Below are positions 1-45,944 of a DNA stretch of 45,944 nucleotides, piece after piece. Made by a program: the position numbers and the translations under genes. Each line of letters begins with the position of its first letter. Positions within the stretch are counted from its first letter, which is position 1. The stretch spans positions 1-45,944 of the forward strand of contig JAFXZO010000081.1 in the NCBI GenBank assembly GCA_017541205.1, in the 5' to 3' direction. The stretch comes from Clostridia bacterium (GTDB taxonomy: Bacteria; Bacillota; Clostridia; Christensenellales; Aristaeellaceae). Below the pieces are notes generated by a model. That model was not told the DNA's origin. It made no database searches and saw only the letters and a list, made by a program, of their open reading frames with translations.

Positions 1-1
1 A

Positions 2-1984
2 GCCATCCATGCCGCACAGGAGCTTGGCTATCCCGTGCTGCTGCGGCCCTCCTACGTGATCGGCGGCCAGAACATGACGATTTCCCGCTCGAAGGAACAA
101 ACCGTCGCCTACATGGAAAAGATCCTCGCCGGGGGCATCGAAAATCCGGTGCTCATCGACCAGTACCTGCCCGGGATCGAATTGGAGGTGGACGTGATCT
201 CGGACGGGCAGGACGTATTGATCCCCGGGATCATGGAGCACATCGAGCGCGCGGGCATCCATTCGGGCGACTCCATCGCCGTTTATCCGCCCTTTAACCT
301 CAACGACATGGATTTGAAGCGCATCTGCGACTGCTCGCGCGATCTGGCGCTGGCGCTGGGCACCAAAGGCCTGGTCAATATCCAATACCTGATTTACGGC
401 AACGAACTGTACGTGATCGAGGTCAACCCCCGCGCGAGCCGCACCGTGCCCTACATCAGCAAGGTGACGGGCGTGCCGATGGTGGATCTGGCGTCCCGCG
501 TGATGCTGGGCGAAAAGCTGCGCGATCTGCACTTTGGCACGGGGCTGTACCGCACGCCGCCGTATTTTGCGGTCAAGGTGCCGGTGTTCTCCTTTGAAAA
601 GCTGAACGACGCCAACTCCATCCTCGGCCCGGAAATGAAGTCCACCGGCGAAGTGCTGGGCATCGGCAAGACCCTGCCCGAAGCGCTCTTCAAGGGCCTC
701 ACCGCCGCGGGCTTCCGCCTACCCTCGCCGCACAGCAAGGAAAAGGCGGGCGTGTTCCTGAGCGTGGAGGAAAGCGATTATCAGGAGATCATTTCCCTGG
801 CCAAGCGCTTCTGGGATCTCAACATGTCCCTGTACGCCACCAGCGGCACCGCCCTGGCCATCCAGAGCCTGGGCGTGCCGGTCCAGGCGGTGGGCAACGC
901 CAGCGAAAGCGATGAGCTGACCACGCTCATGGAAAACGGCTCCATCCATTACATCATTTATACCGGCGCCGTCAAGGACGCGACCGTGGGCGATTATACG
1001 GTGCTGCACCGCAAGGCCATGCAGCTTTCCATCCCCTGCCTGACCAGCCTGGACACCGCGGGCGCCCTGGCCGACATCATGGCCAGCCGCTTCACCGCCC
1101 AGAACATCGAGCTCATCGACATCAACCACATGCGTTCCTGGCATCAGCGCATCCACTTTGCCAAGATGCACTCCTGCGGCAACGATTACATCTTCATCGA
1201 AAACTTTGACGGCGCGATCACCTGCCCCGAATCCCTGTGCGTGCAATTGTGCGCCCAGCACTTCGGCATCGGCGGCGACGGCATCGTGCTGATCGAAAAA
1301 TCAGGCCGCGCCAACGCAAAAATGCGCTCCTTCAACCGGGACGGCAGCGAAGGCAGGATGGCGGGCAACAACCTGCGCTGCGTCGCCAAATACCTCTACG
1401 ACAAGGGCTTCGTGCGCAGCGAGTTCCTCTCCATCGAGATGGCGGATCAGGTGCATTATTTGCAGGTTTACCTGCGGGACGGCAAGGTGAATTCCGTTTC
1501 CGCGGATATGGGCAAAGCGTCCTTTGAGGCAAAAGACGTGCCCGTTGTGACCGACCGGAAGGAAGCGGTGAATATCCCCCTCTTTATCGGCGGCCAAACC
1601 TGGACCGCCACCTGCGTATCCGTTGGCAACCCGCACTGCGTGGTGTTCTGCGACGCCATCGACGCGCTGAACCTGCCCCAGCTCGGCCCGCAGTTTGAAT
1701 TCGCGCCTTGCTTCCCGGAGCGCGTGAACACCGAATTCGTCCGCGTCATCAACAAAAACACCCTGCGCCTGCGCGTCTGGGAACGCGGCAGCGGCGAAAC
1801 CCTGGCCTGCGGCACCGGCGCGTGCGCGGTGGTGGCGGCGGCGGTCAAAAACGGCCTGTGCGACGCCGGGCGCGATATCATCGTGAAGCTCCCCGGCGGC
1901 GACCTGACCGTGGTCTGCACGGATCAAAAGATCCTGCTCACGGGCGAAGTGACGTTCGTATTTGAAGGCGAATTTGAATATTGA
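2..1984 (+). CDS. carB-dapF: CarB-DapF fusion: carbamoyl-phosphate synthase large chain (C-terminal part) joined to diaminopimelate epimerase; 5' partial
   Basis: The frame is open from the window edge, so the true start lies upstream. Bases 2 to about 740 encode the second ATP-grasp half of CarB (YPVLLRPSYVIGGQNM, then EVNPRASRTVPYISK). Bases about 748-1126 encode the MGS-like allosteric domain. Without a stop, about eight linker residues lead at about 1153 into DapF (FAKMHSCGNDYIFIEN), which ends with ERGSGETLACGTGACA. CarB makes carbamoyl phosphate for pyrimidines and arginine; DapF converts LL- to meso-diaminopimelate for lysine and peptidoglycan. The only ATG at the junction (1130) has no SD, which argues for one polypeptide. 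Oddity: the first catalytic Cys of DapF (normally CGNGxRC) is Ala here (MAGNNLRC, codon 1361-1363), while the second catalytic Cys (1808-1810) is kept. Family assignment is certain; activity of the epimerase half is not. Confidence 0.93.
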   Translation, partial: AIHAAQELGYPVLLRPSYVIGGQNMTISRSKEQTVAYMEKILAGGIENPVLIDQYLPGIELEVDVISDGQDVLIPGIMEHIERAGIHSGDSIAVYPPFNLNDMDLKRICDCSRDLALALGTKGLVNIQYLIYGNELYVIEVNPRASRTVPYISKVTGVPMVDLASRVMLGEKLRDLHFGTGLYRTPPYFAVKVPVFSFEKLNDANSILGPEMKSTGEVLGIGKTLPEALFKGLTAAGFRLPSPHSKEKAGVFLSVEESDYQEIISLAKRFWDLNMSLYATSGTALAIQSLGVPVQAVGNASESDELTTLMENGSIHYIIYTGAVKDATVGDYTVLHRKAMQLSIPCLTSLDTAGALADIMASRFTAQNIELIDINHMRSWHQRIHFAKMHSCGNDYIFIENFDGAITCPESLCVQLCAQHFGIGGDGIVLIEKSGRANAKMRSFNRDGSEGRMAGNNLRCVAKYLYDKGFVRSEFLSIEMADQVHYLQVYLRDGKVNSVSADMGKASFEAKDVPVVTDRKEAVNIPLFIGGQTWTATCVSVGNPHCVVFCDAIDALNLPQLGPQFEFAPCFPERVNTEFVRVINKNTLRLRVWERGSGETLACGTGACAVVAAAVKNGLCDAGRDIIVKLPGGDLTVVCTDQKILLTGEVTFVFEGEFEY

Positions 1985-1998
1985 TAAAGCAAGCCCAA

Positions 1999-2050
1999 AA
2001 AACAGCCCTCCGCCGCGGCTCCTTGTCCGCGGATCGGAGGGCTGTTTTCG
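1999..2050. terminator. Bidirectional intrinsic terminator between convergent genes
   Basis: Bases 1999-2012 (AAAACAGCCCTCCG) pair perfectly with 2035-2048 (CGGAGGGCTGTTTT). An A-run on one side and a T-run on the other let the hairpin stop transcripts from both the carB-dapF gene and the convergent GGDEF/EAL gene. Confidence 0.85.
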
Positions 2051-2068
2051 TCAGCCATGGAAATCGCT

Positions 2069-5000
2069 TTACCATTCCAGGATCTTATCCAGCAGCAGCG
2101 GTTTTCCGTAATAGTAGCCCTGGAAGCATTCCACATGGTACTCCCGCAGGATGTCCCGCATGCCCCTGGTCTCGATGCCTTCGACGCAGACCTTCGCGCT
2201 GAATATGGAGGCGAGATCGGCGATCGTGCGGACGATCTGCCGGTCCACGTCGTTTTCCTCGATCAAGCGGACAAAGCTGCGGTCGATCTTGATGATGTTG
2301 ATGGGGATCTCCTTGAGGATGCCCACGGAGGAAAAGCCCGTCCCGAAATCGTCCAGCGCCACCAGAATGCCCTTGGATTTCAGGTTGTTCAGCACGCTTT
2401 TGAGCAGCTGCAGGTCCAGCAGCCGGCACCGCTCCGTCACCTCGAAGCACAGATGCTCCGGCGGGAATTTCAGTTCGTTCAGGATGCGCAGCACCATATC
2501 CACGAAATCCGGTTTTTCCAGCTGGGTATACGACAGGTTGACGTGGATGATAAACCCGGGATGCTGGCTGAGCAGCTGCTTGGCCCCCAGGATCGATTCG
2601 CGGATGATCCATTCCCCAAGCTCCGGGAACAGCGGGTCGGATTCCAGGATCGGGATGAACAGATCCGGCGGCACCATGCCGTACGTGTCGTTTTTCCAGC
2701 GCAGCAGCGCTTCCGCCCCGATCAGCTGCTCCGTGTTCGCGTCCACGACCGGCTGATACAGCAGATAGAACCCGTCGAATCCATGCATGATGGAGGCGCG
2801 GATCGCATGCAGCTTTTCCAGGCGCTGGTGGCTTTCCTCGTTCCGGTCGTTATGGAATTCCACCATTTCGCCCTGCCGGCGCATCTTGGATTCTTCATAG
2901 GCAAAATTCAGGCAGGCGTAAACCGTTTGGGAATCGACGTCAAAGTTATCCACCCACAGCGCGCCGCAGTTCAGATCCAGCAATACCTTTTTGCCGTCCA
3001 CCTGGAAATCTTCATGCAGATACGCGCGGAAGCTGTTGTATTTTTCCTTCATCTCCGCGATGGAAAGCGTGCTGCTGATGACCGCGAACTTCGTTCCGTC
3101 GATCCGGTAGGCGTGCCCCGTGTTCCCGACCCTTTCAAAAATGTCCCTGGCGTAGAGCTGCAGCACGCGGTTCCCGAAATGGTATCCATGCATTTCATTG
3201 ATTTCCGAGAATTTGCTCAGGCCCAGCAGGATCACTCTGATCTCCGCGTTCCGTTTGATACAGCCATCCAGATCCTCGAAGAACCCGTATTGATTCCTCA
3301 GCCCCGTCAGCGTATCGATATGCCCCTGGATGCCATGGTTGCGGATGGTGCCCGCGAAGTAGTCCGGCTCGCCTGCATAATCCCGGATCACCACGCCGCG
3401 GCAGGTGCACACGTTGTATTCGCCCGTGGCGCGCAGCGCCCTGTACTGCATGTCATGCCCCGAAGCGCCCCCGGAAAAGATCTCGTCAATGCCCTTGTGG
3501 TAGGCCGCCCGGTCCTCCGGATGGATCTGGTTCTCCCAGATATCGCCCGCGCCGTACATGTATTCGGACGGCAGGCCGAACGTATCCACCGCGTTTTTGG
3601 ACCAGCGGGAATAGTCGTATTTCATATCGCACAGATAGACGTACGTTCCTTCCGAAACCACCTCGAACGACCTGAACAGGGAATCCAGCTTGTTCCGCCT
3701 TTCATCGGTGATGGCCCTGAAATTCGATTTTTCTTTGATGGAATGGGCCTCCTGGAGACGCTTCTGTTCCTTCAGGCGCGTCTTGTCCGCATACATCATG
3801 CTGTCGGCGCGGTTGAATACGTCCTCCGCGGAATGGTCTTCCAGGTGCTGAAGCTCCGCCATGCCGGAAGCCACGACCGGCCCTTCGCCAAGCCGGATGT
3901 TTTCTTCGACCTGCCGCCTGAGGCTGGAGATCAGGTTGGCCCTGTTTTCATAATCCTGGCCTCTGAGGACCACCACGAATTCGTCCCCGCCGATGCGGAA
4001 CACCGGGCTGTGGTGGAAAATGCGGCAGACCAGCCGGCAGGAGGATCTGATATAATCATCCCCCGCCTTGTGCCCTTCCGTATCGTTGACGATTTTGAGG
4101 CCGTTGATATCGCAGACCACGATGCCAAACGGCTCGCGCCCTTCCTCCGCCAGCTTCTGCAGGTCCTTTTCCATTTCGCGGAAGGCCGTCTTGTTCTTCG
4201 TGCCTGTCAGTTCGTCCCGCCGCGCCATTTCATTGGCCATGGAGAGGGCCGCCAAATGCGCCTGCTCCTTGCGCACGTCTTCTTCCCGGTTCTCCACACA
4301 GATAATAAAATGGCTTTGATCGGAAGAATACGTGACCGTCATGCGCGTATACTGCGTTTGCCCGCCGTCGATGTTCATGCGGTAATCCTCGGTCAGCTGC
4401 CGCCTGTTTTCAAGCTGGGAAATCAGGTGGTCCCTGTCCAGGAAGAGCTTGATCCTTTCCCTGTCCTCCGAGTAAACGAGCCTGTCCGCGTTCTTTCTGG
4501 CGATGACGAAGAAATCGTCCCCCTCCTCCTGGACCTTCAGCTCGCCGGATTTCCTTTTCGCTGAAAGCTCCGCGTAATGCGAGGTGACGCAGTCGATGTA
4601 GTAGATCAGATCAAAGTGGGAGGCCAGCCGCTCGGCGATCTGGGTAAAGGTGACGCTCTTTTTCTGGTGCTCCCTCTGGGCGAGCTTCGCCTGCACCTCT
4701 TCATCGATATTCTTGATGCAGACGATGATATGCTTTCCGTCCTTGGCCATGACTTCCGTATGCCGGATGTTGCGGACCTGGCCCCCCACCACCAGCCGGT
4801 ACGCCAGGGCAAAAGACCCGCGGGTTTTCAGGTTTTCCAGCATCACATCCTTATAATGGATGCTCATGGCTTTCTCCTGGTCCTCGGGGTGGACGTATTT
4901 GCGGATGCTTCGCCGGCTCTCGGCAAAGAAATCATTGCCCGTGGCCGGCACGTTCAGCCTTTTATATTCGTCCGTCGAGGAGATCTCGTAATAGGTGTTG

Positions 5001-5509
5001 GTTGCGATATCGATGTAGTACAGGGTATCGTACTGCTCGGCGAGGCTCGCGGTGATCTGGTCGTAGATTTCCTTTTGCCGCTCGATTTCCTTTTCCATTT
5101 CTCTCTGGCGGTATTCCGCGTCGATGTTTTTGACGCCGAGCACGAGATAATCGGCGCTGTCGTCCAGCCCGCGGATCAGCCGGAGCGAATGCCATATTGG
5201 CACGCCGCCGATCACCAGGCGGTAATTGATATCCTGCATCGTGCCCTTCTTCATGTCGTTCATGAGCTTTTCTTTCTGGATATCCTGCAGGAAGATATGC
5301 TGATCCTCTTCCCAGACCGCCTCTTTGCAGTCCCGGTGCATGTTCTTGAAAAAATCATCCCCGCTCTGTTTCAGGTTCAGGGAATGAAACCCCGGGTCCA
5401 CGGAATACCAGAAATATTCATTTGTCACCGCGTTGACATAGTAAACGCTGGAATAATCTACCAGCAGCGCCTCCGCGATTTTCATAAAAATCTTTTCCTG
5501 GATCGTCAT
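2069..5509 (-). CDS. Multi-PAS GGDEF/EAL protein, likely cyclic-di-GMP turnover
   Basis: The product is about 1146 residues. Three similar PAS-like modules cover roughly residues 1-430; each has a YYVN/YYID strand and a GDDFF or GNDFF motif. A GGDEF domain follows (RIGGDEFVVVL, about 430-590) with an intact signature. Then come a fourth PAS-like region (about 615-745), a second GGDEF-like domain whose signature has decayed to RIDGTKFAV, and a C-terminal EAL domain (GAEALLRW, FEVTE, LDDFGTGFSS, IKIDRSF, VEGIET). The EAL motifs look complete, so both synthesis and hydrolysis of c-di-GMP are possible. No transmembrane segment is evident, so it is probably a soluble sensor. I prefer the start at 5509, which follows GAGGTGGC; the in-frame ATG at 5521 has no SD. 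It is a single-gene unit convergent with carB-dapF. Confidence 0.9.
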   Translation of the reverse strand: MTIQEKIFMKIAEALLVDYSSVYYVNAVTNEYFWYSVDPGFHSLNLKQSGDDFFKNMHRDCKEAVWEEDQHIFLQDIQKEKLMNDMKKGTMQDINYRLVIGGVPIWHSLRLIRGLDDSADYLVLGVKNIDAEYRQREMEKEIERQKEIYDQITASLAEQYDTLYYIDIATNTYYEISSTDEYKRLNVPATGNDFFAESRRSIRKYVHPEDQEKAMSIHYKDVMLENLKTRGSFALAYRLVVGGQVRNIRHTEVMAKDGKHIIVCIKNIDEEVQAKLAQREHQKKSVTFTQIAERLASHFDLIYYIDCVTSHYAELSAKRKSGELKVQEEGDDFFVIARKNADRLVYSEDRERIKLFLDRDHLISQLENRRQLTEDYRMNIDGGQTQYTRMTVTYSSDQSHFIICVENREEDVRKEQAHLAALSMANEMARRDELTGTKNKTAFREMEKDLQKLAEEGREPFGIVVCDINGLKIVNDTEGHKAGDDYIRSSCRLVCRIFHHSPVFRIGGDEFVVVLRGQDYENRANLISSLRRQVEENIRLGEGPVVASGMAELQHLEDHSAEDVFNRADSMMYADKTRLKEQKRLQEAHSIKEKSNFRAITDERRNKLDSLFRSFEVVSEGTYVYLCDMKYDYSRWSKNAVDTFGLPSEYMYGAGDIWENQIHPEDRAAYHKGIDEIFSGGASGHDMQYRALRATGEYNVCTCRGVVIRDYAGEPDYFAGTIRNHGIQGHIDTLTGLRNQYGFFEDLDGCIKRNAEIRVILLGLSKFSEINEMHGYHFGNRVLQLYARDIFERVGNTGHAYRIDGTKFAVISSTLSIAEMKEKYNSFRAYLHEDFQVDGKKVLLDLNCGALWVDNFDVDSQTVYACLNFAYEESKMRRQGEMVEFHNDRNEESHQRLEKLHAIRASIMHGFDGFYLLYQPVVDANTEQLIGAEALLRWKNDTYGMVPPDLFIPILESDPLFPELGEWIIRESILGAKQLLSQHPGFIIHVNLSYTQLEKPDFVDMVLRILNELKFPPEHLCFEVTERCRLLDLQLLKSVLNNLKSKGILVALDDFGTGFSSVGILKEIPINIIKIDRSFVRLIEENDVDRQIVRTIADLASIFSAKVCVEGIETRGMRDILREYHVECFQGYYYGKPLLLDKILEW

Positions 5510-5651
5510 ATGCCACCTCATCAGATCGTGCGCTTTTTGAATATTCCTATTCTGTTCATTATTTTACCATATATTCTATCGGATTACCAGACCCAATTGA
5601 AAAAAAGCGCTGCCCGGAACGGGGCAAGTTTTCTTGAAAAAATAGAAAAGA

Positions 5652-5680
5652 TGGACATTCCCGCACGATTATGGTACAAT
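5652..5680 (+). promoter_or_regulatory. Sigma-A promoter of the racemase-like gene
   Basis: TGGACA at 5652-5657, a 17-bp spacer and TACAAT at 5675-5680, about 55 bp ahead of the ATG at 5736. Confidence 0.65.
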
Positions 5681-5735
5681 CAACCGCGTATTTAAGCCGG
5701 CAGATCCGCCAGGGCAGAAAAGGAGCAAAAGCGGA

Positions 5736-7016
5736 ATGAAGCAGTTTTCTTTCCGGTATGGCAGCGGCAGCGTGAACATCGAATTGGACGAAGCCAATAT
5801 CCTGGGCGTGCTGAGCGGAAAGCCGACGCCGCCGATCGCGGATATCCCTTCGGCTTTGTCCGAGGCGGTGGAGCGCCCCATCGGCAGCGCGCCGCTTAAG
5901 GACTTCATTTGTCCCGGCGACCGGATCTGCCTCATCATCAGCGATATGAGCCGGTTCTGGATGCGGCAGGACAAGGTGATCCCGCCGCTGCTTCGCTATC
6001 TCTATACGCGGTGCGGAGTGAAAGCGGAGCAGATCACCATCCTGGTCGCCAACGGCACGCACGCGCCCGGGAATGAAGAGGACCTGCGCACGCTCGTGAC
6101 AAACGCGGTCTATGATACCGTTCGGGTCGTCAACCACGATTGCCTGGCCGACGATCTGGTTTATCTGGGCACGACGCCCCATGAAACGCCGGTGTGGATC
6201 CATCCCGCCGCCGCGAACGCCGATAAGGTGATCTGCCTGGGCGCCTGCGTCCATCATGTGATGGCCGGGTTCGGGGGCGGCAGGAAAAGCATCCTGCCCG
6301 GCATCAGCGGCATGGAAACCATCAAGCACAACCACGCCTATTCCCTGGACGAGCGCGCCTTCCGCAGCAATCCCCGCATCGGGAACGGAAAATTGGAGGA
6401 TAACCCCCTGCACCAGGACATGTGCGAAGCCGCGGGCATGGTCAAAAACCTGTTCATGATCAACCTGGTGATGAACGCCGAGATGCAATTGGCGTATATC
6501 TTCGCCGGACATTATATGGAAAGCTGGCTTCGGGCCTGCGAACAGGCGGACGCCGTCTACCGCACGCTCGTCCCCTGCAAGGCGGACGCCGTGATCGCCA
6601 GCTGCGGCGGATACCCCAAGGATATGTCGCTGTACCAGGGCACCAAATCCATCGATAACGTGGAAACGGCGCTCAAGCCCGGCGGCACGCTGATCCTTCT
6701 GATCGAAGCGCGCGAAGGCGGCGGCCCGCCCGAATACTTCGACTGGATCAGCAGCCTGCTGGACGGCACCATGGAAGACAGGCTCCGCAGCCGCTTCACG
6801 ATCCCCGGCTACATCTTTTTTCTCAACTGCGAGCAGGCGCGGCGATACCGCATTTTGATGCTCACCTCGATCCCGCCCGAAACGCTGGCCCCCATGGGCA
6901 TCCGCGCGTTCAGCGATCTTAGCGCGCTGCTCCGCGAAGCGAACCTGACGGATAAAAAAATGTATGTGATCCCAAACGCGAGCACCGTGATCCCCGAAGT
7001 GAGGCAGGAGGAATGA
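5736..7016 (+). CDS. LarA-like nickel-dependent racemase family protein (DUF2088)
   Basis: The 426-residue product has the LarA fold signatures: SDMSRFW (cf. SDxTRP) at about residue 70, ANGTHAP at about 105, and HHVMAGFGGGRKSILPG at about 170-187, whose Lys holds the nickel-pincer cofactor in lactate racemase. Family members racemise or epimerise 2-hydroxy acids; the substrate here is unknown. The SD AAAGGAG sits just ahead of the ATG. The stop overlaps the next gene's start (ATGA), so it is translationally coupled to an aminotransferase, suggesting a two-step route linking a 2-hydroxy, keto and amino acid. The cofactor genes larB, larC and larE are not in the window. Confidence 0.85.
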   Translation: MKQFSFRYGSGSVNIELDEANILGVLSGKPTPPIADIPSALSEAVERPIGSAPLKDFICPGDRICLIISDMSRFWMRQDKVIPPLLRYLYTRCGVKAEQITILVANGTHAPGNEEDLRTLVTNAVYDTVRVVNHDCLADDLVYLGTTPHETPVWIHPAAANADKVICLGACVHHVMAGFGGGRKSILPGISGMETIKHNHAYSLDERAFRSNPRIGNGKLEDNPLHQDMCEAAGMVKNLFMINLVMNAEMQLAYIFAGHYMESWLRACEQADAVYRTLVPCKADAVIASCGGYPKDMSLYQGTKSIDNVETALKPGGTLILLIEAREGGGPPEYFDWISSLLDGTMEDRLRSRFTIPGYIFFLNCEQARRYRILMLTSIPPETLAPMGIRAFSDLSALLREANLTDKKMYVIPNASTVIPEVRQEE

Positions 7017-8182
7017 AAATGGAGCAATACATCGCCCGGCGTTTCCGCGGCGCGCAAGGCGGGCTGTCCCTGGACACGGAAGCGCTGCGCCGCTATGACG
7101 ACGTGATCGACCTGAGCATCGGCGATACCGATTTCATCACGGACAGCCGCATCATCGACGCCGCCTGCCGGGACGCCCGCGCGGGCTATACGCATTATGG
7201 CGATCCCAAGGGCGATCCGGAATTGATCGAAGCGATCCGCGGCGCCTGGCGGGAAGATTTCGGCCAGGACGTATCCCCCGAAGAGGTGCTGATCACCGCG
7301 TCCAGCTGCATGGGGATGAGCCAGGTGATGCTGGGGCTGCTCAACCCCGGCGACGAGGTGATCGTGTTCGGCCCGTATTTTGCCGTGTACAGGCAGCAGA
7401 TCGAGCTGCCGGGCGGCGTCTGCGTGGAGGTTGAGACGCGCGCGGAGGACGGCTTCCAGCCCAAGGAGCAGGCGCTTCGGGCCGCCGTCACGCCGCGCAC
7501 CCGCGCCCTGATCCTGAACACGCCCTGCAACCCGACCGGCGCATCCTACAGCCGGGAAACGCTGCATATGATCGCCCGGATCGCCCAGGAATACGATCTA
7601 TTGGCAGTCGCCGATGAAATCTATACCCGCTACGTCTATGACGGCGAATTCATTCCCCTGCGCACGCTGCCGGGCATGCGGGAGCGCACGGTCACCCTGA
7701 ACAGCTTCAGCAAGAATTTTATGATGACGGGCTGGCGGGTCGGCTATGTGATCGCGCACCCAAAGCTGATCCGCGTGTTCCAATACGTCAACAACGCCAT
7801 GACCTATACCGCCCCCTCCATCTCCCAGCGCGCCGCCCTGCGCGCGCTTTCGCTCCGGGATGAGATGGAAAAAGCCTATATCGCCCACTATAAAGAAAGG
7901 GTATTCTATATGGCGGATCAGCTGGAAAAGATCCCCTGGATCACGCTTTTCAGGCCTCAGGGCACATTTTACCTCTTCCCCGGCATCGAAAAGACCGGCC
8001 TGACGGACACGGCCTTCTGCGCGCTGCTGTTGGAAAAGGCGCATCTGATGGTCTCGCCAGGCAGCGCGTTTGGCAAGGCCGGGCAGGGGCATTTCCGCAT
8101 CGCCGCCACCGTGCCCCTCGAAAAGCTCCGGGAAGCGGCGGACCGGATGGAGCGGCTGAATATATGCATCGATGATGTATAA
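7013..8182 (+). CDS. Class I/II pyridoxal-phosphate aminotransferase
   Basis: The 389-residue product is a fold-type I aminotransferase: NTPCNPTGASYS binds the substrate and cofactor, DEIYTRYVYDG carries the Asp and Tyr contacts to PLP, and SFSKNFMMTGWRVGY holds the Schiff-base lysine. Length and motifs fit the aspartate/aromatic-type AT-I subgroup; the amino acid used cannot be told from sequence. It starts inside the stop of the LarA-like gene, with SD GGCAGGAGG directly upstream. An amino-acid importer operon follows after a strong promoter. Confidence 0.88.
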   Translation: MKMEQYIARRFRGAQGGLSLDTEALRRYDDVIDLSIGDTDFITDSRIIDAACRDARAGYTHYGDPKGDPELIEAIRGAWREDFGQDVSPEEVLITASSCMGMSQVMLGLLNPGDEVIVFGPYFAVYRQQIELPGGVCVEVETRAEDGFQPKEQALRAAVTPRTRALILNTPCNPTGASYSRETLHMIARIAQEYDLLAVADEIYTRYVYDGEFIPLRTLPGMRERTVTLNSFSKNFMMTGWRVGYVIAHPKLIRVFQYVNNAMTYTAPSISQRAALRALSLRDEMEKAYIAHYKERVFYMADQLEKIPWITLFRPQGTFYLFPGIEKTGLTDTAFCALLLEKAHLMVSPGSAFGKAGQGHFRIAATVPLEKLREAADRMERLNICIDDV

Positions 8183-8220
8183 TTATAGATTTAAAATTTG
8201 GATTTTTTCAAAATTAACCC

Positions 8221-8248
8221 TTGACATTCTTGATTTCTTATGTATAAT
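8221..8248 (+). promoter_or_regulatory. Near-consensus sigma-A promoter of the amino-acid ABC operon
   Basis: TTGACA at 8221-8226, a 16-bp spacer and TATAAT at 8243-8248. Transcription would start near 8255, which rules out coding starts upstream of that point for the next gene. Confidence 0.85.
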
Positions 8249-8296
8249 AATACACGTACATCAAAAACGCTTTGGATGGAGGTCAAAAGAAACGTT

Positions 8297-9091
8297 ATGA
8301 AGAAAATGATCGCAATTCTCTTGATCCTGGTGCTCGCGCTGTGCGCCGTTGCGGCGTCCGCCGAAACCGTGCTGGAAAAGATCAAGGCGTCCGGAAAAAT
8401 GGTCGTCGGCACGGAAGCCACGTATCCCCCCTATGAATATTTGGACGACAACGCCAATTTCGCGGGCTGCGATATTTGGCTGGCCCAGCAGATCGCCGAC
8501 AGCCTGGGCGTGGAATTGGTGATCCAGGATATGGATTTTGACGGCATCATCGAATCCGTCAAGACCGGCATGGTGGATATCGGCATCGCCGCCTTCACCC
8601 GCACCGACGAACGCGCCGAGGTGATCGATTTCTCCAACCTGTACGAGACCAGCGCCCAGCTGCTGATCGTCAAAGCGGGCAACGCTGAAAAGTACAGCAC
8701 GAAGGAATCCCTGGCCGGGCTGCAGGTCGGCGCCCAGCAGGGCACGGTGCAGAGCCAGCTGGTGGAAAGCGCGCTGCCCGACAGCATCCTCTTTGAGCTC
8801 AAGACCTACCCGAACCTGGCCCTGGAAACCGTCAACGGCAACATCGCGGGCTTCGTGGTCGATTCCGCCGTGGGCCTGGCCATGGTGGCCAGCAGCGAGG
8901 GCGCGCTGGAAGTGAGCGGCTTTGTATTCACGGCGGAGGAAGCCAGCTTCGGCAAGGCCGCCGTCATCGCCAAGGGCAATGAAGACTTCGTTGCCGCGGT
9001 GAACGAGGTCATTGACCGCGTGGTTAGCGACGGCAGCTATCAGGCCGCCTATGACGCCGCCGTGGCCGATTCCGGCTCCACCGGCGATTGA
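8297..9091 (+). CDS. Polar amino-acid ABC transporter substrate-binding protein
   Basis: The 264-residue product starts with a signal peptide (MKKMIAILLILVLALCAVA, cleavage near ASA-ET), followed by an SBP family 3 domain: GTEATYPPYEY, GCDIWLAQQIAD, IAAFTRTDERAEVIDFS and VGAQQGTVQ. It would capture a polar or charged amino acid outside the membrane and pass it to the permease and ATPase encoded next. The SD GGAGGT lies 14 bases upstream, a little far; an in-frame ATG at 8276 is the alternative. No Cys follows the signal peptide, so it is not a typical lipoprotein. Confidence 0.9.
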   Translation: MKKMIAILLILVLALCAVAASAETVLEKIKASGKMVVGTEATYPPYEYLDDNANFAGCDIWLAQQIADSLGVELVIQDMDFDGIIESVKTGMVDIGIAAFTRTDERAEVIDFSNLYETSAQLLIVKAGNAEKYSTKESLAGLQVGAQQGTVQSQLVESALPDSILFELKTYPNLALETVNGNIAGFVVDSAVGLAMVASSEGALEVSGFVFTAEEASFGKAAVIAKGNEDFVAAVNEVIDRVVSDGSYQAAYDAAVADSGSTGD

Positions 9092-9110
9092 TCAGGCAAA
9101 AACAGACAGC

Positions 9111-9136
9111 GCCGTGAAGCCGCCCGGCTTCACGGC
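9111..9136 (+). terminator. Intercistronic hairpin (attenuating terminator) between binding protein and permease
   Basis: GCCGTGAAGCC at 9111-9121 pairs perfectly with GGCTTCACGGC at 9126-9136 over a 4-nt loop, followed by a short T-rich stretch. Such hairpins commonly make the binding protein more abundant than the membrane subunits, by partial termination or 3'-end protection. Confidence 0.6.
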
Positions 9137-9163
9137 TTTCCATGTTTTACAGGAGGGGGCCGC

Positions 9164-9859
9164 ATGACCTTTTTCACCAACGCGTGGCAAACGCTGGAAA
9201 AATACTATCCTTTTTTTCTGGAAGGCGTTGAGAACACCTTGATCATCGCCTTTTTCTCCGTGTTCTTCGGCACGCTGCTGGGCATCCTGATGGCCATGGC
9301 CAGGCTGAGCAATATCAAGCCGTTCAAATGGCTTGCCACGGCGTATATCGAGTTTTTCCGCGGAACGCCCCTGATGGTGCAGCTGATGTTCATTTTCTAC
9401 GGCCTGCCCATGATCGGCGTCACGTTCCCGGACGTCCCCTTTATCGAAAACTTTCAGCGCTTCGCCGCCGGCATCGTGGCGATGAGCCTGAACAGCTGCG
9501 CCTACGTGGCCGAGGTGATCCGCAGCGGCATCCAGGCGGTGGATTCCGGACAGATGGAGGCCGCGCGCTCCCTGGGCTTCAAAAAGAGCCAGAGCATGAT
9601 GATGGTGGTGCTCCCCCAGGCCATCCGCAATATCCTGCCGGCCCTGGGCAACGAGTTCGTCACCGTCATCAAGGAAAGCTCCATCGTTTCCGTCATCGGC
9701 ATCGCGGATCTGATGTACCGCACCAACGGCGTCAAGGCCAAGAACTATAAGACGCTGGAATGCCTGTTCATCGCCGCGATGATCTATTTCGTGATGACGT
9801 TCGTCAGCAGCAGGCTGATCGCGCTGATGGAAAGGAGGCTGCGCCGTGGCCGCAAATGA
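9164..9859 (+). CDS. Polar amino-acid ABC transporter permease
   Basis: The 231-residue membrane protein belongs to the His/Glu/Gln/Arg permease family (BPD_transp_1). It has hydrophobic spans near residues 18-45, 60-80, 95-115 and 190-215. The EAA loop runs from [18 protein letters not shown], through which it contacts the ATPase. The SD AGGAGGGG precedes the ATG. Its 3' end overlaps the ATPase gene by 14 bases. Confidence 0.92.
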
Positions 9860-10583
9860 GATGATCCAGGTCAGCAATCTGACCAAGAAATTCGGAAAGC
9901 TGACGGTGCTGGACAACATTTCCACCGCCTTTCGGGCGGGCGAGGTGGTCAGCATCATCGGGCCGTCCGGCGGCGGCAAAAGCACCTTCCTGCGCTGCCT
10001 GAACCTGCTGGAGGTCCCCACCTCGGGCCAGATCCTGTTCGACGGGATCAATATCTGCGATAAAAAAACCGACATCAACCTGCACCGGCAGAAAATGGGC
10101 ATGGTTTTCCAGCAGTTCAACCTGTTTGAAAACATGAACGTCCTTAGGAACCTGACCGCCGCGCCCATCAAAATCAAAAAGACGCCGCGCGAGGAAGCGG
10201 AGCAAAACGCGTTCAGGCTGCTGGACCGCGTCGGGCTTCGCGATAAGGCCGCCAGCTATCCCAGCCAATTGAGCGGCGGGCAGAAGCAGCGCATCGCCAT
10301 CGTGCGCGCGCTGATGATGGAGCCGGAGGTCATGCTCTTTGACGAGCCCACCAGCGCTTTGGACCCGGAAATGATCGGCGAGGTGCTGGATGTGATGAAG
10401 GCGCTGGCGGAATCGGGCATGACGATGATCGTCGTCACGCATGAAATGCGCTTTGCCCGGGAGGTCAGCGCCCGCACGCTGTTCCTGGAGGGCGGCCATA
10501 TCGAGGAGGACAAGCCCAGCCATCAATTGTTTGAAAACCCGGAAAGCCCGCGTTTGATCAGCTTCCTGAAAAAGGTCCTGTAA
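9846..10583 (+). CDS. Polar amino-acid ABC transporter ATP-binding protein
   Basis: The 245-residue ATPase has Walker [10 protein letters not shown], signature [15 protein letters not shown], Walker [14 protein letters not shown] and the switch His in VVTHEM. It powers the importer formed with the two preceding products. The GTG at 9846 follows AAAGGAGG at good spacing, inside the permease gene; an in-frame ATG at 9861 is the alternative start. GlnQ-like by length and motifs. Confidence 0.93.
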
Positions 10584-10682
10584 GGGGCCGGCTTTTCTCT
10601 CCCGCTTTTTCCCGATCCCCTGCGCGCATAATTTCCCCTCCCCGCGAATATGCATGGTCAGAAGCGATAGGAGGGAAGCAGC

Positions 10683-12215
10683 ATGGATACGGAGTGGATT
10701 CGGGAGAACATGGAAACGGAGCAGATCATTGCCGCCAAGCCCGCGCAGATTTCCGTGGAGGCGGAAGCGGCCCTGCCGGGCGGGCTGAGGGAAGAAGCGC
10801 GCGTCTATTACGCCGACGCCGCCGCGGCGCTGAGCGGCGGGGAGCTGGCGGGCAATCGGATCAATGTGGACGGGCGGATCACCTTTCACGTGCTGTACGC
10901 GCAGGGGGATCTGGCCAAGGTGAACGCGCTGGAAACCACCGCGGATTTTTCCCAGACGCTCGCGCTCAAGGAGGACGGCGGGCCCGGCGCGCCCATTCGG
11001 CTCCAGCCCCGCGCCCAGGTGCAGCACGTGAGCGCCAAGGCGTTCAACGGCCGGCTGCTGCTGCAGGCCATCGTGAACCTGAGCGCGGACGCGGCCGTGA
11101 ACCGAACCCTGTCCCTGATCAAGGACGTGGAGGAGCGGCCCGATATCCAGAAGCTGACCAAAACCGTTTCCATCCAGCGGACCGTGGGCGAGGGCGAAAG
11201 CCAGGCCCTCGTCAAAGAAGAATTTGAGCTTTCCGACGTGCTGGGCGTCAAGGATACGCTGTTTGCCAGCGCGCAGGCCCAGGCGGAGGATATTCTGGGC
11301 GGCGCGGACGGCCAGGCCACCGTGACCGGGACCGTCACCATCGACGCCTTTCACGTATCCTCCCTGCCGGGCCGTCCCCTGGTCTATACCCGCCATACCA
11401 TGCCCTATGAGCAGCAGGTGCTATTATCCGGCGCGCTGGGCACGGCCCTGGCCGCGCAGACGGCGGTGCGGGATGTGGCGGTGCTCTCCCAGGACGGCGA
11501 AAACGGCAAGATCATGCGGGCGGAGATCCAGCTGTCCACCGCCCTCACCGCCGTGGAAGACAGCGAAACGACCTTGCTCCAGGACGTGTTCACCACCCAG
11601 GGCAGCGCCGTGGAAACCCGCAGGCAGCAGGTGCTGCTCCGCAGCGGCGCGGTGAACGAAACGGCGGCGGAAAGCGGCCGCCTCTCCCTCACCCTGCCCG
11701 AGGGCAGCCCGCGCATGAAAACCGCCCTGCTCGGCTTTCTGCGCCCCGTGCTGATCCATGCGGAAAGGCAAAAGGACAAACTCAGCGTGGACGGCGTGAT
11801 GGACGCGACCCTGATTTACCTGACCGACGACAGCGAGATCCCCGTATCCGTGCAGATGGAAGAGCCCTTTCACGCCGCGTTTTCCACGCAGGCCCTGCCC
11901 GAGGACCACCTGGCGCTCAGCTGCGCGCAGGTCGAGCCCAGCGCCGTCACCGGCGACCGGGCGGAGATGAAATACATCCTCTATTTGCAGGCCGACGGCG
12001 TGCGCAGGAAGGAAGCCGAGGTGCTGACCGAGGCGGTGGAATCCCCCGCGCCGGACATGGAAAAGGGCATCATCCTCTATTACCTCCAGCCCGGCGAAAC
12101 CGTTTGGGACATCGCCAAGCGCTACCGGGTGCCGCTGGAGGAAATCACCCATCTGAACCCCGGCCTCGGCGCGGACCCTGCCCCCGGCGCCGCCGTGCTG
12201 ACCTTCAAGCGATAA
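10683..12215 (+). CDS. sipL: SipL-like spore coat/cortex morphogenesis protein (DUF3794/SPOCS repeats plus LysM)
   Basis: The 510-residue product has three beta-rich DUF3794 (SPOCS) regions, roughly residues 30-150, 170-300 and 330-440, and a C-terminal LysM motif (YYLQPGETVWDIAKRYRV, ending in LNPGL). This architecture and length match SipL, the clostridial partner of SpoIVA; in C. difficile the SipL LysM domain binds SpoIVA so that the coat attaches to the forespore. The SD AGGAGGGAAGCAGC leads into the ATG. It stands alone and ends in its own terminator. I could not identify a convincing sigma-E promoter. It implies a spore-forming lineage, though one gene does not prove that the organism sporulates. 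Confidence 0.82.
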   Translation: MDTEWIRENMETEQIIAAKPAQISVEAEAALPGGLREEARVYYADAAAALSGGELAGNRINVDGRITFHVLYAQGDLAKVNALETTADFSQTLALKEDGGPGAPIRLQPRAQVQHVSAKAFNGRLLLQAIVNLSADAAVNRTLSLIKDVEERPDIQKLTKTVSIQRTVGEGESQALVKEEFELSDVLGVKDTLFASAQAQAEDILGGADGQATVTGTVTIDAFHVSSLPGRPLVYTRHTMPYEQQVLLSGALGTALAAQTAVRDVAVLSQDGENGKIMRAEIQLSTALTAVEDSETTLLQDVFTTQGSAVETRRQQVLLRSGAVNETAAESGRLSLTLPEGSPRMKTALLGFLRPVLIHAERQKDKLSVDGVMDATLIYLTDDSEIPVSVQMEEPFHAAFSTQALPEDHLALSCAQVEPSAVTGDRAEMKYILYLQADGVRRKEAEVLTEAVESPAPDMEKGIILYYLQPGETVWDIAKRYRVPLEEITHLNPGLGADPAPGAAVLTFKR

Positions 12216-12219
12216 AGCC

Positions 12220-12254
12220 CGCCCCTTTTCTCAATGGGAGAAAGGGGGTTTTCT
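12220..12254 (+). terminator. Intrinsic terminator after the SipL-like gene
   Basis: CCCCTTTTCTC pairs with GAGAAAGGGG around a short AATGG loop with one bulged T, followed by TTTTCTGT. Confidence 0.75.
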
Positions 12255-12341
12255 GTATCTTGAACGGACCGCACAAAGGGCCTTTTCCGCCGCATCCCTT
12301 GTCATTTGAGGCGCAAAAACGTATAATTTGGCCGCTTGCTC

Positions 12342-12370
12342 TTGCGAAAGCAAAAGCGGGCTGGTATGAT
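12342..12370 (+). promoter_or_regulatory. Sigma-A promoter of the ABC exporter operon
   Basis: TTGCGA at 12342-12347, 17 bp, TATGAT at 12365-12370 with an extended TGG just before it; the ATG follows at 12403. Confidence 0.6.
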
Positions 12371-12402
12371 AGTATCCGAAAGAAACAGGGAGGTAAACAC
12401 CC

Positions 12403-13140
12403 ATGATCGATTTACAGAGCATCACCAAAACCTACGCCAAATCCGGCGCGAAGGCCGTGGACGACCTGACGCTGCACGTGGACGGCGGCGAACTGTTCGG
12501 CTTTATCGGTCCCAACGGCGCGGGCAAAACCACCACCATCAAGCTGATGACGGGCATCCTTGCGCCCGATCAGGGCACGGTGACCATGGCCGGCCACCGC
12601 ATGGATGAGGACCGCCTCGCGGCCCAGCGGCTGATCGGCTTCGTGCCCGACGGCAACGACCTGTACGACCGCCTCTCCGGCATGGAATACCTGAACTTTA
12701 TGGCGGATATTTACCAGGTGGACGCCCAGCACCGCAAGCAGCACATCGAAAAATACCTGGACATCTTTTCCCTGGAGGACGCCGTCAACAACCAGATCCG
12801 CTCCTACTCCAAGGGCATGAAGCAAAAGCTGGTGGTGATCGGCGCGCTGATCCATAACCCGCCGATCTGGATCCTGGACGAGCCGCTGGGCGGATTGGAC
12901 CCCCGCGCGGCGCATCTGCTCAAAGAAGAAATGATCCGCCACTGCAACGCGGGCAACACCGTATTCTTTTCCACCCATGTGCTGGAAGTGGCCGAAAAGC
13001 TGTGCACAAGGATCGGCCTGATCGTGCACGGAAGCCTGAAAGCCCAGGGCACGCTGGATGAACTGCGTTCCGGGGAAGTGGGCGCGAGCCTGGAAGAATT
13101 GTTCCTGGAGCTGACCGACGATGGAGGCGAAATCGCATGA
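12403..13140 (+). CDS. ABC transporter ATP-binding protein (exporter type)
   Basis: The 245-residue ATPase has Walker A GPNGAGKTTTIKLMTG, the signature YSKGMKQKL and Walker B WILDEPLGGLDP, then FFSTHVLEVAEKLC with the switch His. The pattern is that of CcmA/DrrA-type exporters of peptides, drugs or lipids. The SD AGGGAGGT precedes the ATG. The gene overlaps the permease gene by ATGA, so the pair should form one transporter. Substrate unknown. Confidence 0.9.
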   Translation: MIDLQSITKTYAKSGAKAVDDLTLHVDGGELFGFIGPNGAGKTTTIKLMTGILAPDQGTVTMAGHRMDEDRLAAQRLIGFVPDGNDLYDRLSGMEYLNFMADIYQVDAQHRKQHIEKYLDIFSLEDAVNNQIRSYSKGMKQKLVVIGALIHNPPIWILDEPLGGLDPRAAHLLKEEMIRHCNAGNTVFFSTHVLEVAEKLCTRIGLIVHGSLKAQGTLDELRSGEVGASLEELFLELTDDGGEIA

Positions 13141-14801
13141 CGGGCTTTTTTCCCTTGCTGCGGCTGCAGCTGCTGTCCAGGTTTTCGGGCCTCAAGCCCC
13201 GCAACCTGGCAGCGTCGCTGAAAGAAAAGAAGGGCCGCACCATCGCGTATATGATCCTCTATCCGGTGCTGTTCCTCTATCTTGGCGCGATGCTGATCAT
13301 CGTGGAAAGCAAGATCCTGGACGTGATGGTGCAGCTTGGCATGCCGGATCTGCTGCTGAGCATGGCGGTCATGATGTCCATGGTGGGCACGCTGATCCTC
13401 TCCTTCTTCTTTATCATGAGCTCGCTCTACTTTGGCCGGGACGCCGCGTTCATCGCCGCCCTGCCGGTGAAGCCCCGCACGGTGCTTTCCGCGAAGCTCG
13501 CCCAGGTCTGGATCAGTGAGACGGGCATCAACGCCCTGATCATCCTGCCCGCCTGCATCATGTACGGCCTCAGGGTCGGCGCGGAGGCTGCATTCTATGT
13601 GCGCATGCTCCTGGTGTGGATCGTGATCGCCATGCTGCCCATCGCCATCGTGAGCTTCCTTTCCACCCTGCTGATCCGGCTTTCGTCCCTGTGGAAGCAC
13701 CGGGATATGATCGCTACCGTCGGCGGCATCATTTTCCTGATCGCCTATTTCTACCTGGCCGGCATGATGGGCGGCCTGTCCGGGAATGCCAGCGCGGGCG
13801 GGGACATGATCATGCAGTTCATGGCCCAGAATTCCACCCGCATCGACGCCCTGACCCGCATGTTCCCCCCGGCCTCCTGGGCCGCGAAGGGGCTGCTGGG
13901 CGACTGGCGCATGCTGCTCCTGTTCATGGGCGTGAGCATTGCCGCCATGGCGCTGGTGATCTGGCTGCTGGGCTATGGGTACAGGAAGCTGTCCCTCCTG
14001 CAGACCGAAACGCCCACCGTCACCCGCAAAAAAGGAAGCGTCAAGGCTTCCTTCGCTTCCGGCTCCGCGTTCCGCGCCTGCTGCCAGCGGGAGATCCGCC
14101 AGATCCTGCGCGTGCCCTCCTACGCGATGAACATCCTGCCCATTTCCTTTATGCCGCTGATCATGGTGGTCATGATAACCATGATTACCAGCAGGGGCCT
14201 GAGCGGCGAAGGCACCTCGCTGATGGACGAGCTGGCCGGCGTGAGCGGCACGATCATCCTGGCCGCGCTGACCGCCTTGATGGCCTACATGGGCGGCATG
14301 AACACCGCCCTTTCCACCGCCGTCACGCGCGAGGGCAAGGGCCACGACTATATGACTGCCCTGCCCGTATCCAGCAAAACCATCGTGATGGCGAAATTCG
14401 CCGTGGGCTACGCCCTGTCCATCCTGGGCGTATTGCTTGCCAGCGCTGCGCTCATGGTGCTCTTCCCCGCCTTTAAGGTGCATGCCGCCCTGGCGTTCGT
14501 GCTTTGCGCGCTGTTCGACTTCACCACCTCCTGCCTCGCCCTGGGGCGCGACGTGGCGCATCCGCGGCTCGACTGGGTCACGGAGCAGGAAGCGGTCAAG
14601 CAGTCCTTCGGCGTGCTCATCGCCATGCTGATCGGCTGGGCCATCCTGGTCGGCCTGGCCCTGCTCTCCTACTTCCTGATCCGCTGGGGCATAGAAATGC
14701 TCCCCTACTTCGGCATCATGGCGGCGCTGCTGCTCCTGGGCGCGTTCATCGCGTTCCGGTACCTAAAGAAAACCGCGGAAACGAAATACTGCCAGGGCTG
14801 A
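13137..14801 (+). CDS. ABC exporter membrane subunit
   Basis: The 554-residue protein is strongly hydrophobic with about 12 predicted membrane segments in two halves, including YMILYPVLFLYLGAMLII, VMMSMVGTLILSFFFIM and a C-terminal cluster near residues 480-540. A soluble stretch near residues 290-330 separates the halves. It resembles the large ABC-2-like permeases that Firmicutes encode beside CcmA-type ATPases. Its start overlaps the ATPase stop, and a terminator follows. The transported compound is not indicated. Confidence 0.82.
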   Translation: MTGFFPLLRLQLLSRFSGLKPRNLAASLKEKKGRTIAYMILYPVLFLYLGAMLIIVESKILDVMVQLGMPDLLLSMAVMMSMVGTLILSFFFIMSSLYFGRDAAFIAALPVKPRTVLSAKLAQVWISETGINALIILPACIMYGLRVGAEAAFYVRMLLVWIVIAMLPIAIVSFLSTLLIRLSSLWKHRDMIATVGGIIFLIAYFYLAGMMGGLSGNASAGGDMIMQFMAQNSTRIDALTRMFPPASWAAKGLLGDWRMLLLFMGVSIAAMALVIWLLGYGYRKLSLLQTETPTVTRKKGSVKASFASGSAFRACCQREIRQILRVPSYAMNILPISFMPLIMVVMITMITSRGLSGEGTSLMDELAGVSGTIILAALTALMAYMGGMNTALSTAVTREGKGHDYMTALPVSSKTIVMAKFAVGYALSILGVLLASAALMVLFPAFKVHAALAFVLCALFDFTTSCLALGRDVAHPRLDWVTEQEAVKQSFGVLIAMLIGWAILVGLALLSYFLIRWGIEMLPYFGIMAALLLLGAFIAFRYLKKTAETKYCQG

Positions 14802-14815
14802 CCCCCCAACCAATT

Positions 14816-14852
14816 CGGCAGGAAGGCATACAGGTCTTCCTGCCGTTATTTT
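14816..14852 (+). terminator. Intrinsic terminator of the ABC exporter operon
   Basis: CGGCAGGAAG (14816-14825) pairs perfectly with CTTCCTGCCG (14836-14845), followed by TTATTTT. Confidence 0.88.
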
Positions 14853-14884
14853 GCCGCTTGAAAAACTTCCCGCTGCGAAAACCG

Positions 14885-14913
14885 TTGAAAAAATGAATGA
14901 AAGCATATATAAT
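14885..14913 (+). promoter_or_regulatory. Sigma-A promoter of signal peptidase gene
   Basis: TTGAAA at 14885-14890, 17 bp, consensus TATAAT at 14908-14913. It lies inside a possible upstream extension of the reading frame and so fixes the true start downstream. Confidence 0.85.
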
Positions 14914-14973
14914 AGGACAAGCGGCCTGCTGCGCAAAGCCGGAATAGCGCGCCGGGCCAGAGAGGAGCAAGGT

Positions 14974-15639
14974 ATGCAGACCGAGAAGAGCAAGGATTCC
15001 TGGGTGGCCAAGCAATGGGCCGCGCATAAAGTTCGCGCCGCGAAGGCGAAGGAAAAGGAAAAGAACAAGCCGCTGAAGCAGAAGATCCTGGAATGGATTT
15101 TTTGGCTGCTGATGGCGTTCGTGATCGCTTTCCTGATCCGCGGGTTCGTGATGGAGCCGATCCGCGTGGACGGCTATTCCATGACCAATACCCTGCAGGA
15201 TAAGGAAATCGTGCTGCTGTATAAGCTGCCCTATCTTTTGGGCGACGTGCAGCGCAACGATATCGTGGTATGCCGCTATCCCGGACGCGTCAATGAAAAC
15301 GGCGCGACGCAGATCAATTTCGGCGCGACGCTGTCGCTGGATGTGTATACGGCGTTCGTCAAGCGCGTGGTCGGCCTGCCGGGCGATACCATCCAGATCA
15401 GCGACGGGCATCTTTTCGTGAACGGCGAACAAGTGCCCGATCCCGAATACATGGCCAGCACGCCGCGGGATTACGGCCCCATCACGCTGGGCGATGACGA
15501 ATACTTCGTCATGGGCGACAACCGCTTTTCTTCCCACGACAGCCGCTCGAGCGACGTGGGCCCCCTCTCCCGCAGCGCGATCATGGGCAAGGTGACGCGC
15601 GTCCTGCTGCCCCTGAGCGCGTGGCGTTCGGTCAAATAA
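14974..15639 (+). CDS. lepB: Type I signal peptidase
   Basis: The 221-residue protein has a charged cytoplasmic N-terminus rich in Lys, Ala and Glu, then one membrane span (WIFWLLMAFVIAFLIRGFV) and the catalytic domain outside. The nucleophile Ser is in DGYSMTNTL, the general-base Lys in FVKRVVGLPGD, and box E is GDNRFSSHDSR. It removes signal peptides from secreted proteins, several of which are encoded in this window. AGAGGAG sits six bases before this ATG, and the promoter at 14885-14913 excludes earlier starts. A second, divergent paralogue lies at 40709-41269. Confidence 0.93.
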   Translation: MQTEKSKDSWVAKQWAAHKVRAAKAKEKEKNKPLKQKILEWIFWLLMAFVIAFLIRGFVMEPIRVDGYSMTNTLQDKEIVLLYKLPYLLGDVQRNDIVVCRYPGRVNENGATQINFGATLSLDVYTAFVKRVVGLPGDTIQISDGHLFVNGEQVPDPEYMASTPRDYGPITLGDDEYFVMGDNRFSSHDSRSSDVGPLSRSAIMGKVTRVLLPLSAWRSVK

Positions 15640-15659
15640 CCTGTTTTGCAGGCATCATA

Positions 15660-15690
15660 AGCCGTCTGGCCAAAAAGCCGGGCGGCTTTT
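15660..15690 (+). terminator. Intrinsic terminator after signal peptidase gene
   Basis: AGCCGTCTGGC (15660-15670) pairs over 11 bp, with two G-U pairs, to GCCGGGCGGCT (15677-15687), followed by a T run. Confidence 0.8.
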
Positions 15691-15725
15691 CGTCTGCCTG
15701 AGCCCGGAAAAACCGGCGGCCGGTA

Positions 15726-15754
15726 TTGATCCGCTTTGCGCCCTATGGTATACT
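15726..15754 (+). promoter_or_regulatory. Sigma-A promoter of rtcB
   Basis: TTGATC at 15726-15731, 17 bp, TATACT at 15749-15754 with an extended TGG. The expected transcription start is near 15761, about 40 bases ahead of the rtcB ATG. Confidence 0.75.
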
Positions 15755-15779
15755 ACGGATACATAATATGCGCAAAGCG
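15732..15779. promoter_or_regulatory. 10-bp inverted repeat bracketing the rtcB -10 box (candidate operator)
   Basis: CGCTTTGCGC at 15732-15741 is the perfect reverse complement of GCGCAAAGCG at 15770-15779. One arm fills the -35/-10 spacer and the other lies just past the expected start, so the two arms cannot form an RNA hairpin in the mRNA. This suggests a DNA-binding site for a dimeric regulator. The WYL proteins encoded downstream are the obvious candidates, by inference only. Confidence 0.55.
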
Positions 15780-15799
15780 CCCGAAAACGGAGAAACAGC

Positions 15800-17050
15800 A
15801 TGATCTTAGTTGAAGGAACGTATAACACGGCCAAGGTATATACCGACACCTGCGACGAAGCGACCCTGGCCCAGATCCGAAACCTGATGAACCAGCGCTG
15901 CGTCGAAAACGCCAGGATCCGCATCATGCCCGACTGCCACGCCGGGGCCGGCTGCGTGATCGGCACCACCATGACCATCCGGGACAAGGTGATCCCCAAC
16001 CTCGTGGGCGTGGACATCGGCTGCGGCATGCTGGCGACCCGGCTCAAGGAAAAGCGCATCGATCTGCCCAAGTTCGACAGCGTCACCCAGGCGGAGATCC
16101 CGGCGGGAATGAAGATGCGCTCAGCGCCAAGCAGCCAGGCCGCCGCCTTATCCGCCCAGGCGCTCGCCTGCTATCACAAGCCCAACTGCCGCGTATCGCC
16201 GGAGGTGTTTTCCCTGAGCCTGGGCACGCTGGGCGGCGGCAACCATTTCTGGGAATTGGACCGGGACGAGGAAGACAATATCTGGCTGGTGGTGCATACC
16301 GGCTCCCGCCGCAGCGGCAAGGACGTGGCGGAGTATTATCAGCGCGCCGCGTACGAATCGCTCAATTCCGTGGGCGAAAAACGGAAGGAAGCAATGGCCG
16401 CCCGGAAAAACGCCTTCATCCAAAAACTGCGCGAGGAAGGCCGTGAAAAGGAAATCAACAAACTGCTGCCCGCATGGCAGGCCTCGCTTCCGGAAGCAGA
16501 AATCTCCGTGCCCTACGAGGTCTCCTGGTGCGAAGGCGCGCTCTTTGACGATTATATCCACGATATGCGCATCATGCAGCAGTACGCGGCGCTGAACCGG
16601 CGCATCATCACCGAAACGATCCTGAAAAGCTGCCGCCTGCACGCCGAGGAGCAGTTCGAGACCGTGCATAACTATATCGATCTGGAGCAAATGATCCTGC
16701 GCAAAGGCTCCGTTTCCGCCAGGGCAGGCCAGCGCCTGCTGATCCCCATCAACATGCGGGACGGCGCGCTGATCTGCGAAGGGAAGGGCAACCCCGATTG
16801 GAACGAGTCCGCGCCGCACGGGGCAGGCCGCCTCATGTCCCGCGCCGAGGCCCGCTCCTCCATCTCCATGAAGGATTATAAAAACGCCATGAAGGGCATC
16901 TATACCTCCTGCGTGAACAAGGGCACGCTGGATGAATCGCCCTTCGCTTACAAGCCCATCGAGGAGATCGTCGCGAACATCGAGCCCACCGCGCGGATCC
17001 TCTCCCGCCTCAAGCCCATCTACAATTTCAAAGCCGGAGACGAGGACTGA
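15800..17050 (+). CDS. rtcB: RtcB family RNA-splicing/repair ligase
   Basis: The 416-residue protein has the RtcB active-site series: PDCHAGAGCVIGTT, VGVDIGCGM (Mn-binding Asp and Cys), SLGTLGGGNHF, VVHTGSR, HNYI, RKGSVSA and NPDWNESAPHGAGRLMSR, where the last His is the residue that becomes guanylylated. RtcB joins 2',3'-cyclic-phosphate or 3'-phosphate ends to 5'-OH ends, the ends left by ribotoxins and anticodon nucleases. It is shorter than the roughly 480-residue archaeal/metazoan form and fits the bacterial RtcB2-type group. No archease or rtcA gene is in the window. SD GGAG lies seven bases before the ATG. The WYL gene starts five bases after the stop, so the two are co-translated. Confidence 0.95.
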   Translation: MILVEGTYNTAKVYTDTCDEATLAQIRNLMNQRCVENARIRIMPDCHAGAGCVIGTTMTIRDKVIPNLVGVDIGCGMLATRLKEKRIDLPKFDSVTQAEIPAGMKMRSAPSSQAAALSAQALACYHKPNCRVSPEVFSLSLGTLGGGNHFWELDRDEEDNIWLVVHTGSRRSGKDVAEYYQRAAYESLNSVGEKRKEAMAARKNAFIQKLREEGREKEINKLLPAWQASLPEAEISVPYEVSWCEGALFDDYIHDMRIMQQYAALNRRIITETILKSCRLHAEEQFETVHNYIDLEQMILRKGSVSARAGQRLLIPINMRDGALICEGKGNPDWNESAPHGAGRLMSRAEARSSISMKDYKNAMKGIYTSCVNKGTLDESPFAYKPIEEIVANIEPTARILSRLKPIYNFKAGDED

Positions 17051-17055
17051 CCGCC

Positions 17056-18270
17056 ATGGCATACAGCGAATTGGTGAAGAACTTTGGCAGCATCCGGGCG
17101 TATCTGCGCTCGTTCTATGTGTACGGCTTCCAGCACCGCAATGAATACGATCTCAAAAGCGCCCGAAGCTACGATAACGAACGCCGCCGGGTGGAAAGCT
17201 GGCTGGGGGATTACATGCGCTTTGGCCAGGATGCAGAAGGGCGGCGGGTATTCCTGTCCGTGGACAGCCGCGCCATCCCGGAAAATCCCCTGTACCGGGC
17301 CTTCCGCGCCAAGTCCTTTACCGATCGGGATATCATGCTGCATTTTCATCTGCTGGATCTATTGTCCTATGGGGAGGGCCTGCCCATTTCCGCCATCATG
17401 GAAGCGCTGACGGACAGACTTTCGGAATTTGAAATGGGCGAGCTCCCGGATGAATCCACCGTGCGCAAAAAGCTCTCGGAATACTGCGCGCTGGGCCTCA
17501 TCCGAAAAGAAAAGCGCGGCAGGGAAACCTGCTACGCCTGCTCCCGGGATGAGACGGACCTCAAAACCTGGGACGCGGCCGCCGCGTTTTTTTCCGAAGC
17601 CGCGCCGCTCGGCGTGGTCGGCTCCTATCTGCGGGACAGGCTGGATGATCCCTTTCCCTCCTTTCGTTTCAAGCATCATTATATCCTGAACGCCCTGGAC
17701 AGCGAGATCCTGGCCGGCCTGTTTGCGGCCATGGCGGAAAACCGGCCGGTTTCCTTTTTCTCCCGCGGGCAATGGATGGCGGCGCTGCCGCTCAAAATCT
17801 ATATCGGCGCGCAGACCGGGCGGCAGTATCTGCTTTCGTGGTCGCCCCGGCATCAGCGGTTCTCCTTTCACCGGATCGATCTGATGGAAAAAGTCAAAAT
17901 GGAGGAGGCCATCCCGCTGCCCGAATCCCTGTCCCGAAGCATGGAAAACTATTGCAGCCACGCCTGGGGCGTTACCAGCAACAATTTCGACGCGCTGACC
18001 CACGTGGAAATGACCGTGCGGATCGAACCGGGCGAGGACCACATTCTCTCGCGCTTAAAGCGCGAAAAGCGCTGCGGAGAGATCACGCAGGCGGACGAAA
18101 CCCACTGGCGTTTTTCCGCCGATCTGTATGAAGCGCCCGAGATCCTGCCCTTCCTGCGCAGCTTTATCGGCAGGATCACCGCGCTCAAGAGCTCGGACCC
18201 GGCGCTGACCGAGCGCTTCTTTACGGACCTGAAGGCATTGAACGCCCTGTACGGATCCGATCCGGAATGA
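17056..18270 (+). CDS. WYL-domain transcriptional regulator (first of two)
   Basis: The 404-residue protein has a winged-helix-like region at about residues 95-165 (LSYGEGLPISAIMEALTD, then STVRKKLSEYCALGLIRK) and a WYL domain at about 205-300, with YLLSW in place of the WYL core and FSFHRIDLM following. A C-terminal extension covers about 310-400. WYL domains are proposed to sense nucleic-acid or nucleotide ligands and often control defence and RNA-repair genes. It begins five bases after rtcB with GAGGA as SD, so it is made together with the ligase. It probably regulates this locus in response to damaged RNA (inference). Confidence 0.85.
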   Translation: MAYSELVKNFGSIRAYLRSFYVYGFQHRNEYDLKSARSYDNERRRVESWLGDYMRFGQDAEGRRVFLSVDSRAIPENPLYRAFRAKSFTDRDIMLHFHLLDLLSYGEGLPISAIMEALTDRLSEFEMGELPDESTVRKKLSEYCALGLIRKEKRGRETCYACSRDETDLKTWDAAAAFFSEAAPLGVVGSYLRDRLDDPFPSFRFKHHYILNALDSEILAGLFAAMAENRPVSFFSRGQWMAALPLKIYIGAQTGRQYLLSWSPRHQRFSFHRIDLMEKVKMEEAIPLPESLSRSMENYCSHAWGVTSNNFDALTHVEMTVRIEPGEDHILSRLKREKRCGEITQADETHWRFSADLYEAPEILPFLRSFIGRITALKSSDPALTERFFTDLKALNALYGSDPE

Positions 18271-18337
18271 TGCGCCCGCGCCTTCGCTTTTCACGAAGGA
18301 CGATCCCTTCCTAAAAGCACACCGGAGGGAGACCGCC

Positions 18338-19243
18338 ATGCTGTTTCACGAAATCTACGGTTCTTATTATCGGACCACGGCCGCCATCCTGCGCCAGGCC
18401 GCCCGGGGCGGCCTGACCAAGCAGGGCCTCACCGCCCTGATCCGGGAAAAAGCGTTCGGCGAAAGCCTGCTCACGATGCCGGAGGGCCTGCAGGGCGAAA
18501 AATGGCTTCTCATGCGCAGCGATCTGACCAGCACGCTCGCAAACGAGCCCGCCATGCCCCTGACCACGCTGGAAAAGCGCTGGATGAAGGCCATGCTGCT
18601 CGACCCGCGCATGCAGCTGTTTTCGCCCGACGCCTCCGGCCTGGAGGACGTAAAGCCGCTGTTCACCCCGGACAGGATCGTGTACTATGACCGCTACACG
18701 GACGGCGATCCGTACGCCGATCCGGCCTATATCGCCCATTTCCGCACGATCCTGAGCGCGATGCGGGAGGGCCATACGCTGCATCTGAGCTACGAAACCA
18801 GCCGGGGCAACCGCTTTCGGCTGTCGGTCGCGCCGCGCTATCTGGAATATTCCGAAAAGGACGACCGCTTTCGGCTCATCGCGGACGGGCGGAAGCGGCG
18901 GTGGACCGTCAACCTCTGCCGCATCGCGGATTGCGCCCCGGCCTATACGGATGTGGAAATGCCCTTGTGGCCGCCCAAGATGGAGAGCGTGACGTTTGAA
19001 GTGGAAAACCGGCGGAACGCCATGCACCGCGTGCTGATGCACTTTTCGCATCTGGAAAAGGAAACCAAGCGCCTGGACGAGCGCCATTATCGGGTGACGC
19101 TGAAATACGACCGGCAAGACGAAACGGAAATGCTCATCCGCATCCTGGCCTTCGGCCCGGCCATCCGGGTGACCGAGCCGCAGCGCTTCATCGATCTGCT
19201 CAAAGAGCGCGTCGCAAAGCAAACGCTTTTGACGCCCGAATAA
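18338..19243 (+). CDS. WYL-domain protein (second of two)
   Basis: The 301-residue protein lacks a clear helix-turn-helix. Residues about 145-210 form the WYL domain (REGHTLHLSYETSRGNRFRL, FRLIADGRKRRWTVNLCRI), and a C-terminal alpha/beta part ends in FGPAIRVTEPQRFIDLLKERV. CGGAGGGAG precedes the ATG. The 67-base gap from the first WYL gene contains a small hairpin (CCTTCG/CGAAGG near 18285-18301) without a T-run, so read-through is likely. It may form a heteromeric regulator with the first WYL protein (inference). Confidence 0.85.
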   Translation: MLFHEIYGSYYRTTAAILRQAARGGLTKQGLTALIREKAFGESLLTMPEGLQGEKWLLMRSDLTSTLANEPAMPLTTLEKRWMKAMLLDPRMQLFSPDASGLEDVKPLFTPDRIVYYDRYTDGDPYADPAYIAHFRTILSAMREGHTLHLSYETSRGNRFRLSVAPRYLEYSEKDDRFRLIADGRKRRWTVNLCRIADCAPAYTDVEMPLWPPKMESVTFEVENRRNAMHRVLMHFSHLEKETKRLDERHYRVTLKYDRQDETEMLIRILAFGPAIRVTEPQRFIDLLKERVAKQTLLTPE

Positions 19244-19283
19244 AAAAACGGTGGGAAGCCGCCGCATCCATACGCCGCAAAGG

Positions 19284-19310
19284 ACGGAAAAAATAATTCC
19301 GTTCTTTTTT
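19284..19310 (+). terminator. Intrinsic terminator ending the rtcB-WYL-WYL operon
   Basis: ACGGAA (19284-19289) pairs with TTCCGT (19297-19302), followed by a run of T to 19310. It separates the protein operon from the tRNA-like array, which therefore needs its own promoter. Confidence 0.7.
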
Positions 19311-19325
19311 ATGCTCGCACCTTTT

Positions 19326-19359
19326 TTTCCGGGAACTATTTCCGGGAATGCGGTATAGT
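19326..19359 (+). promoter_or_regulatory. Candidate regulated promoter of the tRNA-like array, with twin TTTCCGGGAA sites
   Basis: TTTCCGGGAA occurs twice in direct orientation, at 19326-19335 and 19339-19348, 13 bp apart. It is followed by a -10-like TATAGT at 19354-19359. No good -35 box sits at the right distance; the repeats occupy that place, as expected for an activator-dependent promoter. An 8-base match (TTTCCGGG, reverse strand) lies at 15703-15710 ahead of rtcB. Caution: TTTCCGGGAA also occurs at 34150-34159 in an unrelated promoter. Confidence 0.45.
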
Positions 19360-19433
19360 AAGCTCACCCGGAAGGGAAAAGCAGAAAGCGGCCGATCCGG
19401 GCGATGGGGGAAAACCCGTCCGGGCCGCGCGAC

Positions 19434-19506
19434 GGCCCCTTGGTCCAATGGATGAAGACACGGGATTTTCAATCCCGCGATGCGGGTTCGATTCCCGCAG
19501 GGGTTA
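19434..19506 (+). tRNA. tRNA-Glu-like (anticodon UUC), first element of the array
   Basis: A full cloverleaf can be drawn. Acceptor GGCCCCT pairs with AGGGGTT (the first two pairs are G-U), discriminator A. The D-stem is GTC/GAC and the loop has GG. Anticodon stem CGGGA/TCCCG carries loop TTTTCAA, giving anticodon UUC (Glu). The T-arm is GCGGG-TTCGATT-CCCGC. No CCA is encoded. It closely resembles Firmicutes tRNA-Glu, but two terminal G-U pairs weaken the acceptor end. It could be a functional tRNA or a decoy. Confidence 0.82.
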
Positions 19507-19514
19507 TTGAAAAA

Positions 19515-19619
19515 AAGGCACGCACAGCAAATGCATTGCGAACAATACGTTTCAGGTATTTCGGAGCGGGTTCGACTCCCGCATAAGCGCGGCTGCATCC
19601 AGCAAAAACAACGTGCCTT
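19515..19619 (+). ncRNA. tRNA-like Y-RNA-type RNA, copy 1 (Glu-like UUC anticodon arm)
   Basis: The ends close with AAGGCACG (19515-19522) and CGTGCCTT (19612-19619), an 8-bp perfect helix. Inside lie a small D-arm-like hairpin (GCAA/TTGC), an anticodon-like arm AATAC-GTTTCAG-GTATT whose loop presents UUC, a 5-nt variable region and a perfect T-arm GCGGG-TTCGACT-CCCGC. About 29 extra bases then precede the 3' strand of the closing helix, so it is not a normal tRNA. Bacterial Y RNAs (YrlA) likewise combine a closed-end stem bound by Ro/TROVE protein with a tRNA-like module, and a TROVE-like gene follows. It shares its first 16 bases and its T-arm with copy 2 at 19786-19887. Confidence 0.7.
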
Positions 19620-19625
19620 GTATCT

Positions 19626-19700
19626 GGTCTCTTCGTCTAAACAGCAGGACACAGGATTCTCAATCCTGGAATACGGGTTCAAGTCCCGCAGAGGCTGCCA
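19626..19700 (+). tRNA. tRNA-Glu-like (anticodon CUC), CCA encoded
   Basis: Acceptor GGTCTCT pairs with AGAGGCT (two G-U pairs), discriminator G, then encoded CCA at 19698-19700, the only array member with one. Anticodon stem CAGGA/TCCTG is perfect with loop TTCTCAA, giving CUC (Glu). The D-loop (AAACAGCA) lacks the conserved G18-G19 pair, and the outermost T-stem pair is an A-C mismatch (ACGGG/CCCGC). These flaws make ordinary function in translation doubtful. Confidence 0.78.
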
Positions 19701-19701
19701 T

Positions 19702-19774
19702 GCATCTGTAACTCAATGGGCAGAGTAACGGTCCCTTAAACCGTGAGCTGCAGGTTCGATCCCTGCCAGGTGCA
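19702..19774 (+). tRNA. tRNA-Lys-like (anticodon CUU)
   Basis: Acceptor GCATCTG/CAGGTGC (one U-G pair), discriminator A, U8-A9, D-stem ACTC/GAGT, anticodon stem ACGGT/ACCGT with loop CCCTTAA, giving anticodon CUU. T-arm GCAGG-TTCGATC-CCTGC. Position 33, almost always U in tRNAs, is C here, which should disturb the anticodon U-turn. No CCA is encoded. It starts two bases after the CCA of the previous element and is a close paralogue of the UUU element at 19972-20044. Confidence 0.8.
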
Positions 19775-19785
19775 TTCTTCAATCA

Positions 19786-19887
19786 AAGGCACGCACAGCA
19801 ATCATCATGCAGATACCTTTTAAGTATTACGGAGCGGGTTCGACTCCCGCACAAGCGCGGCCGCTTCCAGCAGAAAAAACGTGCCTT
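19786..19887 (+). ncRNA. tRNA-like Y-RNA-type RNA, copy 2 (Lys-like UUU anticodon arm)
   Basis: Same plan as copy 1: closing helix AAGGCACG (19786-19793) with CGTGCCTT (19880-19887), an identical T-arm GCGGG-TTCGACT-CCCGC, and the same AAGCGCGGC segment followed by TCCAGCA. The anticodon-like arm is GATAC-CTTTTAA-GTATT. Its 7-base loop is identical to that of the neighbouring tRNA-Lys(UUU)-like gene, whereas copy 1 shows UUC. So the scaffold is conserved while the loop is switched from a Glu to a Lys type. The D-arm-like hairpin is weaker here (GCA/TGC). Confidence 0.7.
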
Positions 19888-19895
19888 GTCCCTTT

Positions 19896-19966
19896 GACCT
19901 GGTAGTTCAATGGCAGAACGCCGGTTTGTCGAACCGGGAGCGTGGGTCCGATTCCCATCCAGGCCG
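19896..19966 (+). tRNA. tRNA-Asp-like (anticodon GUC)
   Basis: Acceptor GACCTGG/CCAGGCC with an A2-C71 mismatch, discriminator G as in tRNA-Asp. D-stem GTTC/GAAC with GG in the loop, anticodon stem CCGGT/ACCGG and loop TTGTCGA, giving GUC (Asp). The T-loop reads TCCGATT instead of TTCGATT, so the conserved base that becomes pseudouridine-55 is C. No CCA is encoded. It is a good cloverleaf with two unusual substitutions. Confidence 0.78.
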
Positions 19967-19971
19967 CTCAT

Positions 19972-20044
19972 GCATCTGTAACTCAGTTGGAAGAGTAACG
20001 GCCTTTTAAGCCATGAGGCGCAGGTTCGATCCCTGTCAGGTGCA
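19972..20044 (+). tRNA. tRNA-Lys-like (anticodon UUU)
   Basis: Acceptor GCATCTG/CAGGTGC, D-stem ACTC/GAGT with GG in the loop, anticodon loop CTTTTAA on stem ACGGC/GCCAT (one C-A mismatch), and T-arm GCAGG-TTCGATC-CCTGT. The anticodon is UUU (Lys). No CCA is encoded. It ends 37 bases before the DUF2828 gene start, so the array and that gene probably share a transcript. Confidence 0.8.
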
Positions 20045-20081
20045 TCGCAACCCCATTTTATCCGGAAAGGAGAGATTTTTC

Positions 20082-21533
20082 ATGCTGGACCATTTGCTGC
20101 TTCACGCAAACAAGACCCGGACCGAGAACGGCGCGGCGACCTATTTTTCCGCGGGCTCCTATTGCCTGGATCTGTTTGCATCCATCGGCGCGCTGCGCCA
20201 TCAGACCGATACCGAGATCGAGACCCGTTTCCTTCGGGCGTACGCGGAGAATCCTGATCTGGCCATGAAGATTCTCTTCTATGCCCGCGACGTTCGGGGC
20301 GGCCTGGGCGAGCGCCGGGTGTTCCGCACCGTGCTCAAGTACCTTTCGCGGTGCGAGAAGGGCTCCCTTGTGCGCAACCTGCCCTATATCGCGGAGTACG
20401 GCCGCTGGGACGACGTGGCTGCCCTCCTGGACACCCCGGCCCGCGCGGAGGCGGAGGCGCTGCTGCGCAAGCAGTTCCTTGCCGACATGGACGCGCTATC
20501 CCGCGGCGAGCCGGTTTCGCTGCTGGGCAAGTGGCTGCCGTCCGTGAACGCCTCCAACGCCGAGACCATCCGCCTGGCCAAGCAGCTTGCCCGCGCCTTT
20601 GGCATGACCGACGGCGCGTACCGCAAGGCGCTCTCCCTTCTCCGCGCGCAGATCCGCATCCTGGAGAACCATCTGCGCCGGCGGGACTATACCTTCGACT
20701 ACGCCAAGCAGCCTTCCAAGGCCATGTTCAAGTACCGCCGTGCGTTCATGCGCAACGATGCGGCGCGGTATACCGATTTCATGGCGCAGGTGAAGGCCGG
20801 CAAGGCCAACGTGCATACCGGCGCCCTCATGCCTTACGAGATCGTGGAGGCCGCCTACGGCGCGGACGAGAAGGAGCGCGCTTCCCTGGACATGTCCTGG
20901 ACCGCTCTGGAGGATTTCACCAAGGGCGAGAACGCCCTGGTGGTGGCCGACGGCTCCGGCTCCATGTATTGGTGCCGCAAGCCGCAGCCTGCCGCCGTCG
21001 CGCAGTCCCTGGCGATCTACTTCGCCGAGCGCTGCAAGGGCGCGTTCCAAGGCCATTTCATCACCTTTTCCATGCATCCCCGGCTGGTAGAGATCAAGGG
21101 CCGCGACATCGTGGAGAAGGTACGCTACTGCCGCACCTTCAACGAGTGCGCAAACACTGACTTGCAGGCGGTTTTCGCGCTGATCCTCGAGACCGCCGTG
21201 GAGCACCGTCTGCCGCAGAAGGAGCTGCCTTCCACCCTCTACATCGTTTCCGACATGGAGTTCGACCGCTGCGCCGGCAACGCTTCCATGACCAACTTTG
21301 AGCAGGCGAAGGCTCTGTATCAGGCGCATGGCTACCGTCTGCCCCGGGTGGTATTCTGGAACGTATGCGCGCGCAGCGAGCAGCAGCCCGTCAAGATGAA
21401 CGAGAAGGGCGTCGCGCTGGTGTCCGGCTTTACCGCGCGCATCTTCTCCCAAATCATGGAGGGCGATATGGACCCCTATCGTACCATGATGAAGGTCGTC
21501 GGCGCGGAGCGCTATGCGCCCATCGCGGCATAA
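20082..21533 (+). CDS. DUF2828/TROVE-like protein with C-terminal vWA domain
   Basis: The 483-residue protein starts with the DUF2828 pattern (NGAATYFSAGSYCLDLF, then MKILFYARDVRGGLGERR and LLGKWLPSVNASNAET). It ends in a von Willebrand A domain with an intact MIDAS start, VVADGSGSMYW, then TFSMHPRLVEIKG, STLYIVSDMEFDR and VVFWNVC. TROVE/Ro60 proteins, which share the helical-repeat plus vWA layout, bind Y RNAs and misfolded RNAs; that role is inferred here from the adjacent RNAs. The ATG at 20082 has SD AAAGGAG; an in-frame extension upstream would run through the tRNA-Lys-like gene and is rejected. Codon use is extreme: by hand count all 31 Glu are GAG and all 24 Lys are AAG, and CCT, GCT and CGT are commoner than in neighbouring genes. 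Confidence 0.85.
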   Translation: MLDHLLLHANKTRTENGAATYFSAGSYCLDLFASIGALRHQTDTEIETRFLRAYAENPDLAMKILFYARDVRGGLGERRVFRTVLKYLSRCEKGSLVRNLPYIAEYGRWDDVAALLDTPARAEAEALLRKQFLADMDALSRGEPVSLLGKWLPSVNASNAETIRLAKQLARAFGMTDGAYRKALSLLRAQIRILENHLRRRDYTFDYAKQPSKAMFKYRRAFMRNDAARYTDFMAQVKAGKANVHTGALMPYEIVEAAYGADEKERASLDMSWTALEDFTKGENALVVADGSGSMYWCRKPQPAAVAQSLAIYFAERCKGAFQGHFITFSMHPRLVEIKGRDIVEKVRYCRTFNECANTDLQAVFALILETAVEHRLPQKELPSTLYIVSDMEFDRCAGNASMTNFEQAKALYQAHGYRLPRVVFWNVCARSEQQPVKMNEKGVALVSGFTARIFSQIMEGDMDPYRTMMKVVGAERYAPIAA

Positions 21534-21541
21534 TACTTTTT

Positions 21542-21603
21542 GAGGCTGCCTCCTCTCGAGGCAGTCTTTTTGCGCTGTTTTCTGCCTGTCGGCAGACTTT
21601 TTT
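21542..21603 (+). terminator. Two consecutive intrinsic terminators ending the RNA-repair island
   Basis: First: GGCTGCCTC (21544-21552) with GAGGCAGTC (21558-21566), then five T. Second: TCTGCC (21581-21586) with GGCAGA (21591-21596), then CTTTTTT. A double terminator insulates the array and vWA gene from the following genes. Confidence 0.8.
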
Positions 21604-21728
21604 CGTTTGGGGGCAGGAACAGCATCCTAAACAGCGAATATAAAATGGTGGAATTTTGTCCAAATCGGAAAGAATATGTCGGCCTGACCCGTTTTTTGTA
21701 TGATTTTACTTGCAAAGGATGAAGAAAC

Positions 21729-22229
21729 ATGTGGATCTGCCAGCGCTGCTACACTGAAAACAGGGAATCCTCCACCGCCTGCGAGGGCTGCGGCGCGCCG
21801 CGCGCCGCCGGGCGCTTCAATTCCGCGCCCCAGCAGCGGGCCAGCCGCCCCGCCCAGGCCCCCATCATGAGTTATCCCAACGCCCAGCGGGAAACCGTGC
21901 CGCTGCAAAACCCGCTCCCGGAGCGGGGCGAGTATCAAACCCCGCCGCCGGATACGAGAAAGCAGAAAAAAAGAAGGCCGCCCTTCGCGGCGCGTTTCGC
22001 GCGATGGATCGGGGTGCTGCTCGCCGTGCTGCTGCCCATCCTCGCGGCCTTGTTCGCCTGGCGGCAGTATGACGTGCTCTCCGACGCGGTCCTGCCCCTG
22101 CTGCTGGGCGACGGCGCAGCGGAATGGATCAAGATCGCGCTTTACGCGGCGCTGTCCATCCTGGCCGTGCTCGTTTCCATGCTGCCCGGCCTTTGGACGG
22201 TGCTGCTCTCGCGGGATCGTCGGGAATAA
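21729..22229 (+). CDS. Small zinc-ribbon membrane protein
   Basis: The 166-residue protein begins with a RanBP2-type zinc finger (WICQRCYTENRESSTACEGCG), with Cys pairs spaced C-x2-C and C-x2-C. A Pro/Gln-rich linker and a basic patch (RKQKKRRPP) precede two hydrophobic segments near residues 97-115 and 136-158. Zinc-finger/two-span proteins like this are common and uncharacterised in Clostridia. It heads a run of secreted-protein genes. Function unknown. Confidence 0.7.
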   Translation: MWICQRCYTENRESSTACEGCGAPRAAGRFNSAPQQRASRPAQAPIMSYPNAQRETVPLQNPLPERGEYQTPPPDTRKQKKRRPPFAARFARWIGVLLAVLLPILAALFAWRQYDVLSDAVLPLLLGDGAAEWIKIALYAALSILAVLVSMLPGLWTVLLSRDRRE

Positions 22230-22290
22230 ATGTTTGCCGCTCTGTCCTCCCGGTACAAACCGATTCATTTGATAAAGGAGTGGAATATCC

Positions 22291-22668
22291 ATGAAAAGAT
22301 CCTTGGCGGCGCTGGTGGCGCTCCTGCTCGTCCTCGCTTCGTTTCCCTGCTTTTCGCAGGCGGAAGAGGAGATCCGATTCATCACCGTTCAGGAATGGCT
22401 TGATGCAAAGGGAGAATGCGGAAAGTGCCTGCTTCTGCTGAAAATCAAGGAAGTCTTGAATCCCGTGCTGGCGGTCGGCGCGGATGAGACAGGGGAAGTC
22501 AACCTGTATTCGGGCGGGGAAACCAGCATCATCCTCGAATTCGGCAACGAAGAAAGGATCCTGACGGGTTATTGGATCGTCATTGCCAATCCAAGATACA
22601 ACGAATTTGAAGGAACGGTGGAAATGGCGGATTGGACGCTGCTGCGGCTCATGCCCGGCATGGAATGA
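22291..22668 (+). CDS. Secreted hypothetical protein
   Basis: The 125-residue product has a clear signal peptide (basic MKRS, then a Leu/Ala core, cleavage near SQA-EE) and a roughly 100-residue exported domain containing FITVQEWLDAKGEC and ILEFGNEERILTG. Two Cys (GECGKC) could form a disulfide. SD AAAGGAG lies before the ATG. I do not recognise the family; the beta-strand pattern would fit a small OB-like domain, but that is a guess. It lies 30 bases ahead of an LRR lipoprotein gene. Confidence 0.65.
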   Translation: MKRSLAALVALLLVLASFPCFSQAEEEIRFITVQEWLDAKGECGKCLLLLKIKEVLNPVLAVGADETGEVNLYSGGETSIILEFGNEERILTGYWIVIANPRYNEFEGTVEMADWTLLRLMPGME

Positions 22669-22698
22669 CGGTTCCGCGGAAGGAAAGGAGAGATCCTG

Positions 22699-23502
22699 AT
22701 GAAAAAAAACCTGCTGCTTGCCATCCTGGTTTTAGCCGTCTGCCTGCTGTCCGGCTGCGGGCCGACGGAATCAAAACCGGAGGAATTCACGATCGAGGAC
22801 GGCGTCGTTACCGGCTATAAAGGCAACGCTTCGGAAATCGTGATCCCCGACGGCGTGACCGCGATCGGGAAGGAAGCGTTCAAAGGAAAGGATATCAATA
22901 GCGTCTCGATCCCCGACAGCTGCACGCTGATCGGGAGCCGCGCCTTCTACGGCTGCAAAAAGCTGACCCGCGTGGTACTGCCGGACAACGGCATCTATCT
23001 GGGGGCGGAGTGCTTTTTCAATTGCACGGCGATCAAAGAAATCAACATTCCCGAATCGGCAGATTTTTCGCATACGCCCTTCAGCTATACCGCCGATTTC
23101 CACAGCATCGTGCCCAGCCCCGGCTGGTTCCTGATCCCCACCTCGCCCGTTCCCACCAATTCCATCCATCTGCGCAGCATGCATAAGACCGATACAGGCC
23201 TGCTGCGGCTGACCTTCATCCAGGCCTCGGGCAATAAAATCCCCGTTACCTTCACCGCGGACGGCATCGTTCAAATCAGCCAGAAAGCAGGCTTCACGGT
23301 CACGCTGAACATGCCCGACGGCAGTACGCTTTCCCCGGCGGGCAGCGAGCTTACGCTGGATATGGAAAACAGGCAGTATGTTTTCACCTTCGACTTTGAT
23401 ACCGAGGTCCGCCCCGCTCAAATCGTATGCGACAGCGCCCAAAAGACCGTCGTGCTCAACGGCGCCTCATGGGACGAATACCAGTCCTGGGAAAGCCATT
23501 AA
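22699..23502 (+). CDS. BspA-like leucine-rich-repeat lipoprotein
   Basis: The 267-residue product has a lipoprotein signal peptide (LLSGC, Cys about residue 20). LRR_5/BspA repeats at about residues 30-120 include EIVIPDGVTAIGKEAFKG and SIPDSCTLIGSRAFYGC. The C-terminal 140 residues are beta-rich and not LRR. It should be anchored to the outer face of the membrane. BspA-type repeats are often adhesins; the partner is unknown. SD GGAAAGGAGAG precedes the ATG. It belongs to the same surface-protein run as the gene at 23885. Confidence 0.8.
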   Translation: MKKNLLLAILVLAVCLLSGCGPTESKPEEFTIEDGVVTGYKGNASEIVIPDGVTAIGKEAFKGKDINSVSIPDSCTLIGSRAFYGCKKLTRVVLPDNGIYLGAECFFNCTAIKEINIPESADFSHTPFSYTADFHSIVPSPGWFLIPTSPVPTNSIHLRSMHKTDTGLLRLTFIQASGNKIPVTFTADGIVQISQKAGFTVTLNMPDGSTLSPAGSELTLDMENRQYVFTFDFDTEVRPAQIVCDSAQKTVVLNGASWDEYQSWESH

Positions 23503-23564
23503 ACAAGATCGTGATTGACGCAAAAAAAAACAAACAAAAACGAGAAACAGAAGGAGGCGCGGCG

Positions 23565-23850
23565 ATGGGCATTTCCTGCTTATTCGGACACAAATACAAT
23601 TATACCTACTTTTCAAAAACGCAATGCCGGAGCGAACATCAACGCCACTGACATGTACGGCAGGACCGCCGCGCAGTCCGCCGCCCGCAAAGGCCTGGGC
23701 GATATGGTGAGCTATCTGCAGTCCCGCGGCGGCAGATAAATTCCGCCCGGCTGAAGGCCCTTGAAAACGTGGAGAAGAAGGCGCCGCGCTTCATCGCCTG
23801 GGCGGAACAGACCAGCGACCCCATCGGGATGGGCGTGCGCTGAGCCCCGC
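23565..23850 (+). pseudogene. Gene remnants including an ankyrin-repeat fragment
   Basis: A good SD (GGAGG) and ATG at 23565 open a frame MGISCLFGHKYNYTYF that is soon lost. In another frame, bases about 23628-23739 encode one ankyrin-type unit (GANINATDMYGRTAAQSAAR) with its own stop. Bases about 23760-23843 then encode ENVEKKAPRFIAWAEQTSD up to a stop, in a third context and without a start. This looks like a deletion that joined pieces of two or more genes. No intact product is expected. Confidence 0.6.
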
Positions 23851-23884
23851 ACGCATCCATTCCGATAAAAGGAGGAAACACGAT

Positions 23885-26086
23885 ATGAAAAAGTTCTGCA
23901 TCGTCATGGCCCTGCTGCTGACCCTGCTGGCGGGCTGCGCGGCGGCGGAAACCCTCCAGGAGGGCAAAGAAGCCCTGAAAGCCGCAAAGACGCTGGACGA
24001 ACAGCTTGCGATCCTCAACCGCATCGCGGACGAGCACGCCGATGAACTGGAAAACGGCGGCTGGGATATCCTGCTGGGCGTTCAGGCCGGGCCGGGCCTG
24101 CCCGAGGGGCTGCTCCCGGACGATTGGGAGAAAAGCGAGTTTACCCGCGTTGACGGCTTTCCTGCCGAGCTTCGGGAGCACAAATTCATCGTGCTCAACG
24201 GCCCGACGCTGGCGGGCAGCTGGTTTTGCCGCCTGCCGGAGCAAATGCGCGCCGCCTCGGTGGAGGAAGCCGAATATGTGATGATGATCCATGACATTTT
24301 GATGCCGTCCGGCTATAGCTATACCCCGCCCGCCACCAGCTACCACCGGGATTACCTCGCCTATGCGCTCAATATCAGGACCGGCGAGATCACCCGCTTC
24401 TGGGGATACCGCTGCAACGCGAAAAGATCCGGCAGGCGGGACCAGCTGAACGGCGATCAGCTCACGGCCGAGGAGATCTGGAACCTGGTGCGCTCCCAGA
24501 TCTGGGGCCAGACGCGGTATGAATTTGGGGACGACGCCGCGTTCCTCATCGGCTTCAGTGGGAAAAACGCCTTTGTGATGGGCTATGAGGGCACGCCGAC
24601 AAAAGTGGATATTCCATCCGAGGTGGAGGGCCATCCCGTAACGGAAATCGGGAAAAGCTGCTTTGCGAAATGCGACAGTCTGGAAAGCCTCACGCTTCCC
24701 GCCACGATCCGCAAGATCGAAGAAAAGGCGTTTTATGGATGCCCGAACCTCCGGTCCGTCCTCCTGCCGGAAGGGCTGGAAAGCATCGGCACGGAGGCGT
24801 TCCGCTTTCTCAGCTCTCTAACCGAGATCGAGATCCCTTCCTCCGTATCCTCCATTGGCAAAAACGCTTTCATGGTGTGCAATAAGCTCTCCCGGGCCGT
24901 GATCCGGCCGGGCGTCGCGAAGCTTGGGGAAGACATGTTTTCCAACGACGAGAACCTGGCGCTGGTCTATCTCCCCGGAGAAATCAAGGGCCTGGAAAAC
25001 GCCGCCATCGAATCCGGCGCCGTGATTTGGGCGCCGGCCGCTTCGCAGACGCTGGACGACGCCAAGCGCCTGGGCTATTCCGCCGTGGCATGCGACGGCG
25101 GCCCGCAGGATATGCCTTCCTTCCGCTTCGTTACGGAAGGGGATTTTGAATATCGCATTTTGGACGGAGAAGCAGCGCTGATCGATTACCTGGGCACCCA
25201 TGTCATGATCGACGTACCTGAGACGGCGGACGGCCTGCCCGTTACCCGGATCCTGTCCAGCTCGCTTAGGCAGAAAATGAGCGTCAACAGCGTGACCCTG
25301 CCAAAGAGCGTGACCTTTATCAGCCGCTCCGCCATCGTGCCCGCCAGCGGCCAGCGCGCCTTTGACATATTCATCCCCAATCCCGCCTGCGAAATCGAGG
25401 AAGACGGCATTAAGCCGTACAACACGAACGACATCAGTTATTCCACGACCCTCTATGCCCCGGAGGGCAGCCTGGCGCAGCGCTACGCGAACGATTATAA
25501 CCAGCCGGGCCGCCTTGTGTTTGAAGCCTGGGGCGAGGGCGTGGACCCGGACGCCGCGGCCATCCGATGCGCCCTTCCCCTGGCGGAAAAGGTGCTCGCC
25601 GGCGCCGGCGCGGTCTGGGAGGCCAGCGATCAGAAGGAATACGCCTGGCTCAGCCGTATCCCCGGCTATAACGCGCAAAGCCCGGACGCGGCGGCTGTAC
25701 TGCGCTTTTCCAAGGATCAGTTTGAAACCCTCTCCCTCCTGATGGGCGGGGACGGCAACATCGCCAGGATGTTCGCCACCATCGTCAACACCCAATGGAA
25801 CCTGCCCTACGCCAAGGTCGCAGCCCGGACTGTCCAGACGGAACAGCTCGGTCCCGTGGCCGACGGCTCCTGCGTCGTGATCGCGCTGTGCTACCGCACG
25901 GATATCGTGCTGACGGTCCTGCGCGAGGATGGGTTTGCCCAGGCCGCGCTGGTCTGCTCAAGCCCACAGGTGATAAAGGCCATGACGCCGGAATACGTCA
26001 GCGGCATCGCCGCCCAGTTCGGCATTTCCGGAAGCTGCACGGTCTATCCCCCGGAGGAAATCAGCGCCCTGCTTGCCAAGGAATGA
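23885..26086 (+). CDS. Large BspA-like LRR lipoprotein
   Basis: The 733-residue product starts with a lipoprotein signal (LLTLLAGC, Cys about residue 19). A unique N-terminal domain covers about residues 25-215. BspA/LRR_5 repeats cover about 220-370 (VDIPSEVEGHPVTEIGKSCF, TLPATIRKIEEKAFYGC, EIPSSVSSIGKNAF) and a second, looser set runs to about 540. A non-repeat C-terminal domain of about 180 residues follows. It is a membrane-anchored surface protein of unknown ligand. SD AAAGGAGG precedes the ATG. Confidence 0.82.
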   Translation: MKKFCIVMALLLTLLAGCAAAETLQEGKEALKAAKTLDEQLAILNRIADEHADELENGGWDILLGVQAGPGLPEGLLPDDWEKSEFTRVDGFPAELREHKFIVLNGPTLAGSWFCRLPEQMRAASVEEAEYVMMIHDILMPSGYSYTPPATSYHRDYLAYALNIRTGEITRFWGYRCNAKRSGRRDQLNGDQLTAEEIWNLVRSQIWGQTRYEFGDDAAFLIGFSGKNAFVMGYEGTPTKVDIPSEVEGHPVTEIGKSCFAKCDSLESLTLPATIRKIEEKAFYGCPNLRSVLLPEGLESIGTEAFRFLSSLTEIEIPSSVSSIGKNAFMVCNKLSRAVIRPGVAKLGEDMFSNDENLALVYLPGEIKGLENAAIESGAVIWAPAASQTLDDAKRLGYSAVACDGGPQDMPSFRFVTEGDFEYRILDGEAALIDYLGTHVMIDVPETADGLPVTRILSSSLRQKMSVNSVTLPKSVTFISRSAIVPASGQRAFDIFIPNPACEIEEDGIKPYNTNDISYSTTLYAPEGSLAQRYANDYNQPGRLVFEAWGEGVDPDAAAIRCALPLAEKVLAGAGAVWEASDQKEYAWLSRIPGYNAQSPDAAAVLRFSKDQFETLSLLMGGDGNIARMFATIVNTQWNLPYAKVAARTVQTEQLGPVADGSCVVIALCYRTDIVLTVLREDGFAQAALVCSSPQVIKAMTPEYVSGIAAQFGISGSCTVYPPEEISALLAKE

Positions 26087-26170
26087 TGAAAAGGAAAAAC
26101 CCAAAATGAGCCAAAAAGCGGGCTCTTCACGGTTTGTTAGGGAAACGCTGTATCAACTCACAACCCTTCG

Positions 26171-26296
26171 GTGTCATCCTGAGCGAAGCCGAGCGGAGAG
26201 GCGAGGCGAAGTCGAAGGATCTATGAGAATCGCAGAGCCAACTTACAGATCTTTCGACTTCGTTTCGCTCTCGCTTCACTTCGCTCAAGATGACAA
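26171..26296. repeat. Palindromic interspersed repeat (REP/MITE-like)
   Basis: GTGTCATCCTGAGCGAAG at 26171-26188 is inversely repeated as CTTCGCTCAAGATGACA at 26279-26295, and inner arms GTCGAAGGATCT (26211-26222) and AGATCTTTCGAC (26248-26259) also pair. No ORF lies inside. A half-copy with the same TAGATCCTT...CAGGATGACA ends is at 28982-29010. It sits between convergent genes and could also act as a terminator-like hairpin. Confidence 0.75.
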
Positions 26297-26360
26297 ATGA
26301 GGGTCGTTTTATTTTCCCTACCTTTCCGTGAAGAGCCTTTTTTTCTATGCAAATCCGGCA

Positions 26361-27530
26361 TTACAGCCTGGCAACGCCGCTGTCCCGCGCGGCCTGGGCC
26401 ACGGCCTTGGATACGGCGGGGCCGATGCGCTCGTCAAACGCGAGGGGCAGGATGTACTGGGCGGTCAGCTCTTCGGGGGCGACCAGATCGGCCAGCGCAT
26501 GGGAGGCGGCCTGCTTCATCTCTTCGTTGATATCGGTGGCGCGCACGTCCAAAGCGCCGCGGAAGAGGCCCGGGAAGCACATGACGTTGTTGATCTGGTT
26601 GGGATGATCGCTCCTGCCGGTGCCGACCACCGCCGCGCCGGCTTCCAGCGCCTCGTCCGGCTCGATTTCGGGCACGGGGTTGGCCATGGGGAACACGATC
26701 GCGCCGGAGGCCATGGACCGGATCATCTCCTTGCTCACGATATGCGGCGCGCTGACGCCGATGAACACATCCGCGCCCTTCATGGCGTCGGCCAGTTTGC
26801 CGGAAAACTTTTCGGGGTTGGTGATCCTGGCCATGGCTTCCTGGACGGGGTTCATCTGCTCGCCTTCGCACAGGATGCCGAAGCGGTCCACCATCTTCAG
26901 GTGCTTCACGCCCAGGTTCATCAAATGCTTGCCGATGGCGATGCCCGCGCTGCCCGCGCCGTTGATGACGACCTTCGCTTTTTCGATGTCCTTTTTCACC
27001 ACGCGCAGGGCGTTGATCAGCGCCGCGCCGACCACCACGGCCGTGCCGTGCTGATCGTCGTGGAACACGGGGATATCGCACAGCTCCTTGAGCCTGCGCT
27101 CGATCTCAAAGCACCTGGGGGCGGCAATGTCCTCCAGGTTGATGCCGCCGAAGGAGCCGGAAATCAGGTAGACCGTGCGCACGATTTCATCCACGTCCTT
27201 GCTGCGGATGCAGATGGGGAACGCGTCCACGTCGCCAAAGGCCTTGAACAGGGCGCATTTCCCCTCCATGACGGGCATGCCGGCCTCGGGGCCGATATCT
27301 CCAAGGCCCAGCACCGCCGTGCCGTCGGTGATCACGGCGACCATGTTGTGCCGCCTGGTCAGATCGAAGGAACGGCTGTAGTCCTTCTGGATCTCCAGGC
27401 AGGGCTGCGCGACGCCGGGGGTGTATGCCAGGGAAAGGTCTTCCTTGTTTTTCACGGACACACGGGAAATTACTTCGATTTTGCCCTGCCACTGCGCGTG
27501 CAGGCGCAAAGATTCCTCCGCGTAATTCAA
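26361..27530 (-). CDS. NAD(P)-dependent malic enzyme
   Basis: The 389-residue short-form malic enzyme has [27 protein letters not shown] and FGGINLEDI (metal site), [12 protein letters not shown], a Rossmann motif [12 protein letters not shown] and [10 protein letters not shown]. It oxidatively decarboxylates malate to pyruvate, supplying NAD(P)H. The conserved reading frame can only begin at TTG 27530: upstream in-frame sequence has a stop and no other usable start. The better-placed ATG, six bases earlier and right after AGGAGGTGCGG, opens a two-codon frame (ATG-AAT-TGA) whose stop overlaps the TTG. It is monocistronic, with its own promoter. Confidence 0.93.
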
Positions 27531-27562
27531 TTCATCCGCACCTCCTATGATTGGTCATCTCA

Positions 27563-27590
27563 ATTGTAAATACTTTCTTTGAAAAATCAA
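27563..27590 (-). promoter_or_regulatory. Sigma-A promoter of the malic enzyme gene
   Basis: On the minus strand, TTGATT (27590-27585), a 16-bp spacer and TACAAT (27568-27563), about 33 bases before the TTG start. Confidence 0.6.
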
Positions 27591-27641
27591 GGCCCGAGAA
27601 GGCAAAAGCCGTGCGAAATGAAAAGTTTTTTCGTCAAGCGC

Positions 27642-27686
27642 GCAAAAAACGCCGCGCCTGCGCCCGGCGGGACGCAGACGCGGCGG
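27642..27686 (-). terminator. GC-rich terminator on the minus strand
   Basis: GCCGCG and CTGCG near 27651-27662 pair with CGCAG and CGCGGC near 27673-27684. Read on the minus strand, the hairpin is followed by a T run (27650-27645). It lies just after the truncated surface-protein gene. Confidence 0.6.
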
Positions 27687-27698
27687 CCGCGTGACATT

Positions 27699-28352
27699 TT
27701 ACGGAAGCAGCGTGACGCCGGCAAACGTTTCGGCGGGGATGAGCCCGCCCTTCGTTTCCGCGTACACGGCCGCCTCCGGGACGGCGGCGAACACATAGAA
27801 GGCGTTTTTTTCGCCCTTCTCCAGGGGGAACCAGGCGTCGGAGATTTCATCCAGGATGATTTGCAGCTTCGTTTCCCCCTTGCCGAAGATCACGGCGAAT
27901 ACGTCCTCGCGCAGCCATTGCTTCACCTGCGCGGGCTCCAGATACAGCGAAACGCCGTCCGGGAGCCCGTCCGGCTGAACGTTCAGCACGCGCTTGCCGC
28001 CCTGATAGCCGACGCCGGCGGTGTAATCCGCGTTCTTTCCTTCTTTATCGCGCACCAGGCCGGGGATCAGGTTCCGGGAATAGGCGTTGTCCTCCCAACG
28101 GGTATCGCCGCAGTTTTTGCAGCGGAAGCTGACGCGGGTGATGGTGCGGCCGGCCTCCCGGTAATCGTGGCCGAGGGCGGGGATCACAAGCTGCTTTTCC
28201 AGGACCGCGCCGCAGACCGCGCAACGTTTGCCTTCGGTGAGGCCGGCTTCCGTACAGGCAGCGGGCACGGCGGGATCAACCGTTTCGGTGTGGCCTTTCG
28301 CGGGGATTTCCGCATAGGTGGTATAATCGCACCGGGAGCAGGTATCGTACAA
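27699..28352 (-). pseudogene. 5'-truncated surface-protein gene with Cys-rich GH repeats
   Basis: About 217 codons remain. The first 65 residues hold two units typical of large clostridial surface proteins (CSRCDYTTYAEIPAKGHTE, then CAVCGAVLEKQLVIPALGHD) with paired CxxC motifs. The rest is a beta-rich C-terminal domain. There is no signal peptide, no SD and no ATG, and the frame simply begins mid-repeat near 28352, so most of the 5' part has been lost. The gene ends in an intact stop and terminator, so the truncation is one-sided. Confidence 0.65.
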
Positions 28353-28500
28353 AAATGTAAGTGAAAAATTTTCCGTGATCCGAAACCTGTTTCTTTTCTA
28401 ATGTGGGAGGAGAGGATAGCAACGGCATAAACCATGCAGCATGTATCCCCGGCAATGAGGTTCTACCCGCCTGCGGCGGGCGCAAGCGAACGCACGCGCC

Positions 28501-28590
28501 CATCCGTATAGGGCGCGGCTCAGAATGACAGGGGTGCCGCATCCGAATAGCGGCGGTTCAGAATGACAGGGGTGCCGCATCCGTATAGAG
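28501..28590. repeat. Short tandem repeat, 38-bp period
   Basis: TCAGAATGACAGGGGTGCCG begins at 28520 and again at 28558. The flanking CATCCGTATAG-like segment occurs three times (near 28501, 28540 and 28578), giving about 2.5 imperfect copies. The region 28353-28671 otherwise has no gene I can support. Confidence 0.75.
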
Positions 28591-28671
28591 AGCGGGGCGG
28601 AATACCATTGCCGCTTGACTACATGGGTGCTTTTTCAATGCGCAGTGAAACTATTATTATGTTTTCGATAA

Positions 28672-28700
28672 TTGACAGCCTTCGACAATTCATATAGAAT
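28672..28700 (+). promoter_or_regulatory. Strong sigma-A promoter ahead of a small ORF
   Basis: TTGACA at 28672-28677, 17 bp, TAGAAT at 28695-28700. It drives an 80-base leader and then the 30-codon ORF at 28781. Confidence 0.75.
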
Positions 28701-28780
28701 CATCATCTCCCGAAAGGGGCCGAGAGCGAACAACAAACGCGCAGACGGTTGCTCTATCCTCCCGAAGGGGGGTGATGCGC

Positions 28781-28873
28781 ATGCGGATTACTTTCCATAT
28801 TTGGAAGTATACGGTGACGATCTCCATCCGTGAAACGCATCGCAAAAAGAACAACCGCCGCTCTGCAAAGTGA
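28781..28873 (+). CDS. Small 30-residue basic protein
   Basis: A frame with a strong SD (GAAGGGGGGTGAT, seven to eight bases away) and a near-consensus promoter encodes 30 residues: MRITFHIWKYTVTISIRE, then a very basic tail (HRKKNNRRSAK). The first half alternates hydrophobic and polar residues like a beta-hairpin, and there is no membrane span. Promoter, SD and downstream inverted GCCGC/GCGGC sequence (28849-28895) together argue for a real gene. It could be a small regulatory protein, a type I toxin-like peptide or a leader. I do not recognise a named family. Confidence 0.5.
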   Translation: MRITFHIWKYTVTISIRETHRKKNNRRSAK

Positions 28874-28981
28874 CGGTTGGTGCGGCTATTTTCGTTATGT
28901 CAAAAAGCCGCGGCGTCACTTGACGACGATATAGAAATCCCTCATTCCTCATTATTTCACTGCAACAGAAAGCCCATCTTA

Positions 28982-29010
28982 TAGATCCTTCCACTCCGGT
29001 CAGGATGACA
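28982..29010. repeat. Half-copy of the GGATGACA interspersed repeat
   Basis: TAGATCCTT followed at 17 bases by CAGGATGACA matches the outer and inner arms of the palindrome at 26171-26296, but only one half is present. Confidence 0.5.
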
Positions 29011-29080
29011 GCGCGGCTTGCATTTTTCATTGTTCCTGAGACGAAACGCGGCTTTTTTCGTTTACGGTCCCTCCTGCCGC

Positions 29081-29947
29081 CTAATCCTTCCTCCCCGGTT
29101 TTCCCCTTTTCGCCAAAATCACGTTATACGCCACGATGGACCCAATCACGACCACCGAGCCGATGAGGGAAAGCCGCGATACGCTTTCGCCGTAAAACAG
29201 CGCCACCCACAGCGGGTTCATGATCGGCTCCATGCCGGTGATGAGGCTGGCGGCGGTGGGCGGCGTTTTTTTGATGCCGATGGAAAACAGGATGTACGCC
29301 CCGCCCACCTGCACCGCGCCCAGCGCGAGGATGGAAAGCAGCACCGGCGCGGAAAAATCCGTTTCCTGAAGGCACAGGGGCGTAAACAGCACGCCAGCGG
29401 CCAACTGCCCCAGGAAGCAGGAGGAAATCGCGTCCGCCTTTTTGCCGGTATTCATCATGAACACCCCGGCGTAGCACACGCCGGACAGCACCGCGATCAC
29501 GTTCCCGGCCAGGTTGCCCGCCCGGATGCCGTCCACAAAGAACAGGCACACCCCCAGCAGCACCAGCGCGCAGGTTACAAGATCGATCCGCCTGGGCTTT
29601 TCATGGAACAAAAGCGCCATCAGCAGGATCACGAACACCGGCGCGGTGAACTGCAATACGATGGCGTTCGCGGCGGTGGTCATTTTGTTGGCGAGGGCGA
29701 AGAGCGTGGTGACCCCGATCATGGACAGCGCGCCGAGCAGCACGGGCCCGCTGAACACGAGCTTATGGCGCGAAATCAGCAGATAAATGCCGATCACCGC
29801 CGCGCCGATCAGGTTCCTGGCCCCGTTGATGGAAAGGGCCTGCCAGGGCACCAGCTTGATGAACAGGCCGCCCAGGCTGAAGCCCACGGAGGCCAGGAAT
29901 ACGCACAGGACCGCGCCCCACGGCGCGGATTTGCTTTGGTCCGTCAT
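29081..29947 (-). CDS. EamA/DMT-family transporter
   Basis: The 288-residue protein has about ten hydrophobic segments arranged as two EamA repeats (about residues 12-145 and 158-282). The first ends in VLLGVCLFFVDGI and the second contains GMEPIMNPLWVALFYGE, the usual signature of the second repeat. Members of this superfamily export or import amino acids, nucleobases and other metabolites; no substrate can be named. It is the last gene of a minus-strand run, 18 bases after the NYN gene. The SD is weak (AGCGGAAAACG), suggesting coupling to upstream translation. Confidence 0.88.
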   Translation of the reverse strand: MTDQSKSAPWGAVLCVFLASVGFSLGGLFIKLVPWQALSINGARNLIGAAVIGIYLLISRHKLVFSGPVLLGALSMIGVTTLFALANKMTTAANAIVLQFTAPVFVILLMALLFHEKPRRIDLVTCALVLLGVCLFFVDGIRAGNLAGNVIAVLSGVCYAGVFMMNTGKKADAISSCFLGQLAAGVLFTPLCLQETDFSAPVLLSILALGAVQVGGAYILFSIGIKKTPPTAASLITGMEPIMNPLWVALFYGESVSRLSLIGSVVVIGSIVAYNVILAKRGKPGRKD

Positions 29948-29965
29948 TCGTTTTCCGCTTTCGTA

Positions 29966-30958
29966 TTACAGCATCTTGACCAGCATGTTCTTCTGATCGT
30001 CCATTTCGAGCGCCAGCAGCTTTTCCTTTTCCATCTGCTTGAGCACGTCCGAAAAGCGCTTGAAGCCGATGGTGCGCTCGGAATAATCGGGATAGGCGGC
30101 CTGGATGTCCGCCTTCAGGATGGAGGGGTTGATGCGCTCGAACCCGTCGTCCTTATAGTGCTGCAATTGCTCGGTGAAGGCGGCGCGCCAGTTGTCCGGG
30201 CTGATCTTTTTCGCGTTTGTTTCCTCCGGCGCGTCGGCGTTCAGGGAAACGTACACATTGTTGTTTTCGTTCTTCACCCGGATGCTGCCGAACTTCTGGG
30301 AAAGCTTGGTGAGCAGCTTGCCGAACGACGCGCAGCCGAACGATTTTTCGTTGAAATCGGGCCGAAGGCGGAGCAGCACGCCCTTTAATTCGCTGGCGTA
30401 CATTTCGTCCTCGTCCGTCTGTTCAGAAAGGATGCCCTCCAAAAGCTTGTTGAGCCCGGCGTCGTCCAGGGGCTCGTCCTTGGACTGGGATTTGCGGGTG
30501 CGCTTATCGCGGCTGACGGAGGACACGGTTTCCAGAAACTGGAACTCATTGCAGGCGTTGATGAAAATGCTGCTGGCGACTTCGCTTCGGCTGATGCCGA
30601 GCACGAATTTGCCCATGCTCTTGAGCCTGCCCACGAGCGGCGTGTAATCGCTGTCGCCGCTGACGATGCAGAACGAATCGATCAAGGGGTTGGTGTAGGC
30701 CACCTCCAGCGCGTCGATCACCAGCATGATATCGGCGTTGTTCTTCTGCGCAAAGCCGTAGCGGATGGAGGGCACGACGGTAAAGGTGTTGGAAAGCAGC
30801 ACTTCCTTCAGGTCGCTGAACCGGTCGGTATAGCCGTACACCTTGCCCAGCAGGATGTCGCCGCGGATCTTGACTTTATCCAGGATATTGTTCAGCGTGG
30901 CCGCCTTGGCCCCGCAGTTTTCCAGGTCTACAAATAACGCGAAACGGGATGTACTCAA
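29966..30958 (-). CDS. NYN-domain (PIN-like) putative ribonuclease with OST-HTH/LOTUS domains
   Basis: The product is about 330 residues. An N-terminal NYN/LabA domain (RFALFVDLENCG, NADIMLVIDALE, CIVSGDSDYTPLV) keeps the acidic residues expected of a metal-dependent nuclease. Two C-terminal OST-HTH/LOTUS-type modules follow (about 175-245 and 265-330; FNEKSFGCASFGKLL and YSERTIGFKRFSDVL), which bind RNA in other proteins. It probably acts on RNA. TTG at 30958 has GAGGAG eight bases upstream; GTG at 30967 overlaps the previous stop (GTGA) and is the alternative start. Confidence 0.85.
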   Translation of the reverse strand: MSTSRFALFVDLENCGAKAATLNNILDKVKIRGDILLGKVYGYTDRFSDLKEVLLSNTFTVVPSIRYGFAQKNNADIMLVIDALEVAYTNPLIDSFCIVSGDSDYTPLVGRLKSMGKFVLGISRSEVASSIFINACNEFQFLETVSSVSRDKRTRKSQSKDEPLDDAGLNKLLEGILSEQTDEDEMYASELKGVLLRLRPDFNEKSFGCASFGKLLTKLSQKFGSIRVKNENNNVYVSLNADAPEETNAKKISPDNWRAAFTEQLQHYKDDGFERINPSILKADIQAAYPDYSERTIGFKRFSDVLKQMEKEKLLALEMDDQKNMLVKML

Positions 30959-30963
30959 AATTT

Positions 30964-31338
30964 TCACTCCTCTTTTATGTTTCCCTGTATATCGTTTTGA
31001 ATCGTTTCACATACGGAATCAAAATGCCGATCAATTTCCTCATTGGTAAAGCGCAGGATACGCAAGCCGAGGGCTTCCAGCGCATCCGAACGCTTCCAGT
31101 CCCGCTTATAGCCCTCATCAGTATAATGCTGCGCGCCGTCAATTTCAATGACCAGCTTCGCGGATGCACAGTAAAAGTCCACGATGTAAGAAGCAATGGG
31201 ACGCTGCCTGTAAAACCTGAGAGGGTATTGCCGGAGAAAAAGATACCAAAGCTTTCGTTCCTGCGGCTTCATGTTTTTTCGCAATCTGTGGTCTAAAGAA
31301 GCCGCTCTGTGGTCATACGGGAGATTGTTTCTTGGCAC
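30964..31338 (-). CDS. DUF559 (Vsr/very-short-patch-like endonuclease fold) protein
   Basis: The 124-residue product matches DUF559: LRKNMKPQERKLWYLFLRQY, YIVDFYCASAKLVIEIDGAQH and LGLRILRFTNEEI. The D-x(n)-E-I-D-G-x-Q-H pattern is the restriction-endonuclease-like core. I choose GTG at 31338 because AAGGAG lies seven bases before it. Longer versions run into the tandem repeats at 31365-31516, which are not coding. It directly precedes the NYN gene. Function of DUF559 proteins is unclear; nucleic-acid cleavage is inferred. Confidence 0.82.
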   Translation of the reverse strand: MPRNNLPYDHRAASLDHRLRKNMKPQERKLWYLFLRQYPLRFYRQRPIASYIVDFYCASAKLVIEIDGAQHYTDEGYKRDWKRSDALEALGLRILRFTNEEIDRHFDSVCETIQNDIQGNIKEE

Positions 31339-31364
31339 GCAAATACTCCTTTTTCCGGCAGTCA

Positions 31365-31516
31365 TGAGGAACCCTTCCGGCGCTTCGCGCCACCTCCCCG
31401 TCCTTGCCTCCCCTTCATAGGGGAGGTGGCCCGAAGGGGCGGAAGGGTTGACCGGGGAGGTGGCCTGAAGCGCCGGAAGAGTTGACCGGAGAGGTGGCCT
31501 GAAGCGCCGGAAGGGT
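31365..31516. repeat. Tandem repeat (34-bp period, three copies) with an inverted partner
   Basis: GAGGTGGC begins units at 31423, 31457 and 31491, each continuing into a CCGGAAGRGTTGACCGG-like segment. Bases about 31371-31400 (CCTTCCGGCGCTTCGCGCCA, then CCTCCC) are the inverse of the unit, so the first copy can form a long hairpin. It separates the cytidine deaminase gene from the DUF559 gene and has no coding content. Confidence 0.8.
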
Positions 31517-31526
31517 TTGCTTCTAA

Positions 31527-31937
31527 TCAGCAGATGACGGTCTGCCATGCGAACGGCAGTAAATCCCTGGCCCGTACCTTAATCAGCTTTCCTTCTTCAT
31601 CATTGACAATCACTTTGATCTCCGGGCAGTACTCAAGCAGCATCTGACGACAGTTTCCACAGGGAGGAATCACGCTGTTCACATGTTTTTCGTGCACGGC
31701 TACGATGGTATCAAATTCCCGTTCCCCGGCGGAGATAGCCATGCCCATGGTGACGTACTCGGCGCAGGCGCCGTGGATGCCGTCGCAGTTGACGCCCTGA
31801 TAGATATGGCCGTTTTTGCACAGCAAAGCGCAGCCCACCGTGTGGTTGTATACGCCGTCATCATAATTTGCGGCAAGCACTTCCAGCCCATTGGAGATGA
31901 GCAGACGGTCCGTATCCGTCAAATCATACCGATCCAC
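31527..31937 (-). CDS. cdd: Cytidine deaminase family protein
   Basis: The 136-residue protein has the zinc site of the family: HGACAEYVTMG (Cys-Ala-Glu) and PPCGNCRQMLLEY (PCxxC). It should deaminate cytidine or deoxycytidine for pyrimidine salvage; blasticidin-type deaminases are close relatives and cannot be excluded. The start is GTG at 31937 with AGGAGG about nine bases upstream. It overlaps the end of uvrC by 14 bases, so it is co-translated with it. Confidence 0.85.
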   Translation of the reverse strand: MDRYDLTDTDRLLISNGLEVLAANYDDGVYNHTVGCALLCKNGHIYQGVNCDGIHGACAEYVTMGMAISAGEREFDTIVAVHEKHVNSVIPPCGNCRQMLLEYCPEIKVIVNDEEGKLIKVRARDLLPFAWQTVIC

Positions 31938-33786
31938 GCGCTTGGTCCTCCTGATTCTCCTCTTCCTCCGGGTGCGCCCAAAGGTACACGGCCTTGGCCG
32001 CTTTCGCGTTCATGCCGGGGACCTTTTGCAGCTCCTCCACATCCGCTTCCCGAACGGCCTTGACGGACTTAAAGTATTGCAGCAGCGCCGTCCGCCGGGC
32101 GGGGCCGATGCCGGGGATATCCTCCAGGGCGCTGTGGACGGACGCTTTGCCGCGCAGGTCCCGGTGGTAGGTGATGGCGAAGCGGTGCGCCTCGTCGCGG
32201 ATGCGCTGGATCAGATGCAGGGCCGGGGAATGATGGTCGATCAGGATGGATTCCTCCCGCCCCGGCAGAAAGATCTCCTCCAGGCGCTTGGCCAGGCCGA
32301 ACATGGGCACGTCCGCCCCTTCCCTGAGCATGGCTTCCCGGGCGAAGGCCAATTGCTCCGGGCCGCCGTCGATCAGCACCAGGTCGGGCAGGGGCCAGCG
32401 GTCCTTTTCATCCTCCGCGAAGCACCGTTTGAACCGGCGGCTCAAAACCTCGTTCATGGAGGCGAAATCGTTCGCGCCCTCGAAGCTCTTGATGCGGTAA
32501 TGGCGGTATTCCTTGGGCGCGGGCTCGCCGTCCAAAAACACCACCATGGAGGCCACGTTCTGCGCACCCTGGGTGTTGGAAATATCGTAGCCCTCGATGC
32601 GGCGGGGCACGGCGTCCAGGCCGATATACCGCGCCAATTCCTCCGCCGCGCCGATGGTGCGCTCGTACTGCACCTGCTTTTTGGCGTTGCGCTTTTCCAG
32701 GGCGTCCCGGGCGTTCTTTTCGGCCAGCAAGGTCAGCGCGCGCTTATCGCCCCGCTGCGGGATGGTCAGCGTGCACGGGCCTCCGCGCCGCCGTCTCAGC
32801 CATTCCGTAAGATCTTCGCTGATTTCCGCGGGCAGGCCGGGGCACAGCACCTCGCGGGCGGGCTTGCGCTCGTCCTCGTAAAACTGCACGATGAAATCGA
32901 ACAGCACTTCGCCGGGCTCCTCCCTGCCTTCGCGGGGCAGGGCGAAAGAATCGCCGCCCAGGATGCGCCCGCCGCGAACGTAGAGCACCTGGGCCATTGC
33001 GTCCAGATCATCCTGGACCAGGGCGAACACGTCCTGCTCCGCGCCGCTGGTCTGGATAGCCTGCTGGCGCTGCATGAGGCCCTCGATATCCCGGATCTGA
33101 TCCCGCAGGCGGGCGGCCTTTTCAAACTGGAGGGCGGAAGCGGCGGCCTTCATTTCGGCTTCCAGGTCCCGTGTGACCTCCTGATACCTGCCGCCCAGGA
33201 ACGAAATCACCCGCTGCACAACAGCGCCGTATTCCTCCCGCGTGCATTTGCCGCAGCAGGGGCCCGGGCAGCGCCCGATCTCGTAGTTCATGCAGGGGCG
33301 CTTGGGGCCGTGTTCCGGCAGATGATGGGAACAGGTGCGCAGCGGGAACAGCTTTTTTAGGTGCTCCAGCACTTCCCGCACCGCCGTCGCCCCGATGTAC
33401 GGCCCAAAATACTTTGCCCCGTCCGACGCCTGCCGCCGGGCCAGGGTGACGCGCGGGAAAGGCTCGTTCAGGTTGACGCGGATGTAGGGATAGTGCTTGT
33501 CGTCCTTGAGCAGGATGTTATAGTAGGGCTTATAGAGCTTGATGAGATTGCACTCCAAAATCAGCGCTTCCAGGTTGGTGCGGCACAGGATGATGTCAAA
33601 ATCCGTGATATGCGAAACCATGGCCGCAACCTTGGGGGTGTGGTCACGGCCATGGAAATAGCTTCTGACACGGTTTTTTAAGTTGACCGCCTTGCCTACA
33701 TAGATGATTTTCCCGTTCTCCTTCATCTGGTAGCAGCCCGGGGAATCCGGCAGCAGGCTCAGCTTCTGGGCAATGATCTCGTTCAT
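31924..33786 (-). CDS. uvrC: UvrABC excision nuclease subunit C
   Basis: The 620-residue protein has the GIY-YIG nuclease domain (PGCYQMKENGKIIYVGKAVNLKNRV), the Cys-rich region with CPGPCCGKC, a UVR motif (ALQFEKAARLRDQI, about 205-220), the RNase H-like C-terminal nuclease (RIEGYDISNTQG, VLIDGGPEQL) and a terminal helix-hairpin-helix pair (LEDIPGIGPARR, LQKVPGMNAKAA). It makes both incisions in nucleotide excision repair with UvrA and UvrB, which are not in this window. Length is normal. The SD is weak; it lies 13 bases after DUF1292. Confidence 0.96.
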   Translation of the reverse strand: MNEIIAQKLSLLPDSPGCYQMKENGKIIYVGKAVNLKNRVRSYFHGRDHTPKVAAMVSHITDFDIILCRTNLEALILECNLIKLYKPYYNILLKDDKHYPYIRVNLNEPFPRVTLARRQASDGAKYFGPYIGATAVREVLEHLKKLFPLRTCSHHLPEHGPKRPCMNYEIGRCPGPCCGKCTREEYGAVVQRVISFLGGRYQEVTRDLEAEMKAAASALQFEKAARLRDQIRDIEGLMQRQQAIQTSGAEQDVFALVQDDLDAMAQVLYVRGGRILGGDSFALPREGREEPGEVLFDFIVQFYEDERKPAREVLCPGLPAEISEDLTEWLRRRRGGPCTLTIPQRGDKRALTLLAEKNARDALEKRNAKKQVQYERTIGAAEELARYIGLDAVPRRIEGYDISNTQGAQNVASMVVFLDGEPAPKEYRHYRIKSFEGANDFASMNEVLSRRFKRCFAEDEKDRWPLPDLVLIDGGPEQLAFAREAMLREGADVPMFGLAKRLEEIFLPGREESILIDHHSPALHLIQRIRDEAHRFAITYHRDLRGKASVHSALEDIPGIGPARRTALLQYFKSVKAVREADVEELQKVPGMNAKAAKAVYLWAHPEEEENQEDQARGSV

Positions 33787-33799
33787 GGGCGCCGCTGAG

Positions 33800-34093
33800 T
33801 TATTCGTCCTCGTCCTCGGTATCGAACGTGGCTTCCACCACCTGGATCAATTGGTCCATCAGGTCTTCATCCACGGGCACGAATTCCTCCATATCCTCGT
33901 TGCCCGCGCCCTCCATGGGCTGCACCTTCATCACGTACCGGGAGACCTCCGCTTCGTCTTCCACGTCGCACGCGTCGCTGAGCAGCACGTACTCATCGCC
34001 GTTATAGAAAAAGTAGCGTTCCACGCACAGGCGGATGGGGCTGCCGTCGTCTCCCTCCAGCTCGATGATATCCCATTCTTCCTGATTGCTCAT
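33800..34093 (-). CDS. DUF1292 protein
   Basis: The 97-residue acidic protein has the DUF1292 pattern (IIELEGDDGSPIRL, YFFYNGDEYVLLSD, Glu-rich C-terminus). Found across Firmicutes (YrzB-like), with no known function. It has its own promoter and leads the minus-strand run into uvrC. SD AGGGAGGG precedes the ATG. Confidence 0.85.
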   Translation of the reverse strand: MSNQEEWDIIELEGDDGSPIRLCVERYFFYNGDEYVLLSDACDVEDEAEVSRYVMKVQPMEGAGNEDMEEFVPVDEDLMDQLIQVVEATFDTEDEDE

Positions 34094-34138
34094 GCTCTTC
34101 CCTCCCTTTCACGGGAAAATCTGCTTTCCCGCCCTTCT

Positions 34139-34167
34139 ATTATAGCCCATTTCCGGGAAAAGCACAA
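34139..34167 (-). promoter_or_regulatory. Sigma-A promoter of the DUF1292-uvrC operon
   Basis: On the minus strand, TTGTGC (34167-34162), 17 bp, TATAAT (34144-34139). The spacer happens to contain TTTCCGGGAA (34150-34159, plus-strand reading), the motif doubled before the tRNA-like array. Confidence 0.65.
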
Positions 34168-34239
34168 GCGCAAGGCGCGCGCAGCACGGCCGGAAAGCGC
34201 AGTTTTTTATATTTTTTTGGTCTCTCCGCGGCTGCTTTC

Positions 34240-34268
34240 TTGACAGTCCGGGGCGCGTATGCCATAAT
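34240..34268 (+). promoter_or_regulatory. Sigma-A promoter of the cohesin/LRR protein gene
   Basis: TTGACA at 34240-34245, 17 bp, CATAAT at 34263-34268, followed by an 85-base leader. Confidence 0.75.
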
Positions 34269-34354
34269 TGGTGAGGATTCTTTCAAAAATACCGCGAACA
34301 GCCAGCAATATCCCTTTTTGCAGCCTTTTCCCTTCGCCGAAAGGAGACCGCTCC

Positions 34355-35653
34355 ATGTGCCTCAAAAAAATCGCCGCGCTGGTTCTTGCGCTGATGATGC
34401 TCGTCCCGTCCCTCGCGCTGGGCGAGGAGATCCCCTCCTATCAGCCCGGGGATACGATCGATCTGGTGTTCACCGTGACGGACAACCCGAACCACGCGGT
34501 CGGCGTGACGCTGAAGCTGGACTACGATCACAGCGCTTTTGAACTGATCTCCTCCAATTCCGTTAAGAATGACGCGCCTATCATCAGCGCGGACCTGGAA
34601 GGCATTCCCGTGGGGAAAACCGTAACGGTATCCTTCCTCGTGCTCCCGAACGCCTCGGGCGGCGTATATGAAATCAAGATCCTGGTGGAGCAGGCGGCGG
34701 ACATCGATGAAAACCTGGTGGACGGCTTCGCCTTCTCCGTCTGCCGGGTCAGCGTCGCCGACACGGGGGATGCGCTCGCCCGGGCAAACGCCGAAATTGA
34801 AGAATTGCGGCGGCAATTGGAACAACTGATTGCTGAAAAGGATTCGCTTGCGTTAGCGCTGGCCGAGAGCATAGCTGCCGCGGCCCAGGTGACCAGCGAG
34901 AACGAGGCCCTGCGGCGGCAATTGGAGGAAGCGCTCCTTGCCCTGGAAGAAGCAAACGCCCGCGCCGCGGCACAGGCGAATGGAAACAGCGTTTCCCAGC
35001 CGGCCGCGCCGGAAACTGATTTTACCTATGAGATTCAGAATGGGAAAGCCACGATCACCAAATACACCGGAAAAGGCGGAGACGTTGCCATTCCGGATAC
35101 GCTGGGCGGGTATCCGGTGGGTGAGATCGGAAAGAAGGCGTTCTATAATTGTAAGAACGTGACCGGCGCCACCATCCCCGACAGCGTCACGTCCATTGGA
35201 TACGAAGCTTTCAGAGTGTGCAGCAGCCTGACCAGCGTCGCCATCCCCAACAGCGTCACGTCCATTGGAGATAGTGCTTTCAGTGGCTGCAGCGGCCTGA
35301 CCAGCATCACCATCCCCGACAGCGTCACCTCCATTGAAAGCTGTGCTTTCTATGGGTGCAGCAGCCTGACCAGCGTCGTTATTTCCGACGGCGTCCTATC
35401 GATTAGAAGATATGCTTTCAATGGGTGCAGCAGCCTGACCAGCATCATCATTCCCGACAGCGTCACCTACATTGATGACTATGCTTTCAGGGGGTGCAGC
35501 AGCTTAAAGAGCGTCAGCATCCCAAAAAGCGTTACGTCCATAGGTTTCGGTGCGTTCAATGGATGCAGCAGCGCCCTCAAAATAACCGTTGATATAAACT
35601 CTTACTCGCTGAAGTATTGCAAAGAACATAACCTGAAATATACCCTCCGCTGA
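34355..35653 (+). CDS. Secreted protein: cohesin-like domain, coiled coil and BspA-type LRR
   Basis: The 432-residue protein starts with a signal peptide (MCLKKIAALVLALMMLVPSLALG). A cohesin-like beta-sandwich follows at about residues 24-130 (IDLVFTVTDNPNHAVGVTLK, FLVLPNASGGVYEIKI). Residues about 140-205 form a coiled coil of heptads (IEELRRQLEQLIAEK, EALRRQLEEALLALEEA). Six BspA/LRR_5 repeats with the core IPDSVTSIG cover about 225-415. No sortase motif or lipobox is seen. The LRRs may bind ligands with the coiled coil as a stalk. Adjacent repeats are nearly identical, indicating recent repeat expansion. SD AAAGGAG; the promoter excludes earlier starts. Confidence 0.82.
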   Translation: MCLKKIAALVLALMMLVPSLALGEEIPSYQPGDTIDLVFTVTDNPNHAVGVTLKLDYDHSAFELISSNSVKNDAPIISADLEGIPVGKTVTVSFLVLPNASGGVYEIKILVEQAADIDENLVDGFAFSVCRVSVADTGDALARANAEIEELRRQLEQLIAEKDSLALALAESIAAAAQVTSENEALRRQLEEALLALEEANARAAAQANGNSVSQPAAPETDFTYEIQNGKATITKYTGKGGDVAIPDTLGGYPVGEIGKKAFYNCKNVTGATIPDSVTSIGYEAFRVCSSLTSVAIPNSVTSIGDSAFSGCSGLTSITIPDSVTSIESCAFYGCSSLTSVVISDGVLSIRRYAFNGCSSLTSIIIPDSVTYIDDYAFRGCSSLKSVSIPKSVTSIGFGAFNGCSSALKITVDINSYSLKYCKEHNLKYTLR

Positions 35654-35705
35654 CGGCGGCTGGATTTGCTGCTTTTCACCCCTATTTCCGTCTTTCCCTA
35701 AAACA

Positions 35706-35734
35706 TTGAAACCGTCGGCGCGGTGTGGTATACT
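35706..35734 (+). promoter_or_regulatory. Sigma-A promoter of MBL hydrolase gene
   Basis: TTGAAA at 35706-35711, 17 bp, TATACT at 35729-35734 with extended TGG. Confidence 0.75.
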
Positions 35735-35779
35735 GATGCCTGCGCCGCAGCCACGAAAGCGCGGCAAGAGGAGGCCCCC

Positions 35780-36637
35780 ATGGCAGACACAGTGGCAGTC
35801 ACGTATTTTCATCATTCCGGGTTTTCCGTGCAGATCGGGGATACCCTGCTGATTTTTGATTACTGGCGGGGGGAGCACGGGGAGCTGCCCGAGGATGCCC
35901 AGATCAAGGACCGCGATTTTGACGGCTATAAGCACATCCTGGTGTTCGTCAGCCATGACCACGAGGATCATTTTGACGAAGTGATCTACACCTGGGATTA
36001 TAAAAAATACCCCATCTCCTACATCGTTTCGGACGATCTGCCCATCGGCAAGCGCGGCAAGCGCGTCAAGCCCGGGGATCACCTGCAGGCGGGCGGCATC
36101 GACGTGCAGGTGTTTTCCTCCACCGATAAGGGCGTATCCTTCTATGTGACGGTGAACGATATTCGCGTGTTCCACGCAGGCGATTTGAACCTGTGGCACT
36201 GGCGGGAGGAAAGCACCCTGCGGGAAATCGCCCAGGCCGAAAAAGATTTTTACAGCGCCATGGCCCCCATCGAGCAATTGCCCATGGAAATCGCCATGTT
36301 CCCGGTGGACCCCCGGATGGGCGGGCTCTACGACGCGGGCGCGAATTATTTCGTGATGGCGGTCAAGCCCCGCCTGTTCATCCCCATGCACTGGCAGGGC
36401 CGCGCCGAGGTGGCCGAAAACTTTGCCCGCAAAGGCCGCACCAAGTATACCGAGGTTTTGGCGCTCACCAAGCCCCGGGAGCGGGCGGAGCTCGAATTTG
36501 AGGAAAGAGCGCTGCATATCCACGTGTTCACCATCATGCCCGGGATAGACGGCGCGGACCAGAAGGACGGCCAGAAGATCGATATGTTCGCGGAAAACGA
36601 TCCCTTCTCCGATACCGATCTGCCCGTGCAGCTGTAA
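35780..36637 (+). CDS. Metallo-beta-lactamase-fold hydrolase (UlaG-like)
   Basis: The 285-residue protein carries the metal-binding signature SHDHEDHFD (HxHxDH), a later His in FHAGDLNLWHW and another in IPMHWQG, the five-motif layout of the MBL fold. The N-terminus (TYFHHSGFSVQIGDTLLIFDYW) is that of the UlaG/YtnP-like group of small soluble hydrolases. Substrate unknown. SD AGAGGAGG lies before the ATG. It is monocistronic between its promoter and the terminator at 36700-36734. Confidence 0.85.
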   Translation: MADTVAVTYFHHSGFSVQIGDTLLIFDYWRGEHGELPEDAQIKDRDFDGYKHILVFVSHDHEDHFDEVIYTWDYKKYPISYIVSDDLPIGKRGKRVKPGDHLQAGGIDVQVFSSTDKGVSFYVTVNDIRVFHAGDLNLWHWREESTLREIAQAEKDFYSAMAPIEQLPMEIAMFPVDPRMGGLYDAGANYFVMAVKPRLFIPMHWQGRAEVAENFARKGRTKYTEVLALTKPRERAELEFEERALHIHVFTIMPGIDGADQKDGQKIDMFAENDPFSDTDLPVQL

Positions 36638-36699
36638 GCCCGCAGCGGCGCGGCTTTTGCGAGAATATGCCGCCCGAAGCATCTTCCCCGCGATCCCCC

Positions 36700-36734
36700 A
36701 CGGCCGTGCGGCAAAAGCTGCGCGGCTGTTTTTT
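36700..36734 (+). terminator. Intrinsic terminator upstream of the thioredoxin operon
   Basis: GCCGTGCGGC (36703-36712) pairs with GCTGCGCGGC (36717-36726) over an AAAA loop, followed by TGTTTTTT. A weaker hairpin lies directly at the MBL gene stop (36637-36655). Confidence 0.8.
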
Positions 36735-36757
36735 CCCAAATAATTGTAAAAAAATGC

Positions 36758-36788
36758 TTGACAATCCTGAATTATGTGATAATATAAT
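36758..36788 (+). promoter_or_regulatory. Promoter of the thioredoxin reductase/thioredoxin operon
   Basis: TTGACA at 36758-36763 with two possible -10 boxes in an AT-rich stretch: TAATAT (36780-36785, 16-bp spacer) or TATAAT (36783-36788, 19-bp spacer). The leader to 36960 is about 165 bases and contains a perfect 7-bp GC hairpin (CCGGCGC 36910-36916 with GCGCCGG 36925-36931) shortly before the SD. Confidence 0.65.
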
Positions 36789-36960
36789 ATTTGATAAAAG
36801 CTTTTTGGACAGGTATTTCCAGGCTGACGCGGCAAAGCGACGGGAATACTGACGGAACATCCTGCTGCTTTTATCCCCCAAGGCGAAGCGGTTTCCGTCA
36901 GGGCCGCGTCCGGCGCGGCGGCGTGCGCCGGGGGCCAAGCGAAAAAAAGGAGGGATCGCC

Positions 36961-37833
36961 GTGGAGCGATACGATATCGCCGTGATCGGCACCGGCCCGG
37001 CGGGGGTCTCCGCCGCCATCACGGCCACGATCCGCAATAAAAAGGTGCTGCTGCTGGGCAGCAAAGAGCTGAGCGGGAAGCTCATGGCGGCGCACCAGAT
37101 CCGGAATTATCCGGGCTTCCCCGACGTTCCGGGCGCAGAGCTTGCCAAGGCTTTTGAAAAGCACCTGGACAGCCTCGGGCTTTCGATCACCGAAAAAAGG
37201 ATCGGCGCCGTTTATTCCATGGGCGGTTATTTTGCCCTCCAGGCCGGAAACGATATGCTGGAAGCCGGCGCCGTGATCCTGGCCACCGGCGTAACGCAGG
37301 ATAAGCCCCTGCCCGGGGAAGAAGAGCTGCTCGGCCACGGGGTGAGCTATTGCGCCACGTGCGACGCCGCGCTCTACCGGGGCAAACGCGCCGCCGTGAT
37401 CGGCTACAGCCCGCGCGAGGAAACGGAGGCCGCGTTCCTTGCCGAGGTGTGCAGCGAGGTGCTCTATTTCCCCGTTTACAAAGAAGGAACCAGGCTGCCC
37501 GAATCCGTGCGCGTGATCCCGGAAACCGTGGTCGGCATCGAGCGCGTGAACGGGGAAAGCGTGGTCAGGACCGCGGAAAACGGGTATCCCGCGGACGGCG
37601 TGTTCGTGCTGCGCGAGGCCGTTGCCCCGGGCCAGCTGGTGCCGGGCCTGGAGGTGGAAAAGAACCATGTGCGGGTGAACCGGCAGATGGAATGCAGCAT
37701 TCCCGGCGTGTTCGCCTGCGGGGACATTACCGGCACGCCCTACCAATACGTCAAGGCGGCGGGCGAAGGCAATGTCGCCGCGCTCAGCGCCGTGCGTTAC
37801 CTGGACCGTATGAAACGCGAAAACGCGGAATAG
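36961..37833 (+). CDS. trxB: Thioredoxin reductase-like FAD/NAD(P)-dependent oxidoreductase
   Basis: The 290-residue protein has an N-terminal FAD motif (DIAVIGTGPAGVSAAI), NYPGF, the redox-active CATC (VSYCATCDAALYRGK), a second nucleotide-binding region (AAVIGYSPREETEAAFL, lacking the usual GGG-x-SA) and the FAD-contact VFACGDITGTPYQYVKAAGEG. It should reduce thioredoxin, encoded 15 bases downstream. The degenerate NADPH motif suggests a non-NADPH donor, as in some clostridial ferredoxin-dependent reductases (inference). Start GTG with SD AAAGGAGGG. Confidence 0.9.
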   Translation: MERYDIAVIGTGPAGVSAAITATIRNKKVLLLGSKELSGKLMAAHQIRNYPGFPDVPGAELAKAFEKHLDSLGLSITEKRIGAVYSMGGYFALQAGNDMLEAGAVILATGVTQDKPLPGEEELLGHGVSYCATCDAALYRGKRAAVIGYSPREETEAAFLAEVCSEVLYFPVYKEGTRLPESVRVIPETVVGIERVNGESVVRTAENGYPADGVFVLREAVAPGQLVPGLEVEKNHVRVNRQMECSIPGVFACGDITGTPYQYVKAAGEGNVAALSAVRYLDRMKRENAE

Positions 37834-37848
37834 AAAGGGAGAATCGAT

Positions 37849-38163
37849 ATGGTAAAGAAGATCAACGCGGAACAGTTTGAACAGGAAGCCAAGAAGAGCG
37901 CCGTCGCCGTGGTGGATTTTTCCGCCACCTGGTGCGGCCCGTGCCGCATGCTGGCCCCGGTGCTGGAAACGGTGAGCGATAAGCTCTCCGGCAAAGTGGA
38001 TTTCTACAATGTGGACGTGGACGACGCGCCCGGGCTCGCCGGCGCTTACCGGGTCAATTCCGTGCCCTGCCTGGTGCTGATGAAAAACGGCCAGTTTGTC
38101 GATCAGTCCATCGGCTTTAAGCCCGAACCCCTCATCACCGCCTGGATCCAGAACAATCTCTGA
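37849..38163 (+). CDS. trxA: Thioredoxin
   Basis: The 104-residue protein has the WCGPC active site in VVDFSATWCGPCRMLAPVLE, the cis-proline region VNSVPCLVLMKNGQ, and the length of canonical TrxA. A third Cys precedes Leu in VPCLVL, where most thioredoxins have T. It reduces protein disulfides in the cytoplasm and is reduced by the product of the preceding gene. SD AAAGGGAGA; a strong terminator follows. Confidence 0.95.
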   Translation: MVKKINAEQFEQEAKKSAVAVVDFSATWCGPCRMLAPVLETVSDKLSGKVDFYNVDVDDAPGLAGAYRVNSVPCLVLMKNGQFVDQSIGFKPEPLITAWIQNNL

Positions 38164-38171
38164 TCCCGTAC

Positions 38172-38205
38172 AAGCAATGGCGCTAAAACGCCATTGCTTT
38201 CTTTC
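38172..38205 (+). terminator. Intrinsic terminator of the trxB-trxA operon
   Basis: AAGCAATGGCG (38172-38182) pairs perfectly over 11 bp with CGCCATTGCTT (38189-38199), followed by TTCTTTC. Confidence 0.88.
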
Positions 38206-38232
38206 AGCGCTTACGGACGGAAAGGAAACAAA

Positions 38233-38916
38233 ATGAAACTGAACAGATTGACCGGGCGGTGCTGGGTCTATCCCTACGAGGAAGAGCGGGACCGGCCGAA
38301 CCTTTGCTATATCCGGGGAGACAAATGGAGCCTCTCGGTGGACGCCGGGCATTCGGCGGGGCACGTCCGTGAATACTACCGGGCCTTGGAGGAAGCGGGC
38401 CTGCCGCTCCCGAAGCTCACCGTGCTGACCCATTGGCACTGGGACCACACCTTCGGCATGCACGCCGCGCACGGCTTATGCCTGGCGAACGAGCGGACGA
38501 ACCAGTATCTGATGCATTTCCGCGATCGGCTCGAAAAGGAAGGAACGGGTTTCTTCCTTGCGATAGCTGAAAGCATCCGCCGGGAATACGCTCCCGGAGG
38601 GCCCGTCGTCGTCGTACCTGCCGATCTGGTGTTCCGGGGCGAAATGCGGCTGGACGCGGGCAACTGCCCCATCCGGGTCTTCCAGGCGGACGCGCCGCAC
38701 ACGGACGATTCCACCCTGATCGAAGTTCCCGGGGAAAACGTGCTGATTTTGGGCGACGCGGACTGCGACACGTTCTCCGAGGGGATCAAGGACCCGGCCC
38801 TTTGCCGGAGCCTGGCGGAAACCGTACGTACGGTCCAGCCGGAAATCTGCCTGCTCGGGCATTGGACGCCGCTTTCCGCGGATGAAGTCATTCAGGACCT
38901 GCTTTCGGGCATATGA
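38233..38916 (+). CDS. Metallo-beta-lactamase-fold hydrolase
   Basis: The 227-residue protein has the MBL signature THWHWDHTFGMH, later metal ligands in DAPHTDDSTL and LILGDADCDTF, and a terminal His in LLGHWTPL. It is unlike the UlaG-type paralogue at 35780. Substrate unknown. GGAAAGGAAAC precedes the ATG. A longer in-frame start at 38194 lies in the terminator tail and is rejected. Confidence 0.83.
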   Translation: MKLNRLTGRCWVYPYEEERDRPNLCYIRGDKWSLSVDAGHSAGHVREYYRALEEAGLPLPKLTVLTHWHWDHTFGMHAAHGLCLANERTNQYLMHFRDRLEKEGTGFFLAIAESIRREYAPGGPVVVVPADLVFRGEMRLDAGNCPIRVFQADAPHTDDSTLIEVPGENVLILGDADCDTFSEGIKDPALCRSLAETVRTVQPEICLLGHWTPLSADEVIQDLLSGI

Positions 38917-39000
38917 CGGACGGCAGCCCCTGGCAATCTTTCGATGGACAGCCCGAAAACCGGGCGGATATTTTGACGGACGAAACGGACGGTGACGACC

Positions 39001-39459
39001 ATGGCCGACTTTGAGCAAACGCCCAAGGACGATCTTCCCCAGCTGCAGCTGGACAGCCAGCTGTGCTTTCCGCTCTACGCGGCCTCCCGCCGGCTGGTGA
39101 ACCAGTATACGCCGTTCCTAAAGCCGCTGGGCCTGACCTATACCCAATACATCGTGTTCCTGGCCCTGTGGGAGAGCGGCAGCGCCACCGTGGGCGATCT
39201 GTGCCGCCGGCTTTATCTGGACAACGGGACGATCACGCCGCTGCTCAAAAAGATGGAGGAAGCGGAGTACATCGTGCGCACCCGTTCGCGGCAGGATGAG
39301 CGGGTGGTCACGGTGACGGTCACGGAAAAGGGCTGGGAGAAACGCCAGCAGGCAAAGGACATTCCATTCCAAATGGGTGGCTGCCTGCCCCTGACCCACG
39401 ACGACGTATTTACCCTCTACCAATTGCTGCGCAAGCTCCTGCAAAATTTCGAGCCGTGA
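39001..39459 (+). CDS. OhrR/MarR-family redox-sensing regulator
   Basis: The 152-residue protein has the MarR winged helix (SATVGDLCRRLYLDNGTITPLLKKMEEAEYIVR) and the OhrR N-terminal hallmark LDSQLCFPLYAASRRL, whose Cys is the peroxide sensor in B. subtilis OhrR. Overall it aligns well with OhrR throughout. It would repress peroxide-defence genes until the Cys is oxidised; no ohr gene is next to it, but the thioredoxin operon is 0.8 kb upstream. The SD is weak, and an in-frame GTG at 38992 is an alternative start. Confidence 0.85.
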   Translation: MADFEQTPKDDLPQLQLDSQLCFPLYAASRRLVNQYTPFLKPLGLTYTQYIVFLALWESGSATVGDLCRRLYLDNGTITPLLKKMEEAEYIVRTRSRQDERVVTVTVTEKGWEKRQQAKDIPFQMGGCLPLTHDDVFTLYQLLRKLLQNFEP

Positions 39460-39479
39460 TTTTCCCGTTTCCGCGGCGC

Positions 39480-39508
39480 TTGCAAATATGCCTTTGTTAT
39501 CGTATAAT
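39480..39508 (+). promoter_or_regulatory. Sigma-A promoter of ychF
   Basis: TTGCAA at 39480-39485, 17 bp, TATAAT at 39503-39508. Confidence 0.75.
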
Positions 39509-39565
39509 AAACAGGCTGCATGGATTGGCAGACATACTTATGTAAAAAGCAAAGGGGAATAAAAC

Positions 39566-40663
39566 ATGAAACTTGGCGTTGTGGGTCTTCCGAACGTTGG
39601 AAAAAGCACGCTGTTCAATGCCATCACCGGCGCCGGCGCGCAGGCGGCCAATTATCCCTTCTGCACCATCGAGCCCAACGCGGGCATCGTGGCCGTGCCG
39701 GACAGCCGGCTGACAGTCCTGGCGGATATGTATCACCCCAAGAAGGTGACGCCCGCCACGGTGGAATTTGTGGATATCGCGGGGTTGGTGAAAGGCGCGA
39801 GCAAGGGCGAAGGCCTGGGCAACAAATTCCTTTCCCATATCCGGGAATGCGAGGCCATCGTGCACGTGGTGCGCTGCTTTGAGGATGAAAACATCATCCA
39901 CGTGGACGGCAGCGTGGACCCGAAGCGGGATATCGAGACCATCAACCTCGAATTGATCTTTGCCGATATGGAAACCGTGGCCAAGCGCGAGGACAAAGCC
40001 CGCAAGCTCGTCAAGACCGGCGAAAAGAAATACGGCGAGGAGGCCGACCTGGCCGCGCGGGTGCTCAAGCACCTGGAGAGCGGCAAGCCCGCCCGCACCT
40101 GCCCGCTGACGGACGACGAAAGGGAAATCGTGAAGGGCTGGTTCCTCCTGACCGCCAAGCCCGTCATCTACGCCGCCAATATCGCGGAGGATCTGGTAGC
40201 CGAAAATGAAGACAGCCTGGATTTCGTCAAGCAGGTGAAGGCCATCGCCGCGGACGAGCAGGCCGAGGTGCTGGTCATTTCCGCCAGGATCGAAGAGGAG
40301 ATCGCCCAGATGGACCCGGAGGAAAAGGAAGAATTCCTAAAGGAGCTGGGCATCGGCCAAAGCGGCCTGGACCGCCTGATCCGCAAGTGCTATCATCTGC
40401 TGGGCCTCATTTCTTTCCTGACCGCGGGCGAGGATGAATGCCGCGCCTGGACCATCACAAAGGGCACCAAAGCGCCCCAGGCCGCCGGCAAGATCCACAC
40501 GGACTTTGAGCGCGGCTTCATCCGCGCCGAGATCGTGCCCTTTGAAACCCTGCACGCCCTGGGCAGCATGAACGCCTGCAAGGAAAAGGGCCTGGTCCGG
40601 AGCGAAGGCAAGGACTATGTGATGCAGGACGGCGACGTGACCCTGTTCCGGTTCAATGTATAA
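39566..40663 (+). CDS. ychF: Redox-regulated ATPase/GTPase YchF
   Basis: The 365-residue protein is full length for YchF: G1 VGLPNVGKSTLFNAITG, G3 DIAGLVKGASKGEGLGN, the NxxE-type G4 substitute that gives the family ATP preference (YAANIAED), a coiled-coil arm and the C-terminal TGS domain (TAGEDECRAWTI, GKIHTDFERGFIRAEI, ending DGDVTLFRFNV). It binds ribosomes and affects oxidative-stress responses in other bacteria. SD AAAGGGG precedes the ATG. Confidence 0.96.
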   Translation: MKLGVVGLPNVGKSTLFNAITGAGAQAANYPFCTIEPNAGIVAVPDSRLTVLADMYHPKKVTPATVEFVDIAGLVKGASKGEGLGNKFLSHIRECEAIVHVVRCFEDENIIHVDGSVDPKRDIETINLELIFADMETVAKREDKARKLVKTGEKKYGEEADLAARVLKHLESGKPARTCPLTDDEREIVKGWFLLTAKPVIYAANIAEDLVAENEDSLDFVKQVKAIAADEQAEVLVISARIEEEIAQMDPEEKEEFLKELGIGQSGLDRLIRKCYHLLGLISFLTAGEDECRAWTITKGTKAPQAAGKIHTDFERGFIRAEIVPFETLHALGSMNACKEKGLVRSEGKDYVMQDGDVTLFRFNV

Positions 40664-40686
40664 CGAAGCATCCTTTGCACTGAAAA

Positions 40687-40715
40687 AGCGCTTCCTTTCA
40701 CGGGAGCGCTATTTT
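40687..40715. terminator. Bidirectional terminator between ychF and the second signal peptidase gene
   Basis: AGCGCTTCC (40687-40695) pairs with GGGAGCGCT (40702-40710) including one U-G pair, with A-rich flank on the left and ATTTTATT on the right. It overlaps the stop codon of the minus-strand gene. Confidence 0.75.
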
Positions 40716-41269
40716 ATTCTTCCGATCCGCTTCAGGGGCCAGAGGCGGAAGCGCACATGGCCGATCAGCATGCTTTCGGGGATCGGGCCCACGTCCGACG
40801 CGCGGCTGTCGTGGGACGAAGCGCGATGATCGCCGATCACGAAATATTGGTTCTTTGCCAGCCGCCTGCAGGGATAATCCCGGGGCGGGCTGGCCATTTT
40901 TTCGGGATCCTCCATGACCTGGCCGTTGACGATGAGCCGGCCCTCCGCGATTTCCACGGTGTCCCCGGGCAGGGCGGCCAGGCGCTTGACGAACACGGTG
41001 TGTTTGGTCAGCGAAAACGCGGCGCCAAGGCGCAGCAATTCCTCTGAACGCCTGGGATAATGGCAGATCACCACGTCTCCCCGCCCGTATTTTCCCCATT
41101 TGGTCACCAGCAGGAGGTCGCCCGCGCGCAGGGTATGCTCCATGCTGCCGCCCTTGACAAAGACCAGCTGCGCGAGCTTGCAAAGGATCAGCGCGGCCAG
41201 GAGGACCGCGGCGGAGGCCATGCCCAGGGCGGTATAGATGGGCGTCAGCGTTTCCCGCAGCGCGGTCAT
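40709..41269 (-). CDS. lepB: Type I signal peptidase (second paralogue)
   Basis: The 186-residue protein has one N-terminal membrane span (ALGMASAAVLLAALILCKLA), the Ser nucleophile in KGGSMEHTLRAGD, the Lys in FVKRLAALPGDTVEI and box E GDHRASSHDSRASDVGP. It is shorter than the copy at 14974-15639 and lacks its charged cytoplasmic head. It is the last gene of a minus-strand run behind DUF951. The SD is weak, suggesting coupled translation. Having two signal peptidases is common in Firmicutes. Confidence 0.92.
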   Translation of the reverse strand: MTALRETLTPIYTALGMASAAVLLAALILCKLAQLVFVKGGSMEHTLRAGDLLLVTKWGKYGRGDVVICHYPRRSEELLRLGAAFSLTKHTVFVKRLAALPGDTVEIAEGRLIVNGQVMEDPEKMASPPRDYPCRRLAKNQYFVIGDHRASSHDSRASDVGPIPESMLIGHVRFRLWPLKRIGRIK

Positions 41270-41284
41270 GCGGCGCGGCGCGGG

Positions 41285-41515
41285 TCAGCCTTCATCCGTT
41301 TCCCGCTCCTTTCCTTCCTCGGGCTGCGCGATCCTTTCCAGCACCTTTTTCCGGCGCTTTAAGAACACCGCCCGGTCCAGCATCACGATCCTGCCGCAGC
41401 CTTGGCACTTGATTTTGATATCCGCGCCCGTTCGGATCACCACCCATGTGTCCGCGCCGCAGGGATGCGGTTTGCGCGTCTGGATCACATCGCCCAGGAA
41501 AATATCGTTTTCCAT
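41285..41515 (-). CDS. DUF951 protein
   Basis: The 76-residue protein matches DUF951: LGDVIQTRKPHPCGADTWVVIR, IKIKCQGCGRIVMLDRAVFLKR. The Cys of HPCG together with the CQGC pair could bind zinc. Widely conserved in Firmicutes, often near ychF, with no known role. SD AAAGGAGA precedes the ATG; 15 bases separate it from the signal peptidase gene. Confidence 0.88.
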   Translation of the reverse strand: MENDIFLGDVIQTRKPHPCGADTWVVIRTGADIKIKCQGCGRIVMLDRAVFLKRRKKVLERIAQPEEGKERETDEG

Positions 41516-41548
41516 CCGATCGTCTCCTTTGGGTTGATCGTCAAGGGT

Positions 41549-41872
41549 TCATTCCATTTTGAACATCATTTGCAGCTTGGGCTGGGCGCCGGTTTCGGGG
41601 TCCATTTCCAGGTCCAGCACATCCTGCATATAGTCGTTCCAGCGGTCCACGAGGGGGCTTTCGGCCTGGGTCTTTTCGGCGAAGGCTATGCCCTGTTCGC
41701 ACTCGTAATAGCCGAACACGTCGCGCCCGTCGCTCCAGATCGTGTAGTTGCGGATGCCGGCGGATTTGAGCAGCGCCAGCATTTCAGGCCAGATTTCATC
41801 GTGGCGGCGTTTGTATTCCGCCTGCATGCCCGGCTTGATGCGCCCCTTCCAGGCAAAACGTTCCGCATTCAT
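41549..41872 (-). CDS. rhaM: L-rhamnose mutarotase
   Basis: The 107-residue protein has the RhaM features: RFAWKGRIKPGMQAEYKRRH near the N-terminus with the catalytic His, IRNYTIWSDGRDVFGYYE in the middle, and the C-terminal WNDYMQDVLDLE followed by a hydrophobic end. It interconverts alpha and beta L-rhamnose. This fits the GH105 gene nearby, whose products derive from rhamnogalacturonan. SD AGGAGGG precedes the ATG. It lies 34 bases after the LacI-type regulator gene. Confidence 0.9.
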   Translation of the reverse strand: MNAERFAWKGRIKPGMQAEYKRRHDEIWPEMLALLKSAGIRNYTIWSDGRDVFGYYECEQGIAFAEKTQAESPLVDRWNDYMQDVLDLEMDPETGAQPKLQMMFKME

Positions 41873-41906
41873 GGTCTTTTCCCTCCTGCTTATTTCATTA
41901 TAATCA

Positions 41907-42965
41907 TTATATCACAGAATCGTTCGCCGCGTCAGGCCGGTTTTCCCGGATCGCGGCGCAGGAATCCCGATGGATGATCTCCCAATCCATGGTTTCCCGG
42001 GCGGGTTCGCCGCGGATGATCATCTGCGCCGCGCGCGCGCCGACCCGCTGCTGGTGCGTATCCACGCTGGTAAGGGCGGGCAGCAGGTACGGCGCGCAGA
42101 ACAGGTTATCGCAGCCCATGACGGAAAGATCACGCGGGAGCGCCAATCCGTGCTCCCGGGCGGATTGCTGGCAGCCCATGGCCACCAGGTCGTTCAGGCC
42201 GATCACTGCCGTGGGCCAGTATTCGGGCTTTAGGGTGTTGAGGATGCTGTCCAGCCCTGCTTTTCCTTCCTCGGGCGTGCCCTTGCAGTACACGCGGTAG
42301 GAAGCGATGCAGGGCAGCTTGGCTTCCTTAAGCCCCTCCTCATACCCCACGTCCCGGCGCAGCGGGTCCGTATCCTCCTGCACGCCGCCGATAAAGGCGA
42401 TCTTTTCATGCCCCAGCGAAACCATGTATTTCACCATGGCCTTGGTCATGGCGGCGGCGTTGAGGGAAACGGCCGGAAAATCGTAATCCGGGGGAACGCA
42501 GCCGATCAGCACCACGGGCATGAAGCGCTTGAGGCCGCGCAGCGCGGTCAGCAATTCCTCGCTCTGGTCCGGGGGCAAATATTCCACGCATACGATCACG
42601 CCGTCCAGGCGGCGTTCCGCCAGCATGGTGGCGGGATCGTATTCCCGGGCATGCAGGCTGCTCCAGGGAAAGAGGCTGACCGAATAGCCGCTTTGCCGCG
42701 CCTCCTCCTGCGCGCCGGTAAAGATCATGGCATAATGCGGGTTCAGGAGCTTGGGCAGCACGATGCCAAGGGACTTGGTGGTTTTGCCGGTCAGGCTCCG
42801 GGCAATGATGCTGGGACGATAATGGCGGCGGGCAATGGCGGCTTCCACCTTTTCGCGGGTCTTGGGCGAAACGCTGCTTTCCCCTCTGAGCACGCGGGAA
42901 ACCGTGGCGATGGACACCCCCGCGTCGGAAGCAACGTCATAGATGGTCGCGTTTTCCGTGGTCAT
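41907..42965 (-). CDS. LacI-family transcriptional regulator
   Basis: The 352-residue protein has the LacI helix-turn-helix (TIYDVASDAGVSIATVSRVLRG, hinge helix HYRPSIIARSLTGK) and a periplasmic-binding-like effector domain (LGIVLPKLLNPHYAMIFTGA to the C-terminus). The start at 42965 has GGAGGC seven bases upstream; an in-frame ATG at 43085 lies upstream of its promoter and is rejected. It is divergent from the GH105/sugar ABC genes. Almost identical 14-bp operators overlap the starts of both transcripts, so it probably represses both itself and the sugar genes. The effector is likely a rhamnogalacturonan-derived sugar (inference). Confidence 0.93.
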   Translation of the reverse strand: MTTENATIYDVASDAGVSIATVSRVLRGESSVSPKTREKVEAAIARRHYRPSIIARSLTGKTTKSLGIVLPKLLNPHYAMIFTGAQEEARQSGYSVSLFPWSSLHAREYDPATMLAERRLDGVIVCVEYLPPDQSEELLTALRGLKRFMPVVLIGCVPPDYDFPAVSLNAAAMTKAMVKYMVSLGHEKIAFIGGVQEDTDPLRRDVGYEEGLKEAKLPCIASYRVYCKGTPEEGKAGLDSILNTLKPEYWPTAVIGLNDLVAMGCQQSAREHGLALPRDLSVMGCDNLFCAPYLLPALTSVDTHQQRVGARAAQMIIRGEPARETMDWEIIHRDSCAAIRENRPDAANDSVI

Positions 42966-43030
42966 TCTGATCGCCTCCTGCTGCGCCGTTCCTATTTGAA
43001 AAAGCAGAAAAACAGCCTGTACGATGCACA

Positions 43031-43072
43031 TGTAAGCGCTATCATTATACTTCATAAACGTCCCGCGCGCAA
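43031..43072 (-). promoter_or_regulatory. Promoter and operator of the LacI-type regulator gene
   Basis: On the minus strand, TTGCGC (43072-43067), 17 bp, TATAAT (43049-43044). Directly downstream of the -10 is the operator TGTAAGCGCTATCA (43031-43044, plus-strand reading), a LacI-type palindrome around the central CG. Confidence 0.8.
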
Positions 43073-43251
43073 GCGTTATTTTCAAAATCCGAAAAATCTT
43101 TTTTCGGCGAAAGCCGATGGATTAGGCGCTCTCCTCCCCCGTTTCATGTCCTTCCGGGGAAAAACCGCCCCATAAAACGCATGAAACGCTCCTGTTTCCC
43201 GGAAAAAGAAAGCGCCCGGCAAATTATTCACGAAAAAAATAGAAATGCTTC

Positions 43252-43293
43252 TTGACACGGGCATGGAAAAATATTATAATGTAAGCGCTAACA
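43252..43293 (+). promoter_or_regulatory. Consensus promoter and LacI-type operator of the GH105/sugar transport genes
   Basis: TTGACA (43252-43257), 17 bp, TATAAT (43275-43280) is a perfect sigma-A promoter. Operator TGTAAGCGCTAACA (43280-43293) starts at the last base of the -10, so a bound repressor would block initiation. It differs from the operator at 43031-43044 at only one base. Confidence 0.88.
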
Positions 43294-43337
43294 ATCGTAT
43301 GCTTCCATTTGTCAAAGAAGGAAGGTGCGTCACATTC

Positions 43338-44390
43338 ATGGATTACCGCGAAACAGCAAACCGGGTGCTGGCCATGCTGCAGCGGGCCGATGGGAACGAT
43401 CCATCCCGCGGGCACTTGACCATGAACAACTGGGAATGGCCCACAGGCGTTGCGCTGTACGGCATCTATAAGACCTATCAGCAAAGCGGCGATCAGGAGA
43501 TCCTCCATTACCTGACCGGCTGGTACGACGACATGCTCAGCCGAAAGGAACAGCCCCACCGCAACGTCAATACCGTCGCCCCGGTGCTGACGCTCACCTG
43601 CCTGTACGGCGAAACGAAGAATCCCCAATACCTGCCCGTGATCGAAAGCTGGCTGGAATGGGTGCTCAGGGAAATGCCCCGCACGGAATACGGCGGCCTG
43701 CAGCACTGCACGGTATGGAACAAGCATTATCAGCAATTATGGTGCGATACGCTGTTCATGGTGTGCCTGTTCCTGGCCAAGGCGGGCGTGGTGCTGGAGC
43801 GCCCCGCGCTGATCGACGAGGCGGAATACCAGTTTTTGATCCATATCCGCTATCTGCAAAACAAAGTGAACGGCCTGTTCTACCACGGCTGGACGTTCGA
43901 CCGCCGGCACAATTTCGCGGGCGCCTTCTGGGCCCGCGGCAACGCCTGGTTCACGGCCGCCGCCATAGAATTATACGATATCACTGGGCGCGAGGACGCC
44001 GCCATGCGCATGATCCGCTCCGCGTGGAAGGATCAGGTATTGGCCCTGTGGAAATACCAGCGCGTGAACGGCCTGTACACGACGCTCATCGACGTGGAGG
44101 AAACCTACTGCGAAACCAGCGCCACCGCCGCCATCGCCTACGGCGTCTTAAAGGGCATCCGCCTGGGCTGGCTGCCGCAGGAGCCTTACCAGCAAATGGG
44201 CATCCTTTCCGCCCACGCCGTGATCGATCAGATCGACGAGACCGGCGCGGTGCAGGGCGTATCCGGCGGCACCGGCATGGGCCACGATCTGGAGCATTAC
44301 AAAAACATCATCGTGACCCCCACCGCCTACGGCCAGGGCCTGACTTTCCTGATGCTGACGGAGCTGATGATCCAGGACGGCGGCAAATAA
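43338..44390 (+). CDS. GH105 unsaturated rhamnogalacturonyl hydrolase
   Basis: The 350-residue protein has the GH105 (YteR/YesR) alpha/alpha-barrel motifs: MNNWEWPTGVALYGIYK, QQLWCDTLFMVCLFLAK with the catalytic-type Asp, FYHGWTFDRRHNFAGAFWARGN, EETYCETSATAAIAYG, and GTGMGHDLEHYK near the end. It removes the unsaturated galacturonyl group left by rhamnogalacturonan lyases. There is no signal peptide, so it acts in the cytoplasm on imported oligosaccharides. The start is the ATG at 43338, after GGAAGGTG; earlier starts fall in the promoter and operator. The sugar permease genes follow. Confidence 0.92.
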   Translation: MDYRETANRVLAMLQRADGNDPSRGHLTMNNWEWPTGVALYGIYKTYQQSGDQEILHYLTGWYDDMLSRKEQPHRNVNTVAPVLTLTCLYGETKNPQYLPVIESWLEWVLREMPRTEYGGLQHCTVWNKHYQQLWCDTLFMVCLFLAKAGVVLERPALIDEAEYQFLIHIRYLQNKVNGLFYHGWTFDRRHNFAGAFWARGNAWFTAAAIELYDITGREDAAMRMIRSAWKDQVLALWKYQRVNGLYTTLIDVEETYCETSATAAIAYGVLKGIRLGWLPQEPYQQMGILSAHAVIDQIDETGAVQGVSGGTGMGHDLEHYKNIIVTPTAYGQGLTFLMLTELMIQDGGK

Positions 44391-44425
44391 CGGCCTTATG
44401 GCATGAAGAAAGGAGGATGGACGCC

Positions 44426-45382
44426 ATGTCAACAAAAAGCATCGAAGCACAAAGCATGGATTATCGGCCGCCCAAACGGCGCAAAAAGCTGTGGGTGGAC
44501 ATCGTACGGAATAAATGGCTGTACATCATGCTGATCCCCGGGGTCCTCTATTTCCTGGTGTTCAAATACCTGCCCATGTGGGGCGTCATCATCGCGTTCG
44601 AGAATTATTCCCCCTTCCTGGGCCCGCTCAAAAGCGCCTGGAAGGGCCTGTACTGGTTCCAGCGGTTCTTTTCCACCAAGAAGTGGGTCACATATCTGAG
44701 CAATACACTGATCCTGTCGTTCATGAGCATCATCCTGACCTTCCCCGCGCCCATCATCCTGGCGCTGATGCTCAACGAGATCCGCAATATCCACTATAAA
44801 AAGATCACCCAAACGCTGCTGTATGTGCCGCACTTCATCTCCATCGTGATCGTGGTTTCCATCACGTACGTGATCTTCGGCGCGGACGGCATCATCTATA
44901 AGCTGACGACCCAGCTATTGGGCCACTCGATCGACTACCTGGGCGATCCCAAGGCGTTCCGCTGGATGATCGTGGGCCAGGCCATCTGGAAAGAAACCGG
45001 CTGGGGCACCATCATTTTCCTGGCGGCCCTGACCAACGTGGATACCCAGCTCTACGAGGCCTCCATGATCGACGGGGCGAACCGCGCCCAGCGCCTGTGG
45101 CACATCACGCTTCCCGCCATCCGCTCCACCATCGTGCTTTTGCTGGTGCTGCGCATGGGCAGCGTGCTGGATACGGGCTACGAGCACCTGATCCTGATGA
45201 GCAACGCGCTCAACCGCTCCGTTTCCCAGACCCTGGACGTGTTCGTGTATGAAAACGGCATCAAGAACGGCCAATTCTCCTACACCACGGCCGTGGGTCT
45301 CATGAAGAGCCTGGTGTCCGTGACCATGGTGGTATCCGCCAACAAGGTCGCCCACGCCCTGGGCGAAGAAGGCCTGTATTGA
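44426..45382 (+). CDS. Carbohydrate ABC transporter permease (LplB/YteP-like)
   Basis: The 318-residue protein has six predicted spans (first at WLYIMLIPGVLYFLVFKY) and the EAA loop EASMIDGANRAQRLWHITLP. The sequence YLPMWGVIIAFENYSPF is typical of the LplB/YteP group that imports plant-polysaccharide oligosaccharides. An upstream in-frame extension overlaps GH105 and is rejected: GGAGG is nine bases from the ATG at 44426. The partner permease follows 18 bases downstream; the binding protein gene is presumably beyond the window. Confidence 0.92.
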   Translation: MSTKSIEAQSMDYRPPKRRKKLWVDIVRNKWLYIMLIPGVLYFLVFKYLPMWGVIIAFENYSPFLGPLKSAWKGLYWFQRFFSTKKWVTYLSNTLILSFMSIILTFPAPIILALMLNEIRNIHYKKITQTLLYVPHFISIVIVVSITYVIFGADGIIYKLTTQLLGHSIDYLGDPKAFRWMIVGQAIWKETGWGTIIFLAALTNVDTQLYEASMIDGANRAQRLWHITLPAIRSTIVLLLVLRMGSVLDTGYEHLILMSNALNRSVSQTLDVFVYENGIKNGQFSYTTAVGLMKSLVSVTMVVSANKVAHALGEEGLY

Positions 45383-45400
45383 GGAAGGGGGGCGGACAGC

Positions 45401-45944
45401 ATGGCAAGAGAGAAAAAAGAAATCACAACCGTTGAGCTCAACGGCAAAACCATCACCATCTCCTCCGGCCCCGTGGGCGTCTACCGCACGGCGGGCAGCG
45501 TGGTCTTCGACATCATTAACTATGTAGTGATCGCTATCGCGGCGTTCACCACCGTTATGCCCATCATCTACGTCTTTTTCAATTCCTTCGCCACTGAGTT
45601 TGAATTGCAGACCCGGCCCATGTTCGTTTTCCCCCACACCTGGTCCACCGACGCATACAAGTACATCTTCGCCTCCCCCAAGCTGCTGCGCGCGTTCGGC
45701 AATTCCGTGTTCATCTCCTTCTTCGGCACGCTCATCAATCTGTTCTGCACCGTCACGATGGCCTACCCGCTGAGCAAAAAATTTCTGCGCGGGCGCAAGT
45801 TCCTCCTCAACATGGTCCTCGTTTCCATGTTCTTCTCCGGCGGCATGATCCCGGGCTACGTGGTGGTTTCCTCCTGGCTGGGCCTGCGCGGCACCTATTG
45901 GGCCATCCTGCTGCCCGGCGCGATCTCCGCCTACAACATGCTGA
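45401..45944 (+). CDS. Carbohydrate ABC transporter permease (YtcP/YesQ-like), 3' partial
   Basis: The ATG at 45401 (SD GAGGAAGGGGGG) opens a frame that runs without a stop to the window edge (181 complete codons). The product begins MAREKKEITTVELNGKT. Membrane segments follow near residues 37-60 (FDIINYVVIAIAAFTTVMPI), 100-125 and 140-160, with the family sequence FSGGMIPGYVVVSSWLGLRG. It is the second membrane subunit of the oligosaccharide importer started at 44426. The EAA loop lies beyond the window. Confidence 0.92.
   Translation, partial: MAREKKEITTVELNGKTITISSGPVGVYRTAGSVVFDIINYVVIAIAAFTTVMPIIYVFFNSFATEFELQTRPMFVFPHTWSTDAYKYIFASPKLLRAFGNSVFISFFGTLINLFCTVTMAYPLSKKFLRGRKFLLNMVLVSMFFSGGMIPGYVVVSSWLGLRGTYWAILLPGAISAYNML

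What the first reader, a model, noticed from the sequence alone, without database searches (positions are those of the whole stretch)
15726..21603. RNA-repair island: RtcB ligase, two WYL regulators, an array of tRNA mimics and Y-RNA-like RNAs, and a DUF2828/vWA protein
Seen: rtcB, WYL, WYL, terminator, seven tRNA-like RNA genes packed into about 610 bp, then a DUF2828 vWA gene and double terminator. Known: in other bacteria RtcB is linked to Ro/TROVE proteins and Y RNAs with tRNA-like modules, and WYL regulators often control such loci. New here is the RNA component: five tRNA-like genes for Glu(UUC), Glu(CUC), Lys(CUU), Asp(GUC) and Lys(UUU), plus two Y-like RNAs carrying UUC and UUU loops. 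All seven anticodons have U at position 35, and Lys(UUU), Glu(UUC) and Asp(GUC) are known targets of anticodon nucleases (PrrC-, zymocin- and colicin E5-type). Inference: the array supplies decoys, replacements or damage sensors for cleaved tRNAs, RtcB reseals cuts, DUF2828 handles the RNAs, and the WYL proteins sense cut ends.
Basis: partly seen in the sequence, partly recalled or inferred. Interest (0 to 1): 0.95.

Follow-up and report, generated by a model that had tools for sequence, protein, structure and literature searches.

The report
Ro60-like tRNA-mimic RNA repair locus
A gut bacterium carries a conserved gene cluster in which an RNA-mending enzyme and a relative of the human Ro60 protein sit beside a row of small RNAs, some of which imitate the anticodon loops of transfer RNAs; the RNA-plus-protein core also occurs in large phages, which suggests a shared device for coping with damaged transfer RNAs.

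The parts
15800..17050 (+). rtcB, RNA ligase
   Evidence: Pfam PF01139 E 1.4e-61; phrog_1075 tRNA splicing ligase E 1e-128; D72, C75, N148, H149, H166, H290, H340 invariant in 24 aligned locus RtcBs (roles of these residues recalled)
17056..18270 (+). WYL1, putative winged-helix + WYL regulator
   Evidence: 24 of 27 family members match WYL PF13280, 15 of 27 PaaX, at E up to 0.1; the window protein itself none; PADLOC WYL E 3.8e-8
18338..19243 (+). WYL2, WYL + WCX regulator
   Evidence: 24 of 26 members match WCX, 16 of 26 WYL, at E up to 0.1; PADLOC WYL E 4.5e-10
19279..19307 (+). terminator-like hairpin after WYL2, so the array may have its own promoter
   Evidence: pattern scan; the number of such hits is near that in shuffles
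19314..19330 (+). conserved promoter box CTCGCACCTTTTTTTCC upstream of the array
   Evidence: 48 sites (up to 2 mismatches) in the 1.7 kb upstream of DUF2828 in 43 of 68 loci; 27 of 48 lie 54-57 nt before the next scaffold RNA, in the window it is 201 nt because a tRNA-like gene comes first; 17-base core found exactly once in the 3.0 Mb genome
19354..19359 (+). -10-like hexamer TATAGT, 40 nt after the start of the box
   Evidence: sequence; similar spacing seen by eye in relatives; not called as a sigma-70 promoter by the pattern scan, which needs a -35
19434..19506 (+). tRNA-like gene, Glu(UUC) anticodon
   Evidence: Rfam tRNA 61.2 bits; no encoded CCA
19515..19620 (+). scaffold RNA 1: closing stem, ACAGCAA box, hairpin with 7-nt loop GTTTCAG (UUC), T-arm, capped stem
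   Evidence: scan, hairpin search (this loop fails the strict anticodon-loop pattern at its first base), sequence
19626..19697 (+). tRNA-like gene, Glu(CUC) anticodon, followed by CCA
   Evidence: Rfam 47.5 bits, lowest of the genome's 37 tRNA hits
19702..19774 (+). tRNA-like gene, Lys(CUU) anticodon, loop CCCTTAA with C in place of U33, no encoded CCA
   Evidence: Rfam 62.5 bits; loop table
19786..19888 (+). scaffold RNA 2: closing stem, ACAGCAA box, anticodon-loop-like hairpin CTTTTAA (UUU), T-arm, capped stem
   Evidence: scan, hairpin search, sequence
19896..19966 (+). tRNA-like gene, Asp(GUC) anticodon, no encoded CCA
   Evidence: Rfam 58.2 bits
19972..20044 (+). tRNA-like gene, Lys(UUU) anticodon, no encoded CCA
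   Evidence: Rfam 59.2 bits
20082..21533 (+). DUF2828/DUF7788 protein with the Ro60 (helical ring + vWA) fold
21581..21596 (+). terminator-like hairpin after DUF2828
   Evidence: pattern scan

Best explanation
The locus is an inducible RNA-repair system built round a Ro60-type ribonucleoprotein. SHOWN by comparison: DUF2828 is a Ro60-superfamily protein; it is encoded beside a family of small RNAs with one common closing stem and box, which carry exchangeable inserts, a large minority of them tRNA-like (lone anticodon stem-loops, near-complete tRNA bodies, T-arms, or circularly permuted tRNA modules like that of YrlA); rtcB and a pair of WYL regulators are recurrent companions in bacteria; and the arrays have a conserved promoter box that tracks the WYL pair. 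INFERRED: DUF2828 binds the common stem as Ro60 binds Y RNA. The WYL pair, acting like the PafB-PafC heterodimer, switches on the array, DUF2828 and sometimes rtcB after damage. The displayed anticodon loops act as baits or decoys that draw anticodon nucleases away from translating tRNAs, while RtcB reseals cut RNAs with 2',3'-cyclic phosphate and 5'-OH ends. In this lineage the decoy set was enlarged by free-standing mimic tRNAs for Glu, Lys and Asp.
For: Scaffold RNAs: 166 in 102,303 nt upstream of DUF2828 in 64 of 68 loci (67 loci + window), 23 in the other 856,492 nt (plus strand), one on the minus strand of the same gaps, about 1 in base-shuffled gaps. Of 164 ACAGCAA boxes in these gaps, 144 have their own 7-bp partner within 150 nt, against a mean of 2.0 with shuffled arms, 40.8 with arms swapped between RNAs, and 6 of 78 boxes elsewhere. 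Inserts of 158 RNAs: 40 anticodon-loop-like hairpins vs 1.85, 41 T-arms vs 0, and 7-nt loops specifically enriched (148 vs 31); 62 of 158 RNAs carry one or both, anticodon-type loops in 26 loci and T-arms in 33. YrlA-module matches: L028 E 1.6e-7, L036, L037. Ro60 fold; MIDAS DxSxS in 56 of 56. RNA-protein pairing recurs in phages: 46 RNAs in 44,469 nt upstream of DUF2828 vs 30 in 741,348 nt, in 33 of 64 dereplicated loci (41 of the 46, in 28 loci, have the fuller ACAGCA box), with anticodon-loop hairpins 12 vs 0.7 in shuffles, four CTTTTAA (Lys-UUU) and two CTGTTAA (Asn-GUU). Redundant ordinary tRNAs. Promoter box and its association with the WYL pair, 38 of 44 with vs 10 of 24 without, Fisher p 2e-4. 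tRNA bodies that lie inside the scaffold have mismatched or shortened acceptor stems and no free 3' end, so they are unlikely to serve translation as they stand.
Against: No nuclease, cleavage, expression or binding was measured. No anticodon nuclease was sought beside the locus. 96 of 158 scaffold RNAs show neither a strict anticodon loop nor a T-arm. The five free-standing window tRNA genes fold well and could be aminoacylated; one has an encoded CCA. Between close relatives L021 and L022 the array DNA (1672 of 1731 aligned bases identical) is not less conserved than the DUF2828 gene (1364 of 1446), which does not look like a fast arms race, although one anticodon differs (UCA/CCA). Hughes et al. 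did not detect fragments of YrlA in Salmonella under damage (PMC7790460 passages). Loci without rtcB (30 of 68) and without the WYL pair (24 of 68) exist, partly because contigs end. A DUF2828 paralogue in the same genome has no scaffold RNA.
Confidence: 0.46

Rival explanations
1. Tether model: as in Deinococcus, the Y-like RNAs tether DUF2828 to tRNA-binding enzymes (PNPase, RtcB, modification or processing enzymes); the tRNA-like inserts are handles, and the particle degrades or repairs damaged tRNAs rather than deceiving nucleases.
For: Rsr is tethered to PNPase by Y RNA in D. radiodurans (PMC7790460 and PMC12282133 passages); Ro60 fold; YrlA-like modules; phage DUF2828 genes lie near tRNA genes (39 of 64 dereplicated loci have one or more, 27 three or more). 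Leaves room for the 96 of 158 inserts without an anticodon loop or T-arm.
Against: Does not explain why lone anticodon loops with many different anticodons are displayed.
Confidence: 0.3
2. Sensor model: the mimic RNAs are sacrificial substrates; their cleavage products, with cyclic-phosphate ends, are the ligands of the WYL pair and report nuclease attack.
For: WYL pair and box track each other; PafBC is a WYL heterodimer triggered by single-stranded DNA (PMC11804915, title and abstract start in search listing); the Rtc operon of Salmonella is regulated by damaged tRNAs (PMC7790460, title, abstract start and passages).
Against: Phages carry DUF2828 and the RNAs with no WYL hit in 80 loci, so sensing by WYL cannot be the core function.
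Confidence: 0.12
3. Replacement model: the free-standing array genes are functional, nuclease-resistant spare tRNAs, as in phages that evade tRNA-targeting defences.
For: Five window genes reach 47-62 bits with the tRNA model, with largely intact stems; published precedent of phage tRNAs with altered anticodon loops (PMC10264068, title and abstract start in listing; PMC12409363 passages).
Against: CCA is encoded in 1 of 5 window array genes versus 22 of 32 other tRNA genes of the genome, and Lys-CUU has C33 in 4 of 6 loci while all 32 others have U33. Scaffolded bodies in many relatives have no free acceptor end.
Confidence: 0.1
4. Ordinary tRNA gene cluster that happens to lie between unrelated genes.
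For: ARAGORN and Rfam call five normal-looking tRNAs.
Against: Redundant copies elsewhere, recurring gene order and scaffold RNAs in 64 of 68 loci.
Confidence: 0.02

Closest known systems
rsr-yrlBA-rtcBA operon (Salmonella; RtcR-regulated)
   Same: Ro60-type protein, Y RNA with tRNA-like domain and RtcB encoded together (PMC7790460 passages); the tRNA-like module of YrlA is recognisable in three of the eight loci scanned sensitively.
   Different: DUF2828 branch instead of Rsr; WYL pair instead of RtcR; no RtcA among the ten window genes scanned with Pfam; a different closing stem and box; arrays of up to seven RNAs per scanned interval with varied inserts, including lone anticodon loops.
Ro60 / Rsr (TROVE) proteins
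   Different: Pfam places it in DUF2828+DUF7788, and TROVE is not among the 25 (of 28) listed Pfam matches of 56 members up to E 1; 10-16% identity to the solved Ro60/TROVE structures.
YrlA bacterial Y RNA (Rfam RF02553)
   Same: Circularly permuted tRNA module (T-arm, capped acceptor stem, D-arm) in L028, L036, L037.
   Different: Below the family's gathering score (47.7 at best versus 69); most inserts, including the window's, are of other kinds; closing stem differs.
PafBC WYL heterodimer
   Same: Two adjacent WYL genes and a dedicated promoter box.
   Different: Box sequence and position are its own; heterodimer and ligand not tested.
Phage tRNAs that evade tRNA-cleaving defences (PARIS AriB, retrons)
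   Same: DUF2828 and scaffold RNAs often lie near tRNA genes of phages; loops like Lys-UUU (4), Asn-GUU (2) and one weak Thr-UGU in phage scaffold RNAs correspond to AriB targets (PMC12409363 passages).
   Different: The RNAs here are scaffolded loops, not tRNAs; the other phage loops (such as GCU, GAU, GCA, UAU) do not fit AriB.

Membership tests
Ro60/TROVE superfamily (DUF2828 protein) | helical ring plus vWA fold of Ro60 over the whole chain | tested here: met
Ro60/TROVE superfamily (DUF2828 protein) | sequence-profile homology over the full length | tested here: met
   phrog_850 matches window protein (E 1e-129) and a TROVE protein (E 7e-51) nearly end to end; hhalign with seven TROVE proteins probability 96.8%, E 2e-10, 409 columns. 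With a single TROVE sequence the probability was only 6%
Ro60/TROVE superfamily (DUF2828 protein) | match to Pfam TROVE PF05731 | tested here: inconclusive
   not among the 25 families shown (of 28) for 56 members at E up to 1; vWA_Ro60 PF25045 in 1 of 56, E 0.0017; own genome has no PF05731 match
Ro60/TROVE superfamily (DUF2828 protein) | MIDAS motif DxSxS in the vWA domain | tested here: met
   56 of 56
Ro60/TROVE superfamily (DUF2828 protein) | binds Y RNA | not testable with these tools
   only gene linkage to scaffold RNAs
YrlA Y RNA (RF02553) | score above the Rfam gathering threshold | tested here: not met
   best 47.7 bits versus 69 in the eight loci scanned; no window hit at gathering threshold
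Y RNA (works like) | closing stem with conserved box next to a gene for a Ro60-type protein | tested here: met
   the box itself is not that of known Y RNAs (recalled)
RtcB ligase | RtcB domain with invariant catalytic residues | tested here: met
rsr-yrl-rtcBA repair operon | RtcA cyclase and RtcR regulator in the operon | tested here: not met
   no RtcA or RtcR among the ten window genes scanned; regulators are WYL proteins
PafBC-like WYL pair | two adjacent WYL genes | tested here: met
   44 of 68 loci; WYL/WCX hits
PafBC-like WYL pair | heterodimer that binds single-stranded nucleic acid and activates promoters lacking a -35 | not testable with these tools
   only a conserved box, in 27 of 48 sites 54-57 nt before the next scaffold RNA
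translational tRNA genes (five free-standing window genes) | needed as the genome's only copies of their anticodons | tested here: not met
   Lys-CUU x2, Lys-UUU, Asp-GUC, Glu-UUC, Glu-CUC on other contigs
translational tRNA genes (five free-standing window genes) | U33 and intact tRNA fold | tested here: inconclusive
   cloverleaf fits in all five (one stem mismatch in each of three), U33 in 4 of 5

The most novel reading that the evidence does not exclude
Bacteria and their large phages share a Ro60-type particle loaded with a repertoire of exchangeable anticodon-loop decoys on a constant scaffold. It is an RNA-level immunity (or counter-immunity) against anticodon nucleases whose specificity is set by which loops are displayed, coupled in bacteria to RtcB repair and WYL control.
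Probability: 0.4. Interest if true: 0.95.

Novelty: new variant of a known kind. Interest (0 to 1): 0.87.

Why it matters
It proposes a function for DUF2828, a protein family with relatives in 673 phage records of one collection and in many gut bacteria, and gives it an RNA partner. It defines a family of small RNAs for which Rfam gave only tRNA, tmRNA pieces, sub-threshold YrlA and one chance-level hit in the loci tried. It makes the old question of what tRNA-like modules of bacterial Y RNAs are for directly testable, because here anticodon loops themselves are displayed and varied. If the decoy reading is right, it adds a class of defence and counter-defence against tRNA-cleaving toxins.

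Tried and rejected
Ordinary tRNA cluster: rejected by redundancy, recurring gene order and scaffold RNAs. U35 as a general rule: rejected, relatives show other anticodons. DUF2828 relatives in solved structures by sequence: none at E up to 10; hhalign against one TROVE sequence was weak, so a seven-protein TROVE alignment was made. The own-genome DUF2828 paralogue (C69, 44% identical) has no scaffold RNA in its 20 kb; of 14 short DUF2828 stretches from related genomes scanned (L004-L011, L013-L017, L019), L004, L005 and L011 gave two hits each, L009 one on each strand, and the other ten none, so the pairing is not universal for the family. Covariance model R1 scores the window copies at 33.7 and 39.9 bits, but also gives 32-39 bits to several ordinary tRNAs of the genome, and many of its hits in phage loci may likewise be tRNAs; R1 is therefore not used as evidence, only the stem-and-box tests are. 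I first took the very abundant RNAs of Listeria phage CKA15 (CKA15_059-061) for the scaffold RNAs; the record shows they lie about 0.8 kb further upstream and lack the box, so that paper gives no expression evidence for the scaffold RNAs that I could tie to them. The strict scan misses the P100-type stem variant, so the phage count may be too low; on the other hand 5 of its 46 phage hits lack the full box. Foldseek searches of PDB were not accepted by the busy machine; VIA-align was used. On checking, I found that 96 of 158 RNAs have neither motif and lowered the decoy reading from 0.50 to 0.46 and the novel case from 0.42 to 0.40, raising the tether model from 0.28 to 0.30.


Full report
WHAT IS THERE. 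The window carries, all on +, rtcB (15800-17050), two WYL-type regulators (17056-18270 and 18338-19243), five tRNA-like genes at 19434-20046, two further structured RNAs at 19515-19620 and 19786-19888, and a DUF2828/DUF7788 gene at 20082-21533. A terminator-like hairpin follows WYL2 (19279-19307) and another follows DUF2828 (21581-21596), though such patterns are as common in shuffles. The window is contig C9 of an 85%-complete genome of 3.0 Mb.

NOT THE ONLY COPIES. The genome holds 37 tRNA hits. I took out the 32 outside the array and ARAGORN names among them Lys-CUU (two), Lys-UUU, Asp-GUC, Glu-UUC and Glu-CUC. The array copies differ clearly in sequence from these. CCA is encoded in 1 of 5 array genes and 22 of 32 others; array Lys-CUU has the loop CCCTTAA, with C at position 33, in the window, L021, L022 and L025 but CTCTTAA in L026 and L030; all 32 others have U33 (position names by convention). 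So these are redundant and partly odd tRNAs, though they could still be functional.

CONSERVED NEIGHBOURHOOD. A scan of genome contigs with the DUF2828 protein gave 67 loci, many from ruminant-gut genomes labelled Clostridia, Oscillospiraceae or Lachnospiraceae, also Oscillibacter, Ruminococcus callidus, Enterococcus cecorum, Synergistales and others (labels as in the record titles). Of these 67 plus the window, 44 have both WYL genes, 38 rtcB and 28 both; 14 have neither. Many contigs end near the gene, so these are lower bounds; among the 47 loci of at least 12 kb, 33 have the WYL pair and 29 rtcB. Of 100 genomes searched (the window's own and 99 relatives of genus, family and order) 12, the own included, have a DUF2828 match, several of them only the more distant, 42-44% identical branch.

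A NEW RNA FAMILY. Reading the gaps before DUF2828 (18 of them printed) showed RNAs of one design: AAARRYRC-NN-ACAGCAA, insert, then G-Y-R-Y-Y-UUG-U, closing a stem of 7 bp or more. A scan that asks for ACAGC, a stem of at least 7 bp directly before it and its complement ending in TTG finds 166 in the 102,303 nt upstream of DUF2828, 23 in the other 856,492 nt of the same loci, one on the minus strand of the gaps, and about 1.0 in base-shuffled gaps (5 shuffles); 64 of 68 loci have at least one, at most seven. The four without are L021, L079, L082 and L087; L087 has four downstream of the gene. A test in which the box is chosen without regard to pairing gives 144 of 164 boxes with their own 7-bp partner, 2.0 on average when the arm's letters are shuffled, 40.8 when arms are swapped between RNAs (the stems share a purine/pyrimidine pattern), and 6 of 78 boxes elsewhere. 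Compensatory changes (G-C to A-U at the same pair) are common, with the caution that those RNAs were chosen by pairing and that the loci are related.

WHAT THE INSERTS LOOK LIKE. In 158 non-overlapping RNAs, hairpins of 5 bp or more with loops of exactly 7 nt number 148, against 30.8 in dinucleotide-preserving shuffles, while loops of 4, 5, 6, 8 and 9 nt number 38-65 against 29-32. Anticodon-loop-like loops (Y-U-NNN-R-N, T-loops excluded) number 40 against 1.85 (maximum of 20 shuffles 5), T-loops 41 against 0. Counted by RNA, 39 have the former, 41 the latter, 18 both and 96 of 158 neither; I do not explain the 96. Displayed anticodons include CAU, UUU, CAG, UGA, UCU, UAU and others; some of the 40 are in near relatives. 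Several further loops have A at position 33 (CATTTAA, CAGCTAA, CAGTTAA). Some inserts are nearly whole tRNA bodies whose acceptor stem is shortened or mismatched and fused to the scaffold, as in L029, L032 and L041. Others are circularly permuted: T-arm, capped acceptor stem, D-arm, with the scaffold in place of the anticodon stem. In L028, L036 and L037 these match the Rfam family YrlA (47.7, 43.5, 38.7 and 23.4 bits in L028, best E 1.6e-7; 36.2 in L036; 33.5 and 33.3 in L037), below its gathering score of 69. In the eight loci scanned at this sensitivity the scaffold RNAs otherwise met only tRNA, tmRNA pieces and one chance-level match (Plastid-ycf2, E 0.68); the window was scanned only at gathering thresholds. 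The window's two scaffold RNAs carry an anticodon-type hairpin (UUC with G32; UUU), a T-arm and a capped stem.

PHAGES SHARE THE CORE. A scan of viral contigs found at least 527 DUF2828 relatives, 80 kept; INPHARED has 673 records with a match to one of these phage proteins. After removing near-duplicates, 64 loci remain; 33 have a scaffold-RNA hit in the 700 nt upstream, 46 hits in 44,469 nt against 30 in 741,348 nt, 0.1 in shuffles; 41 of the 46, in 28 loci, have ACAGCA. Listeria phage P100 has three box RNAs upstream with a variant stem (AGGAAGC...GCTTCCTGT) that the scan misses, and an RtcB about 1.3 kb downstream of its DUF2828 gene. Phage inserts also carry anticodon-type loops (12 against 0.7 at 5 bp), four of them CTTTTAA and two CTGTTAA. 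Of the 64 loci, 39 have at least one tRNA gene in the stretch held and 27 at least three. Among the 80, no WYL protein was detected and RtcB in one. KVP40 and Aegeus showed no scaffold RNA in the 8.4 kb read; FADO gave six hits of varied length, one ending just before the gene; the single hit in S13 lies inside the DUF2828 gene and is probably chance.

CONTROL. A box TTCGCAACTTTTTTTCC (up to two mismatches) occurs 48 times in the 1.7 kb upstream of DUF2828 in 43 of 68 loci, 27 of the 48 lying 54-57 nt before the next scaffold RNA, with a TATAAT-like hexamer about 40 nt after its start (by eye), and 10 times elsewhere in the loci, several of these at array starts further upstream or before rtcB. 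The window has it at 19314-19330, 201 nt before its first scaffold RNA, a tRNA-like gene lying between. A 17-base core is found exactly once in the genome (three others at two mismatches; five for the pattern read backwards, so those three are background). Over whole loci 38 of 44 with the WYL pair and 10 of 24 without it have the box (Fisher p 2e-4); relatedness of loci is not corrected for.

MECHANISM. Shown: Ro60-type protein, scaffolded and partly tRNA-like RNAs, recurring rtcB and WYL pair, a dedicated box. Inferred: binding of the stem by DUF2828, control by the WYL pair in the manner of PafBC (titles and abstract starts only), decoy role. The decoy idea was raised for YrlA by Hughes et al., who wrote that its tRNA-like domain might be a competitive inhibitor of the anticodon nuclease (PMC7790460 passages). 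The loops Lys-UUU, Asn-GUU and one weak Thr-UGU seen in phages are among the targets of the PARIS nuclease AriB (PMC12409363 passages), which fits but does not prove it; other phage loops do not fit. The tether model is the main rival, the more so as 96 of 158 inserts show no anticodon loop or T-arm. Evidence against a fast arms race: array DNA of L021/L022 is 96.6% identical, the DUF2828 gene 94.3%.

KNOWN OR NEW. The kind, Ro60 with Y RNA and RtcB, is known. New here as far as I could see are the DUF2828 branch with its own RNA scaffold, arrays that display varied anticodon loops, free-standing mimic tRNAs in this lineage, and WYL control. I found no paper on the bacterial locus: a full-text search for DUF2828 gave four papers, all on plants by title; searches around RtcB, WYL, tRNA-like, Y RNA, Ro60, TROVE, phage and anticodon nuclease listed nothing on it, apart from the CKA15 paper above and a jumbo-phage survey that mentions TROVE proteins in a few phages (PMC7824862 passages). 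Only the listed rows were seen. Burroughs and Aravind 2016 and Chen et al. 2014 were not held, and the 2020 Ro60 review was not looked up, so prior mention there cannot be excluded.

Noticed in passing
G000:C69:7828-9309 (L015, L105): A second DUF2828 gene in the same genome, 44% identical, has no scaffold RNA in the surrounding 20 kb; a solo branch of the family.
   Followed up: partly
L198 3780-4090 (Listeria phage CKA15): The most abundant CKA15 transcripts (CKA15_059 and _060 per PMC12282133) come from a structured stretch without the scaffold box, between two tRNA genes upstream of the Ro-like gene; possibly another unknown phage RNA.
   Followed up: partly
L028 6903-7568: A contig labelled Thermoguttaceae carries three to four permuted-tRNA modules matching YrlA below the gathering score, in or near scaffold RNAs.
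   Followed up: partly
L030 about 5757 and L055 about 4677: The promoter box also stands before rtcB (L030) and between DUF2828 and rtcB (L055), so rtcB may be under the same control.
   Followed up: no
L087 1953-2176: In this locus the scaffold RNAs lie downstream, not upstream, of DUF2828.
   Followed up: no
window 22699-26086: BspA-type leucine-rich repeat proteins follow the locus.
   Followed up: no
L021 7893 and L022 7892: At the same array position two close relatives differ in anticodon, UCA versus CCA; the outermost anticodon-stem position also differs (G-G versus A-A, unpaired in both).
   Followed up: no
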